A stretch of 64,000 bases of DNA, from contig NZ_BONZ01000030.1 in the NCBI RefSeq assembly GCF_016862975.1, positions 186,001-250,000 on the forward strand, read 5' to 3'. Position numbers and translations under genes: made by a program. The DNA is from Rugosimonospora africana. Its GTDB lineage: Bacteria; Actinomycetota; Actinomycetes; Mycobacteriales; Micromonosporaceae. Under the pieces are notes generated by a model. It was not told where the DNA came from. It did not search any database and saw only the letters and a program-made list of their open reading frames with translations. Numbering within the stretch: the stretch's first letter is position 1; the number at the start of each line of letters is the position of its first letter. Below, in pieces: positions 1-64,000 of this stretch.

Positions 1-765
1 TCGACCACCGGCGCCACCTCGGGTACGCACAGCTCCTACGGCTTCGGCCACGGCCTCGCTGGGATCGCGACATTCCTGCTGCACGCCGCCGAGGTCGCGG
101 ACCGTACCGCCGCCGCGAAAGGCGCCACACCCCGCCGCGACGACCTGTCGGGTCTGTCCGCACGGCTCTGGCGGGCCGCCCGCGGCGCGGGCGAAACGTT
201 GCTGCGGGCGGCTCGTCCCGACCGCGGCGGCCTGTTCTGGCCTGCGACGCCGGACGGAGACGACCGCATTGACGGGCTGCACTGGTGCAACGGATCCGCC
301 GGCGCCGGCATGTTCCTCATCCGGCTGGCCGCGGCGACCGGCGACGACCGGTTCGCCAGCGCGGCCCGCCGGTGCGCACCGGCCGCGCACAGCCTGTGGA
401 CCAGCCCGCCAGGCGCCTGCTGCGGGCTGGCCGGAGCCGGGCAGCTGCTGCTCGACCTGGCCGATGTGACCGGCGAGAGTCGCTGGCGGGCCGACGCCGC
501 CCGGATCGGCGAGGTCATCGCCGACCAGGCGGTGGCCGTCGACGGGCTGCGGATCAGCGCGGAACCCGACAACGGGTACGCCTACGGCGCCGGTACGGCC
601 GGTGTCCTCGACTTCCTCCTCCGGCTGCGCCACGGCGGCCCCGGCCCGTGGCTGCCGAACCTGCGCACCGCGCCGGCCGCCGCGGTCGCCGACCCATCCG
701 TGTCCATGGGGGCCGGGTCCCTCGTGAACGGTCCAGATCGGACAGTCCCCATCGGACAGTCATGA
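1..765 (+). CDS. Lanthionine synthetase C-like (LanC) domain, 3' end of gene
   Basis: Only the last 254 residues are present; the reading frame is open at base 1. A LanC-type toroid is shown by an HGLAGIA motif at residues 17-23, WCNGSAG at 95-101 and CCGLAG at 140-145, with regular Gly-rich helical repeats. LanC domains bind zinc and add Cys thiols to dehydrated Ser/Thr to form lanthionine rings. The canonical ligands are Cys, then Cys-His; here the Cys-His pair is Cys-Cys (C140, C141, with C96), as in the three-Cys ProcM-like LanM enzymes. Whether the missing part carries a LanM, kinase/lyase (LanKC/LanL) or stand-alone LanC architecture cannot be told. No precursor peptide or LanT gene lies downstream; the next gene is convergent 13 bp away, so any cluster lies upstream of the window. 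Confidence 0.85.
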   Translation, partial: STTGATSGTHSSYGFGHGLAGIATFLLHAAEVADRTAAAKGATPRRDDLSGLSARLWRAARGAGETLLRAARPDRGGLFWPATPDGDDRIDGLHWCNGSAGAGMFLIRLAAATGDDRFASAARRCAPAAHSLWTSPPGACCGLAGAGQLLLDLADVTGESRWRADAARIGEVIADQAVAVDGLRISAEPDNGYAYGAGTAGVLDFLLRLRHGGPGPWLPNLRTAPAAAVADPSVSMGAGSLVNGPDRTVPIGQS

Positions 766-778
766 TCGACGGGGTGCG

Positions 779-1747
779 CTACCGGAGAACCGCCTCGCCG
801 AGGGGTGTGCGCCGGTACCGGATCTCGTGCCGGTGCCGCTGTCCGGCGACGAACCCGGCGTCGCGCAGCACCGACAGGTGCCCGGAGACGGTCCCGGCGG
901 CCAGCGCGTGGCGGTGGGCCAGTGTGGTGGTGGTCGCCGGCTCGTCGAGGCTCAGCAGCAGTGCCGCGCGCGTTGTGCCGATCAACCGGCCCAGAGCCGC
1001 GTGCCGATCGGCGGAAAGCGGCTGCCAGAGCGTACCGAGCCCGCGCGCCGGGTAGACCACCGTGGGCTGCCACGGCGGGTCGGTGATGACGACGACCTGA
1101 TCCCACTTGAACGCGCTCGGCACCAGGACAAGCCCCTCGCCGCGCAGATCGCGACGCTCGTCGTCGCCGTAGTCGCGGGTCAGTACGCCGTTGTTCCAGC
1201 GCAGCCGTGGATGTAGCTCGGCGAACAACCGGTCCAGACCGCCTTCGGCGAGACGTCGGGTCTGGAAGCTCACGTCGGCGTCGAGCAGCCCGCGTACCTG
1301 CGGCCAGACGGGTTCGACCAGAACCTTCCAGGCCCGCTTCAGGAGCGAGACCAGCGTCTGGAGAACACTGGAAGTGTCGCCCAGCAGAATCCGTCCGGTC
1401 GCGGTCTCGGCCGCCCCCGGGCTGTCCGCCAGTGACCGTCGCAGCTCCGCACGTACCCGATCATGGTCGGTAGCCGCCACCGCTTCCAACTCGTCCTCGA
1501 ATCGGGGGTGCGGGCTGACCGGCGGCGGCGAGAGGAAATCCGGGGTGTAGCCGCGACGCGGCTGGATCAGGGCCAGCGGCCGCAGGTCGAGCTCCCGCGC
1601 GTCGATGGTGTCGAGCCAGCGGCGGTGCGGGCCGACGCCTTCGTGGGGGGAGAACAAGCGCACCGCGGACAGCGTCTCGAACATGGGCGAGATGGCGAAG
1701 CGACAGCGCAGCAGGTCAGCCGGACTGAACCGCAACCTGACCGCCAT
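779..1747 (-). CDS. ArsR-like winged-helix transcriptional regulator (DUF5937 type)
   Basis: A 322-residue cytoplasmic regulator. The C-terminal ~75 residues form an ArsR-type winged helix (LSLDEPATTTTLAHRHAL, then GTVSGHLSVLRDAGFV). The long N-terminal part, beginning MAVRLRFSPADLLRCRFAISPMF, is the uncharacterised domain that accompanies this helix in actinobacteria. The longer frame could begin at 1867, but the ATG at 1747 has an AAGG ribosome site at good spacing and starts at the usual family N-terminus, so I chose it. It is convergent with the LanC gene and divergent from the TPR gene. There are no Cys metal-sensor motifs, so the ligand is unknown. Confidence 0.85.
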   Translation of the reverse strand: MAVRLRFSPADLLRCRFAISPMFETLSAVRLFSPHEGVGPHRRWLDTIDARELDLRPLALIQPRRGYTPDFLSPPPVSPHPRFEDELEAVAATDHDRVRAELRRSLADSPGAAETATGRILLGDTSSVLQTLVSLLKRAWKVLVEPVWPQVRGLLDADVSFQTRRLAEGGLDRLFAELHPRLRWNNGVLTRDYGDDERRDLRGEGLVLVPSAFKWDQVVVITDPPWQPTVVYPARGLGTLWQPLSADRHAALGRLIGTTRAALLLSLDEPATTTTLAHRHALAAGTVSGHLSVLRDAGFVAGQRHRHEIRYRRTPLGEAVLR

Positions 1748-1913
1748 CCGCACCACCTTCCGCACAGAGAGATTCGGCTGTCGCCGAAACACTGGCGGCC
1801 ATGCTACCCGGGCCCGCACAGTTCCGTCTGAACACAGCCGGAGCCGTCCTTTGGCGGAGGCGAGCACAGACTCGCGCGGTAACTTCTGAACGAGCGATCA
1901 TGAGGAGAAGACG

Positions 1914-2420
1914 ATGAATCCGAACGCCGACTGGGAACAGCGCAGCGCGGACCTGTGGGCCGCCTTCAACGCGGCACCCGACGACTGGGACGAAGAGAAG
2001 TTCCGCAAGCGTGTCGACGCACTCGTCGACGAGTTGGGGCCGGACCATCCGGTGGCGGCGTTCGAGCGGGCCTGCGCCTGGGACTCGACCGGTCATTCGG
2101 ACAAGGCGGTCCCGCTGTACCGCAAAGCGCTGGAACTGGGCATCGACGGCATCCGCCGGCGGCGCTCGGTGATCCAGATGTCCAGTTCGCTGCGGAACAT
2201 CGGGCAGCCCGAGGAGAGCGTGCGGCTGCTGACCGAGGAGCGCGGGCGCGGCTCCGACGAACTCGACGACGCCGTCACCGCGACGCTCGCGCTGGCACTG
2301 ACCAGCGTCGGCCGGGAGCGGGAAGCGGTGTCGATCGCCGTCGGGGCACTCGCCAAGCATCTGCCGCGCTACCAGCGGTCGATGTCCAACTACGCCCGGC
2401 TCCTCGTCGAGCCCGAATGA
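1914..2420 (+). CDS. Tetratricopeptide repeat protein
   Basis: A 168-residue cytoplasmic helical protein with a strong ribosome site (GAGGAGAAG, 3 nt before ATG). Helix pairs typical of TPR units are visible, for example HPVAAFERACAWDSTGHSDK followed by AVPLYRKALELG, then a shorter pair around ESVRLLTEERGRG. It resembles the small stand-alone TPR proteins common in actinobacteria and presumably acts as a protein-interaction module. It sits alone between the divergent ArsR-like gene and the convergent DoxX gene, which gives no further clue to its partner. Confidence 0.8.
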   Translation: MNPNADWEQRSADLWAAFNAAPDDWDEEKFRKRVDALVDELGPDHPVAAFERACAWDSTGHSDKAVPLYRKALELGIDGIRRRRSVIQMSSSLRNIGQPEESVRLLTEERGRGSDELDDAVTATLALALTSVGREREAVSIAVGALAKHLPRYQRSMSNYARLLVEPE

Positions 2421-2501
2421 ATACGTGTTCCCGGGGTCGTGCTCTCCGTGTGTGGCACGCCCCGGGAACGGCGCTCGGATCCAGCTTCGTGAGAGCGGGT
2501 G

Positions 2502-2930
2502 CTACGCCTCCGCCAGCTCGGCGCCTGACACCCCACGACTCTTCCTGATCAGCGCCCCGACCGACCAGGCTCCCGGACCGAAGATCGCGATCAGCAGGAA
2601 TGACCAGCAGAACATCACCGGCAACTCCCCGCCGTTCTGGATCGGCCACAGCCCGCGTTCCTGGTGCACGGTGAAGTACGCGTAGGCCATCGAGCCCGAA
2701 GCCAGTAGCGCGGCGGGACGGGTGACCAGGCCGATCAGCACCAACGTCCCGGCGGCGAGCTGGATGAGCGCCGCGTACCAGCCGGGCCAGGTGCCCGCCG
2801 TGGTCGCGTGTCCCGTGCCGAAGGCGCCGCCCAACACGCCGAAGAGCGTGGCGGCCCCGTGGCACACAAACAACAGCCCTGTCACGATCCGGAAGAGTGA
2901 CAGGACTTCTCCATGGACCCGGTCGAACAC
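2502..2930 (-). CDS. DoxX family integral membrane protein
   Basis: About 142 residues with four hydrophobic segments: SLFRIVTGLLFVCHGAATLFG; WYAALIQLAAGTLVLIGLV; PAALLASGSMAYAYFTVH; and VMFCWSFLLIAIFG. The His in the first helix and the HQERGLWPIQNGGE loop are typical of the DoxX family, which in actinobacteria is often linked to thiol or redox stress. I placed the start at the GTG at 2930, preceded by AAAGGA with good spacing; the frame is open to 2993, but that extension crosses an AT-rich, promoter-like stretch. No redox partner gene is adjacent. Confidence 0.8.
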   Translation of the reverse strand: MFDRVHGEVLSLFRIVTGLLFVCHGAATLFGVLGGAFGTGHATTAGTWPGWYAALIQLAAGTLVLIGLVTRPAALLASGSMAYAYFTVHQERGLWPIQNGGELPVMFCWSFLLIAIFGPGAWSVGALIRKSRGVSGAELAEA

Positions 2931-2975
2931 GTCAGTTCCTTTCCGTTGCTTGAAATCACCTCCCCGGACCAGAGA

Positions 2976-2998
2976 AGCATATACATGTATCAATTCCT
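2976..2998. promoter_or_regulatory. AT-rich palindromic element upstream of doxX-like gene
   Basis: ATACATGTAT (2981-2990) is a perfect 10-bp palindrome inside an AT-rich patch that is rare in this GC-rich window, 50 bp upstream of the DoxX start. It may be a repressor operator or part of the promoter for the DoxX gene, the divergent response regulator, or both. The assignment is inferred from position and symmetry only. Confidence 0.4.
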
Positions 2999-3145
2999 AC
3001 GCCATGTAGGTCTAGGGGGAATCCAACGGGAACTCCGGCTGCTCGCGGCTCCGGGGGTCGTCGCGAGATCGGGCCGTGCTGGACGTGGCGTGCCCGGCTG
3101 TCCGATCCTGGGCGTTCTTCCAGCTGGGATCGGGATAATCGAGCG

Positions 3146-3826
3146 GTGAGTGACCTGGTCGTGAGCGAGTCGCCGCGGATCCTCGTGGTCGAGGACAACG
3201 CGGAACTGTGCGGGATGCTGGACCGGCTGCTGGGGGACAGCGGGTACCGGGTGGATCTTGCCAGGGACGGGCAGGCCGGCCTCCACAAGGCGTTGACCCG
3301 CGAGCACGATGTGTTGTTGATCGACCGTGGCCTGCCCGGTATCGACGGTTTCGACCTCATCCTCCGGCTACGCCGCCGTGGCCTGACCACGCCCGTGTTG
3401 ATCCTGACCGCCTACTCCGCGGTGGCCGACCGGGTCGCCGGGCTTGACGCCGGTGCGGAGGATTACCTGGTGAAGCCGTTCGAGGTCGATGAACTGCTGG
3501 CCCGGCTCCGAGCGTTGCGCCGCCGGCATCTGGCGGTCGCCGAGGTGCTGCGGCTGGGCGCCGGCGAGGTCGACATCGCCGGCCGGGTGGCCCGGCTGGC
3601 AGACGGCACCGAGGTCGAGCTGTCCGGGCGGGAAACGGCACTGCTGCGAGTGCTGGCAGGCCGCCCGTCCCGGGTGTACAGCCGAGATGAGCTGCGGGCA
3701 CAGGTCTTCGAGGCGGCCGAGTCGCCGTCCATCGTCGACACCTATGTCCACTACCTGCGGCGCAAGCTCGGTACCGGTTCGGTCCGCACCGTCCGGGGGC
3801 TCGGCTACCGCGCTGGTGTCCTGTGA
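3146..3826 (+). CDS. OmpR/PhoB-family response regulator
   Basis: 226 residues. The N-terminal receiver domain has an acidic pocket (VVEDNAE), phospho-acceptor Asp60 (LLIDRGLPGIDG), switch Thr88 and Lys110 (YLVKPF). The C-terminal winged helix (about 135-225) has the OmpR-type signature VDTYVHYLRRKLG and ends RTVRGLGYR. It overlaps the next gene, a histidine kinase, by GTGA, so the two are translationally coupled and form one two-component system. The start GTG at 3146 has only a weak ribosome site. The stimulus is unknown. Confidence 0.95.
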   Translation: MSDLVVSESPRILVVEDNAELCGMLDRLLGDSGYRVDLARDGQAGLHKALTREHDVLLIDRGLPGIDGFDLILRLRRRGLTTPVLILTAYSAVADRVAGLDAGAEDYLVKPFEVDELLARLRALRRRHLAVAEVLRLGAGEVDIAGRVARLADGTEVELSGRETALLRVLAGRPSRVYSRDELRAQVFEAAESPSIVDTYVHYLRRKLGTGSVRTVRGLGYRAGVL

Positions 3827-5154
3827 CGCGTCGCCCCGCGGTCGCTGACCAGAAGCTCGTTGCCGGTGTCTGGCGGCGGATCACTCTGCAGACCGCCGCC
3901 ATGTTCGCGGCGGCCCTGCTGCTGCTCGACGCGCTCGCGGTCGGACTGGTCCTGCAGACCGGGCACTCCGACGCCCGCCGTCAGGTGGCTCAGGCGGTGG
4001 CCGATCAGGACGCGCTGACCAAACCGCCCCGGGGTGTCTGGATCTACCAGCGCACCTCCGACGGGTTGAAGGCCAGCCCCGGCGCCCCGGCCGTCCCGAT
4101 CGCCCCGGCAGTCTTGAACTCGGTCTTCTCGGGAGGGCGGGCCCGTAGCTCCACGATCCACCGGGCCGGCCGGGAATATGAGGTGCAGACCCAGCGGGTC
4201 GGGTCGGTCGCGGTGCAGGCCGCGGTGGACATCAGCGAGGCCGAACGTGAGCGGCACCGGCTGTACTGGGGGCTGGCCGCCGCTGGGGTGGTGGGACTGG
4301 GCTTGGCCGCGCTGGTCGGTGCGGTCATCGCCAGGCGCGCGATCGTGCCGCTCGGCCAGGCGTTCGAGCGGCAGCAACGGTTCGTCGCCGACGCGAGCCA
4401 CGAACTGCGCACTCCGCTGACCCAGCTGCACACCCGCGCGCAGTTGCTGGACCGGGAGCTGCGCCGGGGTGGCGACCCGGTCCGGTTGGAAGAGGACGTG
4501 CGCCAGCTCATTCTCGGCACCCGACACCTGGGTGACGTGGTGGAGGAACTGCTCCTCGCCGCCCAGTTGCGCGCCGAACCGGCGACCTTCGGCCCAGTCG
4601 ACCTGGCCGAGCTGGTCAATGACGCGGTCGCCGCGGAACAGGCCCGCAGCACGCAGCTCTCCATCGAATTGCGCGCCGTCGTGCCGATCGATGGGGCGTA
4701 CGTGGTGCGCGGGGCGGCCACCGCGCTGCGTCGGGTACTCACCTCGTTGATCGACAATGCGCTGGGCCACACCGTAGCCGGCGGTCACATCACGATCCGA
4801 CTGGGACACGAGCCCGCCCGGGGAGTGGTCACCTGCCGTGTTCAGGACGACGGCGCCGGCTTCGACCCGACCGGTACGCAGCGGATGTTCGAACGCTTCG
4901 CCCGCGGCGGCCACGGTGACCGGCGCCGGTTCGGGCTGGGGCTGGCGCTGGTGCGGGAAGCGGTGCAGGCCCACGGCGGTACGGTCGACGCGACCGGATC
5001 GCTCGGCGCCGGAGCCACGTTCACCGTCACCCTGCCGGCCTGGACGACGACCGCCACCGACGGCCCGGCCGATCAGCGGCCGCACTCTCCCCGCGTCGGT
5101 CAACAGCCCGCCGGCCGCGAGTTACCGGCCACCCGCGGCGCTGCCGACTCCTGA
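3823..5154 (+). CDS. Two-component sensor histidine kinase
   Basis: 443 residues. Two membrane helices (about 23-45 and 149-170) frame an extracytoplasmic sensor of about 100 residues. The phospho-acceptor is His193 in ASHELRTPLTQL, followed by a dimerisation helix and a HATPase_c domain with N312 (LIDNALGH), DDGAGFD at 342-348 and GLGLAL at 371-376. The linker after the second helix is short and no full HAMP domain is obvious. The last ~40 residues are a disordered Pro/Arg/Ala tail. It pairs with the upstream regulator by a 4-nt overlap. Its 3' end overlaps the convergent DUF2231 gene by 33 bp. Confidence 0.95.
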   Translation: MTRRPAVADQKLVAGVWRRITLQTAAMFAAALLLLDALAVGLVLQTGHSDARRQVAQAVADQDALTKPPRGVWIYQRTSDGLKASPGAPAVPIAPAVLNSVFSGGRARSSTIHRAGREYEVQTQRVGSVAVQAAVDISEAERERHRLYWGLAAAGVVGLGLAALVGAVIARRAIVPLGQAFERQQRFVADASHELRTPLTQLHTRAQLLDRELRRGGDPVRLEEDVRQLILGTRHLGDVVEELLLAAQLRAEPATFGPVDLAELVNDAVAAEQARSTQLSIELRAVVPIDGAYVVRGAATALRRVLTSLIDNALGHTVAGGHITIRLGHEPARGVVTCRVQDDGAGFDPTGTQRMFERFARGGHGDRRRFGLGLALVREAVQAHGGTVDATGSLGAGATFTVTLPAWTTTATDGPADQRPHSPRVGQQPAGRELPATRGAADS

Positions 5155-5670
5155 CCAGGCGGCCTGCGCTCCGGAGTGCCCGACGAGCACAATCTGTACC
5201 AGCGTGCCCAGCGCGGTCACCAGGCTCAGTCCCGCCATCGCCGGCAGCAGCCAGCGCGCACAGGCCAGCCGACCCATCGACGCGGGAGCCAGCGCTCGGA
5301 TCACCCGCGGCGGCACGGGCAGCCAGCCGGCCACCCGGGTGCCGCCGCGGTACCAGTCGAGGTAGGCCAGCATCACGGCCGCGGCGCTCATCGCCAGCAC
5401 CCATACGACCAGGAGCTTCGCCAGGTCGGCATGATGACGGACCAGTGCGCCGCCGCCGACCCTGGCCTCCAGCGGCCCGCCGGACAGCGCGGCGCCGGCC
5501 ACGGTCACGCACGCCACCGCACAGGCCAACACTGCCGACCACGCCAACCGGTGCCGTACCGCCGGCAGCAGGGCGCACAACCCGACCAGCAGAGTGGCCA
5601 CCGGCACCATGACCACGGTGGCGTGCACGACCAGCGGATGAATCGGCAGCCCGAAGACGGTATCCAACAC
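5122..5670 (-). CDS. DUF2231-family multi-spanning membrane protein
   Basis: 182 residues with four hydrophobic helices. The N-terminal FGLPIHPLVVHATVVMVPVA is the conserved LHPxxVHxP-like signature of DUF2231 proteins, whose His residues suggest heme or metal binding. Its role is unknown. The GTG start at 5670 has a poor ribosome site. It is convergent with, and overlaps, the histidine kinase, and is divergent from the exported serine hydrolase. Confidence 0.8.
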   Translation of the reverse strand: MLDTVFGLPIHPLVVHATVVMVPVATLLVGLCALLPAVRHRLAWSAVLACAVACVTVAGAALSGGPLEARVGGGALVRHHADLAKLLVVWVLAMSAAAVMLAYLDWYRGGTRVAGWLPVPPRVIRALAPASMGRLACARWLLPAMAGLSLVTALGTLVQIVLVGHSGAQAAWSGVGSAAGGR

Positions 5671-5847
5671 GGCACGAATGATCGGCGGGAGTTCTTAGAG
5701 CACTCTTAGGCCGTGTCTCGAAGTGCTCGGTCGAGCCGAGGCGAGGTCGCGGTCGGGTGAGTGCCGCGTGGCGGCGCCCGGACGCGGAGGACGTCGCGCC
5801 GTCCGGTATACCTAGATCATCAACGGGGTTCTGGGGAGGAAATCATC

Positions 5848-7479
5848 GTGACTGAAGTGCGCCGTCGTTCCCTGCTCAAGCTGGCCGGCGCGACCGGGGC
5901 CGCCGCCGCGCTGGTGCCGGCGGTCCGGGCGTCCGCGGCGAACGGCACGCTGTGGATGTCGCACCTGACCGGGACGTCGCTGCCCGGCCTGACCAGCTTC
6001 GACGACACCATGCTCGGGTTCATGGGACCGCGCGGCATCACCAGCGGAGCCATCGCCGTCACCAATCAGGGCCGGCTGGTCAAGGCCACGGGCTACGCCC
6101 TGCGCCCGGGTACCGTGTCCCCGCCGCCGGAGGAGTACGTCGAGCCCACCACCCTCTTCCGGGTCGCGAGCCTCAGCAAGCCGATCACCGCCACCGCGAT
6201 CAGCCGGCTGGCTCAGGACGGCCGGCTGGATCTGAACCAGCCGATCGGGGAGCTGGTCGACCTGACCCCGCCGCCCGGGCAGACCGCCGACGCGCGGCTG
6301 GCCCAGACCACGATCCGGCGGGTTCTCCAGCACCTCGGCGGTTTCGGCGACCCGGCGGTCACCGGCTTCGACCCGATGTTCGCCGACCGGACCATCAGCC
6401 AGTTCTTCGGTACGCCACTGCCGGTGAACCAGCGCCAGATCATCGAGTACAACTCCGGGCGGGCGCTGGCGCACGCGCCGGGAACCGCCTACGGGTACAG
6501 CAACTACGGCTTCATGCTCCTGGGCAGGGTCATCGAGGCGGTCACCGGCCAGGCATACGCCGACTATGTGCAGCAGGCGGTACTCGGCCCGCTGGGCATC
6601 GTGCGCATGCGCCAGGGGCACGCCGGGTACAGCGACCCGCTGCCGGTCGAGGCCACCTACCACTCGCTGAACTCCGCGTCGACCGTGCTGGACCCGTCCG
6701 GCACGGTCGTCCCGGGCCCGTACGGCGGCTCGTTCAACCTGGCCAACCACGACGCGAACGGTGGCTGGCTGGCCAGCGCCGTGGACCTGGTGCGCTTCGC
6801 CACCATCTTCGACCTGCCGGCCGGAACCAACGTGCTCAACCAGGCGTCGGTCAACGCGACGTTCGCGGTGCCGGAGACCGGCGTCAACGCCGACGGCTGG
6901 TACTACGGCTACGGCTGGTTCGTACGACCGACCTCGGGCGGCGTCGGGTACAACTCCTGGCACAACGGGTCGATGGACGGCACCTGGACCTGGCTGGTGC
7001 GCACCTACAACGGGTGGAGCTGGTCGGCCCTGTTCAACCAGCGCGCCGACGCCTCCGACCCGACCTCGTCGACGTACTCCGCCATCGACTCGGCGCTGTG
7101 GACGGCGGCCGGCAAGGTGACCTCCTGGCCGACCGGCGACCTGTTCCCGCAGTACTTCGGCGGGCCGGTCGGCGCGGTGAGCACGCCGGTGGGTCAGCTC
7201 AACGCGGCTCAGGCGCCCGGGGCGTGCAACGACCTCGGTGCCACGGTCTCGGTCACGGTGACCGGCGGCCTGCCGAGCACCTCGTACACGCTGGACGGCG
7301 GCGGCATCAGCACCCCGGTCACGTTCCGCACCGGGGTGAAGGGCAACGGCAGTGCCCAGGTGACCAACGTCCGGCCGCCGGTCGGCTGGACCGGTACCGC
7401 CGCCGTCAAGGTGACCGCCGCCGGCAAGACCGGTACCGTCAACGCCCCGATCGCCTGCCTCGCCCCGAGCGGGGGCTGA
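5848..7479 (+). CDS. Tat-exported serine hydrolase (class C beta-lactamase family)
   Basis: 543 residues. The GTG at 5848 is preceded by GGGGAGGA and opens directly into a twin-arginine signal (VRRRSLLKLAGATG) ending near AxA at residue 30. The hydrolase domain carries the SxxK nucleophile motif S108-L-S-K111 and the YSN motif Y217-S-N219 of penicillin-binding/class C enzymes. A C-terminal region of about 90 residues (from about 450) is an Ig-like beta domain not needed for catalysis. Likely roles are peptidoglycan or D-amino-acid peptide/ester hydrolysis outside the cell; a true beta-lactamase is not implied. A strong hairpin follows it. Confidence 0.9.
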   Translation: MTEVRRRSLLKLAGATGAAAALVPAVRASAANGTLWMSHLTGTSLPGLTSFDDTMLGFMGPRGITSGAIAVTNQGRLVKATGYALRPGTVSPPPEEYVEPTTLFRVASLSKPITATAISRLAQDGRLDLNQPIGELVDLTPPPGQTADARLAQTTIRRVLQHLGGFGDPAVTGFDPMFADRTISQFFGTPLPVNQRQIIEYNSGRALAHAPGTAYGYSNYGFMLLGRVIEAVTGQAYADYVQQAVLGPLGIVRMRQGHAGYSDPLPVEATYHSLNSASTVLDPSGTVVPGPYGGSFNLANHDANGGWLASAVDLVRFATIFDLPAGTNVLNQASVNATFAVPETGVNADGWYYGYGWFVRPTSGGVGYNSWHNGSMDGTWTWLVRTYNGWSWSALFNQRADASDPTSSTYSAIDSALWTAAGKVTSWPTGDLFPQYFGGPVGAVSTPVGQLNAAQAPGACNDLGATVSVTVTGGLPSTSYTLDGGGISTPVTFRTGVKGNGSAQVTNVRPPVGWTGTAAVKVTAAGKTGTVNAPIACLAPSGG

Positions 7480-7494
7480 CGGGCACGGCTACCA

Positions 7495-7531
7495 ATGCCG
7501 TCCGCCCACATCGAGTGTGGGCGGGCGGCAT
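7495..7531. terminator. Bidirectional hairpin between serine hydrolase and I36-like gene
   Basis: A 16-bp stem (7495-7510 and 7516-7531, one T/C mismatch giving a G-U pair in RNA) with a 5-nt loop lies between convergent genes. No U-tract is present, as is usual in high-GC actinomycetes. Confidence 0.75.
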
Positions 7532-7540
7532 GGGAGTCGT

Positions 7541-7894
7541 TCAGCCCGGAATGGGAACGAGCCGGTACGCCGTGGCCGAGGTGCTCGCCACCTCGTCGAA
7601 TACGACGCCGGCCGAGGTGGTGCAGGTGGTGTCGGAGTACAGCTGCAGGGCGTAGCTGTCGCCGTAGCCTCGGGCAGCGGAACGGGCGGTGGCGATGCCG
7701 AGGCCGCTCACCGGGCGGCAGCCCGATCCCGAGGAGACCGTCACCTCGGTCCCGGTGAAATTGGTGCCGGAGAACAGGCAGTATCCGGCGTCGGCGCAGT
7801 GCGGGCTGACGTCGGCCTGCGCGGGTGACGGCGCCGCGAGCGCGCTGCCCGCGACGACGAGGGCACCGGTCACGATGACTCGCAGTGGTGTCAT
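7541..7894 (-). CDS. Small secreted protein, peptidase-inhibitor I36/crystallin-like
   Basis: 117 residues. ATG at 7894 follows a strong GGGGAGGAAG site. A Sec signal peptide (about residues 1-27, ending AQA) precedes a mature domain of about 90 residues containing GYCLFSGTNFTGTEVTVSSG, typical of the beta/gamma-crystallin-like fold of peptidase-inhibitor family I36. Four Cys in the mature part (PHCADAGYC, SGC, TTCTT) could form two disulfides. The inhibitor function is only a family association; no protease is adjacent. It is monocistronic and convergent with the serine hydrolase. Confidence 0.75.
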   Translation of the reverse strand: MTPLRVIVTGALVVAGSALAAPSPAQADVSPHCADAGYCLFSGTNFTGTEVTVSSGSGCRPVSGLGIATARSAARGYGDSYALQLYSDTTCTTSAGVVFDEVASTSATAYRLVPIPG

Positions 7895-8004
7895 GCTTCC
7901 TCCCCAGTGATTTCGGGTCAGACTACCGGTTAACGGCTTTTCCGGTAGGCCGCGCCGGCCGTGGGCACCGGACCGGAGGGGTGCCGGAGCGGGTACGCCA
8001 CCGG

Positions 8005-8949
8005 TCAGACCGCTCGTCGGTCCCAGGTCGGCATCCAGACGCCGGCGTCGGTTGGGTCGGGCCGCCTGGAGTCGAGGTAGTCGCGGAACTTGTTGAGCGC
8101 CGGGTGAGGGTTGTCGTCGCGCCAGATCAGTGACATCGGGTAGATCAGCGTCGGGTTGCGGATCGGTATGCGCCGCAGGTCGTAGCTGTCCGGCCACAGG
8201 TATCGCGAGCTTTCGCCGACCAGGGTCGCGAGGTCGGCGGAGTCGGCGATCTCGTCGAGCAGGGTCTCGTTTCCGAAGACGGGTCCGACCACGTCGATCC
8301 TGAGTCCGAACGCGGCGACGAGTTCGTCGTAGTAGTCGGTCACCTCCCCCCGGTCGTCCAGGCCGGGCATCCAGATCCGATGCCCGGTGAGTTGCGCCGG
8401 CGCGACGGCGCGGGCGTTGGCGAACGGGTGGCGGGGTCCGACGAGCAGCTCGTGCGATTCGTTGATGACGTGGTCGGTCCTGATCCCGTCCGGCACATGC
8501 TGCCGAGGAGGAACGGCGCGGAAGGTGGCGTCGATCGTCCCGGCCTCCACGGCGGCGATCGCCGCGTCGACGTAGGCGTCGAGGCTCAGGGTCACGACGT
8601 CCAGCTCGATGTCGGGATGCGCGCGGTGGAAGTCCTGGAGAAGGACCGCCGGTGCGGTGCGCCGGTTGACGACGTCGACGCGGAGGGCACGCCGGCCGGG
8701 ACGGATGGACGCGTCGGCCCGCTCCGCTACCCGGAGAAGTTCACGGGCGTGTGGCAGGAACGCCTGGCCGTCGATGGTGAGCCGGGCGCCGCGGGCCGTG
8801 CGGGTGAACAGGCGCACCTCCAGGTCCTTCTCGAGCGTGGCGATGCGCTTGGAGACAGCCTGCTGGGTGATCGACAGCGCCGCGGCGGCCTCCTGGAACT
8901 GGCCGGCGTCCGCGGCGGCGACGAAGGTGCGCACGGCATCGAGATCCAC
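8005..8949 (-). CDS. LysR-family transcriptional regulator
   Basis: 314 residues. An N-terminal winged helix (LDAVRTFVAAADAGQFQEAA through QQAVSKRIATLEKDL) precedes a periplasmic-binding-like effector domain (about 90-300). It is divergent from the MFS transporter at 9080, a standard arrangement in which the LysR protein controls the transporter and itself through the 130-bp shared region. The effector is not deducible from the sequence. Start is the GTG at 8949. Confidence 0.9.
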   Translation of the reverse strand: MDLDAVRTFVAAADAGQFQEAAAALSITQQAVSKRIATLEKDLEVRLFTRTARGARLTIDGQAFLPHARELLRVAERADASIRPGRRALRVDVVNRRTAPAVLLQDFHRAHPDIELDVVTLSLDAYVDAAIAAVEAGTIDATFRAVPPRQHVPDGIRTDHVINESHELLVGPRHPFANARAVAPAQLTGHRIWMPGLDDRGEVTDYYDELVAAFGLRIDVVGPVFGNETLLDEIADSADLATLVGESSRYLWPDSYDLRRIPIRNPTLIYPMSLIWRDDNPHPALNKFRDYLDSRRPDPTDAGVWMPTWDRRAV

Positions 8950-8968
8950 GCCAGGAGACCCTACCCGT

Positions 8969-9004
8969 ACAACATTTCGTTGTGGCTCGCTGGCAACCCA
9001 GTTG
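8969..9004. promoter_or_regulatory. Candidate LysR operator between divergent LysR and MFS genes
   Basis: ACAAC-ATTTC-GTTGT (8969-8983) is an interrupted dyad with perfect 5-bp arms. A second CAAC-CCA-GTTG dyad lies at 8994-9004. Repeated GTTG/CAAC dyads in a divergent LysR promoter are expected of an autoregulatory site. Placement is by symmetry and context. Confidence 0.5.
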
Positions 9005-9079
9005 TTTGATCCGGCTGCCGGGCCCTGATTTGATCCGGGGCGATCACCGACAGGTTGTGCGACGCGAAAGGCGGAGCTT

Positions 9080-10345
9080 GTGGCGAGACGGTCTCTGGGA
9101 CGGCAGTTCGGCTGGCTGTGGACGGCCTACGCGGTCAGCGCCTACGGCTCCGGGCTGGGGTTCGGCGCGTTCCCGCTGATCGCCGTGCTGGTGTTGCACG
9201 CCAGCCCGGCTCAGGTCTCCGCGCTGTCCGCGGTCGGGCCGGCAGTGGGCGCGCTGATCGCGGTGCCGCTCGCGCCGTGGGTGGAGTTCCGCCGCAAGCG
9301 GCCGGTCATGGTCGCGATGGACCTGTCCCGCTTCGCGGTCATGATGACGATCCCGGTCGCGTACGCGTTCGGCTGGCTCAGCTTCGTCCAGTTGCTCGCC
9401 GTCTCGGCCGTCGTCGCCGCGGCCAAGATCGCGTTCAACGCGGCCAGCGGCGCCTACCTCAAGGCACTCGTCCGGCCGGAGGACCTGCTCGTGGCGAACG
9501 CGCGGTTCGAGTCCACGAACTGGAGCTCCATCGCGGTCGGGCCGCCCCTGGGCGGCGCGGCGATCGGGCTGTTCGGGCCGGTCACCACCGTGGTGGCCGA
9601 CGCGTTCAGCTATCTGTTCTCGGCCGCGAGCATCACCGCGATCCGCGGCAGGGAGGAGCATCCGGGCGGGACCGGCAAAAGCCGGGTACGGGCCGGTGAG
9701 CTACTCGACGGCTGGCGGCACATCCTGGCCCACCCCGGCCTGCGGACGCTCTACCTCAACAACCTGCTCGTCGCCGGACTGATCATGGCCACCGAGCCGC
9801 TGCTGGCCGTGCTCCTGCTTCGCCAACTCGGATTCCCGCCCTGGCAGTACGGCCTCGCCTTCGCCGCCCCGTGCGTCGGCGGACTCATCGGCTCCCGGCT
9901 CGCCCGCCGGGTCGTAGCCCGCTACGGCCAGCACTGGGTCTTCCGGACCGTCGGCACGCTGCGCGCCATCTGGCTGATCGGCCTCGTCTTCGTCCGTCCC
10001 GGTGTCGCCGGGCTGGCCGTCGTCATCGCCGTCGAGCTGGCGATCATCATCAGCATGAGCCTGTATACCCCCGTGCTCGCCACCTACCGGCTCGAACACA
10101 CGCCCAAGCACCGCGTCGCCCGCACCCTGTCGGCGTGGTCCATCGGTCAACAGGCGTCGATCGCGATCTTCACCGCGCTCGGCGGACTGCTCGCCGACGT
10201 CACCAGCCCACGCACGGCTCTCACGGTCATCGGACTGCTCATCCTCGCCAGCCCCCTGCTGCTGCCCCGCCGCGAGACCCCCGGGCCGGCGGGCGATCGG
10301 GAGATGGCTACCACCGGCTCAGGCTCTGCCGACCATACTGCCTGA
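9080..10345 (+). CDS. MFS transporter (multidrug-efflux-like)
   Basis: 421 residues with about 12 hydrophobic helices. It has the MFS motif-A-like loop after helix 2 (PWVEFRRKRPVMVAMDLSRF) and a second half beginning near GWRHILAHPGLRTLYLNNLL. It belongs to the actinobacterial MFS_3/enterobactin-exporter-like group that exports small molecules. GTG at 9080 has an AAAGGCGGAG ribosome site. Probably controlled by the divergent LysR gene. The substrate is unknown. Confidence 0.9.
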   Translation: MARRSLGRQFGWLWTAYAVSAYGSGLGFGAFPLIAVLVLHASPAQVSALSAVGPAVGALIAVPLAPWVEFRRKRPVMVAMDLSRFAVMMTIPVAYAFGWLSFVQLLAVSAVVAAAKIAFNAASGAYLKALVRPEDLLVANARFESTNWSSIAVGPPLGGAAIGLFGPVTTVVADAFSYLFSAASITAIRGREEHPGGTGKSRVRAGELLDGWRHILAHPGLRTLYLNNLLVAGLIMATEPLLAVLLLRQLGFPPWQYGLAFAAPCVGGLIGSRLARRVVARYGQHWVFRTVGTLRAIWLIGLVFVRPGVAGLAVVIAVELAIIISMSLYTPVLATYRLEHTPKHRVARTLSAWSIGQQASIAIFTALGGLLADVTSPRTALTVIGLLILASPLLLPRRETPGPAGDREMATTGSGSADHTA

Positions 10346-10586
10346 CGAGTTGCCGACCTCGTCCCGGCACACTCGATCACGCCTCGGTCGAGGACGCGAC
10401 GAGCGGAAGGTGATTGTGGGGTCGCGCGGCGTGTCGACGCTGAGGCGCGGGTACGCAACTCCGGACGGGGTTTCTGCTCGAATTCGCACGGGGGAGTGGG
10501 AGGCGTTCGGCGTCGGGCGCTTCCCACTGCGAGCGACCAAACAGCAGGATGGTCGCGGCGGCGGGCATCCGGCAATCGGCGCGGCC

Positions 10587-13439
10587 TCATTGACCGACAT
10601 TTGTCGATACGTAGACCTGCCGGACGATCTCCACTCGACTGTGCAGCTCAAGCTTGGTGAGCACGCGCGAGACATGCGTCTGCACCGTACGCCGGGACAG
10701 GAACATGGCCGACGCGATGTCCGTCGTGGACCGCCCCTCGGCGATCAGCAGGGCGACCCGGCGTTCGGTGTCGGTCAGCGCAGCCCAACCGGTGACGGCG
10801 CGCGGCGTCCGGGCACCGTGGGCGCCCCGCCGGATGCCCCGCCGCCGCAGCCGGGCATCGGTGCGTCGGATGTCCCAGGTCGCGCCGAACCCGGCGTACA
10901 GCTCGACCGCCTCGTTCAGCGCGACGCGGCAGGCGGCGGTGTCCCGGCCGGCGAGCACCACCGCGAGGTCCTCCAGCGCACCCGCGAGGTCGACGGCCGG
11001 ACCAGCCGCGCGGTAGTGGTCCACCGCCGCCCTAAGCAGGGCCGGATCGTCGCCGAACAGTCCCTCGCAGCGCAGTCGGGCAGCACCCGCGCGCCACAGC
11101 CCGGCCTCCATGGCCGCCTCCTGCCGGCTCGCCTCCACCGCACCGCGGGCGGCGGCGTGGTCACCGGCGGCGAGCGAGACCCGCACCAGGTCGGGCAGCC
11201 ACTGGTGGATCAGCGTCATCTCGCCCGGACGCCGGTCCAGGATCTCGGCGAACGTGGACACGGCGAGCCGGAGCGCGCCGTCCCGCTCGGCGCTCAACGC
11301 CCGCGCGACCAGCAGGAAGTCCCGGTTCTCGCGGTCCGCGACGGTCTCCACCGGGAACGCCGATCCAGCGGCGATCTGCTCGGCCGCGGTGGTCGGGTCG
11401 TCCCGGCGGACGGCGAGAAGGGCGGCCACCCCGTGCCACAGAACCGTGGGCCCGCGCTCGCGCAGTCCGGCGTAGGTGATCCCGGGCCCATCCGCGTCGA
11501 CCGAGTTCAGCTCCGCGATCGCGTCGTCCCACCGTCCCGTCCAGTACAGCAGGACCGCGGCCGTCACTCCGGTCGCCGCCCCGATCGCGTTGCCCGGCTC
11601 CCGGGCGACCTCGCGGGTCTGCCGCACCGCCGCCTCGGCGTCCGGCCACCGGCACAGGTTCTGCAACGTGAACACCCGGGCGTGCAACGAGAACATCCGT
11701 ACGTCGGCATGGTCCGGCTCGTCGCCGAGTACTCGCAGCGCCCGGTCCACCCGCTCCAGCGCGGACCGGTGCCGCCGCCGGACCGACTCGGTCATCCACT
11801 GGCCCGTCAGCGCGTACCCGATGGCGTACGCGTCGCCGGAGTGCTCGGCCGCGCGCAGCGCTTCGGCGGCCGCGGCATCGGCCGCCGCCAGGTCACCCCG
11901 GTTGGCACGCAGCGCCATCGCCGACGAAGCCAGCAGCCGGGGATGCCAGGAGCCGAGTTGCTCCGGTCTCCCGAAGACCTCCCGCAGCGCGTCGAGGGCG
12001 TCGTCGGTGTGGCCACCACCGATCAGCGCGCGGGTGAGCACCCAGTACATCTCGCCCCGGTCCTCCGGCCCGGCCGACACCGCGATCGCCCGCCGGGCGT
12101 GCGACGCGGCCTGTCCATGACGGCCCATGGCGAGCAGGATTCGGGCCAGCGCGGCGAACACCGGCGCCTGGTCAGCGGCCGCCGGCCGGGCCAGTTCCCG
12201 GCGCAACAGCGTCGCGGCGACGTCGGGAGCGCGCGCGGCCACCGCGGGCGCCGCCGCCAGCAGCCAGTCGCGGACCCACCGGTCGCCCAGCTGATCCGTG
12301 GCGAGCAACTGCTGCGCGACGGTCAGCGGGTCACCGTCCGCGTCGGCGAGCACGCGCGCCGCGTCGAGATGCAGAGCCGCGCGTACCGGGACCGGAATGC
12401 GCTCGTACAGCGCCTGCCGGATCAGGGGATGCCGGAACGCCATCCGGGACCCCGACCGCACCAGGATTCCCGCCGCCACGGCGTCTCCCAAGCCGTTCGA
12501 TAGCACCGGAACCGGCTCCTGAACGAGCGTGGCCAGCTCGGTCACGGTGAACTCCTGGCCGAGCATCGCGGCGGTGTCCAGCGTCTGTACGGCCAGGTCG
12601 GGCACGACGCTCAGCCGGCCGCTCAAGGCGTCGGCGAGGGACACCGGTACCCGCGTGGCGTCGTCATCGGGCAGGTCGGCGACCCCGTCCCGTACCCGGA
12701 TCATCCGCTCCCGGAGCAGCGCGTCGACCAGCTCCCGCAGGTGCAGTGGATTGCCCATCGCGGCGGCCGTCCAGCAGGCGAGGTTGCGTCCCGGCCGGCC
12801 CCCGACCAGCCCGGCCACCAGCGTGGCCGCGTCGGCGTCGGTGAGCGGTTCGAGCGTGATCACGGTCTGGTGGCGCCGGCTGACCACGGTACGGACATTG
12901 ACCACCTCGGGCCGGCGCGGAACCGGCCCGCACACCCCCACCAGCAGCAACGGCATCTGCTCGACGGCCAGGCAGAGGCGCTGCCAGACGGTCACCGACG
13001 CCGGGTCCGCCCACTGCAGGTCATCGATCACGAGCACGGTGGGGGCCGCCGTGCACAGCTCGTCCACCAACGCGACCAGCATCTCGGCCGCCGCGGCGTA
13101 AGCCACGTCGAAATCGCGGAAGCGTCCCGGGCCGCGGCTGAGCAGGAATTCCGCGATCTCGGCGCGCCGCCGGTCGGGCGACCGCACCCGGATGCCCAGG
13201 CAACTCGTCATGACGCCGAGCGGCGAGCGCTGCGACAACTGGTCCGCGGTACCCCACAACACCTCACAGCCGAGATCGCGGGCCACGGCGACACCCGCCT
13301 CGACGAGCGCGGACTTCCCGACGCCCGGCTCGCCCTCGACCCAGACCGCCGAACCCTGCCCGCGCGCCAGGTCACCGGCGGCGGCGGATAGCAAACCCAG
13401 CTCTCGATCGCGCCCCACAAGGCGGTTCGGACTCGCCAC
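10587..13439 (-). CDS. Large ATP-binding LuxR-family regulator (LAL type)
   Basis: About 950 residues. An N-terminal AAA domain with Walker A (GEPGVGKSALV) and Walker B (VLVIDDLQWAD) is followed by a long TPR-like alpha-helical region and a C-terminal LuxR HTH (ALTDTERRVALLIAEGRSTT, then SRRTVQTHVSRVLTKL). Such regulators often activate secondary-metabolite or sugar pathways. The frame is open to an ATG at 13505, which would overlap the upstream MFS gene by 134 bp; the GTG at 13439 is preceded by a G-rich site and leaves a 68-bp overlap. A GTG at 13418 is also possible. It follows the MFS gene on the same strand, so the two are probably co-transcribed. Confidence 0.9.
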   Translation of the reverse strand: MASPNRLVGRDRELGLLSAAAGDLARGQGSAVWVEGEPGVGKSALVEAGVAVARDLGCEVLWGTADQLSQRSPLGVMTSCLGIRVRSPDRRRAEIAEFLLSRGPGRFRDFDVAYAAAAEMLVALVDELCTAAPTVLVIDDLQWADPASVTVWQRLCLAVEQMPLLLVGVCGPVPRRPEVVNVRTVVSRRHQTVITLEPLTDADAATLVAGLVGGRPGRNLACWTAAAMGNPLHLRELVDALLRERMIRVRDGVADLPDDDATRVPVSLADALSGRLSVVPDLAVQTLDTAAMLGQEFTVTELATLVQEPVPVLSNGLGDAVAAGILVRSGSRMAFRHPLIRQALYERIPVPVRAALHLDAARVLADADGDPLTVAQQLLATDQLGDRWVRDWLLAAAPAVAARAPDVAATLLRRELARPAAADQAPVFAALARILLAMGRHGQAASHARRAIAVSAGPEDRGEMYWVLTRALIGGGHTDDALDALREVFGRPEQLGSWHPRLLASSAMALRANRGDLAAADAAAAEALRAAEHSGDAYAIGYALTGQWMTESVRRRHRSALERVDRALRVLGDEPDHADVRMFSLHARVFTLQNLCRWPDAEAAVRQTREVAREPGNAIGAATGVTAAVLLYWTGRWDDAIAELNSVDADGPGITYAGLRERGPTVLWHGVAALLAVRRDDPTTAAEQIAAGSAFPVETVADRENRDFLLVARALSAERDGALRLAVSTFAEILDRRPGEMTLIHQWLPDLVRVSLAAGDHAAARGAVEASRQEAAMEAGLWRAGAARLRCEGLFGDDPALLRAAVDHYRAAGPAVDLAGALEDLAVVLAGRDTAACRVALNEAVELYAGFGATWDIRRTDARLRRRGIRRGAHGARTPRAVTGWAALTDTERRVALLIAEGRSTTDIASAMFLSRRTVQTHVSRVLTKLELHSRVEIVRQVYVSTNVGQ

Positions 13440-14742
13440 GCGCCGAACTACCCCCCGTCGCCCGGGCGCCGGTGCGGCGCGCCCCAGGGACCACTGTATC
13501 GACATCCACCACTGTCTGAGGGTTGGCGGGCTCGACGGCTCGCCGCATGTCGCGCACCGACCGGGAGCTGAGAACCAACAGCACCGTGAGCGCGTAGACC
13601 GCGGCGCTGGCGATGATCACCGGCCGGGCGCCGAACGCTTCGCCCAGCGGGCCGAACAGCAGCTGCCCGACCGGGATGGCCACGAACGAGCCGAGCGCGT
13701 CGTAGGACGACGCCCGCGACAGCAGTGACCCGTCGATGTTCTCCTGCATGGTCACGTTCCAGCCGAGGCTGAAGACCTCCGTACCGGCGCCGGCCACGAA
13801 GGCCGCGATCATCAGCGGTACCACGTGCGGGGCGGTGCCGAGGACGGTGAGCGGACCGACGCAGCAGAACATGCCGACCACGCCGGAGAGCAACGGGCGC
13901 CGCAGCTGTACCCGGAGCATCACCACCGTCATCGCCAGCAGGCCCACCGACTCGGCCGAGAGCACCAGTCCCCAGCCCTGGGCTCCGAAGGTGTGGACGG
14001 CGATCGTCGGGCCGAGTGTGACCCACGCCCCGGCGTGGATGCCGTTCATCACGGCGAAGCCGGCGACAACCACCCACAGCCAGGTGTTGCCGGTGAACAC
14101 CACCCACCCGTCGTGGAGTTCGTGGAGCGTGTTCGTCTTGCTCCGGCGGGGCATCGGCGGCAACGTCACCCGGCCGATGAGCACCGTGGCGACCAGCCAG
14201 CTCAGCGCGTCGGCGGCAAGGGCCCAGCCGGCGCCGACCGAGGCGACCAGCAGGGCGGCCACCGTCGGCCCGATAATCGTGAGCCCGGATCGGGAGAACG
14301 AGAGCAGTGCGTTGGCCCGTTGCAACTGCTCGCGCCGGACGAGCTGGGGCACGATGCTCTGCAGGGCTGGCAGGGTGAACGCCGCAACGGTGCCGTTCAC
14401 GGCCTCGAGCGCGACCAGCACCCACAGGTTCGCGGCGCCGGTGATCACCAGAAGCGCCGCGACCGCCTGGGTCGCCCCGGACAGCAGGTTGGCGACCCGG
14501 ATGACCGCGGTACGCGAGAATCGGTCCGAGACCACGCCCCCGACCAGCAGGAACAGGATCATCGGCACGGTACGGGCGGCGAGTACGAGCCCCAGCGCGG
14601 TGGCCGAGTCGGTGATCGCGAGTACGGCGAACGCGAGCGCGACCGGAGCCATCGCGGAGCCCGCGGTGGACACCACGCGAGCGGAGTAGAACCAGGCGAA
14701 TCGCGCCTCGCGCAGGGGAGCCAGCGCGCCGGTCGCGGTCAC
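13372..14742 (-). CDS. MFS transporter, upstream of LuxR-type regulator
   Basis: 456 residues. About 12 hydrophobic segments and an MFS motif A (VVSDRFSRTAVIRVANLLSG) are visible. The membrane part ends near residue 400; the rest is a low-complexity Arg/Gly/Ser tail read through the overlap with the LuxR gene. The start is the GTG at 14742, with a poor ribosome site. It belongs to the same broad MFS_3 group as the gene at 9080, but is not a close copy. The substrate is unknown; co-transcription with the LAL regulator is inferred. Confidence 0.85.
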   Translation of the reverse strand: MTATGALAPLREARFAWFYSARVVSTAGSAMAPVALAFAVLAITDSATALGLVLAARTVPMILFLLVGGVVSDRFSRTAVIRVANLLSGATQAVAALLVITGAANLWVLVALEAVNGTVAAFTLPALQSIVPQLVRREQLQRANALLSFSRSGLTIIGPTVAALLVASVGAGWALAADALSWLVATVLIGRVTLPPMPRRSKTNTLHELHDGWVVFTGNTWLWVVVAGFAVMNGIHAGAWVTLGPTIAVHTFGAQGWGLVLSAESVGLLAMTVVMLRVQLRRPLLSGVVGMFCCVGPLTVLGTAPHVVPLMIAAFVAGAGTEVFSLGWNVTMQENIDGSLLSRASSYDALGSFVAIPVGQLLFGPLGEAFGARPVIIASAAVYALTVLLVLSSRSVRDMRRAVEPANPQTVVDVDTVVPGARRTGARATGGSSARGESEPPCGARSRAGFAIRRRR

Positions 14743-14794
14743 CGGCGTGCGATCGCCGGGCTGACCGGGTCCGGCGCGATTGGCTGATCGGCCA

Positions 14795-15805
14795 TCAGAC
14801 CGCTGTCCCGGGTGGAGATTTCATGAGCGACGCCGCCGCGGGTGGGCAGCCGCCATGCCCCGACCGCAGGGCGGTGGCCGCCAGGCGGATCAGGTCGATG
14901 TTGACGCCGGCGGCGCCGCTCGGGTCATGCACCTGCAGCCGCACCTCCAGGCTCACCGCGGTCTCACCCCAGCCCTGCGCCTCGATGTTGAGGTGGGCGA
15001 CCTTCTGAGACTTCAGCTGCGGCAGGTACCCGAGTGGGGCTATCTGGACCTTGTCCGATCCCAGGGCGTTCAATTTGGACTGCTTCTTGGTGTTCGGGTT
15101 CTCGACCAGGTTGCGGAAATCCTCGGTACCCCCCAGGTTGACCTGATAGGAGCTGACCAGGGTGAGGCCGCGCTCCTCAAGCAACCGCAGGAGTGCGTGG
15201 TGCACCACGGAGGTGCCGAACTGGCTGGCCAGGTCATCGCCGATCAGCGGCAGGCCGGCGTCCTCGAAACGCTTGAGGAATGACGGATCCCGGGCGACCG
15301 GGTCCGACGTGGTGTTGACGAACGCCGCTCCTGCCATCAGGGCTGCCTCTGCATAGGCCCGGGCCGTGTCCGGCCTGCCGCTCGGTGCGGAGTACAGCAG
15401 CACCTCCGCGCCTTTGAGCGCGTGTGCCACCCGCTCGACCTCCGTCGTGTCCACGAGACCGCGCCGCACGGTCACGCCCGACGGCCGCAGCTTCGCCTCG
15501 AGACGGGGAAAGTTGTTGGGTGACACGAATACCGCTTCGTGGAGGTCCTTGCCCACCTTGTCATCCGACATGGCGAACGCTGCCACGAAGTCGATGTCGC
15601 CGACGCCCAGTCCCGCTATCTGCGGTTGGTGGATGCCCACCAGGCTGCCAGTGTTGCGATAGAAGGCAATCCCCTGCACCAGAGCTGAGGTGTTATTGCC
15701 AACGCCGACGACTGCGACTCTCGCGTTTTCGATCACGCTAGGAGCGTACCCGGGAGCCACGCCGCCGTTCATAACGCCCATATCGTCCGGGTCGGCGGCT
15801 GGCAT
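14795..15805 (-). CDS. Inositol-3-phosphate synthase
   Basis: About 336 residues. Converts glucose 6-phosphate to 1L-myo-inositol 3-phosphate using tightly bound NAD, feeding mycothiol and phosphatidylinositol synthesis in actinobacteria. Evidence is the N-terminal NAD motif VAVVGVGNNTSALVQG, the active-site strand NTTSDPVA, GDDLASQFGTSVVHHALL, and the SSYQVNLGGTEDFRNL / NTKKQSK block with catalytic lysines. Length fits the bacterial short form. The start is uncertain: ATG 15805, ATG 15781, ATG 15772 and TTG 15829 are all in frame and none has a clear ribosome site. It stands alone, divergent from the RHS gene. Confidence 0.85.
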   Translation of the reverse strand: MPAADPDDMGVMNGGVAPGYAPSVIENARVAVVGVGNNTSALVQGIAFYRNTGSLVGIHQPQIAGLGVGDIDFVAAFAMSDDKVGKDLHEAVFVSPNNFPRLEAKLRPSGVTVRRGLVDTTEVERVAHALKGAEVLLYSAPSGRPDTARAYAEAALMAGAAFVNTTSDPVARDPSFLKRFEDAGLPLIGDDLASQFGTSVVHHALLRLLEERGLTLVSSYQVNLGGTEDFRNLVENPNTKKQSKLNALGSDKVQIAPLGYLPQLKSQKVAHLNIEAQGWGETAVSLEVRLQVHDPSGAAGVNIDLIRLAATALRSGHGGCPPAAASLMKSPPGTAV

Positions 15806-15881
15806 GGAAGTTGGCAATGCTGGCGGCAATGCCTCGTCGTTAGCGTCGTGAAACCCTCGTCACTCGTCCCCGGGAGTGTCC

Positions 15882-18800
15882 ATGGTTCCGCGTCCCCGCG
15901 TCCCGCTGTGGCGGGTCGCTCGTTCGCTGCCGTTCCTGATGATGATCTGTATGTCGCTGGTGGCCGGCGTGCTGGCCAGCACGCCCGATGTCGCGGCGGC
16001 GAAGGCCGCCCGCCGGCACGCGCCGAGCACGCCCTCCGTGGTGAGTGCCTCGGTGCCAGGGCGGGGCGCGCCGAAGGTCGCGTCGCGGACTGATCCGGAC
16101 AAGTCGGCGCCGCCGATGGCAGCGCCGAGCTATCCGGCGGCCTCGTCGGCGACGGTGCCGGTGCCGGCCGCGGGCGCCAGTCCGGCGAAGGCGGGTGCGT
16201 TGCCGGTGACGGTGGCCGCGCCGGATTCGAAGACCGCGGCGCGGGTCGGTGGCGCGCTGGCGCCGGCGACGGTGAGCGTGCGCAACCTGGACCACGCCGC
16301 CGCGGCGAAGCTGGGTCCCAGCGTGGCGATGGCGTTGGTGCTGCACCGGGCCGACGGGCAGCGGGGCGCGGGTCAGGTGCGGCTGGCGGTGGACTATTCG
16401 GCCTTCGCCGATGCGGCCGGTGGCAACTACGCGGAGCGCCTGCGGATGGTCGTGCTGCCGGCGAGCTGCGCGACCGCGCCGGACGCGCCGGCCTGTGCGA
16501 AGGGTACGCCGGTCCCGGCGACCAACAACGCGACTACCCGTACGTTGACCGCGACGGTGCCAGTGTCCGGCAGCGATGGGATGATCGCGCTGGACTCGGG
16601 GCCGTCCAGTCCGGCGGGAGACTACCGGGCAACCGACCTCAACGTCGCGCAGAAGTGGACGGCGGGCGACTCGGGTGGTGGCTTCTCCTACTCGTACCCG
16701 ATCGATCTGCCGGCACCCCCGTACGGCGAGGCGCCGTCTGTGTCGCTGGAATACAGCTCCAGCAGCGTCGATGGGCGCACCTCGGCGCACAACAGCCAGC
16801 CGTCCTGGGTGGGGCAGGGCTGGGACATCAGCGTCCCCTACATCGAGCGGGAGTACAAGTCGTGCTCCGACGACGGGCACGGGGACTGGGGTGACCTGTG
16901 CTGGTCGTCGCCGTACTCGGGGCACCCCGGCGCCGCGGCGTACATGATCTCGATCGACGGGCGTACCAGTGAGCTGATCCTGGCCGCCGACGGCACGTAC
17001 CGGATGAAGGACGACCAGTCGTACCGGATCGAGCACCACACCGGCGGCCCGAACGGGGACAACGACGGCGAGTACTGGGAAGTGTCCACACTGGACGGTA
17101 CGCAGTACTTCTTCGGGTACGGGCAGGACCAGCGGCGCTCGACGGCGACGCCGACGAACTCGAACTGGACCGTGCCGGTGGTCAGCGACGATTCCGGGGA
17201 GCCGTGTTACCAGTCGAGTCTGGCGTCGTGCCAGCAGACGTACCGGTGGAACGTGGACGAGGTGCACAGCCCCAACGAGACGTACCAGGTGTACTTCTAC
17301 AACACCGAGACCAACAGCTACAAGCGCTCGTCGTCGGGCAACATCCTGAACTACGTCCGCGGCGGTTACCTGGCGAAAATCGAGTACGGGAAGGTGTGGG
17401 CGGCCGACGCCCCGGCGCCGGCGTACGTGACGTTCCAGAACTACAACCGGTGCACCCAGCGCACCACGATCGACGACCCGGACACCACGCCGGAGCCGAC
17501 CTGCCCGACCCAGGCCGACTCGCCGTCGTCGTATCCGGATGTGCCGACCGACCTGTTGTGCTCCACCTCGTGCAGCAAGAAGTCGCCGACGTTCTTCATC
17601 AGCGACATGCTGGACAACATCCAGGCGTACGTGCAGAACACCTCGGGCGGGTACGACGAGGTGACCAAGTGGCAGTTGAAGCACTCGTTCCCGGCCACCT
17701 CCGACGGAACGAAGCCGTCGCTGTGGTTGGACTACGTGCGCAGGATCGGCTCGCCGGGTAAGCCGGGGGCGATCCGGGAGGCGGTCACCTCGTTCGACGG
17801 GACCAACTACGACAACCGGGTGGACTGGAACAAGGACCTCGGCGCGCTGCCGTTGTCGATGCGGCGGCTGACCACCATCCACAACTCGTTCGGCGGTGAC
17901 ATCGTCGTCGCCTACGGGCACGCGAAGGACCACGGGTGTTTCACCGGCGGCTCCGCGGCCTCCGGCTGGGACGCCTGGTATTCCAAGAAGAAAGACCACT
18001 GGGACATCAACGTCGACGAGTGCTTCCCGCAGCTGTTCAAACCGGAGGGTTCGGATCCCGGCTGGGGCATCTTCCACAAGTACGTGGTGACGTCGGTGAC
18101 CGAGAGCGACAAGGTCGGTGGGCAGCCGGACCGGGTGACCTCGTACAACTACATCGGCGGGGCGGCCTGGCACCACGACGATGACATGATGCTGACCGAC
18201 CAGGAGAAGTCCTTCGGGGACTGGCGCGGGTACCAGCAGGTGCAGGTGACCAAGGGCAGCGGCACCAATCCGGAGAAGTCGGTCACCACGACCACGTACT
18301 ACCGGGGCATGGACCAGAACGTTCACAACGACGGGACCAACCCCGCGGTCTCGGTGACCGACTACGACAACAACCCGCATCCCGACTCGCATTTCCTGCA
18401 GGGCATGGAGCTGCAGCAGCAGAGCTACCGGCTCGACGCCGCCGGCAGCCCCACCGAAATCTCCTCGGAACGGTGGACCTACACGGACCTCGGGATGACA
18501 GCCGATGGGCCGGGGCTGCACAACGCGCACAAGATCCGGCAGGGGTCGCACCTGACCCGGGACCGGCTCGACGACGGGTCGTGGCGGGTCAGCGAGACCG
18601 ACGACACCTATGACAGTTACGGTGTGGTGGCCACCGAGACCGACAAGGGCGACAGCGCGGTGGCCACCGACGACGCCTGCACCACGACGACGTACGCCCG
18701 CGACACCGACGACTGGCGGTGGATGATCGACTTCCCGGAGACGGTGGAGAAGCACCAGAGCTCCTGCACCGGACCGGTCATCTCGCGCACGGTGACGCTG

Positions 18801-21800
18801 TACGACGGTGCGACCTCCACCGGCACGGCGAACAAGCCGGTCGACGGCAACGCGACCGAGGTGCGCACGTACACCGACGACACCCACTACACCACGGCGG
18901 ACTCGACGTACGACGACGAGGGTCGGGTGCTCACCGCCACCGACGCGATGCACCACCTCACCACGACCAGTTACAGCCCGGCCACCGGCTACCCGACCGA
19001 CGGTGTCACCGTGACCAACGCGTTGGAGCAGAAGACGGTGACCTGGACCAGTCCCGCGTTCGGGCAACCAACCATGGTGTCCGACCCGAACGGGAATGTC
19101 AGCCAGACCGACTACGACGCTCTGGGTCGGGTGGTCAAGGTGTGGCGGCCGACCGAACCGGTCTCCGGCGGCACCCCGTCATACTCGTACGACTACGTCA
19201 CGCCGGCCACCGGAATCAAACCGCCGACCGGGCCGACCGTGGTCATCACCAGGCAACTGCAGTCCGGTACCGGTTCGAGCGCGGTCTGGCTGTCCAGCTA
19301 CGAGTACCAGGACGGGTTCGCCGAGCCGATCGAGACGCAGGTCGCCTCCCCGCAGAGCGGCGGGCGGCAGGTGACGGTGACGCGGTACGACAGCCGGGGA
19401 CTGAACGCCCTGACCTCCAGTGCCTTCTACAACTCGGCCGCCCCCGGTTCCGGGCTGCTGAACCCGGCCGAGACCGCGATCCCGTACTACACCAAGACGA
19501 CCTACGACGCGCTGGGACAAAAGAGCGTCGAGGCTTCCGTCAACGCCGGCACCGAGCGGTGGCGCACCACCACCACCGATCACGGCGACCACACGGTGAC
19601 CGTGCCACCGGCGGGCGGCCAGGTGGTCACCTGGACCGACCTGTTCGGCAAGACCACGAAGGTGGAGAACTACCTCGACGCCACCACCCACCAGGACTAC
19701 ACCTACGCCTACACCACTGACCACCAGCACCTGAGCCAGATCACCGACCCGAACGGCGACGTCACCAGCTACACCTACGACTGGCAGGGGCACACCCTGA
19801 CCGTCACCGATCCGGACAACGGCACCACCATCAACACCTACGACGACGACGGCAACCTCGCCACCCGGACCGACGCCAAGGGACAGAAGGTCTCCACCGG
19901 CTACGACGAGTTGAACCGGGAGACCTCCAGCTGGGCCGGTGACCTCAACACCGGCACCAAGCTGACCGAACACACCTACGACACGGTGCCGCACGCGATC
20001 GGCCAGCCGGCCACTGCCACCAGCTACGTCGGCGGCAACGCGTACACCACCGCGATCACCGCCTACGACGCCCGCTACCGGATCACCGGCCGCGAGTACC
20101 GCATCCCCAGCGGCGACGGGTTCGCACCCACCTACGACTTCTCCTACGAGTTCGACGCCGCCGACCACCAGACCTCCATCACCTACCCGCCGGCCGGTGG
20201 GCTGCCCAGCGAGAAGGTCACCGAGAACTACACGGCGATCGGCCTGCCCAGCACCCTGGTTGGTTCACAGACCTACGTGGCCGCCACCACCTTCGCCGGC
20301 GACGGCAAGCTCAGTGGCCGCCAGTACAGCCCCACCGTCAGCCGCGTCTACACCTACCAGCCGACCACCGAACGGCTGTCGACCGTCCAGACCGTCGTGA
20401 ACGGCGCGACCGTGCAGAACGACGAGTACGGCTACGACCAGACCGGCAGCACCACCTCGATCACCGACCACGTCGCCAGCCAGACCCAGTGCTTCGGCTA
20501 CGACGGCCGGCACCGCCTGACCACCGCCTACACCAACGCCACCGGCTGCGGGCAACAGGCCGACACCACCGGACCCGACCCGTACAACCTCACCTACAGC
20601 TACGACGGCGCCGGCAACATCACCCGCAGCACCAGCAACGGCGTCGCCGCCACCTACACCTACCCCACCCAGGGCAGCAATGCCGTCCGGCCACACGCGG
20701 TGACCGCCGTGGCCGGCAACACCTACACCTATGACGCGAACGGCAACCTGGCCACCCGCTCGGTCGCCGGCACCAGCTCGACCCTCACCTGGGACGCCCT
20801 CGGCCAACTCGCCAGCGTGGCCACCGCGGGCAAGACCACATCCTCTGTGTACGGCGCCGACGGCGACCGGCTCATCCGCCGCGACCCCGGCTCCACCACG
20901 CTGTTCCTCGACAACACAGAACTGACCGTCACCGGCGGGGCGGCACCGACCGCTACCCGTTACTACACCACCTTCGAGGGCACCACCGTCGGCGAACGCA
21001 CCACCGCGGGCCTGACCTGGCTGACCGCCGACGCCCAGGGCAGCGAGAGCCTGGCCATCACCGCCACCGGCACGGTCAGCCGGCAACGGTACCTGCCCTA
21101 CGGCGCACCCCGCGGCACCGCCGGCCAGATCCCCGGCGACCACGGGTTCCTCGGCAAGGTGCACGACGCCTCGACCGACCTGACCCTGCTCGACAGCCGC
21201 TACTACGACCCCACGATCGGCAGATTCGTCTCACCCGATCCGCTGGACAACAACGACAAGCCCGATGCCGCCAACCCCTACGCCTACGGCAACGACAACC
21301 CCGCCACCTTCGCCGACCCCAGCGGCATGATGGTGCCCTGTGAGAGCGGAGCCGGCGGCTGCGGCACCACCGGCCACCCGGGCGGATCGAAGGGCAAGTC
21401 CGGCGGCGGTGGTTGCAGCAAGAGCTGCCGGTCCGCGCTGAAGGGACTGCTGAAGAGTTTCAAGGGGCACCCCATCCACCGAGCTCTGGCCCTCCAACTG
21501 ATGCACTACATCCTGACGCTCTACGGCAACAAGTTCTGCGGCGGCAAGGAGGGCGCCGCGACGGCGGCCGGGGTGAGTGCGGCCTGCTCGGATCTGGCTG
21601 GAGACCGCGACAGCACCAAGTGGCAGGACCTCCTCTCCGATTGGATGCACGGCCCGGGGAAGACTGTCAGTTTCGGTGCCCTTGCCCTCCTCACTCGTCA
21701 ACTGGCTCAGAGCGACAGGGTCAATGACCTCGCAGACTCGCTGATGGACAAGGTCTTCAACCACGGCGTCGACAAGCCGTCCGCCCTCGGCGGGGCGGAT

Positions 21801-22142
21801 GACTGGGTCGACGGTAAGGGAGCGGGGTTGATCGGGCATTTTCTTCGCGACAATCTAGGCATGGCCACCAACGGCAAGCTTGGTTCGTCGATTCCCGACG
21901 CTTTCCTCGGCAGCTACACGTTGGCCTACCAGGTGATCAAGGTGGACAGGAAGGCGCACAGCATCACGGTCGCGTTCGCCATCTTCAACGCGACCGGAGT
22001 GCATTCGCTGACCCACTATGTTCCGGACGTGCCCAAGGGCCACCATCTCTCCAACGTCACCCAGAGGTACTTCTGGACCCAGACGTACACCGAGACCCCA
22101 TCGACGCTTCCGGATCCGCCGATGGGGTACGGCGGCGACTGA
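15882..22142 (+). CDS. Exported RHS-repeat protein with variable C-terminal domain
   Basis: About 2086 residues. ATG 15882 has GGGAG 5 nt upstream. A Sec-type signal (LPFLMMICMSLVAGVLAS) precedes a long Ala-rich linker, then a conserved beta-rich region (for example YSYPIDLPAPPYGEAPSVSL). YD/RHS repeats run from about residue 1060 (YDALGRVVKVW, YDDDGNLATRTDAKGQ and others). The RHS core ends YYDPTIGRFVSPDPLDNNDK ... YAYGNDNPATFADPSG near residue 1815. About 270 residues follow: a Gly/Lys/Cys-rich linker and a domain I do not recognise. RHS proteins form a shell around a cargo that is released by cleavage near this boundary, and in polymorphic toxins the cargo is a toxin. No immunity-like gene follows. 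Confidence 0.9.
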   Translation: MVPRPRVPLWRVARSLPFLMMICMSLVAGVLASTPDVAAAKAARRHAPSTPSVVSASVPGRGAPKVASRTDPDKSAPPMAAPSYPAASSATVPVPAAGASPAKAGALPVTVAAPDSKTAARVGGALAPATVSVRNLDHAAAAKLGPSVAMALVLHRADGQRGAGQVRLAVDYSAFADAAGGNYAERLRMVVLPASCATAPDAPACAKGTPVPATNNATTRTLTATVPVSGSDGMIALDSGPSSPAGDYRATDLNVAQKWTAGDSGGGFSYSYPIDLPAPPYGEAPSVSLEYSSSSVDGRTSAHNSQPSWVGQGWDISVPYIEREYKSCSDDGHGDWGDLCWSSPYSGHPGAAAYMISIDGRTSELILAADGTYRMKDDQSYRIEHHTGGPNGDNDGEYWEVSTLDGTQYFFGYGQDQRRSTATPTNSNWTVPVVSDDSGEPCYQSSLASCQQTYRWNVDEVHSPNETYQVYFYNTETNSYKRSSSGNILNYVRGGYLAKIEYGKVWAADAPAPAYVTFQNYNRCTQRTTIDDPDTTPEPTCPTQADSPSSYPDVPTDLLCSTSCSKKSPTFFISDMLDNIQAYVQNTSGGYDEVTKWQLKHSFPATSDGTKPSLWLDYVRRIGSPGKPGAIREAVTSFDGTNYDNRVDWNKDLGALPLSMRRLTTIHNSFGGDIVVAYGHAKDHGCFTGGSAASGWDAWYSKKKDHWDINVDECFPQLFKPEGSDPGWGIFHKYVVTSVTESDKVGGQPDRVTSYNYIGGAAWHHDDDMMLTDQEKSFGDWRGYQQVQVTKGSGTNPEKSVTTTTYYRGMDQNVHNDGTNPAVSVTDYDNNPHPDSHFLQGMELQQQSYRLDAAGSPTEISSERWTYTDLGMTADGPGLHNAHKIRQGSHLTRDRLDDGSWRVSETDDTYDSYGVVATETDKGDSAVATDDACTTTTYARDTDDWRWMIDFPETVEKHQSSCTGPVISRTVTLYDGATSTGTANKPVDGNATEVRTYTDDTHYTTADSTYDDEGRVLTATDAMHHLTTTSYSPATGYPTDGVTVTNALEQKTVTWTSPAFGQPTMVSDPNGNVSQTDYDALGRVVKVWRPTEPVSGGTPSYSYDYVTPATGIKPPTGPTVVITRQLQSGTGSSAVWLSSYEYQDGFAEPIETQVASPQSGGRQVTVTRYDSRGLNALTSSAFYNSAAPGSGLLNPAETAIPYYTKTTYDALGQKSVEASVNAGTERWRTTTTDHGDHTVTVPPAGGQVVTWTDLFGKTTKVENYLDATTHQDYTYAYTTDHQHLSQITDPNGDVTSYTYDWQGHTLTVTDPDNGTTINTYDDDGNLATRTDAKGQKVSTGYDELNRETSSWAGDLNTGTKLTEHTYDTVPHAIGQPATATSYVGGNAYTTAITAYDARYRITGREYRIPSGDGFAPTYDFSYEFDAADHQTSITYPPAGGLPSEKVTENYTAIGLPSTLVGSQTYVAATTFAGDGKLSGRQYSPTVSRVYTYQPTTERLSTVQTVVNGATVQNDEYGYDQTGSTTSITDHVASQTQCFGYDGRHRLTTAYTNATGCGQQADTTGPDPYNLTYSYDGAGNITRSTSNGVAATYTYPTQGSNAVRPHAVTAVAGNTYTYDANGNLATRSVAGTSSTLTWDALGQLASVATAGKTTSSVYGADGDRLIRRDPGSTTLFLDNTELTVTGGAAPTATRYYTTFEGTTVGERTTAGLTWLTADAQGSESLAITATGTVSRQRYLPYGAPRGTAGQIPGDHGFLGKVHDASTDLTLLDSRYYDPTIGRFVSPDPLDNNDKPDAANPYAYGNDNPATFADPSGMMVPCESGAGGCGTTGHPGGSKGKSGGGGCSKSCRSALKGLLKSFKGHPIHRALALQLMHYILTLYGNKFCGGKEGAATAAGVSAACSDLAGDRDSTKWQDLLSDWMHGPGKTVSFGALALLTRQLAQSDRVNDLADSLMDKVFNHGVDKPSALGGADDWVDGKGAGLIGHFLRDNLGMATNGKLGSSIPDAFLGSYTLAYQVIKVDRKAHSITVAFAIFNATGVHSLTHYVPDVPKGHHLSNVTQRYFWTQTYTETPSTLPDPPMGYGGD

Positions 22143-22192
22143 GTCGCCGTGGCGCGGGTCGGTAGCTGAGAACTGACCACGATTCAAGCGGA

Positions 22193-22223
22193 AAGGCCGG
22201 GTGCCCAATGGGCACCCGGCCTT
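22193..22223. terminator. Hairpin terminator between RHS gene and secreted-protein gene
   Basis: A perfect 14-bp stem (22193-22206, 22210-22223; left arm AAGGCCGGGTGCCC) with a 3-nt AAT loop lies between two convergent genes. It can serve both strands. Confidence 0.85.
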
Positions 22224-22248
22224 CCCGTTCGTCGTACCGCGGAACTGC

Positions 22249-23451
22249 TCAGGGTCCGTAGGTGGCCTGCGTGACGGCGAACACGTCACGGTGCCCGCGT
22301 GTCTCTTGCAGGCTCCAGAGCAGGTCGGCGCTGGTGTTGTCTTCCCAGTAGCTGATGCTCTCGCCGCCGCCGACCCAGGCGTAGGTGTGGCTGCCGGTGG
22401 CGGGGGTCCAGTAGTAGAGCTGTTTGGCTCCGGAGGAGTCGAACCACCAGCGGCTGTTGTGGGACGCGACACCGTTGAGCTGGTACCAGGGCAGCTGGAG
22501 TGCTTCCGTGGCGGTGGTGGTCGCGGCGAACGTGGTGGCGCCGGAGCTGAAGGGGAACCGCACCGCGCGGGGCGCACGGTTCGGGTAGGACGTGCAGCCG
22601 GACTTGCAGGTGTACTCGACCATCACGATCGAGCCGCTGACCCGGTCGAGCGAAATGCTCGACCAGACAAGCGGATTCGACGCGGTGGTGTGAGCGCTGA
22701 TGGTGCCGATCTGGGGCAGCACGAAGCCGTAGTTGTGGGCGTAGTAGACGCCGCTCGACTGCCGGCCGATCTGGTCGGAGGTGCCACCGGTGTTGGTCTT
22801 CAGGATGTCCTTCATGTTGAACACCCGCATGCCGTTGCCGGTGTCGGCGACGTAGAGGTAGTCGCCGTACCAGGAGACACCGCCGGCGTGGATGGGGATG
22901 TCGGTGAAGCTGGGTGCGCTGGCGGTGCCGGTGGGTTCGACCAGCAGGATTTTGCGGTAGGTGTTGGGGTAGCTGGAGTCCCAGTCGACGAGGGTGATCC
23001 GGCTGCGGCTCTGGTCGCCATCGCACGCGTCCATGGTGTACCAGCTGACCAGGATGAGTTGGTGCCCGCCGTAGCGGCCGAGGTTGTCGGAGCCGGCGCC
23101 CACGGCGTCGCGACTGCTGGTGATGCCCTGCGGGTAGTTCTTGCAGTCGTTGTTGTCGGGCGAGTCGAATCCGAACCCGGTGCTGTAACCGGCAACGCCG
23201 GGGGAGCTGATGGCCGTGCGAGTGTGCTCGGCGTTGGTCATCACGGTGTCGATGTCGGCGGTGCCCAGGGTGGAGGTGAGCGTGGCGTTCAGCGCGTCGT
23301 ACCGGTGATAGTCGGCGGTCAGCGTGAACTGGTTGGCCGGCAACGAGGTGGGCGCGCTGGCGGCCGATGCGGTCGTCGTGGCGATCACGGTGGTCGTGGT
23401 CAGCGCGACCGCGCCGGCCACGACCGCGAAGACTTTTCTCTTCACTGACAC
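22249..23451 (-). CDS. Secreted protein of unknown function (paralogue of 26263-27675)
   Basis: 400 residues. GTG at 23451 follows AAAGGAA at 6-nt spacing. A Sec signal peptide (residues 1 to about 31) ends ASA. The mature protein has repeated Trp/Tyr-Gly strands (HAGGVSWYGDYLYVADTGNG, GGGESISYWEDNTSADLLWS), suggestive of a beta-propeller. I recognise no catalytic motif. It shares ordered motifs with the secreted protein at 26263-27675: PQ(G/A)(I/V)TSS(R/Q)DA, GG(V/A)xWYGxYL(Y/F)V followed by (R/K)VF, SISL/GISL, and xSYWxDxxxxxLW. Together they define a small family in this genome. Confidence 0.75.
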   Translation of the reverse strand: MSVKRKVFAVVAGAVALTTTTVIATTTASAASAPTSLPANQFTLTADYHRYDALNATLTSTLGTADIDTVMTNAEHTRTAISSPGVAGYSTGFGFDSPDNNDCKNYPQGITSSRDAVGAGSDNLGRYGGHQLILVSWYTMDACDGDQSRSRITLVDWDSSYPNTYRKILLVEPTGTASAPSFTDIPIHAGGVSWYGDYLYVADTGNGMRVFNMKDILKTNTGGTSDQIGRQSSGVYYAHNYGFVLPQIGTISAHTTASNPLVWSSISLDRVSGSIVMVEYTCKSGCTSYPNRAPRAVRFPFSSGATTFAATTTATEALQLPWYQLNGVASHNSRWWFDSSGAKQLYYWTPATGSHTYAWVGGGESISYWEDNTSADLLWSLQETRGHRDVFAVTQATYGP

Positions 23452-23576
23452 GGCTGATTCCTTTCTGGGGGATCGGTTAGCGCCACACCCTACGATCCTT
23501 GCGGGATTCGTTGAAGGACAACGCTGCCGTGCCGGCGGTAATCAATCCACCGTGGTAGTCCGTCTACGCCTCAGGT

Positions 23577-24428
23577 TTACGGCGCGGCGGGAGTCGCCGT
23601 GCGGACAGCGCGGGGAGCGGATCCGTCCGACAGCAGCGTGCCCAGCAGGGTGAGCGCGTCGGCGCTCGGTGAGCCCGGTGCGGCGTGGTAGACGACGAGC
23701 AGTTGCCCGTCGGCGCCGGTGACGGCGAACTTCTCGTAGCGCAGTTCGAGGTCGCCGACGACCGGGTGACGCAGGCGGTGTACGCCGCCACCCGGGTGCG
23801 GCTTGGCATCGTGGCGGGACCAGAGCCGGCGGAACAGGTCGCTCTTCACCGACAGCTCGCCGACCAGCTCGGTCAGGCGCGGATCGTCGACGTCCGGTCC
23901 GACCATGACCCGCAGGGCGGCGACCAGGCTGCGGACCCGGTCCTCCCAGCCGGGCAGGAACTCCTGCGCGGCGGGGTCGAGCAGCACCGAGCGAAGGATG
24001 TTGCCGCCCGGAGTGAAGATCGGCGACAACGCCATCGCCAGGCGGTTGGCGGCCAGGACATCCTGGATCGGACCTTGGACGTACGCGGGCGTGTGGTGCC
24101 AGGCATCGAGCAGCGATTGCAGTCCCGGTCGGACCCGATCGGGGCGCCGCCGCCGAGGCGCCTGCGGGGTGCCGAGCGCGTGCAGGTGCGCGGTGGCGTC
24201 CTCGTCGAGGCCGAGCGTACGGGCGATGGCGTCGAGTACCTGGGGTGAGGGGCGCCGGTCGCGGCCCTGTTCGAGTCGCGTGTAGTACTCGGTGCTGATT
24301 CCGGCCAGCATGGCCAGTTCGTCCCGTCGCAGCCCCGGTACGCGCCGGTGTCCGTTGTCGCGCAGCCCGACATCCTCGGGGCGGATCAGCTCGCGCCGAG
24401 CCCGCAGGTATTCGCCGATCAGGTTCAC
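23577..24428 (-). CDS. XRE-family regulator with MmyB-like ligand domain
   Basis: 283 residues. An N-terminal helix-turn-helix (RRDELAMLAGISTEYYTRLE, then QGRDRRPSPQVLDAIARTL) precedes the MmyB-like domain (about 105-270) with AYVQGPIQDVLAANRLAMAL and a C-terminal GDLELRYEKFAVTGADGQLL. In this large actinobacterial family the C-terminal domain is thought to bind a small ligand, probably a fatty acid. GTG at 24428; no good ribosome site, so it may be read from a short or absent leader. It is divergent from the SDR gene at 24532, a recurrent pairing in which the XRE protein represses the SDR. Confidence 0.9.
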   Translation of the reverse strand: MNLIGEYLRARRELIRPEDVGLRDNGHRRVPGLRRDELAMLAGISTEYYTRLEQGRDRRPSPQVLDAIARTLGLDEDATAHLHALGTPQAPRRRRPDRVRPGLQSLLDAWHHTPAYVQGPIQDVLAANRLAMALSPIFTPGGNILRSVLLDPAAQEFLPGWEDRVRSLVAALRVMVGPDVDDPRLTELVGELSVKSDLFRRLWSRHDAKPHPGGGVHRLRHPVVGDLELRYEKFAVTGADGQLLVVYHAAPGSPSADALTLLGTLLSDGSAPRAVRTATPAAP

Positions 24429-24444
24429 GCTGCCAACGATAGGT

Positions 24445-24456
24445 CGGTCCGGACCG
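24445..24456. promoter_or_regulatory. Palindrome in XRE/SDR divergent promoter
   Basis: CGGTCCGGACCG is a perfect 12-bp palindrome in the 103-bp gap between the XRE regulator and the SDR gene. It is a candidate operator for the XRE protein, by position and symmetry only. Confidence 0.4.
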
Positions 24457-24531
24457 GCTCTGGGTAGCCCTGCCGGCACCCCTCTCAGCAAGGGAATGGT
24501 TGAGCCACCGGGGTTGGAGCAAGGTACCGGC

Positions 24532-25422
24532 ATGACTACCAAGACCTGGCTCATCAGCGGCGCCAACAGCGGGTTCGGCCGGCACCTCAGTGAGCGACTC
24601 CTGTCCCGCGGCGACCGCGTCGTCGGCACCTTCCGCGCGCTCGGCAGCGTCGAGGATCTGTCGGCCCGTTGGCCGGGCACCTTCCGCCCGGCCCATCTCG
24701 ACGTCACCGACCCGGCCGGGATCACCGCCGTGGTCGACGACGCCTGGGCCGCCCTGGGCCGAATCGACGTCGTGGTCAGCAACGCCGGGTACGGCCTGAT
24801 GGGCGCCGCCGAGGAGCTGACCGACGAACAGGTCGCGCACCAGATCGCGACCAACCTGACCGGCTCGATCCGGCTGATCCGGGCCGCGCTGCCACACCTG
24901 CGCCGGCAGGGCGGCGGCCGGATCCTCCAACTCTCCTCGGTGGGCGGCCAGGTGGCGTGGCCGGGCGGATCCCTCTATCACGCCACCAAGTGGGGCGTCG
25001 AAGGTTTCGCGGACGCACTGGCGAGCGAGGTAGCTCCGTTCGGCATCGGCGTGACCATCGTCGAACCGGGCGGCGCCCGCACCAATTTCCGTTACGGCAG
25101 TTCGGTGCTGGCCGACCCGATCGACGCATACGACGGCACGCCCGCCGCGGGAATCCGCCGGATCCTCACCGAACGCACGACGCACGGCATCGGCGACCCG
25201 GCCCGCATGGCCATCGCGATGATCGCAAGCGTCGACCGAGACCCGGCGCCCCGCCGCCTGGTCCTCGGCAGCGACGCCTACCAGGCCATCGAAGGCGCAC
25301 TGACCACCCGACTGGCCGAGGTCCGCGCCCAGCGGGAGTCGGCGGAGGCGACGGACGCTCCGCTGGAGGGCGGGATCACCGGCGGCCCGGCCGACCTGAA
25401 CTCCGAGACAAGAAACGACTAG
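24532..25422 (+). CDS. Short-chain dehydrogenase/reductase
   Basis: 296 residues. A classical SDR with the nucleotide motif SGANSGFGRHL, the NAG motif (VVSNAGYG), catalytic Ser in LQLSSVGG and YxxxK (YHATKWG). The PGGARTNF segment after strand 6 is typical of NADP-linked actinobacterial oxidoreductases of this subgroup. The substrate is unknown. The start ATG at 24532 has AAGG upstream. Divergent from, and probably controlled by, the XRE/MmyB regulator. Confidence 0.9.
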   Translation: MTTKTWLISGANSGFGRHLSERLLSRGDRVVGTFRALGSVEDLSARWPGTFRPAHLDVTDPAGITAVVDDAWAALGRIDVVVSNAGYGLMGAAEELTDEQVAHQIATNLTGSIRLIRAALPHLRRQGGGRILQLSSVGGQVAWPGGSLYHATKWGVEGFADALASEVAPFGIGVTIVEPGGARTNFRYGSSVLADPIDAYDGTPAAGIRRILTERTTHGIGDPARMAIAMIASVDRDPAPRRLVLGSDAYQAIEGALTTRLAEVRAQRESAEATDAPLEGGITGGPADLNSETRND

Positions 25423-25489
25423 GAGCCGGTGCCTGTCTCCAGCAGAGCGCGCAGATAGGCGACGGTGGGCGGCAGGTACGCCTCCTGCG

Positions 25490-25523
25490 CCGGGGCCCGG
25501 GCATCGAACTGCCCGGGCCCCGG
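25490..25523. terminator. Hairpin terminator between SDR and DUF4232 genes
   Basis: A perfect 14-bp stem (25490-25503 and 25510-25523; left arm CCGGGGCCCGGGCA) with loop TCGAAC lies between convergent genes. It is likely a bidirectional terminator. Confidence 0.8.
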
Positions 25524-25543
25524 TGTCTCGACGATCGGAGAGG

Positions 25544-26116
25544 TCATCCCCGCCAACTGTAGATACTGATGTCCCCACACTTCTTGTCGATGCTCAATCC
25601 GGTCAGCGGAAGTTGACCGCCGCCGCCGGCCGAGAGGGAGATGTTCTGGTACGTCCCCGGGTTCGCACAGGCCGGGTCGGACGGGTCGTGCCCGTCGTAT
25701 CCGTTGACGTACTGCAGTTGGAAGCTGGCCGTCTGGCCGGTCGCCATGACCACCGGCCGCACCGGGATGCCGCCCGTCTGGTGAGTCGGCAGCGTCGCCT
25801 GTACTCCGTCGATGCCCTGGTAGACCAGCTTGGGAAAGCCAGCCACCCAGCAGGCGGTGGCCGAGCTGTTGGACACGACGGTTTGGACGCTGACGACTCC
25901 GTCGGCGACGTCGGACGTGAGCCCGCTCAGGACGAGCTGGCTCGCGGCGCACGCCGGACCCACCGAAGACGCCGGGACGCCGGGGCTCGCTGCCGCCAGC
26001 CCGATGCCGGCCTGTGAACCGACCAGCCCCGCTACCCCGACCGTCACCGCGGCCAGCCCTGTCAACGTGGCTGACCTGCGGCGCCGGAGACCCTGCTGGC
26101 GTTGTGCTGCGCGCAT
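25544..26116 (-). CDS. Secreted DUF4232 domain protein
   Basis: 190 residues. ATG at 26116 follows AAGGAG. An Arg-rich n-region and hydrophobic segment (ATLTGLAAVTVGVAGLVGSQ) form a signal peptide or anchor. The mature part has the DUF4232 pattern: a paired-Cys beta domain starting CAASQLVLSGL and ending GLSIDKKCGDISIYSW. DUF4232 proteins are extracytoplasmic, Ig-like and of unknown function. It lies downstream of, and in line with, the secreted protein at 26263. Confidence 0.85.
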   Translation of the reverse strand: MRAAQRQQGLRRRRSATLTGLAAVTVGVAGLVGSQAGIGLAAASPGVPASSVGPACAASQLVLSGLTSDVADGVVSVQTVVSNSSATACWVAGFPKLVYQGIDGVQATLPTHQTGGIPVRPVVMATGQTASFQLQYVNGYDGHDPSDPACANPGTYQNISLSAGGGGQLPLTGLSIDKKCGDISIYSWRG

Positions 26117-26262
26117 GCGCGGCTCCTTCCTCGGTGGCCGTCGAACCCGACGGGTAACGCGGGGTAACGACGGTGTTCAATTCGTCCACCGTGTCACGTC
26201 GCCATTGCCACCAGCCTGCCATCGGCCTTGCCATGCAGGCAGCCGGCGTCGGTGCGGCTCGG

Positions 26263-27675
26263 CTACTGGGTCGGGCAGCCGCTCGGCGGGTTGTTGTACT
26301 CGTTGGTGTAGACGCGCACGAGCATGCGTCGGTTGGCGTACTCGGTGAACGTCCACAGGTGACCGTTGCCGTCGGAGTCGACCCAGTAGCTCATCTGCTC
26401 GGCGTTGTCGACGAAGACGCCCGGAGCCGGGCAGACCCCGTCGCCGTCGTGCTCGTACCACAGCTGGCTGCTGTCATTGCCCGGCACCGTCCGGGAGAGG
26501 AAGAACTCCGGCCGGCCCGAGGTCGCGTTCGGCCGCTCCATGACGCCCTGCACACCCTCGAAGTTGGTCGTGGCCAACGTGCTGGCGGTGACCGGCGTGG
26601 CCGAGCCGGTGGTGATCCGGTTGACCAGGTCGGCCGTGGGCCAGTTCACGATCCGCACCGGCACGCCGGACGCGGTCATGTCGGTGGTGTTGCGGTACTC
26701 CGACGACACGATCGAGTTGTCCGACCACTGCAGCGAGATGCCGGAGAAGCACAGCCCGGCGTTGAGGCTCGTCGGCGTCGTCGAGCAGCCGCTCGGCGAC
26801 GTGGCGAACTGGCCCACCTGCACCATCACGTACCGGTTCCCGGCGGCGCACACCCGGCCGCCGACCACGCCGATGTCGTTGACCCCCGGCGCCGCGCCCC
26901 CGGCTCCGCAGGTGGTGTCGTACGGAATCTTGTAGGTGCGCCGCGTGTCGAAGACCTTGAACCCGGCGCCGTGCCAGGACACGAACAGGTACGGCCCGTA
27001 CCAGACGGCACCGCCGCCGTGCACGTCGCAGATCGGCGCGATGACGTTGCCGTTGGTCGTCGGCGCGACCAGCAGCACGTGCCGGTACGCGCTGTGCGTG
27101 CCGTCGGTGTAGGGGCGCTGGATGAACGTGGCCCGCAGGTTCACCGACCGGTCCGGGTCGTCGGGCACGCTGGTGCACCGGCCGCGGTCGGTCGCGTTCG
27201 CCTCCTGCCGCCACACGCCGACGACCTCGTCGCCACCGGCGGAGTAGCCGCTGTACTGCTCGGCGTCCTGGGAACTGGTGACCGCCTGCGGCAACCAGGC
27301 GTTGGAGGTCTCGTCGTTGCCTCCGAAGCACCACGCGGCGAGGGTGTACTTGGCGTCGGCGGCGGAGATGGCCGGCTTCGCCGCCGAGCACTGGGTCGCC
27401 GACTTGTAGTACATCTGCTGGTCGGTGTGGCTGTAGACCTGAGCCAGGCCGGGGCTTCCGTCGGCGGACAGCGTCCCAGCGGCGAAGGCGTCGTCGACCG
27501 GCGCGAGATTGGTTGGGGTCCAGACCAGCTTCTGCAGCCCCGACGTGCTCTGCCCGGAGTCGACGACGGGTTTGACGTTGTCCCAGCTGACCGCCCAGGC
27601 GGTCGCCGAACCGGCCAGCACCACGCAGATCGCCGCGGCGAGGACGAGGCCGGACCGTCCCATTCGTATACGCAT
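26263..27675 (-). CDS. Secreted protein of unknown function (paralogue of 22249-23451)
   Basis: 470 residues. A signal peptide or anchor (SGLVLAAAICVVLAGSATAWA) precedes a mature protein rich in paired Cys and aromatic/Gly strands (VHGGGAVWYGPYLFVSWHGA, AEQMSYWVDSDGNGHLWTFT). Motif order matches the protein at 22249-23451, including PQAVTSSQDA, so the two are diverged paralogues, possibly beta-propellers. No catalytic residues are recognisable. ATG at 27675 lies in a locally AT-rich start region with no clear ribosome site. Confidence 0.75.
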   Translation of the reverse strand: MRIRMGRSGLVLAAAICVVLAGSATAWAVSWDNVKPVVDSGQSTSGLQKLVWTPTNLAPVDDAFAAGTLSADGSPGLAQVYSHTDQQMYYKSATQCSAAKPAISAADAKYTLAAWCFGGNDETSNAWLPQAVTSSQDAEQYSGYSAGGDEVVGVWRQEANATDRGRCTSVPDDPDRSVNLRATFIQRPYTDGTHSAYRHVLLVAPTTNGNVIAPICDVHGGGAVWYGPYLFVSWHGAGFKVFDTRRTYKIPYDTTCGAGGAAPGVNDIGVVGGRVCAAGNRYVMVQVGQFATSPSGCSTTPTSLNAGLCFSGISLQWSDNSIVSSEYRNTTDMTASGVPVRIVNWPTADLVNRITTGSATPVTASTLATTNFEGVQGVMERPNATSGRPEFFLSRTVPGNDSSQLWYEHDGDGVCPAPGVFVDNAEQMSYWVDSDGNGHLWTFTEYANRRMLVRVYTNEYNNPPSGCPTQ

Positions 27676-27829
27676 CGATGAACGATAAATGAACGGCGCC
27701 TCGCGTACCGTCCCAGAGAGTGAGCCAGTATGACCGAATCATCCCAAGTATGATCGGCACAGCGGCCCGCCGGGCTCATGGCTGAGCCGGTCGCCTCGGC
27801 GATCCGAACCACGACGAGGGGAAACCGCA

Positions 27830-28210
27830 ATGCTTACCTGGACAGCTGACGAACTGCGCCGGATCGCCGACGCCGACGAACTGCGCGTCGCCGCCGTCCG
27901 CGGCGACGGCAGCCTGCGCCGGGCGACCACGATCTGGGTCGTCCCGGTCGGCGACGACCTCTATGTCCGCGCCGCCCACGGCCCCACCTCCGTTTGGTAC
28001 CGCGGCACCCGAGCCCGGCGCGAGGGGCACATCCAGGCCGGCGGCGTCGATCGCGACGTCACGTTCACCGACGTGCCCGATGACGATCCGGTCAACGAGC
28101 GGATCGATGACGTCTACCGAAGCAAGTACCGCCGCTACGACGCGAGCTACGTCGACATGATGCTCGCCCCGGACGCCCGGGCCGCTACCCTCAGGCTCAC
28201 TCCCCGCTGA
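27830..28210 (+). CDS. DUF2255 family protein
   Basis: 126 residues, cytoplasmic. It has the DUF2255 pattern: WTADELRRIADADELRVAAV at the start, TTIWVVPVGDDLYVRAAHGP in the middle, then GVDRDVTFTDV. The fold resembles split-barrel flavin-binding proteins, but no cofactor or activity is established. GAGGGGAAA lies just upstream of ATG 27830. It appears monocistronic. The 216 bp before the P450 gene shows no further feature. Confidence 0.85.
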   Translation: MLTWTADELRRIADADELRVAAVRGDGSLRRATTIWVVPVGDDLYVRAAHGPTSVWYRGTRARREGHIQAGGVDRDVTFTDVPDDDPVNERIDDVYRSKYRRYDASYVDMMLAPDARAATLRLTPR

Positions 28211-28427
28211 ACCTGTCCGAAACTCGCGTCCGGTCCTCAAGGGGCAACCGGTCGACCGCCTCCGGTCTGTGCCCACGGCCCGCCAGCCTGCTGCCCGTCG
28301 CCCGGTTTCCGGCGTCGCGTGAGCCTCGATCCAAGGACCGCCGGGGAGAGTTCTGGTCTCCGGTGCGGGTAAGGCGCGCCATCGGGGGTACGTCCGCGTC
28401 AGATCGGGACAGGGCGGAAGACGTGGG

Positions 28428-29765
28428 ATGAACGACTCAGGGGACCGGCTGGCGGGAGAGGGACGGATCCGGTGCGCGTCGCTGCCGGAGTCGTTGAAGG
28501 TCGCCGGGATCGTGCTGGTACCGCTGATGATGCAGGGCGTCCTCCAACGCCGGCCGTGGGCCGTGTCGCTGCTCGCGCGGCTGGACGTGGACCGCTGGGG
28601 GAATCGGGTACTGCGACGGCTGCGCCGCCGCCACGGCGGCTCTTCGGTGCTGGTCAATCTGCTCGGCCGCCGGATGGTGGTGCTGCTGTCACCGGGCGAC
28701 GTCCACCGGGTGCTGGAGGGATCCCCTCAGCCGTTCACGCTCGACAACCGGGAGAAGCACGCGAGCCTGTCCCAATTCGAGCCGCACGGCGTGCTGATCT
28801 CCACCGGTCCGGTGCGGGAGGCGCGGCGTGCCTACAACGAAGAGATCCTGGACACGGCGCACCCGGTGCACCGACTGGGGGAGACGATCGGCGCAGTGGT
28901 CCGGGAGGAAGCCGGCGTACTGCTGGGCAACGCGCGAGCCGCGGGCGGCGTGGTCACCTGGCCACTGTTCGCCGAGAGTTTCTGGAGGACCGTCCGACGG
29001 GTGGTTCTCGGCGACGCCGCCCGCGATGACGTGGAGGTGACCGGCGAGCTGAGCCGGTTACGCGCCGACGCGAACTGGTCGTACCTGCGCCGGCCCCGGC
29101 CGCGGGTGCGGGAGGCCATGATGAGGCGGATCCGTACGTACGTGGGCCAGGGGCAGGCGGGCTGCCTTGCCGCGCTGGTGGCCGCCACACCAGCGGGACC
29201 GGACGTCGACCCGGTCGGTCAGATGACCCAGTGGCTGTTCGCCTTCGACGGTGCCGGCACCGCGTCATTCCGGCTCATGGCGCTGCTGGCCACGCACCCC
29301 GAGCAGGAGCGGCGAGCGGACGCCGACCGGACCGGGCAACTGGACTACCTACGGGCCTGTGTGCTGGACTGCCTGCGACTGTGGCCGACCACGCTGGTCG
29401 TGCTGCGCGACGGTACCGAGCCGATCCGCTGGGGTACGGTCACCGTGCCGGCGGGTACCGCCTTCGCCGCGCCCAGCTCCTTCCTCCACCGCGACGAGGA
29501 GCTTCTGCCGTACGCGCACAGGTTCGCGCCGGAGATCTGGCTCGACGGTACGGCCGACGACAACTGGTCCCTGATCCCGTTCAGCGGCGGTCCCGGCGTC
29601 TGCCCGGGCCGCAACCTGGTGCTGCTGGTCACCAGCGTCCTGCTCGCCGAACTGCGCCGCGAGCACCGGTTCACGCTCCGGTCCCGGCCCGCGCTCACGC
29701 CACAGCGGCCGCTGCCCTACATGCTGAACCACGGCGCGATCCGGCTCGGACTGGCTCCGCGCTGA
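28428..29765 (+). CDS. Cytochrome P450
   Basis: 445 residues. Heme-thiolate loop FSGGPGVCPGRN with Cys392; I-helix FAFDGAGTASF at 271-281; meander-side APEIW. A soluble monooxygenase fed electrons by ferredoxin, oxidising an unknown substrate. The K-helix motif, normally ExxR, reads D314-C-L-R317 (LDCLRLWPTT), a conservative change at a nearly invariant position. The N-terminus (ESLKVAGIVLVPLMMQGVLQ) is mildly hydrophobic but not a clear anchor. GGAAG precedes ATG 28428 at a rather long spacing. No ferredoxin gene is adjacent, and the following iorA-like gene is 288 bp away with its own promoter-like region. Confidence 0.92.
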   Translation: MNDSGDRLAGEGRIRCASLPESLKVAGIVLVPLMMQGVLQRRPWAVSLLARLDVDRWGNRVLRRLRRRHGGSSVLVNLLGRRMVVLLSPGDVHRVLEGSPQPFTLDNREKHASLSQFEPHGVLISTGPVREARRAYNEEILDTAHPVHRLGETIGAVVREEAGVLLGNARAAGGVVTWPLFAESFWRTVRRVVLGDAARDDVEVTGELSRLRADANWSYLRRPRPRVREAMMRRIRTYVGQGQAGCLAALVAATPAGPDVDPVGQMTQWLFAFDGAGTASFRLMALLATHPEQERRADADRTGQLDYLRACVLDCLRLWPTTLVVLRDGTEPIRWGTVTVPAGTAFAAPSSFLHRDEELLPYAHRFAPEIWLDGTADDNWSLIPFSGGPGVCPGRNLVLLVTSVLLAELRREHRFTLRSRPALTPQRPLPYMLNHGAIRLGLAPR

Positions 29766-29781
29766 CGGCGAGAGGTCCGTT

Positions 29782-29812
29782 ACCGGGCCGCGAAGGCCAC
29801 GCTCGGCCCGGT
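29782..29812 (+). terminator. Possible terminator after P450
   Basis: A 9-bp perfect stem (ACCGGGCCG / CGGCCCGGT) with a 13-nt loop starts 17 bp after the P450 stop. Weaker than the other hairpins in the window. Confidence 0.5.
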
Positions 29813-29831
29813 CCGGCCATGCGCCGAGCCG

Positions 29832-29905
29832 TTTCTATAGGCGATCGGTTATCGTCACGGAAAGTCACGTATTGAAACATGTTGATAAAGATGGTCCCAT
29901 CGATT
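29832..29905 (+). promoter_or_regulatory. AT-rich candidate promoter region for iorAB-like operon
   Basis: This is one of the most AT-rich stretches in the window. It contains a GTCACG-GAAA-GTCACG direct repeat (about 29854-29869) followed by TTGAAACATGTTGATAAAG. It is a plausible promoter/operator for the molybdenum hydroxylase genes, whose start is 150 bp further on. I could not assign -35 and -10 boxes with confidence. Confidence 0.4.
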
Positions 29906-30053
29906 GAACGAGGGCGGCGGAGCGCGCGTGCTCCACCATCGGAGCCAGCCGATCGAGGGGGTGGGCGTACGAGAGTTTGACGATCGCGCTGTGGGACCAC
30001 GCCGGTCCCGCCGAACGCAGGCCGACCAATCGCGCTCCCGACGGAGGTTGTTC

Positions 30054-30557
30054 GTGGCAATCGAGCTGTTCGTCAATGGCAAGAAAGAGGAGATCACTTC
30101 ATCACCCGACACACCGCTGATCTACGTCCTGCGCGGAGAGCTCGGCTTGCGGGGACCGAAATTCGGCTGCGGCCTGGAACAGTGCGGTTCCTGCTCGGTG
30201 CTGGCAAACAACTCGGCGAGGCGCTCCTGCGTGAAGCCAGTTTCGGATTTCGAGGGGCAGGACATCACGACGGTGGAGGGGCTGCCCGCGCTCTGGGCGA
30301 AGGCCAAGAAGGTCCGGCACGTGGACCTCCACCCCATCCAGCAGGCATGGATCGAAGAGCAGGTACCGCAGTGCGGCTACTGCCAGAACGGGATGATGAT
30401 CACGGCCGCCAACCTGCTCGCCAGCAATCCCAACCCCTCGGTCAGCGAGATCATGACGGCGTTCAGCACCTCGGGCCCCTCGCCCCACCTGTGCCGGTGC
30501 GGAACCTACGACGCGATCATCAAGGCGGTACAGCGCGCCGCCCAGCTGATGGCCTGA
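30054..30557 (+). CDS. [2Fe-2S] small subunit of molybdenum hydroxylase (IorA-like)
   Basis: 167 residues. The GTG at 30054 is preceded by CGGAGG at 6 nt. The N-terminal plant-type ferredoxin domain has FGCGLEQCGSC plus a fourth Cys in RRSC. The C-terminal all-helical domain has QCGYCQNGM and HLCRCGTYD, giving the two [2Fe-2S] clusters of the xanthine-oxidase family. It shuttles electrons from the molybdenum site of the partner encoded 10 bp downstream. Length and motifs fit the isoquinoline 1-oxidoreductase/aldehyde-dehydrogenase small subunit. It has no signal peptide and would be exported in complex with the Tat-tagged large subunit. Confidence 0.93.
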   Translation: MAIELFVNGKKEEITSSPDTPLIYVLRGELGLRGPKFGCGLEQCGSCSVLANNSARRSCVKPVSDFEGQDITTVEGLPALWAKAKKVRHVDLHPIQQAWIEEQVPQCGYCQNGMMITAANLLASNPNPSVSEIMTAFSTSGPSPHLCRCGTYDAIIKAVQRAAQLMA

Positions 30558-30567
30558 GGAGCCGAGG

Positions 30568-32832
30568 ATGACAATCCAGGAAGAAGCGGGAACGATCAGC
30601 CGGCGCGGCCTCCTCAGGGCGGGAGGTGCCCTGGTCGTGATGTCGGCCGCGGTGCCGGTGGCGCTCCGGACCTCGGTCGCGGAGGCGGCGGCGACAGGCA
30701 TGCCCTTCCCCACCCCCGTCCTCACCGACCTCTCCACGTGGCTGACGGTGCACACGAGCGGCAACGTCACCTGGCGCACCGGGCACGTCGAGCTGGGTCA
30801 GGGAAACCGGACCGCCCTCGCGCAGATGGTGGCCGAAGAGCTCGACGTCGCGTTCGAGAAGGTCACACTGGTCATGGGCAACACCAACGTCACTCCGGAT
30901 CAGGGGGTCACGGCCGCCAGCAGCACGATCGCCAGGGCGGGTGTGCAGGCCCGCCTGATCGCCGCCGAAGCCAGGGCAACGCTGCTCTCGATGGCCTCCA
31001 AGCGGCTGCGCGCTCCGGTGACCGAACTCTCTGTGAAGAACGGTGTGGTCCACCACGGCCGGAGGAAGGTGAGCTACGGCCAGCTCGTCCACGGCAAGGC
31101 GCTCACCGCGGTGACACCGATCGTGATCAACGGCCAGGGTACGACTGTCGGGGCCACACCCAAGCCATTCAGCGAGTACACCCTGGTCGGCCGGTCAATA
31201 CCCCGCGTCGACGTCGTCGACAAGGTCAGTCAGAAGGCCGCGTTCGTCCATGACATCACGGTTCCCCACATGCTTCACGCCCGCGTCATCCATCCCCGGG
31301 GGATCGGCTCCACCGTGGTGTCAGTGGGCCAACTCCCGGCCGGAAGCAACGCGCAGGTGGTCCAGCTTGGCAACCTGGTCGCGGTGGTCGCGAAGCAGGA
31401 GTGGGACGCGGTCAAGGCGGCGGCCAACCTGCCGGTCACCTGGTCTGACTGGAACGGCCTGCCCAGCACCGAGGACTGGCCGGCGGCCATGCGCGCCACG
31501 CCGGCGAAGGTCGTGACCCATGCCAGCCAGGGCGACTTCGACAGCGCTTTCGCCTCCGCCGCCAGTACCCTGACGGCGACGTACCAGACCCCGTTCGAGA
31601 ACCACGGCATGATCGGACCGAGCTGCGCCGTCGCCGACGTACGCCCCGACGGCAGCGTGACCGTCTGGTCCGCCACCCAGTACCCGCAGGGCCTGCGCAA
31701 CGGCATCGCGCAGATGCTGAACGTCTCCACCGAGCAGGTCGAAGTGCTGTGGGTCGACGGCGCGGGCAGTTACGGGCGCCTCTGCTCCAACTACGACGAC
31801 GCGGCCTCAGAAGCGGTGTTTCTTTCCCGGGAGCTGGGCAAGCCGGTGCGCGTGCAGTGGAGCCGGGCGGACGAGCACATCTGGGAGCCGCACGGCCCGG
31901 GCACTCTCCACGACATGGCAGCCGGATTCGACGAGTCCGGCAACGTCACCGCCTGGAAGCACGACGCGTTCATGGCACCCAACAACGACAGCACCATGCT
32001 CGGGCCCATCCTGGTCGGCGTGCAGGGGTCGAGCACCCGGACTCCGGTCGGGAGTTGGACCGGCCCCGACCTCTATCAGTTCCCGAACCTGCTGGAGCTT
32101 GCGCACCAGATGCCGGAGTTCGGCGCCGCCACCTCGCCGTACCCGTTCGGGCTCCGCACCACCTTCCTGCGCTCACCCGGCCAGCACCAGATAACCTTCG
32201 CGCAGGAGGCATTCGCCGACGAGATCGCGGCCGCGACCGGGCAAGACCCGCTCCAGTTCCGCCTGCAGCACCTCACCGACGCCCGGGCGATCGCCGTCCT
32301 GACAGCGGCGGCGCAGGCAGGCAAGTGGGAGGCGCGGCCCTCGCCCAAGCGGGACGCGAGCACGAGCAACGGCACGGTGACCGGGCAGGGCATCTCGTTC
32401 GTCCTGCGCGACGGCACCTACGCCGCCGCCGTGGTCAAGCTGGAGGTGACCCCCGCGACGGGCAAGGTCCTGCTCACGGAGGTGACCGTGGCCCAGGACC
32501 AGGGCCAGATCATCAACCCGCGGGCCATCGAGCACCAGATCTCCAGCTGTGTCCTCCAGACAGCCAGCAGGGTCCTTCACGAGGAAGTGAAGTTCGACAC
32601 CGCCAACGTCACCACCGTCGACTGGGTGAGCTATCCGCTGCTCCGGATGGATGAGACGCCGACCATCAACACCATCCTCGTCCCCAACCCGCAGATAGCT
32701 CCCAGCGGAGTCGGCGAGCCCGCCGTCAACGTGATGCCGTCCGCCATCTCCAGCGCCATCTTCGACGCCACCGGCGTGCGGCTGCGCACGATGCCGTTCA
32801 CTCAAGAGGTGGTCAAGGCGGCGATGGGCTAG
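30568..32832 (+). CDS. Tat-exported molybdopterin subunit of molybdenum hydroxylase (IorB-like)
   Basis: 754 residues. A twin-Arg signal (SRRGLLRAGGALVVMSAAVP) is followed by the molybdopterin-binding domains of the IorB subgroup: TWRTGHVELGQGNRTALAQM, then GVTAASSTI, YQTPFENHGMIGP, ATQYPQGLR and the C-terminal PSGVGEPAVNVMPSAI containing the presumed catalytic Glu. It would hydroxylate an N-heterocycle or oxidise an aldehyde outside the membrane; the substrate is not deducible. No membrane cytochrome subunit or XdhC/MobA maturation gene lies nearby, so the electron acceptor is unknown. Operon with the small subunit; GAGG ribosome site. Confidence 0.92.
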   Translation: MTIQEEAGTISRRGLLRAGGALVVMSAAVPVALRTSVAEAAATGMPFPTPVLTDLSTWLTVHTSGNVTWRTGHVELGQGNRTALAQMVAEELDVAFEKVTLVMGNTNVTPDQGVTAASSTIARAGVQARLIAAEARATLLSMASKRLRAPVTELSVKNGVVHHGRRKVSYGQLVHGKALTAVTPIVINGQGTTVGATPKPFSEYTLVGRSIPRVDVVDKVSQKAAFVHDITVPHMLHARVIHPRGIGSTVVSVGQLPAGSNAQVVQLGNLVAVVAKQEWDAVKAAANLPVTWSDWNGLPSTEDWPAAMRATPAKVVTHASQGDFDSAFASAASTLTATYQTPFENHGMIGPSCAVADVRPDGSVTVWSATQYPQGLRNGIAQMLNVSTEQVEVLWVDGAGSYGRLCSNYDDAASEAVFLSRELGKPVRVQWSRADEHIWEPHGPGTLHDMAAGFDESGNVTAWKHDAFMAPNNDSTMLGPILVGVQGSSTRTPVGSWTGPDLYQFPNLLELAHQMPEFGAATSPYPFGLRTTFLRSPGQHQITFAQEAFADEIAAATGQDPLQFRLQHLTDARAIAVLTAAAQAGKWEARPSPKRDASTSNGTVTGQGISFVLRDGTYAAAVVKLEVTPATGKVLLTEVTVAQDQGQIINPRAIEHQISSCVLQTASRVLHEEVKFDTANVTTVDWVSYPLLRMDETPTINTILVPNPQIAPSGVGEPAVNVMPSAISSAIFDATGVRLRTMPFTQEVVKAAMG

Positions 32833-32840
32833 CATGCCCA

Positions 32841-32875
32841 CCCACCACGGCGGCGGGGCACGCCGCCGTGGTGGG
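32841..32875. terminator. Hairpin terminator between iorB-like and SDR genes
   Basis: A perfect 14-bp stem (CCCACCACGGCGGC at 32841-32854; its complement at 32862-32875) with a 7-nt loop lies between convergent genes. Confidence 0.85.
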
Positions 32876-32883
32876 TCGTGCCT

Positions 32884-33609
32884 TCAGGAAGCGGCAGGCT
32901 CCGCGTCGAGCAGTGCCGCGTTCTCGCGTTCGAGCGCCTTGGCTACCCCGCCGCGCCAGCCTTCCGCGACGGACTCCGAAAAGGGATCCGGGAAGATGTC
33001 CTCCTCGCCCTTCTCCACCCCGTCGAAGATGGCCCGCGCGACGGCGTCCGGGGCGGCCTTGGGGATGTCGAGCACGCGGGACATGTCCGTGTCGACCGGC
33101 CCGCTCAGCACGGCGTGGACCCGCACCCCCCGCCCGGCCAGCAGCGCGCGCAGCGACTGGGACAGGGAGAACGCGGCCGCCTTCGAGATCGAGTACGCCG
33201 GCATGACCGGCACGGGCGCGATGGCGGCCAGTGACAGAACGTTGACGATCGCCCCCGCCGAACGAGTCAGCAACGGCAGGAGAGACTGGGTCAGCCGGTA
33301 CGTTCCGTACAGATTGACGGCCAACTGCCGTTCCAGGGCGGCCGGGTCGCTGAGGTCTTCGTAGACCGCCAGCCCCGCGTTGTTGACGAGGATGTCGAGT
33401 GACGCGACCCGGCCGGCGGCCGCCTGGATCTGCTCCGTGCTGGTCACGTCGAGGGTCACCGGGATGACCCGCCGGTCCGGATGGGCCAACGGCTGGCGCG
33501 TACCGGCGTATACCCGCTTCGCTCCCCGGCCCAGAGCCTCCTCGACCAACGCCTGCCCGATACCCCGGTTGGCCCCGGTCACCATGATTGTCTTGTCGAC
33601 GATGGACAC
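32884..33609 (-). CDS. Short-chain dehydrogenase/reductase
   Basis: 241 residues. A classical SDR with TGANRGIGQALVEEA, NNAG (DILVNNAGLAVYEDL), catalytic Ser in VLSLAAIAP and YSISK. The short variable loop and lack of C-terminal extension put it near KR-like/cyclopentanol-dehydrogenase-type SDRs; the substrate is unknown. GTG at 33609 has a GAGGAGGAA site. It is divergent from the ECF sigma gene, with a palindromic element between them. Confidence 0.92.
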   Translation of the reverse strand: MSIVDKTIMVTGANRGIGQALVEEALGRGAKRVYAGTRQPLAHPDRRVIPVTLDVTSTEQIQAAAGRVASLDILVNNAGLAVYEDLSDPAALERQLAVNLYGTYRLTQSLLPLLTRSAGAIVNVLSLAAIAPVPVMPAYSISKAAAFSLSQSLRALLAGRGVRVHAVLSGPVDTDMSRVLDIPKAAPDAVARAIFDGVEKGEEDIFPDPFSESVAEGWRGGVAKALERENAALLDAEPAAS

Positions 33610-33687
33610 GTTTCCTCCTCGCGTTGCGGCCGGCCCGGTACTCCGGCCGGCTGAGCCGTCGGAGATGCGGACGCCGCCGGGGCGCGA

Positions 33688-33714
33688 AATTGGTCGTGCG
33701 GTAAGCGACCAGTT
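33688..33714. promoter_or_regulatory. Inverted repeat between SDR and ECF sigma genes
   Basis: AATTGGTCG and CGACCAGTT (8 of 9 positions pair) are separated by 9 nt, in the 167-bp divergent gap. Size and symmetry suit a TetR- or MarR-type operator, though no such regulator gene is adjacent. Confidence 0.45.
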
Positions 33715-33776
33715 AGCGTCCTGTCCGGCGTCTGTACCGCTGACACCACAGCGGGTGGGGGAGAGGTGACGCGAGA

Positions 33777-34790
33777 GTGGGAACGGCGACCGCCGACCTG
33801 ATCAGCAGGGCCCGAGCAGGGGACGGCGACGCGTTCCGGGCGCTGACCGAGCCGTACCGTCGCGAACTGCACGTGCACTGCTACCGGATGCTCGGATCGT
33901 TCCAGGACGCGGAGGACGCACTCCAGGACACGCTCCTGTCCGCGTGGCGGGGCATCGCGGCCTATGAAGGGCGCGCCTCGGTCCGCACCTGGCTGTACCG
34001 GATCGCCACCAACCAGTGCCTCGACGCGCTCCGCTCGGCGAGCCGGCGTCCGGCCGTGCCATGGGACATCCCCGACGTCGAACCGCCCGAACCGAGCCGG
34101 CTCGGGGAGGTTGTCTGGCTCGAACCCTTCCCCGACACGCTCCTGGACGGCGCGGTCAGCGTGCCGCTCGGCCCCGAAGCCCGGTACGAGCAGACCGAAG
34201 CCATCTCGCTGGCCTTCGTGACCGCGCTTCAGGTCCTGCCGAGCCGCCAGCTTGCCGTGCTCATCCTGCGCGACGTACTCGGCTATCACGCCAACGAGGT
34301 CGCGGACATGCTCGACACCACCGTCGACACGGTCACCAGCGCGCTCAAACGGGCGCGTGCCGGGCTGCAGCGCCAGTTGCCGCCGACCGGCGATCGCGAA
34401 CCGCCGCCCGCTGCCGGCTCGTCCGCCGAGCAGGCGCTCGTGGCGAAGTTCGTCCGCGCGTACGCGTCCGGCGACATCGACGCCCTCGTCGCCCTGCTGA
34501 CCGACGACATCTACGTCTCCATGCCGCCGATCCCCCTCGAATACCGGGGCCGCGCCGACGTCGCCCGGTTCTACGCCACCATCCTCCGCCGGGACTGGAC
34601 CTACGAGTTCGTACCGACACGTGCGAACGGGCAGCCTGCGCTCGCCACCTACCTCCGCGCTCCGACCGGCATCCGGCACGGAATCGGCCTCGTCGTCCTC
34701 ACGCTGCGCGGCGACCGAATCTCCGCCATCACCCGCTTCGATACGAGCGTGCTCGCGTGGTTCGGGATGCCACGCTCGCTCCCGGGCTGA
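33777..34790 (+). CDS. ECF sigma factor with C-terminal SnoaL-like domain
   Basis: 337 residues. Region 2 (FRALTEPYRRELHVHCYRML ... DAEDALQDTLLSAWRG) and region 4 (LPSRQLAVLILRDVLGYHAN, then TVDTVTSALKRARAGLQ) identify an ECF sigma factor. The last ~130 residues (from AEQALVAKFVRAYASGDIDA) form a SnoaL/NTF2-like domain which in such factors replaces a separate anti-sigma factor. The arrangement matches the actinobacterial TIGR02960/SigG-like group. GTG at 33777 lies behind a G/A-rich site. The DUF3995 gene downstream is probably in a separate unit. Confidence 0.9.
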   Translation: MGTATADLISRARAGDGDAFRALTEPYRRELHVHCYRMLGSFQDAEDALQDTLLSAWRGIAAYEGRASVRTWLYRIATNQCLDALRSASRRPAVPWDIPDVEPPEPSRLGEVVWLEPFPDTLLDGAVSVPLGPEARYEQTEAISLAFVTALQVLPSRQLAVLILRDVLGYHANEVADMLDTTVDTVTSALKRARAGLQRQLPPTGDREPPPAAGSSAEQALVAKFVRAYASGDIDALVALLTDDIYVSMPPIPLEYRGRADVARFYATILRRDWTYEFVPTRANGQPALATYLRAPTGIRHGIGLVVLTLRGDRISAITRFDTSVLAWFGMPRSLPG

Positions 34791-34918
34791 AACCCGACTT
34801 TGCCGTCTTTCCCGCCGTCCTCAGCCTTCCCTCAGCGGCCATGGCTGAGTCTGTTGTGGATGGTGCTGTCACCCGACTGCTCGCGCCACGCCCGACGTCC
34901 CTTGGAGGAAGCGGTCTG

Positions 34919-35596
34919 ATGGTTGCCGAAAGGACGCACGACGAGGCAGCCCCCGCCCGACTCTCCCGATCGCTGCGGTCCAGCGCACTGGCCGCGTTGG
35001 CCTGGGTCATCGTCTTCATCGGCTTCCACGTCTACTGGTACCTGGGCGGCACCTTCGGCTTCGGGGACAGCGGCACCACGGTTCCCCACAGGCATTCCTT
35101 CGTCGCCCGGGCGTTCGGAGCGATCGTGATCGCGATGTTCGTCGTCGGTACGGTGCTGCCGTTCGCGCTGTTTCAGCGGTGGGGAAGCAGGGTTCCCCGC
35201 TGGATGCTGCACACGGCGGTCTGGACGGGCGGCGTCCTGCTCGCGGTGCGTGGGGCGGCGGGGCTGCTCGACACGGCACTGCGAGAGACGGGTCTCTCCG
35301 GGGGTGGGCTGACCGGGATGTCGTACGAGCAGGTCACGGGTGACGCGAACCCGAGCGCGTACACGGTGCTGTCCGGCTCGGCGATCGACGCGTACTTCTT
35401 CCTCGGCGGGGTGCTGTTCGGCTGGGCGGCACTGTGCTTCTGGCGTGTCGAGCGGGCCCGCCGTCTCACCCGGCCCGCCGGCCGGCCGGCCGATCCTCAG
35501 CTGCTGGCGTTGGGGCCCCACGCGTGCCATGAGGTGATGTCCACCAGCGCTGTCGTGCGCGGCCGCTCACGGTCGGGGTACGGCTGGTTGATGTAG
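34919..35596 (+). CDS. DUF3995-family membrane protein
   Basis: 225 residues. ATG 34919 follows GGAGGAA. It has four hydrophobic helices: ALAALAWVIVFIGFHVYWYL; ARAFGAIVIAMFVVGTVLPF; WTGGVLLAVRGAAGLL; and AYFFLGGVLFGWAALCFW. The HVYWYLGGTFGFGD signature of DUF3995 is present. Function unknown. The last ~40 residues are a polar tail, and the 3' end overlaps the convergent gene at 35497-35904 by 100 bp, so the true end may be functionally unimportant. Confidence 0.8.
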   Translation: MVAERTHDEAAPARLSRSLRSSALAALAWVIVFIGFHVYWYLGGTFGFGDSGTTVPHRHSFVARAFGAIVIAMFVVGTVLPFALFQRWGSRVPRWMLHTAVWTGGVLLAVRGAAGLLDTALRETGLSGGGLTGMSYEQVTGDANPSAYTVLSGSAIDAYFFLGGVLFGWAALCFWRVERARRLTRPAGRPADPQLLALGPHACHEVMSTSAVVRGRSRSGYGWLM

Positions 35597-35904
35597 TGCT
35601 GGGCGATCCGGTCGATGTCGGCCAGATCGGTATCGTCGCGCAGCTCGGCGACGGTGCCGGTGATGCTCACGTGGGTATGCCAGCCGGCCTCGTCGAGCAC
35701 CGTGATGCTCACCCGGGGATCGTGGCGGAGGTAGTCGAGCCGTTTGCGCCCGGCGTCCATGTTGACCACGATCCGGCCGTCCTCGAACAGATACCAGGTG
35801 GCCACCGACACTGGCTGACCGTCTTGCCGGATCGTCGAGATGACCGCCGGGTTGGGCTTGGCGAGCAGGCGCTGCAGGTGTTCGGGGAGCGGTGGTTTCG
35901 GCAT
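35497..35904 (-). CDS. PPOX-class F420/FMN-dependent oxidoreductase-like protein
   Basis: 135 residues. A split beta-barrel flavin-binding protein: LAKPNPAVISTIRQDGQPVS, TWYLFEDGRIVVNMDAGRKR, YLRHDPRVSITVLD and the C-terminal RTTALVDITSWHAWG. These are hallmarks of the F420-dependent (Rv1155-like) pyridoxamine-phosphate-oxidase fold family in actinobacteria. The substrate is unknown. ATG at 35904 lacks a clear ribosome site. It lies 23 bp downstream of sdhB on the same strand, so readthrough from the sdh operon is possible. Confidence 0.88.
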   Translation of the reverse strand: MPKPPLPEHLQRLLAKPNPAVISTIRQDGQPVSVATWYLFEDGRIVVNMDAGRKRLDYLRHDPRVSITVLDEAGWHTHVSITGTVAELRDDTDLADIDRIAQHYINQPYPDRERPRTTALVDITSWHAWGPNASS

Positions 35905-35927
35905 GCGATCAAGTTTAGTCAGTGTGA

Positions 35928-36667
35928 TCAGCTCTTGCGCAGCGCCTTGCGGTAGTCGCTGTTCAGCCGGCCGATCAGGGTGAGCGGGATGCCCTTCGGG
36001 CAGACCGTCGTGCACTCGCCGGCATTCGTGCAGCCGCCGAAGCCCGCGTCGTCCTGGGCCGCGACCATGTTCAGGACGCGGGCGCCGCGTTCCGGCTGAC
36101 CCTGCGGCAGCAGGCCGAGGTGGCCGACCTTGGCCGCGGTGAACAGCATCGCCGAACCGTTCGGGCAGGCGGCGACGCAGGCGCCGCAACCGATGCAGGT
36201 AGCCGCCTCGAACGCCGCGTCGGCGTCCGGCTTGGGTACCGGCGTCGCGTGCGCGTCGGGGGCCGCGCCGGTCGGGGCGGTGATATAGCCGCCAGCCTGG
36301 ATGATGCGGTCGAACGCGCCCCGGTCCACCACCAGGTCCTTGACGACCGGGAAGGCGGCCGCCCGCCAGGGCTCGACGTCGATCGTGTCGCCGTCGGCGA
36401 AGTGGCGCATGTGTAGCTGGCAGGTGGTGGTGGCGCGTTCGGGGCCGTGCGCGACGCCGTTGATCATCATGCCGCACATGCCGCAGATGCCCTCGCGGCA
36501 GTCGTGGTCGAACGCGATCGGGTCCTCGCCGTCGAGGATGAGCTTCTCGTTGAGGACGTCGAGCATTTCGAGGAAGCTCGCGTCGGGCGAGATGCCCTCG
36601 ACGGCGTAGGTGACCATGCGACCCGACTCATCCGGGCCGTGCTGGCGCCAGACGCGCAGCTTGAGGT

Positions 36668-36671
<4 letters not shown>
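35928..36671 (-). CDS. sdhB: Succinate dehydrogenase/fumarate reductase iron-sulfur subunit
   Basis: 247 residues. Passes electrons from the flavoprotein to the membrane quinone site. The N-terminal ferredoxin domain binds [2Fe-2S] ([12 protein letters not shown], with a further Cys in TTTC). The C-terminal domain carries [12 protein letters not shown] and [14 protein letters not shown] for the [4Fe-4S] and [3Fe-4S] clusters. ATG overlaps the stop of the flavoprotein gene (ATGA), so translation is coupled. Last gene of the sdhC-sdhA-sdhB operon. Confidence 0.96.
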
Positions 36672-38599
<1,928 letters not shown>

Positions 38600-38601
38600 G
38601 A

Positions 38602-39318
38602 TCAATTCACCAATCCCGTGATGACGGCGAACGGCACCGACAGGAAGCCGGCCACCAGGACGATGGACAGAACCAGGGCCGTGACGCGGGCAACGTGCTC
38701 GCCGCGAGCGCCGCGCTGGCCGAGGGTGCGGGCCGCGCTGAAGATTCCGTGCCGCAGGTGGGCGCCCACGGCAACGACGGCGAGCGCGTAGAACAGCGTC
38801 ACGTACCAGCGATGCGGCGCGAAATCGGCGACCACGTTGGCGTATGGATGCCCGGGGCTGCCGACCGGGTTCAGTGTCCCGGTCGTCAGGTCGAGGATGT
38901 GGTACACGACGAACAGCAGGATGATCACCCCGCCCCAGCGCATGGTGCGCGCGGCGTAGCTGCCCTGCACCTTGGGGCGGTGCGCGTACCGCACCGGTCG
39001 TGCCCGCCGTGCCCGGCGCGCGAGGATCGTCGCCGCGGCGATGTGCCCGATCACCGCCACGGTCAGCACGGTCCGCTGGATCCACAGGTACCACTGCTGC
39101 GGCAGCAGCGGCTCGCCGATCGTGCGCAGCCAGTGTGCGTAGTGGTCGAAGGGGGTCGCCCCGAAGAAGATCTTCAGATTCCCGGCCATGTGCACGTACA
39201 GGAACAGGACCAGCAGGATCCCGGTGGTCGCCATGAAGATCTTGAGCGCGACGCTGCTGCTGCCCGCTCGCGCAGCCGATCGGGCCTTCTGAGGTCGGAC
39301 TCGGGTGTCTACCGCCAC
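38602..39318 (-). CDS. sdhC: Succinate dehydrogenase cytochrome b subunit
   Basis: 238 residues. A five-helix di-heme B-type membrane anchor that delivers electrons to menaquinone. His residues suitable as heme ligands fall within or next to the helices: H43 (YVHMAGN), H92 (VIGHIAA), H140 (VYHILDL) and H187 (GAHLRH). First gene of the sdhCAB operon; GTG start at 39318. It is divergent from a LysR gene 76 bp away, a common arrangement for this operon in actinobacteria. Confidence 0.95.
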
Positions 39319-39394
39319 GCCTTGGACGGTAAGGAGCGGGCGGTCATTCGTCTAATGCATGATGGGTGAGGGTTCGATAGACGGAGGCTATAGG

Positions 39395-40309
39395 GTGCAG
39401 CTACAGCAGTTGCGGTACTTCCTGGCAGTGGTGGAAACCGGGCATTTCACCCAGGCGGCCGGCCACCTCGGGGTCAGCCAGCCGACCTTGAGTAAGCAGA
39501 TTCACACGCTGGAGTCAGCCCTGGGCGCTCCGCTGTTCGACCGGATCCGCGGCGCGGTCACCCTCACCACGGCCGGCTCGGCCCTGCTGCCCTACGCGCG
39601 GCGCATGGTGGCCGACGCGGACGTCGCCCGCGACGAGGTGCGCGACATCGTCGGGCTCCGCCGGGGCGAAGTCCGCCTCGGCGCCACCCCGAGCCTCTGC
39701 TCGTCGCTGGTCCCGGCGGTGCTGCGACGGTTCCGGGCAGCACATCCGGACATCGCCCTGAACGTGACCGAAGGCGGCTCGCCGGATCTCATCGCCGGGT
39801 TGCTCGCGCACACCATCGACCTGGCTCTCATCGTCGCGTCCGAGGGTGGCGTCGACCCGGGCCTGGAGGCCGCGCCGATCCTGCGGGAAAACCTCGTGGT
39901 CGCGTCGGCCGCGGCCGGCCCGCCGCCCACCGAGAACGCCCAACTCGCCTTCGGCGAGCTTGAGCACCTGTCGCTGGTGATGTTCCGGCCGGGCTACGAC
40001 CTGCGGGACGCCACGCTCGAGGCGTGCCGCAGGGCCGGCGTCACCCCGCGGTTCGCGGTGGAGGGCGGGGAGATGGATGCGGTACTCGCATTCGTCGAGG
40101 CGGGGCTCGGTGTCGCGGTCGTGCCGGGCATGGTGCTGGCCAACCGGCCGCTGCTGCGCGCCACACCGCTCGCCCCGCCGGGCATGCGGCGTACGCTCGC
40201 GCTCGCCCACCGCCGTCGCGCGGTGCTGCCACACGCCGCCGAGGCCCTGCGCGTGACACTGCTGGACCACCTCGGCGACGCACTGCCCGCCGGCGTCCAA
40301 GCGCTGTGA
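39395..40309 (+). CDS. LysR-family regulator divergent from sdhCAB
   Basis: 304 residues. Winged helix LQQLRYFLAVVETGHFTQAA ... QPTLSKQIHTLESALG, then a substrate-binding domain (about 90-295). GTG at 39395 is chosen because CGGAGG lies 7 nt upstream; the frame opens earlier at 39359. Position suggests it controls sdhCAB and itself from the 76-bp gap. Its stop codon lies inside the first unit of a 16-bp tandem repeat. Confidence 0.92.
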   Translation: MQLQQLRYFLAVVETGHFTQAAGHLGVSQPTLSKQIHTLESALGAPLFDRIRGAVTLTTAGSALLPYARRMVADADVARDEVRDIVGLRRGEVRLGATPSLCSSLVPAVLRRFRAAHPDIALNVTEGGSPDLIAGLLAHTIDLALIVASEGGVDPGLEAAPILRENLVVASAAAGPPPTENAQLAFGELEHLSLVMFRPGYDLRDATLEACRRAGVTPRFAVEGGEMDAVLAFVEAGLGVAVVPGMVLANRPLLRATPLAPPGMRRTLALAHRRRAVLPHAAEALRVTLLDHLGDALPAGVQAL

Positions 40310-40376
40310 CGGGCACGTGTTGTGACGGGCAGGTGTTGTGACGGGCAGGTGTTGTGACGGGCAGGTGTTGTGACGG
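40305..40376. repeat. 16-bp tandem repeat (4.5 copies) over the LysR stop codon
   Basis: Units at 40305-40320, 40321-40336, 40337-40352 and 40353-40368, plus a half unit 40369-40376. The consensus is TGTGACGGGCAGGTGT; only the first unit differs (CACG for CAGG). The first copy contains the TGA stop of the LysR gene. Recent slippage or a protein-binding array would both explain it. Confidence 0.9.
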
Positions 40377-40417
40377 CGGGTTCTGCTCGTCGAACCCGCC
40401 GCCACCCAGTGCCACGC

Positions 40418-40822
40418 TCAGTTCTGCTTGGTGGCCCAGAAAATCTTCGAGATCTCGTCGATCTTCGTGAGCAGTTGGTCGGCCACGGCGGGGTCCGCGG
40501 AGCCCTTCGCGCCGCTGGCGCCGGCCAGCTTGGTCGCCTCGTTGAACAGGGCGTGCAGCTCGGGGTACTTCTCGAAATGTGGTGCCTTGAAGTAGTCGGT
40601 CCACAGCACCCACAGGTGGTGTTTGACCAGTTCCGCCCGCTGCTCCTTGATGATCAGCGCCCGACTGCGAAACTCGGGGTCCTGGTTGGCCTGGTACTTG
40701 TCGCAGATGGCTTTGACCGACTGGGCCTCGATCAGCGCCTGGGCCGGATCGTAGACCCCGCAGGGCAAGTCGCAGTGAGCCCTCACCACGGTGCTCGGGG
40801 TGAGGAGGCGGGGCAGTCGCAT
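40418..40822 (-). CDS. sodN: Nickel superoxide dismutase precursor
   Basis: 134 residues. Dismutates superoxide at an N-terminal Ni hook. The precursor has a 15-residue leader (MRLPRLLTPSTVVRA) followed by the diagnostic hook HCDLPCGVYDPAQA. His16, Cys17 and Cys21 become His1, Cys2 and Cys6 after the leader is removed. The rest is the four-helix bundle typical of NiSOD (mature about 119 residues). Removal normally needs the S26-like peptidase SodX, usually the adjacent gene; no sodX lies beside it here. AAAGGAA precedes ATG, and the gene starts 10 bp after the flavin reductase stop, so they form one operon. Confidence 0.96.
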   Translation of the reverse strand: MRLPRLLTPSTVVRAHCDLPCGVYDPAQALIEAQSVKAICDKYQANQDPEFRSRALIIKEQRAELVKHHLWVLWTDYFKAPHFEKYPELHALFNEATKLAGASGAKGSADPAVADQLLTKIDEISKIFWATKQN

Positions 40823-40832
40823 GAGATTCCTT

Positions 40833-41351
40833 TCAGTGACGGTGACCGGGTGCTGGCAAGCTGACAAACGTTCTGTCGTGATAGACCAGCCGCCCGCCGG
40901 CGGAGCCGAGGTACACCTCGGACACGGAGGCGACGACGACGGTCGACTCGCCGACGGGGACGAGTTGCAATGGCGCGCAACGGAGTGCGGCGGCGGCGCC
41001 GGACAGGACCGGCTCGCCGGTCGGCAAGCGGCTCCACCCCTGCTCGGGCGTGAATCGCGGGCCGCCGACGCGGGAGAATTCCCGTGCCAGCTCGGTGTGC
41101 CGCGGCCCGAGCAGGTGTACGACGAAACTCGGCGCTGCCGCCAAGGCCCGGGCCGTCGGCGTGCCCCCCAACGAGAACGACAGTGCCGGAGGCGTGACCG
41201 ACACCGACGTGACACTGGACGCGGTCAACCCCACCGGCCGGTCCGGCCCCTGCGCGGTGATGACCGCCAAGCCCGCCGGATGCCGCCGAAAAGCCGTCTT
41301 GAGCTGTTCACCGACGCCGGATTCAAGGCTGATGTCCACGCGCGACCTCAT
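40833..41351 (-). CDS. Flavin reductase-like FMN-binding protein
   Basis: 172 residues. Split barrel of the flavin-reductase family: AFRRHPAGLAVITAQGPDRP, VGLTASSVTSVSVTPPALSF, then FVVHLLGPRHTELAREFSR. It reduces free flavin with NAD(P)H, usually for a monooxygenase, and can leak superoxide. It is the first gene of an operon with sodN. ATG 41351 has no ribosome site but lies about 8 nt after a TTGAGG-N16-TAGATC promoter-like pair, which suggests a leaderless mRNA. Confidence 0.9.
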   Translation of the reverse strand: MRSRVDISLESGVGEQLKTAFRRHPAGLAVITAQGPDRPVGLTASSVTSVSVTPPALSFSLGGTPTARALAAAPSFVVHLLGPRHTELAREFSRVGGPRFTPEQGWSRLPTGEPVLSGAAAALRCAPLQLVPVGESTVVVASVSEVYLGSAGGRLVYHDRTFVSLPAPGHRH

Positions 41352-41357
41352 CGTTAG

Positions 41358-41385
41358 GTGATCTACACGCGCAGGCTAAAACCTC
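41358..41385 (-). promoter_or_regulatory. Candidate promoter of the flavin reductase-sodN operon
   Basis: Read on the minus strand, TTGAGG and TAGATC are separated by 16 nt, with TAGATC ending about 8 nt before the flavin reductase ATG. A start point at or next to the ATG is expected, that is, a leaderless transcript. Inferred from sequence only. Confidence 0.45.
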
Positions 41386-41423
41386 AACCCGACTTCATGT
41401 CAAACGGCTGGCCGGACCGCGCG

Positions 41424-42347
41424 TCAGGCCGCCGTCCAGGGGCGGAGCTTGTCGGGATTGAGTACCGACCAAATGTGCTTGATCCGGCCTTCGGCGGTGT
41501 CGAAGGCCAGCACCGCCACGGTGACGCCGTTCTGCTGGCTGATCAGGCCGGGCTGGCCGTTGACCATGCGCTCCAGGAGCGTGAGGCCGGGCGCCCGGTC
41601 GGCGAGACGGACACAGGCCCGCGCGATCTGCTCGCCGCCCTCGACCGGCTCGAGCACGGCGTTGACCATGCCGCCACCGTCGGCGATCGCCTTGGCGCCG
41701 GGGTCGAGCAGGCCGATCAGAGCCTCGATGTCTTTTGCCTCCCATGCCTGCTTGAAGGCCCTGACAATGCCGGCCTGCCGGGCCGTGGGGGCCGGGGGAG
41801 ACTGCGAGGCGCGGATGCGGCGGCGGGCTGAGGAGGCCAGCTGGCGGCAGGCCGCCGGGGTACGGCCGACGATCTCGGCCACGTCGGCGAAGGGGTAGCC
41901 GAAGACGTCGTGGAGGATGAACGCGACGCGCTCGGCCGGGGTCACCGATTCGAGTACGACGAGAAACGCCATGTTGACCGACTCGTCGAGGGTGATCCGG
42001 TCGGCCGGATCCATGACGGCGCTGCCCAACCGCCCGACGGGTTGGGGCAGCGGCTCGGGAATCCATTCGCCCACGTAGGTCTCTCGCCGAACCCGGGCCG
42101 AGCTGAGCAGGTTGAGGCAGATGCGGCTGGCGACGGTGGTCAGCCAGGCGCCGGGAGACTCGATGGCCCGCTGCTGTTGCGGCGACATGGCGTACCAGCG
42201 GGCGTAGGTCTCCTGGACGGCATCCTCGGCATCGGCGACGGAGCCGAGCAACCGGTAGGCGAGGTTGATGAGCTGGCGTCGCTCGCTCATGATCACGTCC
42301 AGGGTCGGATCGGTCCGGCCGTGTCCTGGCCCGGGCTCGGTGGTCAT
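41424..42347 (-). CDS. ECF41-type sigma factor with SnoaL-like domain (SigJ-like)
   Basis: About 307 residues from ATG 42347 (MTTEPGPG); a GTG at 42383 is in frame but falls inside the promoter repeat. Region 2 is RRQLINLAYRLLGSVADAED AVQETYARW (contiguous), region 4 VTPAERVAFILHDVFGYPFA ... AACRQLASSARRRI. The C-terminal NTF2/SnoaL-like domain (from GIVRAFKQAWEAKDIEALIG) replaces a separate anti-sigma factor in ECF41 proteins. ECF41 factors typically control a neighbouring gene; here the divergent LUD protein is the obvious candidate. Confidence 0.9.
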   Translation of the reverse strand: MTTEPGPGHGRTDPTLDVIMSERRQLINLAYRLLGSVADAEDAVQETYARWYAMSPQQQRAIESPGAWLTTVASRICLNLLSSARVRRETYVGEWIPEPLPQPVGRLGSAVMDPADRITLDESVNMAFLVVLESVTPAERVAFILHDVFGYPFADVAEIVGRTPAACRQLASSARRRIRASQSPPAPTARQAGIVRAFKQAWEAKDIEALIGLLDPGAKAIADGGGMVNAVLEPVEGGEQIARACVRLADRAPGLTLLERMVNGQPGLISQQNGVTVAVLAFDTAEGRIKHIWSVLNPDKLRPWTAA

Positions 42348-42387
42348 GGTGTCGTCGGCTCCCTCCGTGGCGGCTGTCCTCACATTC

Positions 42388-42454
42388 CGACAAGACAGCG
42401 CACCGGAATGTGAGGTCGCCGCCTCGCCTCACATTTCGCTGGGCTGTCTTGTCG
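42388..42454. promoter_or_regulatory. Large composite inverted repeat between ECF41 sigma and LUD genes
   Basis: Two 28-nt arms mirror each other around an 11-nt centre. Each has an outer 12-mer (CGACAAGACAGC), a 7-nt non-matching spacer and an inner 9-mer (AATGTGAGG). Both blocks pair perfectly. A further CCTCACATT sits at 42378-42386. The symmetry gives each divergent gene the same promoter-side sequence, as expected for autoregulation by the sigma factor. Confidence 0.65.
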
Positions 42455-42502
42455 TACTGGCTGGACGGATAATCATCCAGCGAACAGGAAGCTCAGGAAA
42501 CG

Positions 42503-43132
42503 ATGACTACCTCGGTTTCGGCAACACGGTTCACCGACCCGGCTCCCACCGAGAGCCTGGAGCGGGCGGCCGCCGCGCTGGCGGCGAAGAATTTCGCCGT
42601 CGAAATCCTCGATGACGTCGCCGCCGCGCGTACCCGCGTCAAAGACCTGATTCCCGATGGTGCCAGCGTCTTCACCGGGGCCAGCGAGACCCTCCGGCTG
42701 TCGGGCATCGATGACGACATCAACGCCAGCGGGCGGTACGAGGCCATCAGGCCACGCGTCCTGGCCATGGACCGCGCCACCCAGGGGGACGAGATCCGGC
42801 GGCTGATCGCCAGCCCCGATGTCGCGGTGGGCAGCGTCGCCGCGGTCACCGAGACCGGCTCCCTGGTGGTCGCCTCGGGTAGCGGCAGCCAACTGCCCGG
42901 ATATGCCGGCGGTGCCGCGCGCGCGATCTGGATCGTCGGGGCGCAGAAGGTGGTACCCGACCTGAGCACCGCGCTGCGCCGCGTCGAAGACCACTGCCTT
43001 CCGCTGGAGAACGACCGCGCCCAGCGGGTCTACGGGGCGCCCAGCGCCATCAGCCGCCTGCTCATCCTCAACATCGAACCCCACCCCGGGCGCGGCACCG
43101 TTCTGCTGCTGCGCGAAGCCATCGGATTCTGA
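42503..43132 (+). CDS. LUD-domain protein (LutC/YkgG-like)
   Basis: 209 residues. It matches the LUD fold of lactate-utilisation proteins: AAALAAKNFAVEILDDVAAA, DGASVFTGASETLRLSGID, then VAAVTETGSLVVASGSGSQL and VVPDLSTALRRVEDH. LutC proteins act with LutA and LutB, but neither is present, so this is a stand-alone LUD protein of unknown activity. CAGGAA precedes ATG 42503. It shares a large inverted repeat with the divergent ECF41 sigma gene and is likely its regulon member. Confidence 0.88.
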   Translation: MTTSVSATRFTDPAPTESLERAAAALAAKNFAVEILDDVAAARTRVKDLIPDGASVFTGASETLRLSGIDDDINASGRYEAIRPRVLAMDRATQGDEIRRLIASPDVAVGSVAAVTETGSLVVASGSGSQLPGYAGGAARAIWIVGAQKVVPDLSTALRRVEDHCLPLENDRAQRVYGAPSAISRLLILNIEPHPGRGTVLLLREAIGF

Positions 43133-43179
43133 AAGCTGTGACAGGGTCGTCCAGCCCCCGCCGGTCGCCGTCCAGCCGC

Positions 43180-43456
43180 TCAGGCTGGCGGTAGACCGAG
43201 CCGGTCCGCGAGTTGCGAGAAGGTCGGGGTGACCATCCGCCATGAGCACCGGTTGGGGGTCGGTCCAGAAGTCGCTGGCGACGATCCTGGGGTCTGCGGG
43301 ATCGGTACGGTAGTCCAGCGCGATCGCCACGTCGTCCCCGGGGACGCGGTTGACGGCGATGAAGACGGCTCGTTCGGCATCCAGCCACGGGAGGTCCACG
43401 GGACCGTCGGCGGCACTGCCGCGAACCTGGCGGAACAGCTGTTCGTTCCATTCCAT
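43180..43456 (-). pseudogene. Frameshifted small gene, SMI1/KNR4-like C-terminus
   Basis: Reading from ATG 43456 gives a good coding frame (MEWNEQLFRQVRGSAADGPV, later VFIAVNRVPGDDVAIALDYR and ASDFWTDP). At a run of five G on the plus strand (43255-43259) the sensible frame changes to one ending CSWRMVTPTFSQLADRLGL. Removing one base of the run restores a single frame of about 91 residues ending at 43180. The tail resembles SMI1/KNR4 (SUKH) proteins, which often include immunity or regulatory proteins; this assignment is tentative. It is either a real one-base insertion or a sequencing error in a homopolymer. No clear ribosome site is seen. Confidence 0.6.
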
Positions 43457-43626
43457 GGCCGGTGTCCGCGACGGCGGCAAGGTCGTGCGGCATCGGTGAC
43501 GAGGGTACGGCGTCGATCGGTGTCGTTGCTTTAACCATCGGGCCATACAAATTTCAGACATCCGCACTGTCCGCTTCCGCTGTCCGTCTTCGATGATGGA
43601 CCTCTCGGGAGTTCGGGAGGCCGGAG

Positions 43627-44637
43627 GTGTCGTCCGTATACTGGCTTGCGCGCTCGGGCATCGCTGTCGCGGGCAGGACGCCGCGTCGCGTCAGGCACGG
43701 GCTCGCGTCAACCGTCACCTCGGCAAGCTACCTGGGGTGGCGCTCCAAACGCCTGGTGACGCAGGAGAACATGGCCAAGGTTCTCGGTCTGCCCGTCTCC
43801 GACCCGCGCGTCAAGCGTGCGGCCCTCGGTTCGTGGAGCAACTACGGCCGAACCGCGGCATCACTGATCTGCCTGCCCTATTTGGACATGTTGGATGTGG
43901 ACGCACGCACACAGGATCTGACACAGGGCATGACCTGGCAGGAGTGCCTGCGGTTGGCGATGGCACCCGGCAAGGGTGTGGTCGTCACGACCGGGCACTT
44001 TGGAAGCTGGGACCTCGCCGGTGCCATCGCCGCGCGCCACGTCCCGCTGTCGGCCGTCGCGGACACGTTCAAGGATCCGCGACTGAACCACCTTCTGCAG
44101 GGACACCGGCGAGACAAGAGCGTCGAGATCATCCCGGTGTCCAGCGCCATCCGCGGCGCACTGCAGGAACTGGTGGCGAGTCGGGCGGTCGCGATCGTCA
44201 TCGACCGTCCGGTGACCAGGGGACGAGGCGTGGAGGTGACGTTCTTCGGCCACAAGACCTACGTACCCGTCGGCTCGGCGGCGCTGTCCGTCAAGTCGGG
44301 CGCGGCGATCATGCCGGGCTATGTCTGGTACGCACCCAACAACCGCTACTACATCCGGGCGTTCCCGCCGATGTTCCCGCGCCCGGTCAGCGACAACTCG
44401 CAGAGGATGCGGGAGGTTCAGCGCCTGACACAGTACATGTTCGCGTGCCAGGAGGAGGTGGTGCGGCAGTGTCCGACGCAGTGGTTCATGTTCCGCCAGT
44501 TCTGGCCGGTCGACACCGGGATCAGCCCTCTCGAACCCGGCGCTCCGCACGGGACTGCCGGCGCCGACGGGCCATGCGGCGCGGGGGGTCCACAAACCAG
44601 CTCCACGCACACTGCGCGACGTAGGCCGCGGGGTTGA
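43627..44637 (+). CDS. LpxL/HtrB-family acyltransferase (PIM acyltransferase-like)
   Basis: 336 residues. A membrane-associated acyltransferase with the HX4D catalytic motif (TTGHFGSWD) and a downstream AIVIDRPVTRGRG block. In actinobacteria this family acylates phosphatidylinositol mannosides or other glycolipids. The last ~35 residues are a low-complexity tail that lies within a 116-bp overlap with the convergent PHP gene. GTG 43627 follows GGAGGCCGGAG. Confidence 0.85.
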   Translation: MSSVYWLARSGIAVAGRTPRRVRHGLASTVTSASYLGWRSKRLVTQENMAKVLGLPVSDPRVKRAALGSWSNYGRTAASLICLPYLDMLDVDARTQDLTQGMTWQECLRLAMAPGKGVVVTTGHFGSWDLAGAIAARHVPLSAVADTFKDPRLNHLLQGHRRDKSVEIIPVSSAIRGALQELVASRAVAIVIDRPVTRGRGVEVTFFGHKTYVPVGSAALSVKSGAAIMPGYVWYAPNNRYYIRAFPPMFPRPVSDNSQRMREVQRLTQYMFACQEEVVRQCPTQWFMFRQFWPVDTGISPLEPGAPHGTAGADGPCGAGGPQTSSTHTARRRPRG

Positions 44638-45316
44638 GGCGAGCCGGCCGCTGCTCCTGTCCGCCGGCACGCGTCGTGCGGTCGATGATGGCCCGGCGCA
44701 GGTCATCGGGTGTGGTACCGGGAAACAGCGTGTACCCGGCACCGACGTGCTGCCAGAAGTGCGCGTCGCTCGCACCGATCTCGGCCAGGCCCCACTCCTG
44801 GTTCGCCGAACGGACAGCCGCGCGTTGAGCCGCGTTGGCCGGACTGGGGTTGTATGCCTCGACGGCGTCGATCTCGTATCCCGCGGTGAGCAGCGAATCG
44901 ATCCTGCGCCGGCTCAGGCTCGGCACCAGCCGCCCGAGCGGGTGCGGCACGATCACCAGTCCGCCCTGCTCCTTGATGGCGTCGATGCTCTCCTCGACCG
45001 GCCGCATCGGCCTGGGTGCCTTCCCGACGAACAGGCCGAGGAGGTGACCCTGACGGGTCGAGACCTCGACACCGGTGATCAGCCGCACTCCGGAGTCCTG
45101 TTTGGCCAGCAACTCCTCGACCCGCCGCGCACCCTCGACATGGTCGTGATCGGTGACCGCGATCAGTGTCAGTCGCTTGCACGTGGCTGTCTCGACCAGT
45201 CGCGACGGACTGATCCAGCCGTCGCCCAGGTTGGTGTGCAGGTGAAGGTCGGCCATGCCGCGACCGGTGGCGAACGGGGTGCGTCCGCCTTCCGGCGTGC
45301 CGCTCGTCTCGTCCAC
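44522..45316 (-). CDS. PHP-domain metal-dependent phosphoesterase
   Basis: 264 residues. Metal-binding motifs of the PHP family: ADLHLHTNLGDGWISP, AVTDHDHVEGARR, GVEVST, VIVPHPLGR and ASDAHFW. It is similar to stand-alone PHP phosphatases acting on nucleotides, sugar phosphates or lipids. It lies 32 bp downstream of the patatin gene on the same strand and is probably co-transcribed. Its Arg-rich C-terminus (RRMARRRRQSRAERRVREG) lies in the overlap with the acyltransferase gene. Confidence 0.9.
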   Translation of the reverse strand: MDETSGTPEGGRTPFATGRGMADLHLHTNLGDGWISPSRLVETATCKRLTLIAVTDHDHVEGARRVEELLAKQDSGVRLITGVEVSTRQGHLLGLFVGKAPRPMRPVEESIDAIKEQGGLVIVPHPLGRLVPSLSRRRIDSLLTAGYEIDAVEAYNPSPANAAQRAAVRSANQEWGLAEIGASDAHFWQHVGAGYTLFPGTTPDDLRRAIIDRTTRAGGQEQRPARLNPAAYVAQCAWSWFVDPPRRMARRRRQSRAERRVREG

Positions 45317-45348
45317 GTCACGATCCTAGGCGGGGCGGCGTGCGATCG

Positions 45349-46347
45349 TCAGAGGAGCGTCACGCGGGTCGCCTCCCGCTTGCCTTGGGCGAAACCGGCA
45401 CGGGCGGCGGGGATGCGGGTCGTCGGATCCATCTGGTTCGTGCCCATCGCGGCTCGGGAGTCGGTGTCCGGTGTGATCACCTCGACGTGGCTGCCCTGCT
45501 CGCGCAGGGCCTCGACCTGGCCTGCCAGGTCCGCGCCCGGAAATCTGCGCAGGCCCTCGAACTGGCCTGCCGGCAGCGGCCCCTTCCGCTCGCTGAACGG
45601 CGACAGCACCACGACGTTCGCGTAGCCCGAGGCAAGGTCAGCGTTGTCGGCGGAGCGCACGCCACCGTTGATGTAGCGGGTGCCGTTGATGCTGTGGGTG
45701 GGGCCCGCACCGGGCAGCGCGGTGGCGGCGGTGACCGCGTCCACCAGCTCGACTCCGGAATCGCGGTCGAACGCGGCCAACTCGCCGGTACGCGCGTCGA
45801 CGGCCACCACGACCATCGGCCGGTCCGGCCACTCACGGCGAGGCAACCGGGCGGCGACCAATGCGCGCCGCTGTCCCGCCGCCGCCGGTCCGAATGTGGC
45901 GTCGCTCTCCAACCCGAACGCGCCCATCGCACGTCGCAGGTCGGCTGCCGAGGTGGCGGCGGCGCCGATGGCCCTCATCCTCTCGAACACCGCGGCCATC
46001 GGCAGGGACGGCGGCTGTTCCCGGTTTTGTCCGACCGGTCGATTCGGCTCGGACAGCACCGAGGCCAACAGTTCGGCCGGCGGTATGCCGCTGCGCACCC
46101 ACGCTGCGACGGTGGCACCGGACGAGGTGCCGACCACCAGATCGGCGGCCTCTGTCAGATCGAGACCGGCTTCGGCCAGACCCGCGACGACACCGACCGC
46201 CCATGCGTTTCCGGCAGCCCCACCGGCACCGACAACCAGAGCGATGTTGCGACCCACCTGCGGGTGCGGTGCGCGTCGCACCGAGTCGGGCGTGAGGGAG
46301 TGGGCTTCGTCCCCGGTCGACGGGAACGATTCGTGAGATTGCGACAT
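45349..46347 (-). CDS. Patatin-like phospholipase family protein
   Basis: 332 residues. A Gly-rich oxyanion loop (VVGAGGAAGNAWAVGV) and GTSSG with nucleophile Ser75 mark a patatin fold. The second dyad residue normally sits in a D-G-[GA] motif; here it reads N227-G-G (RYINGGVRSADNADLASGY), so the catalytic Asp is replaced by Asn. Either Asp234 (in SADNADL) substitutes or activity is lost or altered. AAAGGGA precedes ATG 46347. First gene of a likely two-gene unit with the PHP gene. Confidence 0.88.
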   Translation of the reverse strand: MSQSHESFPSTGDEAHSLTPDSVRRAPHPQVGRNIALVVGAGGAAGNAWAVGVVAGLAEAGLDLTEAADLVVGTSSGATVAAWVRSGIPPAELLASVLSEPNRPVGQNREQPPSLPMAAVFERMRAIGAAATSAADLRRAMGAFGLESDATFGPAAAGQRRALVAARLPRREWPDRPMVVVAVDARTGELAAFDRDSGVELVDAVTAATALPGAGPTHSINGTRYINGGVRSADNADLASGYANVVVLSPFSERKGPLPAGQFEGLRRFPGADLAGQVEALREQGSHVEVITPDTDSRAAMGTNQMDPTTRIPAARAGFAQGKREATRVTLL

Positions 46348-46548
46348 GTCGTGGTCCCTTTCAAGGCATCCGAGATGCGGGCGCCCGAGGACCGATGACG
46401 ACGAAGCTCTAGAGGCTCCGGCGCGAAGGGGTGAGCACCCGACCGTGAACGAAAATCGGACTCACCTCCTTGGGTCGTGCGCGACGACAGCGCGCGCCTG
46501 AACGAATTCGGCTCGAACAATAGCCGGGTGACGAGCCCCGCGCAAACG

Positions 46549-46605
46549 ACGACCTCTCCCCCAACCAACGACCTCTCCCTCAACCGACGGCCTCTCCCTC
46601 AACCG
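46549..46605. repeat. 19-bp tandem repeat (3 copies) over the lipoprotein stop codon
   Basis: Units at 46549-46567, 46568-46586 and 46587-46605, consensus ACGACCTCTCCCTCAACCG, with one to three mismatches. The third copy contains the stop codon of the minus-strand lipoprotein gene. This is the second stop-codon-anchored repeat in the window. Confidence 0.85.
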
Positions 46606-47054
46606 ACGTCGAGGCAGCCGTAGAACTCGAAGAGCGGGTTGGTCACCATCCGGCCGTCCACCGCGCGGATCGTCTGCTGGCCCACGAGACTGGCCGGCCC
46701 CTGGGCCGTGTAGCAGCCGGTCGGCTTGACGTCCACCTCGTAGCTCAGGGTCTGCGTCTGGCCGCCGGGACCGGATGGCCAGTAGACCTGGCAACTCCAG
46801 TTGGTGCCGGCGCCCCGATCGGGCGTCTCCGGCCCGCCCCTGGTGCAGATCGCGGTGTGCATTCCAGCGTCGGCGACGGCGTCCGGGTGGCCGATGAGCT
46901 GTTGCTGGATCAGGTACAGCTGGGCGAAGTTGGGCCCGAAGTCGCGCTGCAGGCCGGCGCCGGTGATGCTCGGGGAGCCGCAGCCCGACGCCGAGGCGAT
47001 CAGCGCGGCGGCGGCGCCGATCACGGCCAGTGGCCGCCAGCGGAAGACCCTCAT
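46599..47054 (-). CDS. Lipoprotein linked to ABC exporter
   Basis: 151 residues. A signal peptide ends in a lipobox (SASGC, Cys25), so the protein is lipid-anchored outside the membrane. The mature part has four further Cys (ICTRGG, WSCQVYW, GCYTAQ, YGCLDV), probably two disulfides. There is no domain I recognise. ATG 47054 follows AGAGGAG and starts 13 bp after the permease stop, so it is the third gene of the ABC operon. Its 3' end carries a tandem repeat. Confidence 0.85.
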   Translation of the reverse strand: MRVFRWRPLAVIGAAAALIASASGCGSPSITGAGLQRDFGPNFAQLYLIQQQLIGHPDAVADAGMHTAICTRGGPETPDRGAGTNWSCQVYWPSGPGGQTQTLSYEVDVKPTGCYTAQGPASLVGQQTIRAVDGRMVTNPLFEFYGCLDVG

Positions 47055-47067
47055 TCCGTCGCTCCTC

Positions 47068-47880
47068 TCAACCCGCGTCGATGTCCCGGCGCCGCATCAG
47101 GAGGTAGCCGAGTGCGAGGCAGCCGATGACGTACCCCGCGCTGACGACCGTGCCCCACAGCAGCGGGCCGTAGTACCGGTCGGCGCGCACGAATCCGAAC
47201 CAGGCGTTGTACGGCGTGGTCAGCAGGACCCGTCGTACCAGGTCGGCGCCGCTGATCAGCGCCAGCAGCTGCATCAGCAGACCGATCACCGTCGGCGTCA
47301 GGATGCCGGCCGGCCCGTTGCGGGTGGCGATCGAGAACAGCAGGCCCATCGCGGTGAACCCGAGCGTGGGCAGCACCGCCACGCCCCAGCTGGCCAGTAC
47401 GAGGCCGGCGGCCTGCCCCGGTGGGATCAGGGTGCCGGACAGGCCGATCAGCGGCTGGTGCCCGATGAGCAGCTCGCCGGCGCTGAGCCCGCCGAGGGCG
47501 AGCAGCGCGACCATCAGCACCGAGTACGTCATGGCGGCCAGGGACTTGCCCCAGAAGATGCTGGTACGGCTGGCCGCGCGGGTGAGGATCGTCTTCCAGG
47601 TGCCGTACCGGTCCTCGGCGGCGAAGATGTCTCCGGCCACCAGGCAGGCAATCAGCGGCAGCGCCCACTGGCTGGTGAAGACCAGCAGCACCATCGGGGT
47701 GGCGAAGCCGCTCAGGTGAACCCACTCGCCGAAGAGAGTGTCGGCCGGTACGGCGTCCTGCAGGCGCAGCGCGACGGCGAACCCGAACGGGGCGACGAAA
47801 CAGGCGCCGGCGGCCAACCGTACCCGCAGCAGCGCGGCCAGCTTCTCCATCTCCCAGCGGTACACGGTCCAGGTGCTCAT
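47068..47880 (-). CDS. ABC-2 type transporter permease
   Basis: 270 residues with six hydrophobic segments. ABC-2 style topology includes a cytoplasmic loop with EDRYGTWKTILTRAASRTSI, typical of NatB/BcrB-like permeases that extrude antibiotics or peptides. ATG overlaps the ATPase stop (ATGA). Together with the ATPase and lipoprotein it forms an exporter of unknown substrate. Confidence 0.9.
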   Translation of the reverse strand: MSTWTVYRWEMEKLAALLRVRLAAGACFVAPFGFAVALRLQDAVPADTLFGEWVHLSGFATPMVLLVFTSQWALPLIACLVAGDIFAAEDRYGTWKTILTRAASRTSIFWGKSLAAMTYSVLMVALLALGGLSAGELLIGHQPLIGLSGTLIPPGQAAGLVLASWGVAVLPTLGFTAMGLLFSIATRNGPAGILTPTVIGLLMQLLALISGADLVRRVLLTTPYNAWFGFVRADRYYGPLLWGTVVSAGYVIGCLALGYLLMRRRDIDAG

Positions 47881-48845
47881 CCGACCGCGGCCTCCTGTCG
47901 AGCCTGCGCGTCTACGGCGCCCCGTGTCTGGCCGTCGGCTTTGGTGAGCCTGAAGAACATCTGTTCCAGCGCGCTGGTCGACCGGTGCAGCGCCTGCACG
48001 GCGATGCCGTCCCGGCCCAGGTTGACGACGTACCCGTCGAGGTCGCTCTGCTGCGCCCGCACGAGCAGCCCGCCGGTGAGGTACCACTCGACGGTGACCG
48101 CCTTGTGCGCCCGGGCGGTGGCGACAGCCGCGGCATCGTCGGCGGTGTGCAGCCGGTACTCCGGCGCGGGTGCCTGGGCGCGCAGCGCGTCGACCGTGCC
48201 GGCGTAGGCGACCGCGCCGCGGTGCAGGATGGTGACCGCGTCGCAGACCGCCTCGACCTCATCCATGCGGTGGCTGCTGAGCAGGATCGTGAGGCCGTCG
48301 GCGGCCAGCTCGCCGGTCAGCGTGCGCAGGTCACGGATGCCGGCCGGGTCCAAGCCGTTGCTCGGCTCGTCGAGCACCAGCAGCCGCGGCCGGCGCAGCA
48401 GGGCGGCGGCGATGCCCAGCCGCTGGCGCATGCCGAGGGAGTACCCAGCGACCCGGTCGCCGGCGCGCTGGGCCAGCCCGACCTGTTCCAGCAACGTCTC
48501 CAGGTGGGCCGGGTCCGAGCGGTGGTCGTAGGCGGACAGCATCTCCAGGTTGCGCCGGCCGGACAGGTGCGGGTAGAACTGCGGCGCCTCCACGAATCCG
48601 CCGAGCTGCGGGTCGGTGCGCCCGGCGGTCACCGGCCGGCCGAACAGGGTCATGGTGCCGGCGTCCGGATGGGCCAGCCCGAAAATCAGGCGCAGCAGCG
48701 TGGTCTTGCCCGCGCCGTTGGGGCCGAGCAGCCCGTGCACGCTACCGGTCGTGACCCGCAGATCGACGTCGCCCAGGGCGGTCGTGCCCGCGTAACGCTT
48801 GGCCAGTGCGGTCGCCTCGAGCGCGAGCGGTGCGGCAGCGGGCAT
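47877..48845 (-). CDS. ABC transporter ATP-binding protein
   Basis: 322 residues. Walker A GPNGAGKTT; signature YSLGMRQRL (LSGGQ-variant typical of the BcrA/DrrA-like group); Walker B LLVLDEPSNGLDP; switch His in SSHRMDE. A C-terminal extension of about 100 residues is usual for this group. ATG 48845 was chosen because GGAGG lies 8 nt upstream; GTG 48860 is the alternative. First gene of a three-gene operon. Confidence 0.95.
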   Translation of the reverse strand: MPAAAPLALEATALAKRYAGTTALGDVDLRVTTGSVHGLLGPNGAGKTTLLRLIFGLAHPDAGTMTLFGRPVTAGRTDPQLGGFVEAPQFYPHLSGRRNLEMLSAYDHRSDPAHLETLLEQVGLAQRAGDRVAGYSLGMRQRLGIAAALLRRPRLLVLDEPSNGLDPAGIRDLRTLTGELAADGLTILLSSHRMDEVEAVCDAVTILHRGAVAYAGTVDALRAQAPAPEYRLHTADDAAAVATARAHKAVTVEWYLTGGLLVRAQQSDLDGYVVNLGRDGIAVQALHRSTSALEQMFFRLTKADGQTRGAVDAQARQEAAVG

Positions 48846-48983
48846 CCAGACATCCTCCACGGTCGTGCCGGTGCGTCGGTGAGGCGACGGAGGTCGACGC
48901 TAGAGCGCGAAGGCGACATTCGGGGAACGCGGAGGCGACACGATCGTAGACAACGGGCTATGGCCGATTGATTGGTTTTACGG

Positions 48984-49017
48984 GTCCTCACCATTGTTCG
49001 CGTGATCTTCACTCGTC
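48984..49017 (+). promoter_or_regulatory. Possible PHO-box-like direct repeats upstream of phosphoesterase gene
   Basis: Three TTCAC-like cores (CTCAC at 48987, TTCGC at 48997, TTCAC at 49008) are spaced 10 and 11 nt apart. This resembles the 11-nt GTTCACC-type direct repeats bound by PhoP in streptomycetes. It lies about 75-105 bp before the phosphoesterase start. The match is imperfect; phosphate control of the two downstream phosphatase-like genes makes biological sense. Confidence 0.35.
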
Positions 49018-49091
49018 TACCCGGTTTCTGGATGGTTCGCCTGCCTAACGTCAAGCCGGTCCCATGTGTCCGATGCGAAGGAGACGGCTGG

Positions 49092-51506
49092 ATGCGAGAC
49101 ATCCTGAGACGATGGTGGGTGGGGCTGGGCGCGCTCACCCTGGTCATGGCGGGTTCGGCGGTGGCGGCTGCGGCACACGGCGGCTCCGGGCTGGTCGGCC
49201 CGCGTCCGGACGGCACGGCGCTGACCACCTATGGATGGCAGGTGACACCGGCGGGCAGCCAGGTGCGGTTGGGGGAGAAGCCGTTCGGTGCGGCGTTGAG
49301 CCCGGACGGCAAGTACCTGGCCGTCAGCAACGACGGCGACAACCTGCAGTCCCTGCAATTGCTGGACGCGGCGACCCACCGGGTCGTGCAGCATATCGAC
49401 TACAAGGCCCCCGAGGCGCTGTTCATCGGGTTGGTGTGGAGCCCGGACGGCACGAAGCTGTACGCCTCGGCCGGCGGCAACAACAAGATTCGCGTGTACG
49501 CGCACAGCGGTGACACGCTCACCGAGGGCTCCCCGATTGCCCTTCCGGCGAACACCTTCCCGGCCGGCCTGGCGCTGTCCGCCGACGGCAAGCGCCTGTA
49601 CGCCGCGGAGAACGGCAACGGCCAGGTCGCTGAGTTCGACACGTCCGCCGGTACGGTGACCGCCACCGCGAAGACCGGACCGAACCCGTACACGGTGGCG
49701 TTGTCCGCGGACGGCAGTACCGCCTACGTCTCCAACTGGGGTACGAACACCGTCTCGGTGCTCGACGCCGCCACGTTGGGCACGAAGGCCACGCTGACGG
49801 TCGGGAGCCACCCGACCGCGATGACGCGCAACCCGGTCACCAAGGACCTCTACATCGCGGTCACCGACACCGACAAGGTCGCGGTGATCGGGCCGAACGC
49901 GACCACGGTCAGCCGCTACCTCGACCTGGCCCCGTACCGGGGCGCCCCGGTCGGTACCAGCCCCGAGGGCCTGGACGTGTCGCCCGACGGGCGCACGATC
50001 TACGTCGCCAACGCCGGCAACAACGACGTCGCCGTCGTCGACGCCGCGACCGGCACCGTGGACGGGCTGATCCCGACCGGGTGGTACCCGACCACGGTCA
50101 CCGTCGCCGGAAACGGTGGAAGCCTGCTGGTGACCAACGCCAAGGGGCTGGGTGCCGGCCCGAACCCGGGCGGCCCGAACCCGGTGGTGGACGACATGTC
50201 CCAGTACGTCGGCTCGATGATTATGGGTACCCTGTCCGCGGTGCCCGTGCCCGGCAAGGCCGAGCTGAAGAAGTTCACCCGGCAGGTGCGCGACAACGAC
50301 CGGTTCGACTCCTCGGCCCAGTCCGCCCGCGGCCCGAAGTCGGTCGTACCGGCCCGCCCCGGCGACCCCACGCCCATCAAGCACGTCATCTACATCGTCA
50401 AGGAGAACCGCACCTACGACCAGGTCTTCGGTTCCCTGGGCAAGGGCAACGGCGATCCGTCGCTGAATCTGTTCGGCGACGACTCGGCCCCCAATCAGCG
50501 GGCGCTGGCCCGCGACTTCGTCACACTGGACAACTTCTACGCCGACGGCGCGGTGTCCTCCGACGGCTGGGAGTGGGCCACCGGATCCGAATCCAACAGC
50601 TACAACGAGCACCTGTGGCCGGTGGCCTACAGCGGTCGCGGGCGCTCGGACGACGTCTACACCAACCAGGCCACGGATCCCGGCAAGATCACCGGGGACT
50701 CCCGGATCTGGGACCGGCTCGACGACGCCGGCATCTCGTACCGCAACTACGGCATGTGGGCCAACGGTCCGCTGCCGGCCAAGGTGTTCCCGACCGAGCC
50801 GCGGCTGGCCGCGCACACCGACCCGAACTTCGCCGCGCTGAACCTCACCCTCACCGACAACAGCCGGGTGGACGAGTGGACGAAGGAGTTCAACCAGTTC
50901 GTCGCGGACGGCCAGTTGCCGACGATGGAGTTCCTGCGGCTCGGCAACGACCACACGCAGGGCACCACGCCGGGTGTGCTCACGCCGGCCGCGATGGTCG
51001 CGGAGAACGACCTCGCGGTGGGTCGCGTCGTGGACGCGGTCTCGCACAGCCCGTACTGGAAGGACACGGCGGTCTTCATCACTGAGGATGACGCCCAGGA
51101 TGGTCCGGACCACGTGGACGCGCACCGCACCACCGCGCTGGTGGTCAGCCCGTACACCCAGACCGGCAAGGTGGACTCGACGCAGTACAGCACGGTGGCG
51201 ATGATGCGCACGATGGAGCTCCTGGCCGGCATCGGCCCGCTGACCCAGTTCGACGCGATGGCCACGCCGATGACCGCGAGCTTCGCCAAGAAGCCCAACC
51301 TCACACCGTTCTCGGCGATTACGCCGAGCCAGTCGCTGACCCAGGTCAACGGCGCCGATGCACCGATGGCCGCCCAGTCGGAACAGATGGACTTCAGCGA
51401 CGCGGACCTCGCCCCGGAACAGCAGCTCAACCAGGCCATCTGGGAGAGCGTGAAGGGCGCGGACAGCCCGATGCCGCCGCCCATCGACCACGGCGCGGAC
51501 AACTGA
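49092..51506 (+). CDS. Exported YncE-type beta-propeller/alkaline-phosphatase-family phosphoesterase
   Basis: 804 residues. ATG 49092 follows AAGGAG at 7 nt. A signal peptide (WWVGLGALTLVMAGSAVAAA) precedes a propeller of repeated blades (GAALSPDGKYLAVSNDGDN, VALSADGSTAYVSNWGTNTV, LDVSPDGRTIYVANAGNNDV; about 60-400). A phosphoesterase domain starts near residue 430 (IKHVIYIVKENRTYDQVFGS) and includes NFYADGAVSSDGWEWATGS and FITEDDAQDGPDHVDAHRTT. Both halves are known as a fusion in actinobacteria. It probably hydrolyses phosphodiesters or phospholipids outside the cell. Confidence 0.92.
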   Translation: MRDILRRWWVGLGALTLVMAGSAVAAAAHGGSGLVGPRPDGTALTTYGWQVTPAGSQVRLGEKPFGAALSPDGKYLAVSNDGDNLQSLQLLDAATHRVVQHIDYKAPEALFIGLVWSPDGTKLYASAGGNNKIRVYAHSGDTLTEGSPIALPANTFPAGLALSADGKRLYAAENGNGQVAEFDTSAGTVTATAKTGPNPYTVALSADGSTAYVSNWGTNTVSVLDAATLGTKATLTVGSHPTAMTRNPVTKDLYIAVTDTDKVAVIGPNATTVSRYLDLAPYRGAPVGTSPEGLDVSPDGRTIYVANAGNNDVAVVDAATGTVDGLIPTGWYPTTVTVAGNGGSLLVTNAKGLGAGPNPGGPNPVVDDMSQYVGSMIMGTLSAVPVPGKAELKKFTRQVRDNDRFDSSAQSARGPKSVVPARPGDPTPIKHVIYIVKENRTYDQVFGSLGKGNGDPSLNLFGDDSAPNQRALARDFVTLDNFYADGAVSSDGWEWATGSESNSYNEHLWPVAYSGRGRSDDVYTNQATDPGKITGDSRIWDRLDDAGISYRNYGMWANGPLPAKVFPTEPRLAAHTDPNFAALNLTLTDNSRVDEWTKEFNQFVADGQLPTMEFLRLGNDHTQGTTPGVLTPAAMVAENDLAVGRVVDAVSHSPYWKDTAVFITEDDAQDGPDHVDAHRTTALVVSPYTQTGKVDSTQYSTVAMMRTMELLAGIGPLTQFDAMATPMTASFAKKPNLTPFSAITPSQSLTQVNGADAPMAAQSEQMDFSDADLAPEQQLNQAIWESVKGADSPMPPPIDHGADN

Positions 51507-51515
51507 TCCCGCCGG

Positions 51516-51550
51516 CCGCCCGGGTCGTGGCCTCGCCACGGCCCGGGCGG
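51516..51550 (+). terminator. Hairpin after phosphoesterase gene
   Basis: A 15-bp stem (51516-51530, 51536-51550) with one G-U pair and loop CCTCG, 10 bp after the stop codon. It may separate this gene from the metallophosphatase downstream. Confidence 0.75.
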
Positions 51551-51658
51551 CGGCGATCCGAGCACCGGCCGCGGGCAGCCGCGGTACCGGCAAGAATTTG
51601 GCCCAGGGTTCACCCGGCCGTCGCACAGCCGTCCGGCAGCCTAGGCATCGTGTCGGCT

Positions 51659-53296
51659 ATGGCGAACGATGAACAGCTCTTCACCTCACACATGTCCCGG
51701 CGCGGCCTGCTCGCGGCCACCGGCGCCGTCGGTGCCGGTGTCGCGGCGGCCCCGCTGCTGGCGGGCACCGCATCCGCCGCGAGCGGATCCAGCAAGCACT
51801 CCGGCTCCTCGGCGTCCACCGCGATCGGTGGTGCCGCCGGCGACCCGCTGCGCACGCCCGCGGTCAACGGTGTGCACCTGCAGTTCGGAGCGGACGCCGC
51901 GATCGAGGTCGTGGTGTCGTGGCACACGCTGCAGCCGGTGGAAGGCGCCCGCGTGCTGCTCGGCGGCACGGACGGCCGGTACAGCCGGACGTACCACGCC
52001 GAGACGGTCAGCTACACCGACGGCAAGTCCGGTCAGGTCGTCTACGCGCAGCACGCCCGGATGACCGGCCTCAAGCCCGACCAGGAGTACGTCTACCTCG
52101 CCGTTCACGAGGGAGCGCAGCCGGTGTTCGGGTCGTTCGCGACGGCACCCAAGGGGCGCCAGGCGTTCACCTTCACCAGCTTCGGCGACCAGGGCACGCC
52201 GACGACCGGCAAGGTGTTCGTCCCGCCGGCCGGCGTCAACCTGCCCAACCCACCGTTTGTCAACGACAACCTGGGCGGGCCGGCGTCGGCGAACCTGCCC
52301 ACCGCCATCGAGCGCGTACAGCCGCTGTTCCACCTGTTCAACGGCGACCTGTGCTACGCGAACCTGGCCACCGACCGGGTGCGTACCTGGTCGGACTTCT
52401 GGGACAACAACACGCGCAGCGCCCGCAACCGTCCGTGGATGCCGGCCCCCGGCAACCACGAGAACGAGCGCGGCAACGGCCCGATCGGGTACGCCGCCTT
52501 CCAGACGTACTTCGCGACGCCCCGCCAGCCGGGGCAGACCGACGTCACCCGGGGCCTGTGGTATGCGATGACGGTCGGCTCGGTGCGGGTCATCTTCCTC
52601 GCCAACGACGACATCATCCTGCAGGACGGCGGCGACAGTTATGTGCGCGGCTACTCGGGCGGCGCTCAGAAGGCGTGGCTGGAGAACGAGTTGAAGCACA
52701 CCCGCGCCGACCGCGACATCGACTGGATCGTGGTCTGCATGCACCAGGTCGCGATCAGCACGGCCGACCAGTTCAACGGCGCCGACCTCGGCATCCGGCA
52801 GGAGTGGCTGCCGCTGTTCGACAAGTACGGCGTGGATCTGGTCGTGTGCGGGCACGAGCACCACTACGAGCGCTCGCACCCGATCCGTGGCCGGCAGGCC
52901 AACGCGACGCTCACCCCGATCCCGGCCTCGACCCGCACCGACGTCATCGACACCAGCAAGGGCACGGTCCACATGGTCATCGGCGGCGGTGGCACGTCGG
53001 CGCCGTCGAACCAGCTGTTCTTCAACCCGCCCGCCTGCCGCGTCATCACCTCGGTCACCGCGCCCGACCCGACGACCGGCAAGCACGCACCGGTCTACAC
53101 GCGTGAGGACGCTCCGTGGTCGGCGGTGCGCGACGCCGCCAACTCGTACGGCTTCGCCGCCTTCACCGTCGACCCCGGCAAGCACAAGGGCGACCTGACC
53201 ACCATCACCGTCACCTACTACGACGTCGTCGGCACCGGGGGCGACGTGCGGCCGTTCGACACGTTCACGCTGCAGCGCCGGCGCTCCGACGGCTGA
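51659..53296 (+). CDS. Tat-exported purple-acid-phosphatase-like metallophosphoesterase
   Basis: About 545 residues. A Tat signal (MSRRGLLAATGAVGAG) is followed by an N-terminal fibronectin-like domain (about 65-165) and a dimetal phosphoesterase domain with the five purple-acid-phosphatase motifs: FGDQGT, NGDLCYAN, PGNHENE, VCMHQVA and CGHEHHYER. It would release phosphate from organic phosphates outside the cell. Start: ATG 51659, with GTG 51650 also possible; no clear ribosome site. Follows another exported phosphoesterase. Confidence 0.93.
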   Translation: MANDEQLFTSHMSRRGLLAATGAVGAGVAAAPLLAGTASAASGSSKHSGSSASTAIGGAAGDPLRTPAVNGVHLQFGADAAIEVVVSWHTLQPVEGARVLLGGTDGRYSRTYHAETVSYTDGKSGQVVYAQHARMTGLKPDQEYVYLAVHEGAQPVFGSFATAPKGRQAFTFTSFGDQGTPTTGKVFVPPAGVNLPNPPFVNDNLGGPASANLPTAIERVQPLFHLFNGDLCYANLATDRVRTWSDFWDNNTRSARNRPWMPAPGNHENERGNGPIGYAAFQTYFATPRQPGQTDVTRGLWYAMTVGSVRVIFLANDDIILQDGGDSYVRGYSGGAQKAWLENELKHTRADRDIDWIVVCMHQVAISTADQFNGADLGIRQEWLPLFDKYGVDLVVCGHEHHYERSHPIRGRQANATLTPIPASTRTDVIDTSKGTVHMVIGGGGTSAPSNQLFFNPPACRVITSVTAPDPTTGKHAPVYTREDAPWSAVRDAANSYGFAAFTVDPGKHKGDLTTITVTYYDVVGTGGDVRPFDTFTLQRRRSDG

Positions 53297-53314
53297 GCCC
53301 GGTGGCCCTGCGCG

Positions 53315-53343
53315 GGGGCCGGGCGGCGTGCCCGCCCGGCCCC
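53315..53343. terminator. Hairpin terminator between metallophosphatase and beta-helix genes
   Basis: A 12-bp GC stem (GGGGCCGGGCGG / CCGCCCGGCCCC) with loop CGTGC lies between convergent genes. Confidence 0.8.
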
Positions 53344-53393
53344 TCTCGCATTGCGAGGACGACTCCGATCGGCACCGTCCATAGTGGATCGGA

Positions 53394-55859
53394 TCAGGCG
53401 CCGAAAACCTGGAACTCGGAGACCTGCGCGGCGTTCTGCACGGTGTTGGCGGTGACGGACAGCCGCAGGTACCGGTCGGTGGTGCCGGCCGGCAGGGTGA
53501 TGGTCACCGCGTTGCCGGTGGCCGGATCGAAGGTGTACGTCGCGGAGCCGACCAGGGTGCTCCACGCGCTGTTGTCGGTGCTGCCCAGCACCGTGAGGGT
53601 CTGCGTGCGGGTCGACCAGGCGGTCGCCGGCGGCAGGTGCAGCACGACCGAGCCCAGCGCCTTCGCCGTGGTCAGGTCGACGGTCAGCGTGGTCGGCCAG
53701 GCGCCGCCCGCACCCTCCCAGTAGGTGCCGGTGTTGCCGTCGACGGCGTTGCCGGCCAGGTAGGTCTGGGTGTGGCTGGAACCGGTGATCGGCGCGTTGA
53801 GGGCAAGGTTGGTCGGCGTGGTGGTGCCGCCGCTCGAGTAGATTTCGAACTCGGCGACCTGCGCCGCCGGCCACCCGGTGTTCGCGGTGACGGACAGCCG
53901 CAGGTACTGCGCCGCCGTACCGGCCGGGAGGCTGACGCTGACCGTGTTGCCGGTGGCCGGGTCGAACGTGTACCCGGCGGAGGGCAGCACGGTGGTGTAG
54001 GTGGTGCCGTTGGTCGAACCGAGCACGGACAAGGTTTCGGTGCGGGCCGCCCAGGCGGTCGAGGGCGGCAGGCGCAGCCGCAGGGAGCCCAGGTTCTGCG
54101 AGGAGCCCAGATTGGCGGTGAGCGTCTGCGGGAATCCGGAGCCGTTGACACTCTCCCAGTACGAGCCGCCGTTGCCGTCGTTGGCGTTCGTCGCCGGATA
54201 ACCCGGCGCGGTACTGCTGGCGGTCATGGTGGCGGCCAGCGCCAGGTTGGTCGCCGTACCGGTACCGGTACCCGACAACGCGATCGTGGTCGGTGAGTTG
54301 GCGGCGTTGCTCGCGATGGCGACGCTGCCATTGGCCGCGCCGGCCGCGGCGGGGCTGAAGGTGACGGTGACGGTGCAGGAGGCGCCGGCTGCCAGGGCGG
54401 TGCCACAGGTGTTGGCCTGGGCGAAGTGCGCGCTGGCCGTGATGGAGGAGATGGCCGCCGCGGAGCCGCCGGTGTTGGTGACGGTCACCGTACGCGGCGC
54501 GCTGGTCGTGCCGATCGCCTGGTTGCCGAACGAGACGCTGGACGGGCTGGCGGCCAGCGCGGGACCGCTGGGTGCGGTGATGGGCGGGGAGTTGAGAGTA
54601 CCCAGGGCATTGGTCAGCACCGCGCTGGTGAACTCCGGCTGGAGGTCGCTGGAGGTGGCCGACTCGACCTGGTACCCGGCCGGCTGGGAGGCGCGGGGAC
54701 TGCCGAAGCACCCACCGGCGGTCTGGGTACCGACGTGCCGGGAGTTGTCCACGTTGCCGGTCACGGTCCAGTCGCTCACCCCGTCGACCGCGTACCCGTA
54801 GCCCATGTACTGGCCCTCAAGGGTGTTGCCGGTGACCGTGGCGCCGTAGTTGGTGCCGGTCAGGCAGTTCCACGCCTGCTGGCCCTGCGCGATGCCCATC
54901 TTGATGAACGCGCTGAGCGCGTCGATGGTGTTGTGGGTGACCACGGTACCGGTGTAGTTGCCGTTCATCGGCGCGTAGTCGACCATGTTGATGCCGCCCA
55001 GCAGCAACTGGTTCTTCGCGACGATGGTGTTGTTCTGCACGGTGGAGCCGGGCGCGCCGAACACGACGATCGCCCCGTCGGTGGCGTCGGTGATGGTGTT
55101 GCCCTGCACCAGGCTGCCGCCGCAGGCCAGCGAGATGCCGTCGGCCCAGACGCCGGTGGCGTCCGGGGTCGCGGTGCCGGCCGGTCCGAGCTGGTTGTCG
55201 AGGATCTGCCCGCCCTGGCACTGCGGTGTGTTGTCGGTGACCCGGCCCTCGATGAAGTGCAGGGTCGACCAACTGCGGGTGTCGTGCGCGTAGATGTTCT
55301 GGACGGTCTGGTTGGTCCCGGCGCCACCCATCTCCAGCAGTGCGCCGCCGCCCGAGACCACACCGAGGGCCGGCCGGTTGCCGTTGATCTGGATGTTCCG
55401 CACCACCACGCCCGGCTGGCCGTTGCCCTGGATCGCGGTGGACAGCCCGCTGCCGGTGACCACCAGGTTGGCCCGGGTCGCGTCGGTGGGCAGCCCCTGG
55501 GTGTAGATCTTCTGGTTCGGTGCGGTGAACGTGATGGGGTTGCCGAGCTGGAAGACGGCGCCGGGGCAGAGCACCGCTTCGGCGCCCGTACCGGCGAGCG
55601 CGGCGTTGATGGCCGCGTCGGTGCCGGAGGCGATGCAGGTCGCCGCGGCGGGGTGGGCCGCCACCGGGTTGGCGTGCGCGGCTGCCGGGCTCGCGGCGCA
55701 GATGGCCAGCGCGGCGGCGGCCAGGGTCGCCACCGGCAGCAGCCCGGCGGCGGGGGAGTGCCGGTGCGGTGCCGGCGGTCGATGGTCGTGGGCGCGTTGG
55801 TCGTGAGCATGTTGGTCGTGGGCGCGTTCTCGGTGCAGGGGATCGGTACGCGGACGCAT
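53394..55859 (-). CDS. Secreted beta-helix protein with Ig-like and two discoidin (F5/8C) domains
   Basis: 821 residues. ATG 55859 follows GAGGAG. The Arg/His-rich n-region is long; the hydrophobic core is GLLPVATLAAAALAICAA. A right-handed parallel beta-helix (about 65-400) shows repeated VQNNTIV / VTGNTLEG-type rungs. It is followed by an ASPM/choice-of-anchor-D Ig-like domain (about 420-530; SFGNQAIGTTSAPRTVTVTN) and two similar F5/8C domains of about 130 residues, each ending in a LSVTANT(G/V) ... QV(A/S)EF pattern. Likely binds or degrades an extracellular polysaccharide; no catalytic residues could be assigned. Confidence 0.85.
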   Translation of the reverse strand: MRPRTDPLHRERAHDQHAHDQRAHDHRPPAPHRHSPAAGLLPVATLAAAALAICAASPAAAHANPVAAHPAAATCIASGTDAAINAALAGTGAEAVLCPGAVFQLGNPITFTAPNQKIYTQGLPTDATRANLVVTGSGLSTAIQGNGQPGVVVRNIQINGNRPALGVVSGGGALLEMGGAGTNQTVQNIYAHDTRSWSTLHFIEGRVTDNTPQCQGGQILDNQLGPAGTATPDATGVWADGISLACGGSLVQGNTITDATDGAIVVFGAPGSTVQNNTIVAKNQLLLGGINMVDYAPMNGNYTGTVVTHNTIDALSAFIKMGIAQGQQAWNCLTGTNYGATVTGNTLEGQYMGYGYAVDGVSDWTVTGNVDNSRHVGTQTAGGCFGSPRASQPAGYQVESATSSDLQPEFTSAVLTNALGTLNSPPITAPSGPALAASPSSVSFGNQAIGTTSAPRTVTVTNTGGSAAAISSITASAHFAQANTCGTALAAGASCTVTVTFSPAAAGAANGSVAIASNAANSPTTIALSGTGTGTATNLALAATMTASSTAPGYPATNANDGNGGSYWESVNGSGFPQTLTANLGSSQNLGSLRLRLPPSTAWAARTETLSVLGSTNGTTYTTVLPSAGYTFDPATGNTVSVSLPAGTAAQYLRLSVTANTGWPAAQVAEFEIYSSGGTTTPTNLALNAPITGSSHTQTYLAGNAVDGNTGTYWEGAGGAWPTTLTVDLTTAKALGSVVLHLPPATAWSTRTQTLTVLGSTDNSAWSTLVGSATYTFDPATGNAVTITLPAGTTDRYLRLSVTANTVQNAAQVSEFQVFGA

Positions 55860-56130
55860 CTCGGCTCCTCGGGGACGGTCTCGTCGCGGTGGGGCCGGGG
55901 GATGCGACCGACGGCCGCACCGTCGGTCCTCGTGAGCGGCGAGGATCCCGGGAGTCCGGGGACGGCGGCGTATCCGGTGACCGGACCGCGACGACGGAAG
56001 GGAGTCTAATGTCCGAATCACGGTACAAGGATCGACGTATCCTCGCAAGGTTTCGACAGGATGAAGAAAGACGGCGACGATCCAGGCGACGGCGACCGTC
56101 CACTGTGGGCGGCGGGCACGTCCACGCGCC

Positions 56131-56199
56131 GGAGCCGCAAACCCTGCCGCCCCGGAGCCGCAAACCCTGCCGCGCCGGAGTCGCAAACCCTGCCGCCAG
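56131..56199. repeat. 23-bp tandem repeat, 3 copies
   Basis: Units at 56131-56153, 56154-56176 and 56177-56199 share the core CGCAAACCCTGCCGC with GGAG(C/T) before it. They lie 23 bp upstream of the GH31 promoter, so may be upstream regulator sites or slippage products. Confidence 0.85.
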
Positions 56200-56221
56200 C
56201 CGGAAAAACTGTCCGGGTCGC

Positions 56222-56250
56222 TTGACAGCGGCGAGCCCGCCCGGAATACG
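56222..56250 (+). promoter_or_regulatory. Vegetative-type promoter for GH31 gene
   Basis: A perfect TTGACA (56222-56227) lies 17 bp before AATACG (56245-56250); TACGAT overlaps with 19-bp spacing. It lies 58 bp upstream of ATG 56308 and just downstream of the 23-bp repeats. Confidence 0.6.
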
Positions 56251-56307
56251 ATCTTGAATGTACATGCGTCGATGACTCCGTCACGACCCTGAGGAGGGAA
56301 CGCCGGA

Positions 56308-58647
56308 ATGCGCGATCGTGTATCCCGAAGATCGGTGCTCACCGGGCTCACCGCCGCGGCCCTGGCCCCGATGGCCCTACCGGAGAAGGCAGGCGCGGAT
56401 CCCGGATCCCAGCCGCGCACGACTGGCCACGAACACTCGACGCTGGAGTCCTCCGCCCTCAGGGTCGAGGTCACGGCGTCGCCCTACTCCTACCGGGTCA
56501 TCGAGAAGTCGACCGGCCACGTGCTGGTCAGCCAGTCGGAGACGCGGTTCACCGCCGGCAGCCAGCTCATCGCCGCGGAGGCGACCGTCACGAGCCGGAG
56601 GAGCAAGGCGCTGGAGGCGCGGCTGAGCCTGGTGGGGACGAGTGACACGGCGCGGGTGCGCTTCACCTTCACCAGCCCCGAGGTGCTGCAGGTGTCGCTG
56701 GCACTCGACAACGGCGCGGCGAGCGCCATCCGCGAACAGTTCGTCGACCGGGGCGAGCACTACTACGGCCTCTGGGAGTATTCCTACAACGGCACCGGCG
56801 GCGCGCTGGACAACCGGGGCGCCGAGGCCGTCGCGTTGCGCGGGTCCTCGAATCCGCCGGTGGGCAGCGGGGACCCGTCGGCCCGCGCACCCTTCTACCT
56901 GACCTCCGGCAGGTACGCCGTCTATGCCCCGTCGGAAGCCAGCGCCCGCTACACCACGGGCGTCGGTGGGGTGACCAACTTCGAGTTCGACTCCCCGACG
57001 CTGACCTACCACGTCATCTACGGGCCGACCTACGCGCAGATGCTGCAACGGTTCAACACGCTGGCCGGCGGCGCGCTCATGCCGCCGCTGTGGGCGTTCG
57101 AGCCGATCTTCTGGCGTGACGACCACACGAACGCGACGGGCCAGGCCCAGCAGGGCGCCGCCAGCGCGCAGGAGCTGGTCAGGATCGACGCGGACAACCT
57201 GCAGCGCTACCAGATCCCGTCGGCGGCCATGTGGATCGACCGCCCGGTGGGCTCCGGCGGGGGCGGACTGGTGGGTTGGGGCAACTTCGATTTCGACCTG
57301 CGGGCCACCTCGTTCCCCGATCCCGAGGCGATGATCGCCGATCTGGCGCGACGGGGGATGCACCTGTTGGTCTGGATCGCCAACCGGGCCAACAACTCGA
57401 TGCTGACCGACCCGGCGTTCACCCCGTACCTGTTCGACGCCGCCAACGGATGGCCGATCGACACCGCCAATCCCGGCGTGGACCTGCGGCAGCGGGAGGC
57501 ATACGACCACTTCAGGCAGAGGCTGCAGGAAGGGTACGTGAACCTGGGCGTACGGGGATACAAGATCGACCGTGGCGAACAGGGCGAGTACCCGGCCGCG
57601 CTGGAAAACGAGCTCGGCGTCCTGATGACCAGGATGGCCCGCGAGTCGGTCGAAGAGGTGTTCCCCGGCGACGGCTTCGTCTTCGGTCGCAACGCGCACG
57701 ACACGTCCCGCAGATACGTGGCGGTCTGGAACGGTGACAGCGACGCCAACGCCTCCGGGCTGGCCGATTCGGTCAAGCAGGTCATCCGGGCCGGAGTGAT
57801 GAACTTCTCGATGGCCGGCTCGGACACCGGTGGCTACAGCGGCACTCCCAACAAGGAGACTTTCGCGCGCTGGCTGGAGTTCAGCACGTACGTGCCGATG
57901 ATGGAAGTGCTACTCGGCCCCAACCGCACCATCTGGACCAACTACGACCAGCAACTCATCGACATCGCTCGTACCCAGACCCAGGCCCATCACGACCTGA
58001 TTCCCTACGCCCGGTCATACCAGTACGCCTCGACGAAGACCGGGATGGCCGCCGTCCGCGCCATGCCCATCATGTTCGAGAACGACCCGGCCGTGGCCGA
58101 CATGTGGGACGAGTACCTGTACGGCAACGAACTGCTGGTGGCCCCCGTCATCATGGCGGGAGCCACCAGTCGTCAGGTCTACCTGCCGGCCGGCACCTGG
58201 ATCGACTACAACGACAAGACCACCACGTTCACCGGTCCGGCCACCATCACCGCGGTTGCGCCCCTGGACACCATCCCCGTGTACGTCCGCGCGGGTGCGA
58301 TCGTCCCGCGTGGCGACATCGTGCGGTCGAACAACAACTGGACGCCCGACTGGGCGCCGACCCTGTCCCTGGAGGTCTTCCCGGCCCGGGGAGTCGACGG
58401 CTTCTTCGACTACTACACCGGCGGCGAGGTGCGGAGAATCACCTGTTCGACGACCCACACGGGAGCCATCCGCCTGCGGTTCGGCAACCTGGGTACCGGC
58501 GGTGCGGTGCAGGTTCACGTCGACCACTTCTCCCGGGTCACGAGGAACGGTGTGAGACTGGCTGCGGGTCACGGCTTCCAGTTCGATCCGGATGCCCGGC
58601 GCCTGACGGTCCCGTTCTCGGGGGCGACCGACATCCAGATCAAGTGA
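56308..58647 (+). CDS. Exported glycoside hydrolase family 31 enzyme
   Basis: 779 residues. A twin-Arg-like signal (SRRSVLTGLTAAALAPMALP) ends near residue 30. An N-terminal beta-sandwich (about 45-240) precedes the GH31 barrel, with nucleophile Asp421 in RGYKIDRGE and acid/base Asp477 in WNGDSD. C-terminal beta domains (about 590-779) follow. GH31 enzymes remove terminal alpha-glucosyl, xylosyl or galactosyl units with retention. Specificity cannot be assigned. GAGGGAA precedes ATG 56308. Confidence 0.93.
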   Translation: MRDRVSRRSVLTGLTAAALAPMALPEKAGADPGSQPRTTGHEHSTLESSALRVEVTASPYSYRVIEKSTGHVLVSQSETRFTAGSQLIAAEATVTSRRSKALEARLSLVGTSDTARVRFTFTSPEVLQVSLALDNGAASAIREQFVDRGEHYYGLWEYSYNGTGGALDNRGAEAVALRGSSNPPVGSGDPSARAPFYLTSGRYAVYAPSEASARYTTGVGGVTNFEFDSPTLTYHVIYGPTYAQMLQRFNTLAGGALMPPLWAFEPIFWRDDHTNATGQAQQGAASAQELVRIDADNLQRYQIPSAAMWIDRPVGSGGGGLVGWGNFDFDLRATSFPDPEAMIADLARRGMHLLVWIANRANNSMLTDPAFTPYLFDAANGWPIDTANPGVDLRQREAYDHFRQRLQEGYVNLGVRGYKIDRGEQGEYPAALENELGVLMTRMARESVEEVFPGDGFVFGRNAHDTSRRYVAVWNGDSDANASGLADSVKQVIRAGVMNFSMAGSDTGGYSGTPNKETFARWLEFSTYVPMMEVLLGPNRTIWTNYDQQLIDIARTQTQAHHDLIPYARSYQYASTKTGMAAVRAMPIMFENDPAVADMWDEYLYGNELLVAPVIMAGATSRQVYLPAGTWIDYNDKTTTFTGPATITAVAPLDTIPVYVRAGAIVPRGDIVRSNNNWTPDWAPTLSLEVFPARGVDGFFDYYTGGEVRRITCSTTHTGAIRLRFGNLGTGGAVQVHVDHFSRVTRNGVRLAAGHGFQFDPDARRLTVPFSGATDIQIK

Positions 58648-58670
58648 TCTCCCGCCGGTAGGTCACCGCA

Positions 58671-58711
58671 CGTTGAGGGGCTGCTGCACGCCGTGCAGCA
58701 GCCCCTCAACG
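58671..58711 (+). terminator. Long perfect palindrome after GH31 gene
   Basis: A perfect 20-bp arm pair (58671-58690, 58692-58711; left arm CGTTGAGGGGCTGCTGCACG) with a single central base, 24 bp after the GH31 stop. It is the strongest hairpin in the window and probably insulates the Cys-rich peptide genes from upstream readthrough. Confidence 0.85.
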
Positions 58712-58844
58712 CGCCCCGCGGCCCGTCGCGCCCTGTCCGGCTACCGCGTGGGTTGTAGGTCGGGATCAATCCCGGGGCGGACGTGAACCATCGAACCCGC
58801 CCATAGCCTCACTCTTTGACAGGTGGCGGCCGGCACTTGGAGAG

Positions 58845-58874
58845 TGACACGTTTCGTTCGGGTGAGGAGTAGGG
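58845..58874 (+). promoter_or_regulatory. Conserved upstream block of Cys-rich peptide gene 1
   Basis: The 30 nt before ATG 58875 (starting TGACACGTT, ending in GAGGAG plus a 5-nt spacer) match 24 of 30 positions before peptide gene 2, at identical distance from the ATG. The block includes the ribosome site and may include a promoter element. A TTGACA also lies at 58816-58821 without a clear -10 partner. Confidence 0.6.
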
Positions 58875-59075
58875 ATGTTTCGCAAGCTGGAAGCGATGGG
58901 CAGCGGCCTGCTCGGGCTGTTCGTGCCGAGAGTCGATGCCGGCGCGTGCGGCGCCCAGCAACTGGAGCACTACGGCTCCTGCTGGCAGTGCGAAAGCCAG
59001 TGCGGTTACTGGGCCAGTTGCGCCGCCGAGTGCCGGTCGGGCTGTGGCTGTCAGGTCATCTACTGCGAGTGCTGA
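58875..59075 (+). CDS. Cys-rich secreted peptide precursor 1 (putative RiPP-like)
   Basis: 66 residues; no known family recognised. A 24-residue leader (MFRKLEAMGSGLLGLFVPRV, then DAGA) has basic residues, a short hydrophobic stretch, VP, and an AXA-type end, like a weak signal peptide. Cleavage after Ala24 would leave a 42-residue core beginning CGAQQLEHYG with ten Cys (core positions 1, 12, 15, 19, 25, 29, 33, 35, 40, 42) and Trp at 13 and 22. The even Cys count fits five disulfides. GAGGAG lies 5 nt before ATG. It starts a same-strand run of peptide 2, MauE-like, MauD-like, ABC and S26 peptidase genes. Likely a small disulfide-rich extracellular peptide; activity unknown. Confidence 0.8.
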   Translation: MFRKLEAMGSGLLGLFVPRVDAGACGAQQLEHYGSCWQCESQCGYWASCAAECRSGCGCQVIYCEC

Positions 59076-59107
59076 TTCCTGAACGTCGCCGCGCCTGTCT
59101 GCTCGCT

Positions 59108-59137
59108 TGACACGTTCCGATCCCGTGAGGAGTGCGG
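59108..59137 (+). promoter_or_regulatory. Conserved upstream block of Cys-rich peptide gene 2
   Basis: This 30-nt block starts TGACACGTT and ends GAGGAG plus 5 nt, matching the block before peptide gene 1. It shows that the duplication unit included untranslated sequence. TTGACA (59107-59112) is present here. Confidence 0.6.
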
Positions 59138-59338
59138 ATGTACCGGAAGTTGGAAGCGATGGGCAGCGGTCTGCTCGCGCTGTTCGTACCGAAGGTGGAC
59201 GCCGGAGCCTGCGGCGCGGAGTACCTGACGTCCTACAGCTCGTGCTGGCAGTGTCAGAGTCAGTGTGGCTACTGGGCAAGCTGCGCTGCCCGGTGCCGGT
59301 CGGGCTGCGGCTGTGAGGTCGTTCTCTGTTCATGCTGA
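59138..59338 (+). CDS. Cys-rich secreted peptide precursor 2 (putative RiPP-like)
   Basis: 66 residues from ATG 59138; an in-frame GTG two codons earlier overlaps the ribosome site and is rejected. The leader differs from peptide 1 at 3 of 24 positions (MYRKLEAMGSGLLALFVPKV, DAGA). The core begins CGAEYLTSYS and is identical at 31 of 42 positions, keeping all ten Cys and both Trp. Most changes swap charged or polar residues, leaving core 2 roughly neutral where core 1 is acidic. Selection on the Cys frame and leader implies that both are processed by the same machinery, encoded immediately downstream. Confidence 0.8.
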   Translation: MYRKLEAMGSGLLALFVPKVDAGACGAEYLTSYSSCWQCQSQCGYWASCAARCRSGCGCEVVLCSC

Positions 59339-59433
59339 ATCTCGCCAGTCGCCGCGCTTCCGGGCCCGACCAGGGTCCGGAAGCGCCGACGCGGGCGCGT
59401 CACCGGTAGGCCGTAGCGGCAGCGGAGGACACC

Positions 59434-60036
59434 GTGCAATATCTCGCGTTGGGTATCCGATGTCTGATCGGGACGGTATTCATCGTCTCGTCGATCAGCA
59501 AGGTGGCGGGGCGCTCCGCCTTCGGGCAGTTCGTCGCCTCCGTGCGCGGGTTGCGCCCGCCCACGGCGTTGCCCGTTGTGCCGACGGCGGTCGTGGTGGT
59601 CGCGGCGGAGTTCGCGGTCTGTGCGCTGCTGTGCGCCAACCTGGTCGTCGTGGGATACGCGCTCGCGGTGGCTCTGCTGGTCGGGTTCTCGGTGGCCATC
59701 GCGGGTGCCCTGGCCCGCGGCGTACGGGCGTCCTGCCGGTGCTTCGGCAGTTCCGGCGCGCTGCTGGGACGGCACCACATCGCCCGCAACGCCGGGTTGG
59801 CGCTGGTCGCGGCGTGCGGACTGGTCGTCGGACATCCCGCCGGAGGCGTGCAGCCCGGCGGTGTCGTGCTCGCGGTGCTCGCCGGCCTGATTCTTGGCGG
59901 GCTGGTCGCCGTGCTCGACGACATCGTCGACCTGTTCCGGCCCCTGACCGATGGCGCCGCGCCGCCCCGCCGTGCCAGCGTCACCACCCCGCCGGCGGCC
60001 GGTGTCGAGTCGGGCCAGATCGTGAAGTCACAGTGA
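59434..60036 (+). CDS. MauE/DoxX-like redox-associated membrane protein
   Basis: 200 residues with four membrane helices. A conserved C-x-C pair (C101, C103 in RASCRCFGSSG) follows the third helix, as in MauE-type proteins. MauE works with MauD in forming the many disulfides of the methylamine dehydrogenase small subunit. Here the likely client is the pair of ten-Cys peptides encoded just upstream. GTG 59434 follows GGAGGACACC. No methylamine dehydrogenase genes are present. Confidence 0.85.
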   Translation: MQYLALGIRCLIGTVFIVSSISKVAGRSAFGQFVASVRGLRPPTALPVVPTAVVVVAAEFAVCALLCANLVVVGYALAVALLVGFSVAIAGALARGVRASCRCFGSSGALLGRHHIARNAGLALVAACGLVVGHPAGGVQPGGVVLAVLAGLILGGLVAVLDDIVDLFRPLTDGAAPPRRASVTTPPAAGVESGQIVKSQ

Positions 60037-60058
60037 GTCGAGACGACCGGAGATGTCG

Positions 60059-60607
60059 ATGCCTTTCGTAATCGCCGCCATCGCTCTTGTTGGCATGGTC
60101 TGCGTTGTGAATCTGGTGCTCAGCGTCGGCGTGATAAAGCGGCTGCGCGAGCACACGGCGCTGTTGTCGGCCACCGGCGTGCCGTCCCAGCCGGCATTGA
60201 CGATCGGCGACGCGGTGGACGCGTTCGCCACCACGACCGTGAACGGCGAGTCGGTCAGCTACGAAGACGTGACCGCCGAGACCCTCGTCGGCTTCTTCAC
60301 CCCCGGCTGCGGGCCCTGCGAGAAGAGGCTTCCCGAGTTCGTCGCCTATGCGCGCACGCTGCCGGGCGGGCGCGACCGAGTACTGGCCACCGTCGTCGCG
60401 TCCGATCCCGCGGAGGCCGCCGGTTACGTCGCGGAACTCGGGCAGGTCGCCAGGGTGGTGCTCGAAGACAGCACCGGCGTGGCGACCCGTGCCTTCCGGG
60501 TCAGCGCCTACCCGACCGTACTCATGGTCGCGCCCGACCCCGACGGTCGCGTCCTGGTCACCGCTGACCGGATCCGGTTGGACCGCGCGGTCGTCGCCGC
60601 GGCATGA
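60059..60607 (+). CDS. MauD/TlpA-like membrane-anchored thioredoxin
   Basis: 182 residues. An N-terminal membrane anchor (FVIAAIALVGMVCVVNLVLS) holds a thioredoxin fold outside the cell, with active site C84-G-P-C87 (FTPGCGPCEKRLP) and cis-Pro in SAYPTV. It probably oxidises or shuffles disulfides in the Cys-rich peptides with the MauE-like partner. ATG 60059 is preferred to ATG 60053 because GGAG sits 6 nt before it. Its stop overlaps the ABC gene start (ATGA). Confidence 0.88.
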   Translation: MPFVIAAIALVGMVCVVNLVLSVGVIKRLREHTALLSATGVPSQPALTIGDAVDAFATTTVNGESVSYEDVTAETLVGFFTPGCGPCEKRLPEFVAYARTLPGGRDRVLATVVASDPAEAAGYVAELGQVARVVLEDSTGVATRAFRVSAYPTVLMVAPDPDGRVLVTADRIRLDRAVVAAA

Positions 60608-62511
60608 CCGGTCCCGCACGCACTTCCGGGGCGGGTCCCGGCGGTCGTCGATTCGGCCGCATCCGTCGTGGCCTGCGGCTCACAACGCTCGCGCGCCGGG
60701 TGGCCGCCGCGTGCGCGCTGGCCCTCGTCGCCGCCCCGGCGACCGTCGCCTGGTACGTCGTGCTCACCCTCACCGCCGGTCTGGCGCCGGTGGCGGCCGC
60801 GTGGCTGACCAAGCTGGCCCTCGACAACCTCGTCCAGCGCGGCCCGCTGGGCTCGCTTTTCGCGATCGTCGGTGGTCTCGCCGCCGTCGGCGTGATCGCC
60901 GCGGTGCAGCCGCCGCTGACCCAGTACCTCCGTGCCGAACTGGATCGCCGGGTCGGCCTCCTGGCCCAGAACCGGCTGTTCACCGCCGTGGACGGCTTCG
61001 TCGGCATCGGCCCGTTCGAGAACCCGGTCTTTCTCGACCGGCTGCGACTGGCCCAACAGTCCGGCGGTACGACGCCCAATCAGGTGGTCGACGGGGTGCT
61101 GGGCATCGGCCGGGCCGCGCTGACCATTGCCGGGTTCCTCAGTTCCCTGCTGGTGCTGGGTCCGCTGATGGCCGTTGCCGCGCTGGCGTCCGGGCTGCCG
61201 GCGTTGGTCGCCGAGCTGGCCATGTCCCGGCGGCGAGCGCGGATGTACTGGAGGATCGGCCCGGCCGAACGTCGTGAGGCGTTCTACGGCAGCCTACTGT
61301 CCACTGTGGAGGCCGCCAAGGAGATCCGCCTGTTCGGCATCGGCACCTTTCTCCGGGAAAGGATGCTCGCCGAGCGGCGCACCGCCAACGCGGCGAAGCG
61401 CGCCGTCGACCGGCGGGATGTGCTCCAGCAAGCCGGCCTCGGGTTCATCGCCGCGGTCGTGTGCGGCGCCGGGCTGATGTGGGCGGTCAGCGCGGCGCGC
61501 GCCGGCCGGCTGTCGGTCGGCGACGTGACCGTGTTCGTCGCCGCGGTCGCCGGCATGCAGGGAGCGATGGCCACGCTGGCCAACCAGGTCGCCCGGGCAC
61601 ACCATGGACTGCTCATGTTCGACCACTACCGCGCGGTGGTCGACAGCCGCCCCGATCTGCCCATCGCCGCGCCGCCCGCGTCCATGGCTCCACTGCGCGA
61701 GGGCATCGAGTTCCAGGACGTCTGGTTCCGCTATTCAGACCAGCATCCGTGGGTACTGCGGGGGGTCAACCTGCGGATTCCCAGCGGCGGCTCGTGCGCG
61801 CTGGTGGGTCTCAACGGCGCGGGCAAGTCGACTCTGGTCAAACTGCTGTGCCGGCTCTACGACCCGACCCGTGGCGTGATCCGTTGGGACGGGAGGGATC
61901 TGCGCGAGGTCGACCCGGCCGAACTGCGACGGCGTATCGGTGCGGTCTTCCAGGACTACATGGAGTACGACCTCACCGCGGCGGAGAACATCGGCCTCGG
62001 CGACGTGGACGGCTTCGGTGACCGGGAGCGGATCGAGACGGCCGGCCGGCAATCGGGAATCCACGACAAGTTGGCCGGCCTTCCGCAGGGATACGACACC
62101 TTGCTGACCCGGATGTTCTTCATGGAATCCGAGCGGGACGACCCGGAGACCGGTGTGGTGCTCTCCGGCGGCCAGTGGCAACGCATCGCGCTGGCCCGGG
62201 CGCTCATGCGCAACCGCCGGGACCTGATGATCCTCGACGAGCCGTCGGCGGGGCTCGACGCGGAGGCCGAGCACGAGGTCCACGCGTCACTGCGGCGCCT
62301 GCGCAGCGGACAGACCAGCCTGCTCATCTCACACCGCCTCGGTGCCGTACGGGACGCGGATCTGATCGTCGTGCTGTCCGACGGAAGCGTGGTCGAACTG
62401 GGGGACCACACGACACTGATGCGCCGCGGCGGCGAGTACGCCCGCCTGTTCGCGCTTCAGGCTTCCGGATACCAGCCGCGGGACGAGCTTCAACCGTCGG
62501 TTTCCGGATGA
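60604..62511 (+). CDS. ABC transporter, fused membrane and ATPase domains
   Basis: 635 residues. A six-helix exporter domain (about 35-330) and an ATPase with Walker A GLNGAGKST (402-410), signature LSGGQWQ (about 520-526), Walker B LMILDEP (541-547) and H-loop SHRLG. There is no N-terminal C39 protease domain, which agrees with the absence of a double-Gly motif in the peptides: cleavage must be done by another protein, the S26 peptidase encoded next. Probably exports the Cys-rich peptides. Overlaps both neighbours by ATGA. Confidence 0.93.
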   Translation: MTGPARTSGAGPGGRRFGRIRRGLRLTTLARRVAAACALALVAAPATVAWYVVLTLTAGLAPVAAAWLTKLALDNLVQRGPLGSLFAIVGGLAAVGVIAAVQPPLTQYLRAELDRRVGLLAQNRLFTAVDGFVGIGPFENPVFLDRLRLAQQSGGTTPNQVVDGVLGIGRAALTIAGFLSSLLVLGPLMAVAALASGLPALVAELAMSRRRARMYWRIGPAERREAFYGSLLSTVEAAKEIRLFGIGTFLRERMLAERRTANAAKRAVDRRDVLQQAGLGFIAAVVCGAGLMWAVSAARAGRLSVGDVTVFVAAVAGMQGAMATLANQVARAHHGLLMFDHYRAVVDSRPDLPIAAPPASMAPLREGIEFQDVWFRYSDQHPWVLRGVNLRIPSGGSCALVGLNGAGKSTLVKLLCRLYDPTRGVIRWDGRDLREVDPAELRRRIGAVFQDYMEYDLTAAENIGLGDVDGFGDRERIETAGRQSGIHDKLAGLPQGYDTLLTRMFFMESERDDPETGVVLSGGQWQRIALARALMRNRRDLMILDEPSAGLDAEAEHEVHASLRRLRSGQTSLLISHRLGAVRDADLIVVLSDGSVVELGDHTTLMRRGGEYARLFALQASGYQPRDELQPSVSG

Positions 62512-63137
62512 GCGACCAACCGGCGCCCGGCGCGATCCGGACGATGCCGATCGACGGGATGGAAAGCCGCGGTCGCGGCGGCCGTCGCGTCCACCGGTGG
62601 GGCGCGGTGGTGATTGCCGTGGCCCTGCTCGGTGATGCGCTGCTTGCCGCCGCGCTGGGTCAGACGTCCGGCTGGGTCGCGGCCTGCGCGGTCGCCTGCG
62701 GGCCGTGGCTCGTGCTGATGGTGGCCGGGGCGGTGGCAGCCAGGCGACTCGTCGCGGTGAGGGTGAACGGCGACAGCATGTCGCCGACCTACCGCGACGG
62801 CGACCGGGTGATCGCCCGCCGTCGGGTATCGATTCGGGTGGGGCACGTGGTGGTGGTCGAACAACCATCGGATGCCGGCGGCTGGCCCGGCCCGGTGCTC
62901 GCGCGCGGGGCGGGAGCCCGGGCGGTTGCTGCCCGCCGATGGATGATCAAACGGGTTGCCGCGGTGCCGGGTGACCCGACACCGCCGGTACCCGGTCTGC
63001 CAGGTGGCACCGTACCGGCCGGTGCGCTGGTGCTGCTCGGTGACAACCAGCGGTCCAGCTTCGACTCCCGGCAGATCGGGTACTTCCCCCTCGCGCGAGT
63101 GCTGGGTACGGTCCTGCGCGCTCCGGCGCCACGGTAG
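62508..63137 (+). CDS. S26-family signal peptidase I-like protease
   Basis: 209 residues. Two N-terminal membrane helices (about 31-50 and 55-78) precede the extracytoplasmic Ser/Lys protease with Ser90 (NGDSMSPTYRDGD), Lys148 (MIKRVAAVPGD) and the C-terminal GDNQRSSFDSRQIG box. All signal peptidase I boxes are present, so it should be active. It is the last gene of the peptide operon and the likely enzyme that cuts the peptides after the DAGA motif. It is too long and too well anchored to be a typical SodX, though it shares the S26 fold. Confidence 0.9.
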   Translation: MSDQPAPGAIRTMPIDGMESRGRGGRRVHRWGAVVIAVALLGDALLAAALGQTSGWVAACAVACGPWLVLMVAGAVAARRLVAVRVNGDSMSPTYRDGDRVIARRRVSIRVGHVVVVEQPSDAGGWPGPVLARGAGARAVAARRWMIKRVAAVPGDPTPPVPGLPGGTVPAGALVLLGDNQRSSFDSRQIGYFPLARVLGTVLRAPAPR

Positions 63138-63157
63138 CCCCGGCGGCGGTAAGCCCG

Positions 63158-63202
63158 CGCCGCCCGGCGCCGCCGGTGCCGGACCGGCGGCGCCCGGCGG
63201 CG
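63158..63202. terminator. Hairpin terminator between S26 peptidase and GH30-like genes
   Basis: A 20-bp stem with one mismatch (63158-63177, 63183-63202) and loop GCCGG lies between convergent genes. It marks the end of the Cys-rich peptide operon. Confidence 0.85.
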
Positions 63203-63203
63203 G

Positions 63204-64000
63204 TCACCGGCTCACGTTGTCGATTTCGAAGCTGACCACGGCGTTGGTCGGCGGGGTCGCGGTGAACGACTTGCCGTTGAGGGTGAGGTCGGCGCCGCGT
63301 TGGTACTGCCGGCCGATCGCGCCGTTCGGGTCGGCGTCGGTGGTCCAGGTGCGTACCGTGGCGCCCGCGGCACCGCCGACGGAAGAGAACCGGGACAGGT
63401 CGTAGGTGACCCGCTGCCCCGCGCCGCCGCGCACGGTGACCAGCGCGAGTCGGCGCGCGACCGGATCGTAGCCCGCGACCGTGGCCTGGTCTCCACTGTC
63501 CACAATGGTCATGCCGGGCCGGATGTGCCGTGCGTACTGGGCGTAGACGAAGTACTTGTTCGCCACCCCGCCGAGTGTCCCGCTGACCGTCGTCGTGTCG
63601 TAGGTCGCCGCGACCATGCCCCAGGTCAGCCCATCCACCGGCTGCCAGTAGCACCACGCGGTCGGGTGCAGGTACCGCAGGTCCAGCGTGATCGCGTAGG
63701 CGAGGTAGAGCCCGTGCGCGTACCCCTCGCCGTACTCCGACTGCCACAGCCGCTTGCCGTCCGGGTGCACCGCGCTGTACAGCGGCGAGCGCGCGGTGCC
63801 GTCGTTGCCGTACTCGTAGCCGTGCACGTTGACCCGCCCGACCGCGGCCTTCGTGGCCGCCGGGAACCCGGTCCAGGTGGCGCGCGCCGCGTCGTAGCTG
63901 GTCTCGTCGGAGGCTGCCACCAGCGTCGAGGTCAGGCCCCTGCTGTCGAGCTCGTCGCGCAGGTATCCGATCACCTGCCGCTGGATCGCCGGATCGACGT
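63204..64000 (-). CDS. Glycoside hydrolase (GH30-like), C-terminal part
   Basis: 265 residues are present, and the coding frame runs off the right end of the window (reading starts VDPAIQRQVIGYLRDELDSR). The (beta/alpha)8 portion has VNVHGYEYG and a candidate nucleophile Glu in LWQSEYGEGYAHG, followed by CYWQPVDGLTWGM. A C-terminal beta-sandwich is typical of GH30 enzymes. This subgroup contains endo-beta-1,6-galactanases and related enzymes; specificity is not certain. The signal peptide, if any, lies outside the window. Confidence 0.85.
   Translation of the reverse strand, partial: VDPAIQRQVIGYLRDELDSRGLTSTLVAASDETSYDAARATWTGFPAATKAAVGRVNVHGYEYGNDGTARSPLYSAVHPDGKRLWQSEYGEGYAHGLYLAYAITLDLRYLHPTAWCYWQPVDGLTWGMVAATYDTTTVSGTLGGVANKYFVYAQYARHIRPGMTIVDSGDQATVAGYDPVARRLALVTVRGGAGQRVTYDLSRFSSVGGAAGATVRTWTTDADPNGAIGRQYQRGADLTLNGKSFTATPPTNAVVSFEIDNVSR

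Follow-up and report, generated by a model that had tools for sequence, protein, structure and literature searches.

Organization of a six-gene cassette

Within the window, the 64,000-nucleotide stretch of Rugosimonospora africana DNA that was analysed, six genes occupy positions 58875-63137, all on the forward strand. The cassette begins with two short open reading frames encoding 66-residue precursors: the first (58875..59075) has a 24-residue leader ending in VDAGA and a 42-residue core with ten Cys, and the second (59138..59338, read from an ATG, with an additional in-frame GTG before it at 59132) also carries ten Cys and is 79% identical to the first, both leaders being free of Cys. These are followed by a MauE family membrane protein (59434..60036) with an invariant CxC site (C101 and C103), a membrane-anchored MauD/TlpA-like thioredoxin (60053..60607) with a CGPC motif (C86 and C89), an ABC exporter (60604..62511) that fuses transmembrane and nucleotide-binding domains and has no C39 peptidase domain, and an S26 peptidase (62508..63137) with a Ser90-Lys148 dyad, in which two hydrophobic stretches precede the catalytic Ser. 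The first-pass annotation had described this gene set, with its paired ten-Cys precursors, near-identical in their leaders, and ATGA coupling of the last three genes; each gene is present at the coordinates it gave, and the coupling is visible as overlaps at 60604-60607 and 62508-62511. Its further claim of a strong terminator at each end stands only as regards hairpins. One with 23-nt arms lies between a GH31 gene and the cassette (58668..58714, no strand assigned; z -7.3), and a GC-rich one with 20-nt arms lies 3' of the cassette (63158..63202, no strand assigned; z -2.6), but both lack a T tract and neither is listed by the terminator scan.

Family membership of the partner proteins

The Ser-Lys, CxxC and CxC sites of the partner proteins are intact. 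The MauE protein matches PF07291 well above threshold (E 2.4e-20; 73.6 bits against a cut-off of 27), and its CxC site is invariant in 32/32 sequences. The thioredoxin matches PF00578 (E 2.3e-6) and falls far below the cut-off of the MauD equivalog TIGR02661 (17.5 bits against 188.6); its Cys pair is invariant in 35/35. The C39 peptidase family is absent from the 13 Pfam families found in the ABC protein. The S26 protein exceeds the cut-offs of both TIGR02227 (64.1 bits against 47) and PF10502, with the catalytic Ser and Lys invariant in 36/36.

The best match of the MauE structure model is NACHO/TMEM35A (Z 12.6, rmsd 2.4 over 118 residues; Foldseek E 0.8), with a Z of 5.5 to a VKOR chain; because of that Foldseek value, and because such Z scores can be common in helical bundles, we claim no kinship from these matches. 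The precursor model, a weak one (pLDDT 65, core blocks 68-86), has the predicted order strand-helix-strand-strand; no PDB match was found for it, and we do not claim a defensin-like fold.

Recurrence of the cassette across actinomycetes

The cassette recurs. In 80 named actinomycete loci, chosen via the ABC family and including three already in the training set, we found MauD in 75, S26 in 73, MauE in 63, a precursor recovered by a leader model in 66, and all four partners in 60 (72, 70, 60, 63 and 57, respectively, of the 77 loci that remain when the training-set members are removed). No MauE turned up in 17 of the 80 loci or in the C45 copy in the window's own genome. The leader model found no precursor in 14/80, five of which have a likely one by eye. 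Gene order matches that of the window in 25/66 loci, and the six-gene layout of Streptomyces clavuligerus (pSCL4, L231) is the same, its two precursors having 6 Cys each and a predicted cut after GATAHA. The notion of a peptide pair describes the window but does not generalize, as two precursors were recovered by the leader model in just 6/66 loci.

Searches that began from the precursor gave a similar picture. Within the same taxonomic family there were 26 precursor matches, and all four partners were present in 14 of the 20 loci retrieved from them, a set that excludes four weak places (G076, G052, G063 and G204); in class and phylum searches, all four were present in 16 of 19 precursor-picked loci. 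The cassette occurs in Micromonospora, Streptomyces, Nonomuraea, Nocardiopsis and other actinomycetes, and its spread is patchy: of the 354 genomes of the taxonomic family, at least 15 have a precursor together with partners. A regulator family lies near 36 of the 80 loci; BTAD is identified in the family's representative as well as at three earlier loci, and a BTAD-type member is also annotated beside the Streptomyces atratus copy; it was not found near the window's own cassette. No conserved immunity gene was seen. Several candidate matches were rejected: G772/L113, the sole match outside the window's own genome among 296 phylum genomes and the one sign of spread beyond the class, has no partner genes, and L043, L045 and L046 have either no partners or a generic ABC match only (31-33% identity). 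A separate locus, L042, carries two tandem precursors with no partners within 14 kb.

A conserved leader ahead of a variable core

Across the precursor family, a conserved, Cys-free leader ending in A-x-A, the form of a signal-peptidase-type site, precedes a variable core. A first division into leader and core cut many leaders early, and we therefore report position -3 and identity from a second division. In that division Ala occupies -3 in 102/109 precursors and -1 in 100%, and Pro occupies -7 in 97%, the last two figures being partly by construction given that the rule requires Ala at -1 and seeks a Pro a few residues before it; under the first division, the rule of which made no use of Pro, Pro at -5 or -7 occurs in 95%. 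Over 1,500 sampled pairs, leader identity is 42% and identity at core positions other than Cys is 25%, a difference favoured by the search itself, as 72/109 precursors came from a leader model. None of the 109 leaders reaches a mean hydropathy of 1.8 over 12 residues in a simple scan (without positive controls, and distinct from SignalP).

Like RiPP and bacteriocin loci, this one sets a small precursor, conserved in its leader and variable in its core, next to genes for processing and export. It departs from the double-glycine (C39) bacteriocins, given an ABC protein without C39 and leaders that end in A-x-A. None of 11 precursors tested matched a Pfam or NCBIfam family; members of this kind are recovered by a leader model. 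Precursor 2 used as a query against plasmids gave no match.

Even numbers of Cys in the cores

An even number of Cys is found in 106/109 precursors, as expected if every Cys is paired. The pattern persists after clustering, in 87/90 clusters at 90% core identity and 30/32 at 45%. At the latter level the binomial P is 1.2e-7, or 1.9e-4 (2 odd among 32) if the odd rate is taken from control small ORFs with 6-11 Cys (84/242 odd); the control is imperfect, in that the wider set with 5-12 Cys is odd in 340/498, mostly through 5-Cys members. The exceptions within the 109 are a precursor with 7 Cys (L135) and two with 11 and 9 Cys that occur together in L186; a further 9-Cys precursor (L114) lies in the window's own genome, outside the 109. 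That relatives retain the leader, the even Cys count and the partner genes argues that the arrangement is more than chance.

Taken with the conserved redox sites, the even Cys count suggests that the core is modified after translation. On sequence evidence, we consider it probable that the locus is a self-contained cassette for a ribosomally made, disulfide-locked, exported peptide. Dedicated synthesis, export, oxidation and trimming, as first proposed, are supported by the five recurring gene families, the A-x-A before the core, and the even Cys count. The leader, which seems insufficiently hydrophobic to be a Sec signal, would deliver its precursor to the machinery in the membrane. The S26 peptidase would cut after A-x-A (in the window, after VDAGA, to give the 42-residue cores); the MauD-like thioredoxin would pair all Cys (five disulfides per peptide in the window) and be re-oxidised by the CxC site of MauE; and the ABC protein would export the product. 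If so, these loci would define a large group of bacterial peptides, encoded in the genome and rich in disulfides, that are accompanied by dedicated machinery for folding.

Likeness to nickel superoxide dismutase maturation

The leader of SodN is short, and its end is much like that of the cassette leader, e.g., MLSRLFAPKVKVSA before HC. The cognate peptidase of SodN is described as SodX (PMC3919588). SodX, like the cassette enzyme, is a small S26 partner peptidase, although it is shorter, mostly lacks an N-terminal transmembrane segment (by eye) and forms its own clade; SodN is an enzyme, whereas the cassette product is expected to be a Cys-rich peptide. The likeness to a leader trimmed by another S26 peptidase appears to be new here, and would link the cassette peptides to nickel superoxide dismutase maturation. 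The window S26 scores 39 bits against the SodX model TIGR02754, below the cut-off of 63.25. Every S26 beside sodN in 10 genomes also misses that cut-off, and clade and gene neighbourhood therefore outweigh the score. In the S26 tree, SodX and LepB each form one group. A weak branch (72/87) sets the cassette proteins, among which two other S26 proteins (L080 and L087) also fall, apart from these two groups, in a tree where long branches meet and the bootstrap is not settled.

The order of trimming, oxidation and export

The first proposal had the peptides exported and then oxidised and trimmed. The proposed gene functions find support, but that order is only putative, and the distribution of charge tends to favour the opposite one. 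Among assessable cassette S26 proteins, 28 of 33 are more positive between the transmembrane segment and the catalytic Ser than ahead of that segment, as are 51 of 62 from the 80 loci, the reverse of six LepB controls (six distinct proteins among nine places in three genomes). The MauE loops lying on the same side as CxC carry 4.9 and 4.5 Lys plus Arg, compared with 0.2 and 0.3 on the other, and the thioredoxin has no Lys or Arg ahead of its transmembrane segment and a net charge of +1.7 behind it. These patterns tend to place the active sites of S26, MauD and MauE on the cytoplasmic side, and trimming and oxidation may accordingly come before export.

The conventional order, in which the ABC protein first exports the full precursor, and S26, thioredoxin and MauE act outside in the manner of LepB and Dsb, runs against all three charge patterns, and we nevertheless give it about an even chance. 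Classically, S26 peptidases and A-x-A sites belong outside the cytoplasm, TlpA/MauD proteins are usually placed there too, and the cytoplasm is reducing. By the simple charge rule, moreover, the window's own S26 and those of L028, L096 and L108 have the opposite pattern (L107 is even and three are unassessable), with the proviso that two transmembrane stretches are apparently present in the window's S26 and in that of L028, an arrangement for which the rule is unsuited. The cytoplasmic arrangement is one that we hold tentatively, somewhat short of an even chance. In it, an inverted S26, playing the part that the protease of NiSOD plays, would cut a NiSOD-like leader at the cytoplasmic face, inward-facing thioredoxin and MauE would pair all Cys, and the non-C39 ABC protein would export the folded peptide; the odd pair in L186 (11 and 9 Cys) would be a disulfide-linked heterodimer. 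Redox and trimming sites facing the cytoplasm would amount to a route to disulfides before export.

Possible function and other chemistries

A secreted weapon or signal would be a fitting role for the predicted disulfide-locked peptide, given that leaders stay constant while cores change fast and that many loci have a BTAD-type regulator nearby; our best guess is an antimicrobial. Among the small peptides that actinomycetes export, many are developmental. A developmental surface peptide in place of a weapon or signal, or Cys linked in some other way, e.g., through thioethers, are unlikely alternatives given the patchy spread noted above and the lack of any prominent modifying enzyme (by eye) among the 25 commonest neighbour families. 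It is more improbable still that the core, instead of forming disulfides, binds metal in the way of a metallophore or a metallothionein, with NiSOD as its kin, a reading favoured by the leader likeness, the sub-threshold TIGR02754 score and a faint match of MauE to a copper-RiPP maturation model (E 0.05), but opposed by an even Cys number that metal binding does not need, by the recurrence of two redox proteins, and by cores with little His (1.9%) and much Tyr (7.5%).

Relation to described systems

The methylamine dehydrogenase maturation system likewise pairs MauE with a thioredoxin anchored in the membrane, and serves a substrate rich in Cys; the cassette differs in having an ABC exporter and S26 peptidase in place of the mau genes, and a thioredoxin far below the MauD cut-off. 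Fulvocin C was also considered as a comparison. The earlier statement that no product with this gene set is known to be characterised agrees with our literature search, in which we found none, but the kind is not entirely without precedent. Of the sources found, decRiPPter (PMC7794033) alone was seen to report Cys-rich candidates of this mauE/mauD type. It names three candidate families in Streptomyces that contain mauE, joined in one of them by mauD; every family has a predicted precursor with 8 Cys or more, under a filter that demanded transporter, peptidase and regulator genes. That listing is computational, the section concerned is silent on leader motif, cleavage site and Cys parity, and our comparison is by description (PMC7794033). 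The TMcin bacteriocins (PMC13252029) have in common with the cassette a ribosomal peptide, leader removal, a dedicated oxidoreductase and ABC export, and differ in a single disulfide, a DsbA-like TmcD, an S2P-type protease TmcP and an ABC transporter spread over two genes.

Architecture of the cassette

The cassette spans 58875-63137 on the + strand of the window, within contig C30 of an 11.1-Mb genome. All six genes proposed for it in the first-pass annotation were found: two short precursors with near-identical leaders and 10 Cys in each core, followed by MauE (PF07291), a membrane-anchored thioredoxin with a CGPC motif, an ABC exporter lacking a C39 domain, and an S26 family peptidase. The ATGA overlaps said to couple the last three genes are present in the sequence; as for the terminators placed at each end, strong hairpins do flank the cassette but the T tract is absent. 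The precursors are 66 residues each and 79% identical, with a Cys-free leader and a 42-residue core beginning after VDAGA. Neither matches a Pfam or NCBIfam family, and nine precursor relatives gave nothing above cut-off in searches of the same collections; database records annotate the partner genes and leave precursors as hypothetical proteins. A GH31 glycoside hydrolase gene (56308-58647, + strand) lies directly 5' of the cassette.

This ribosomal-peptide kind of cassette has been flagged earlier in outline. The accessible text of the decRiPPter study (PMC7794033) describes three candidate families from Streptomyces, all of them with mauE and one also with mauD, having precursors of at least 8 Cys, and presents them without experiment. 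The literature searched, from which most subscription journals fall outside, yielded no characterised product of such a cassette and no other description of one.

Recurrence of the cassette

The cassette is real and widespread, probably serves disulfide-rich exported peptides, and occurs on both chromosomes and plasmids. An alignment of 13 ABC fragments served as query against named genomes; among the 513 relatives listed we kept 80 loci, every one with an actinomycete title. Profiles built from earlier loci detected MauD in 75 of these 80, S26 in 73, MauE in 63, and all four partners in 60, some loci being truncated by contig ends. The leader model, a profile for finding precursors, placed a precursor in 66 of the 80 (72 precursors in total), and a likely one was seen by eye in 5 of the other 14. 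Three loci (L115, L141, and L178) duplicate training loci, all three complete; the remaining 77 give MauD in 72, S26 in 70, MauE in 60, all four in 57, and a precursor in 63. Among the 66 precursor-bearing loci from this set, the commonest order was precursor-MauE-MauD-ABC-S26 (25), and in 65 the precursor lay at most 500 bases from a partner frame. PF07291 occupies six places in the whole 11.1-Mb genome of the window's host, and chance neighbours within 16.5 kb are therefore not expected.

Just one other family recurred in more than 7 loci: a regulator, near 36 of the 80 kept among those listed, with a BTAD domain in its representative and in three similar proteins of earlier loci. Part of the representative, used as a query, had no match in the window or at the loci of the host's other cassettes. 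At two loci (L157, 6645-7153; L180, 7050-7244), short 4-Cys precursors accompany ABC and S26 genes, with MauE and MauD not detected by the profiles, possibly a minimal variant.

Other searches started from the precursor. Among 354 genomes from the host's own family, precursor 2 matched 23, at 26 places, some weakly; this family includes Micromonospora, going by contigs and ABC sequences that also occur in named records. Twenty were fetched with flanking DNA: 14 had all four partners (including L030, whose MauE is part of an adjoining second cassette), the C45 copy in the host genome had three, lacking MauE, and L036, which ends at a contig end, had two; at least 15 of the 354 genomes thus carry a precursor together with partners. 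The remaining four loci had no real partner gene. In the class, a profile of 18 precursors matched 13 of 394 genomes, the host included; in the phylum set, apart from the host, it matched 1 of 296, and this hit had no partners. Together the class and phylum searches supplied 19 loci that were fetched: 16 contained all four partners, L108 contained three, L099 two, and L113 none.

Cassettes are present on C30, C45, and C80 of the host genome; C36 has a partial one (L114, 6945-9001) comprising S26, thioredoxin, and a 9-Cys precursor, with the close ABC type absent. In genome G212, two cassettes adjoin on opposite strands (L030, 1-10203). Another locus (L042, 6224-6906, - strand) has a tandem pair of 8-Cys precursors with the cassette leader type; MauE, MauD, ABC, and S26 were not found in the 14 kb around them. 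Among plasmids, pSCL4 of Streptomyces clavuligerus encodes two 6-Cys precursors, a MauE/DoxX protein, a protein matching the MauD profile, ABC, and S26, and a Streptomyces atratus plasmid carries one 6-Cys precursor with MauE, MauD-type, ABC, and S26 genes and a BTAD regulator.

Conserved leaders and even cysteine numbers

Precursor statistics cover 109 sequences (37 earlier and 72 leader-model finds). Leaders end in A-x-A, preceded by [V/L]-P, and 102 of 109 have Ala at -3; A-x-A is the classical cleavage site of S26 signal peptidases. Mean identity was 42% in leaders versus 25% at non-Cys core positions, a comparison in which the search itself favours conserved leaders.

Cys number was even in 106 of the 109. 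When precursors were clustered by core identity, odd numbers occurred in 3 of 90 clusters at the 90% level and in 2 of 32 at 45% (for the latter, P = 1.2e-7, or 1.9e-4 when control ORFs supply the odd rate). Even numbers would be the outcome expected of selection for pairing; neither metal sites nor thioethers require them. Further precursors picked later by eye, with at least 4 Cys, were also even (L136, L138, L142, two in L151, L184, and the second of L042), as were three plasmid precursors found later by annotation. The exceptions are L135 (7 Cys), L186 (11 and 9), and L114 (9; outside the 109). L186, from Micromonospora maritima, contains a convergent precursor pair (10300-10822), and because both members are odd in Cys, they suggest a candidate disulfide-linked heterodimer; no second precursor was seen in L135 or L114.

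Catalytic sites and their predicted side of the membrane

All 36 S26 sequences compared have the catalytic Ser and Lys, and all 35 thioredoxins have the Cys pair, between which the residues vary. MauE has two invariant Cys (32 of 32), forming a CxC within a positively charged loop; its predicted structure (pLDDT 88) has NACHO/TMEM35A as nearest solved chain (Z 12.6). We infer roles for MauE and the thioredoxin by analogy with the methylamine dehydrogenase case, following its summary in PMC7794033.

Read by the positive-inside rule, the charge patterns would place all three sites on the cytoplasmic side. Of the 33 cassette S26 proteins that could be assessed, 28 have a more positive stretch between TM and catalytic Ser than ahead of the TM, the reverse of six LepB (signal peptidase) controls; across the 80 ABC loci kept among 513 listed, 51 S26 proteins followed this pattern, 7 were equal, 4 opposite, and 11 unjudgeable. 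The window S26 is an exception, with two TM stretches following a positive N terminus, a layout that would likewise keep the catalytic domain inside but that the charge comparison does not count as such. Thioredoxins lack K/R in residues 1-5 and carry net +1.7 in residues 25-40, and MauE averages 4.9 K+R in loop 1 and 4.5 in loop 3, which holds the CxC, versus 0.2 in loop 2 and 0.3 in loop 4. Since the charge comparison is a simple count and start codons are uncertain, we put forward trimming and oxidation before export as a novel case rather than a finding.

Likeness to nickel superoxide dismutase

In leaders compared from 20 loci, the ends of nickel superoxide dismutase (NiSOD, SodN) leaders resemble the cassette leader end (RLL..FVPKV.A.A). 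The leader MLSRLFAPKVKVSA precedes HCDLPCG in 6 of the 7 genomes of f25, the seventh having Q for K, and that of L050 reads MRLSHLLTSRLFVPQATASA. PMC3919588 names SodX as the peptidase cognate to SodN, and it is an S26 protein that stood beside sodN in 8 of 10 genomes searched. By eye, SodX frames mostly lack a TM stretch ahead of the Ser, and in the S26 tree SodX forms a clade separate from LepB and cassette S26. The likeness appears to be one of motif and task. The window carries one of the host's two NiSOD genes near 40.4 kb (40418-40840, - strand), with the leader MRLPRLLTPSTVVRA directly before HCDLPCG; none of the S26 matches listed lies beside this copy, and one adjoins the other copy, on contig C9.
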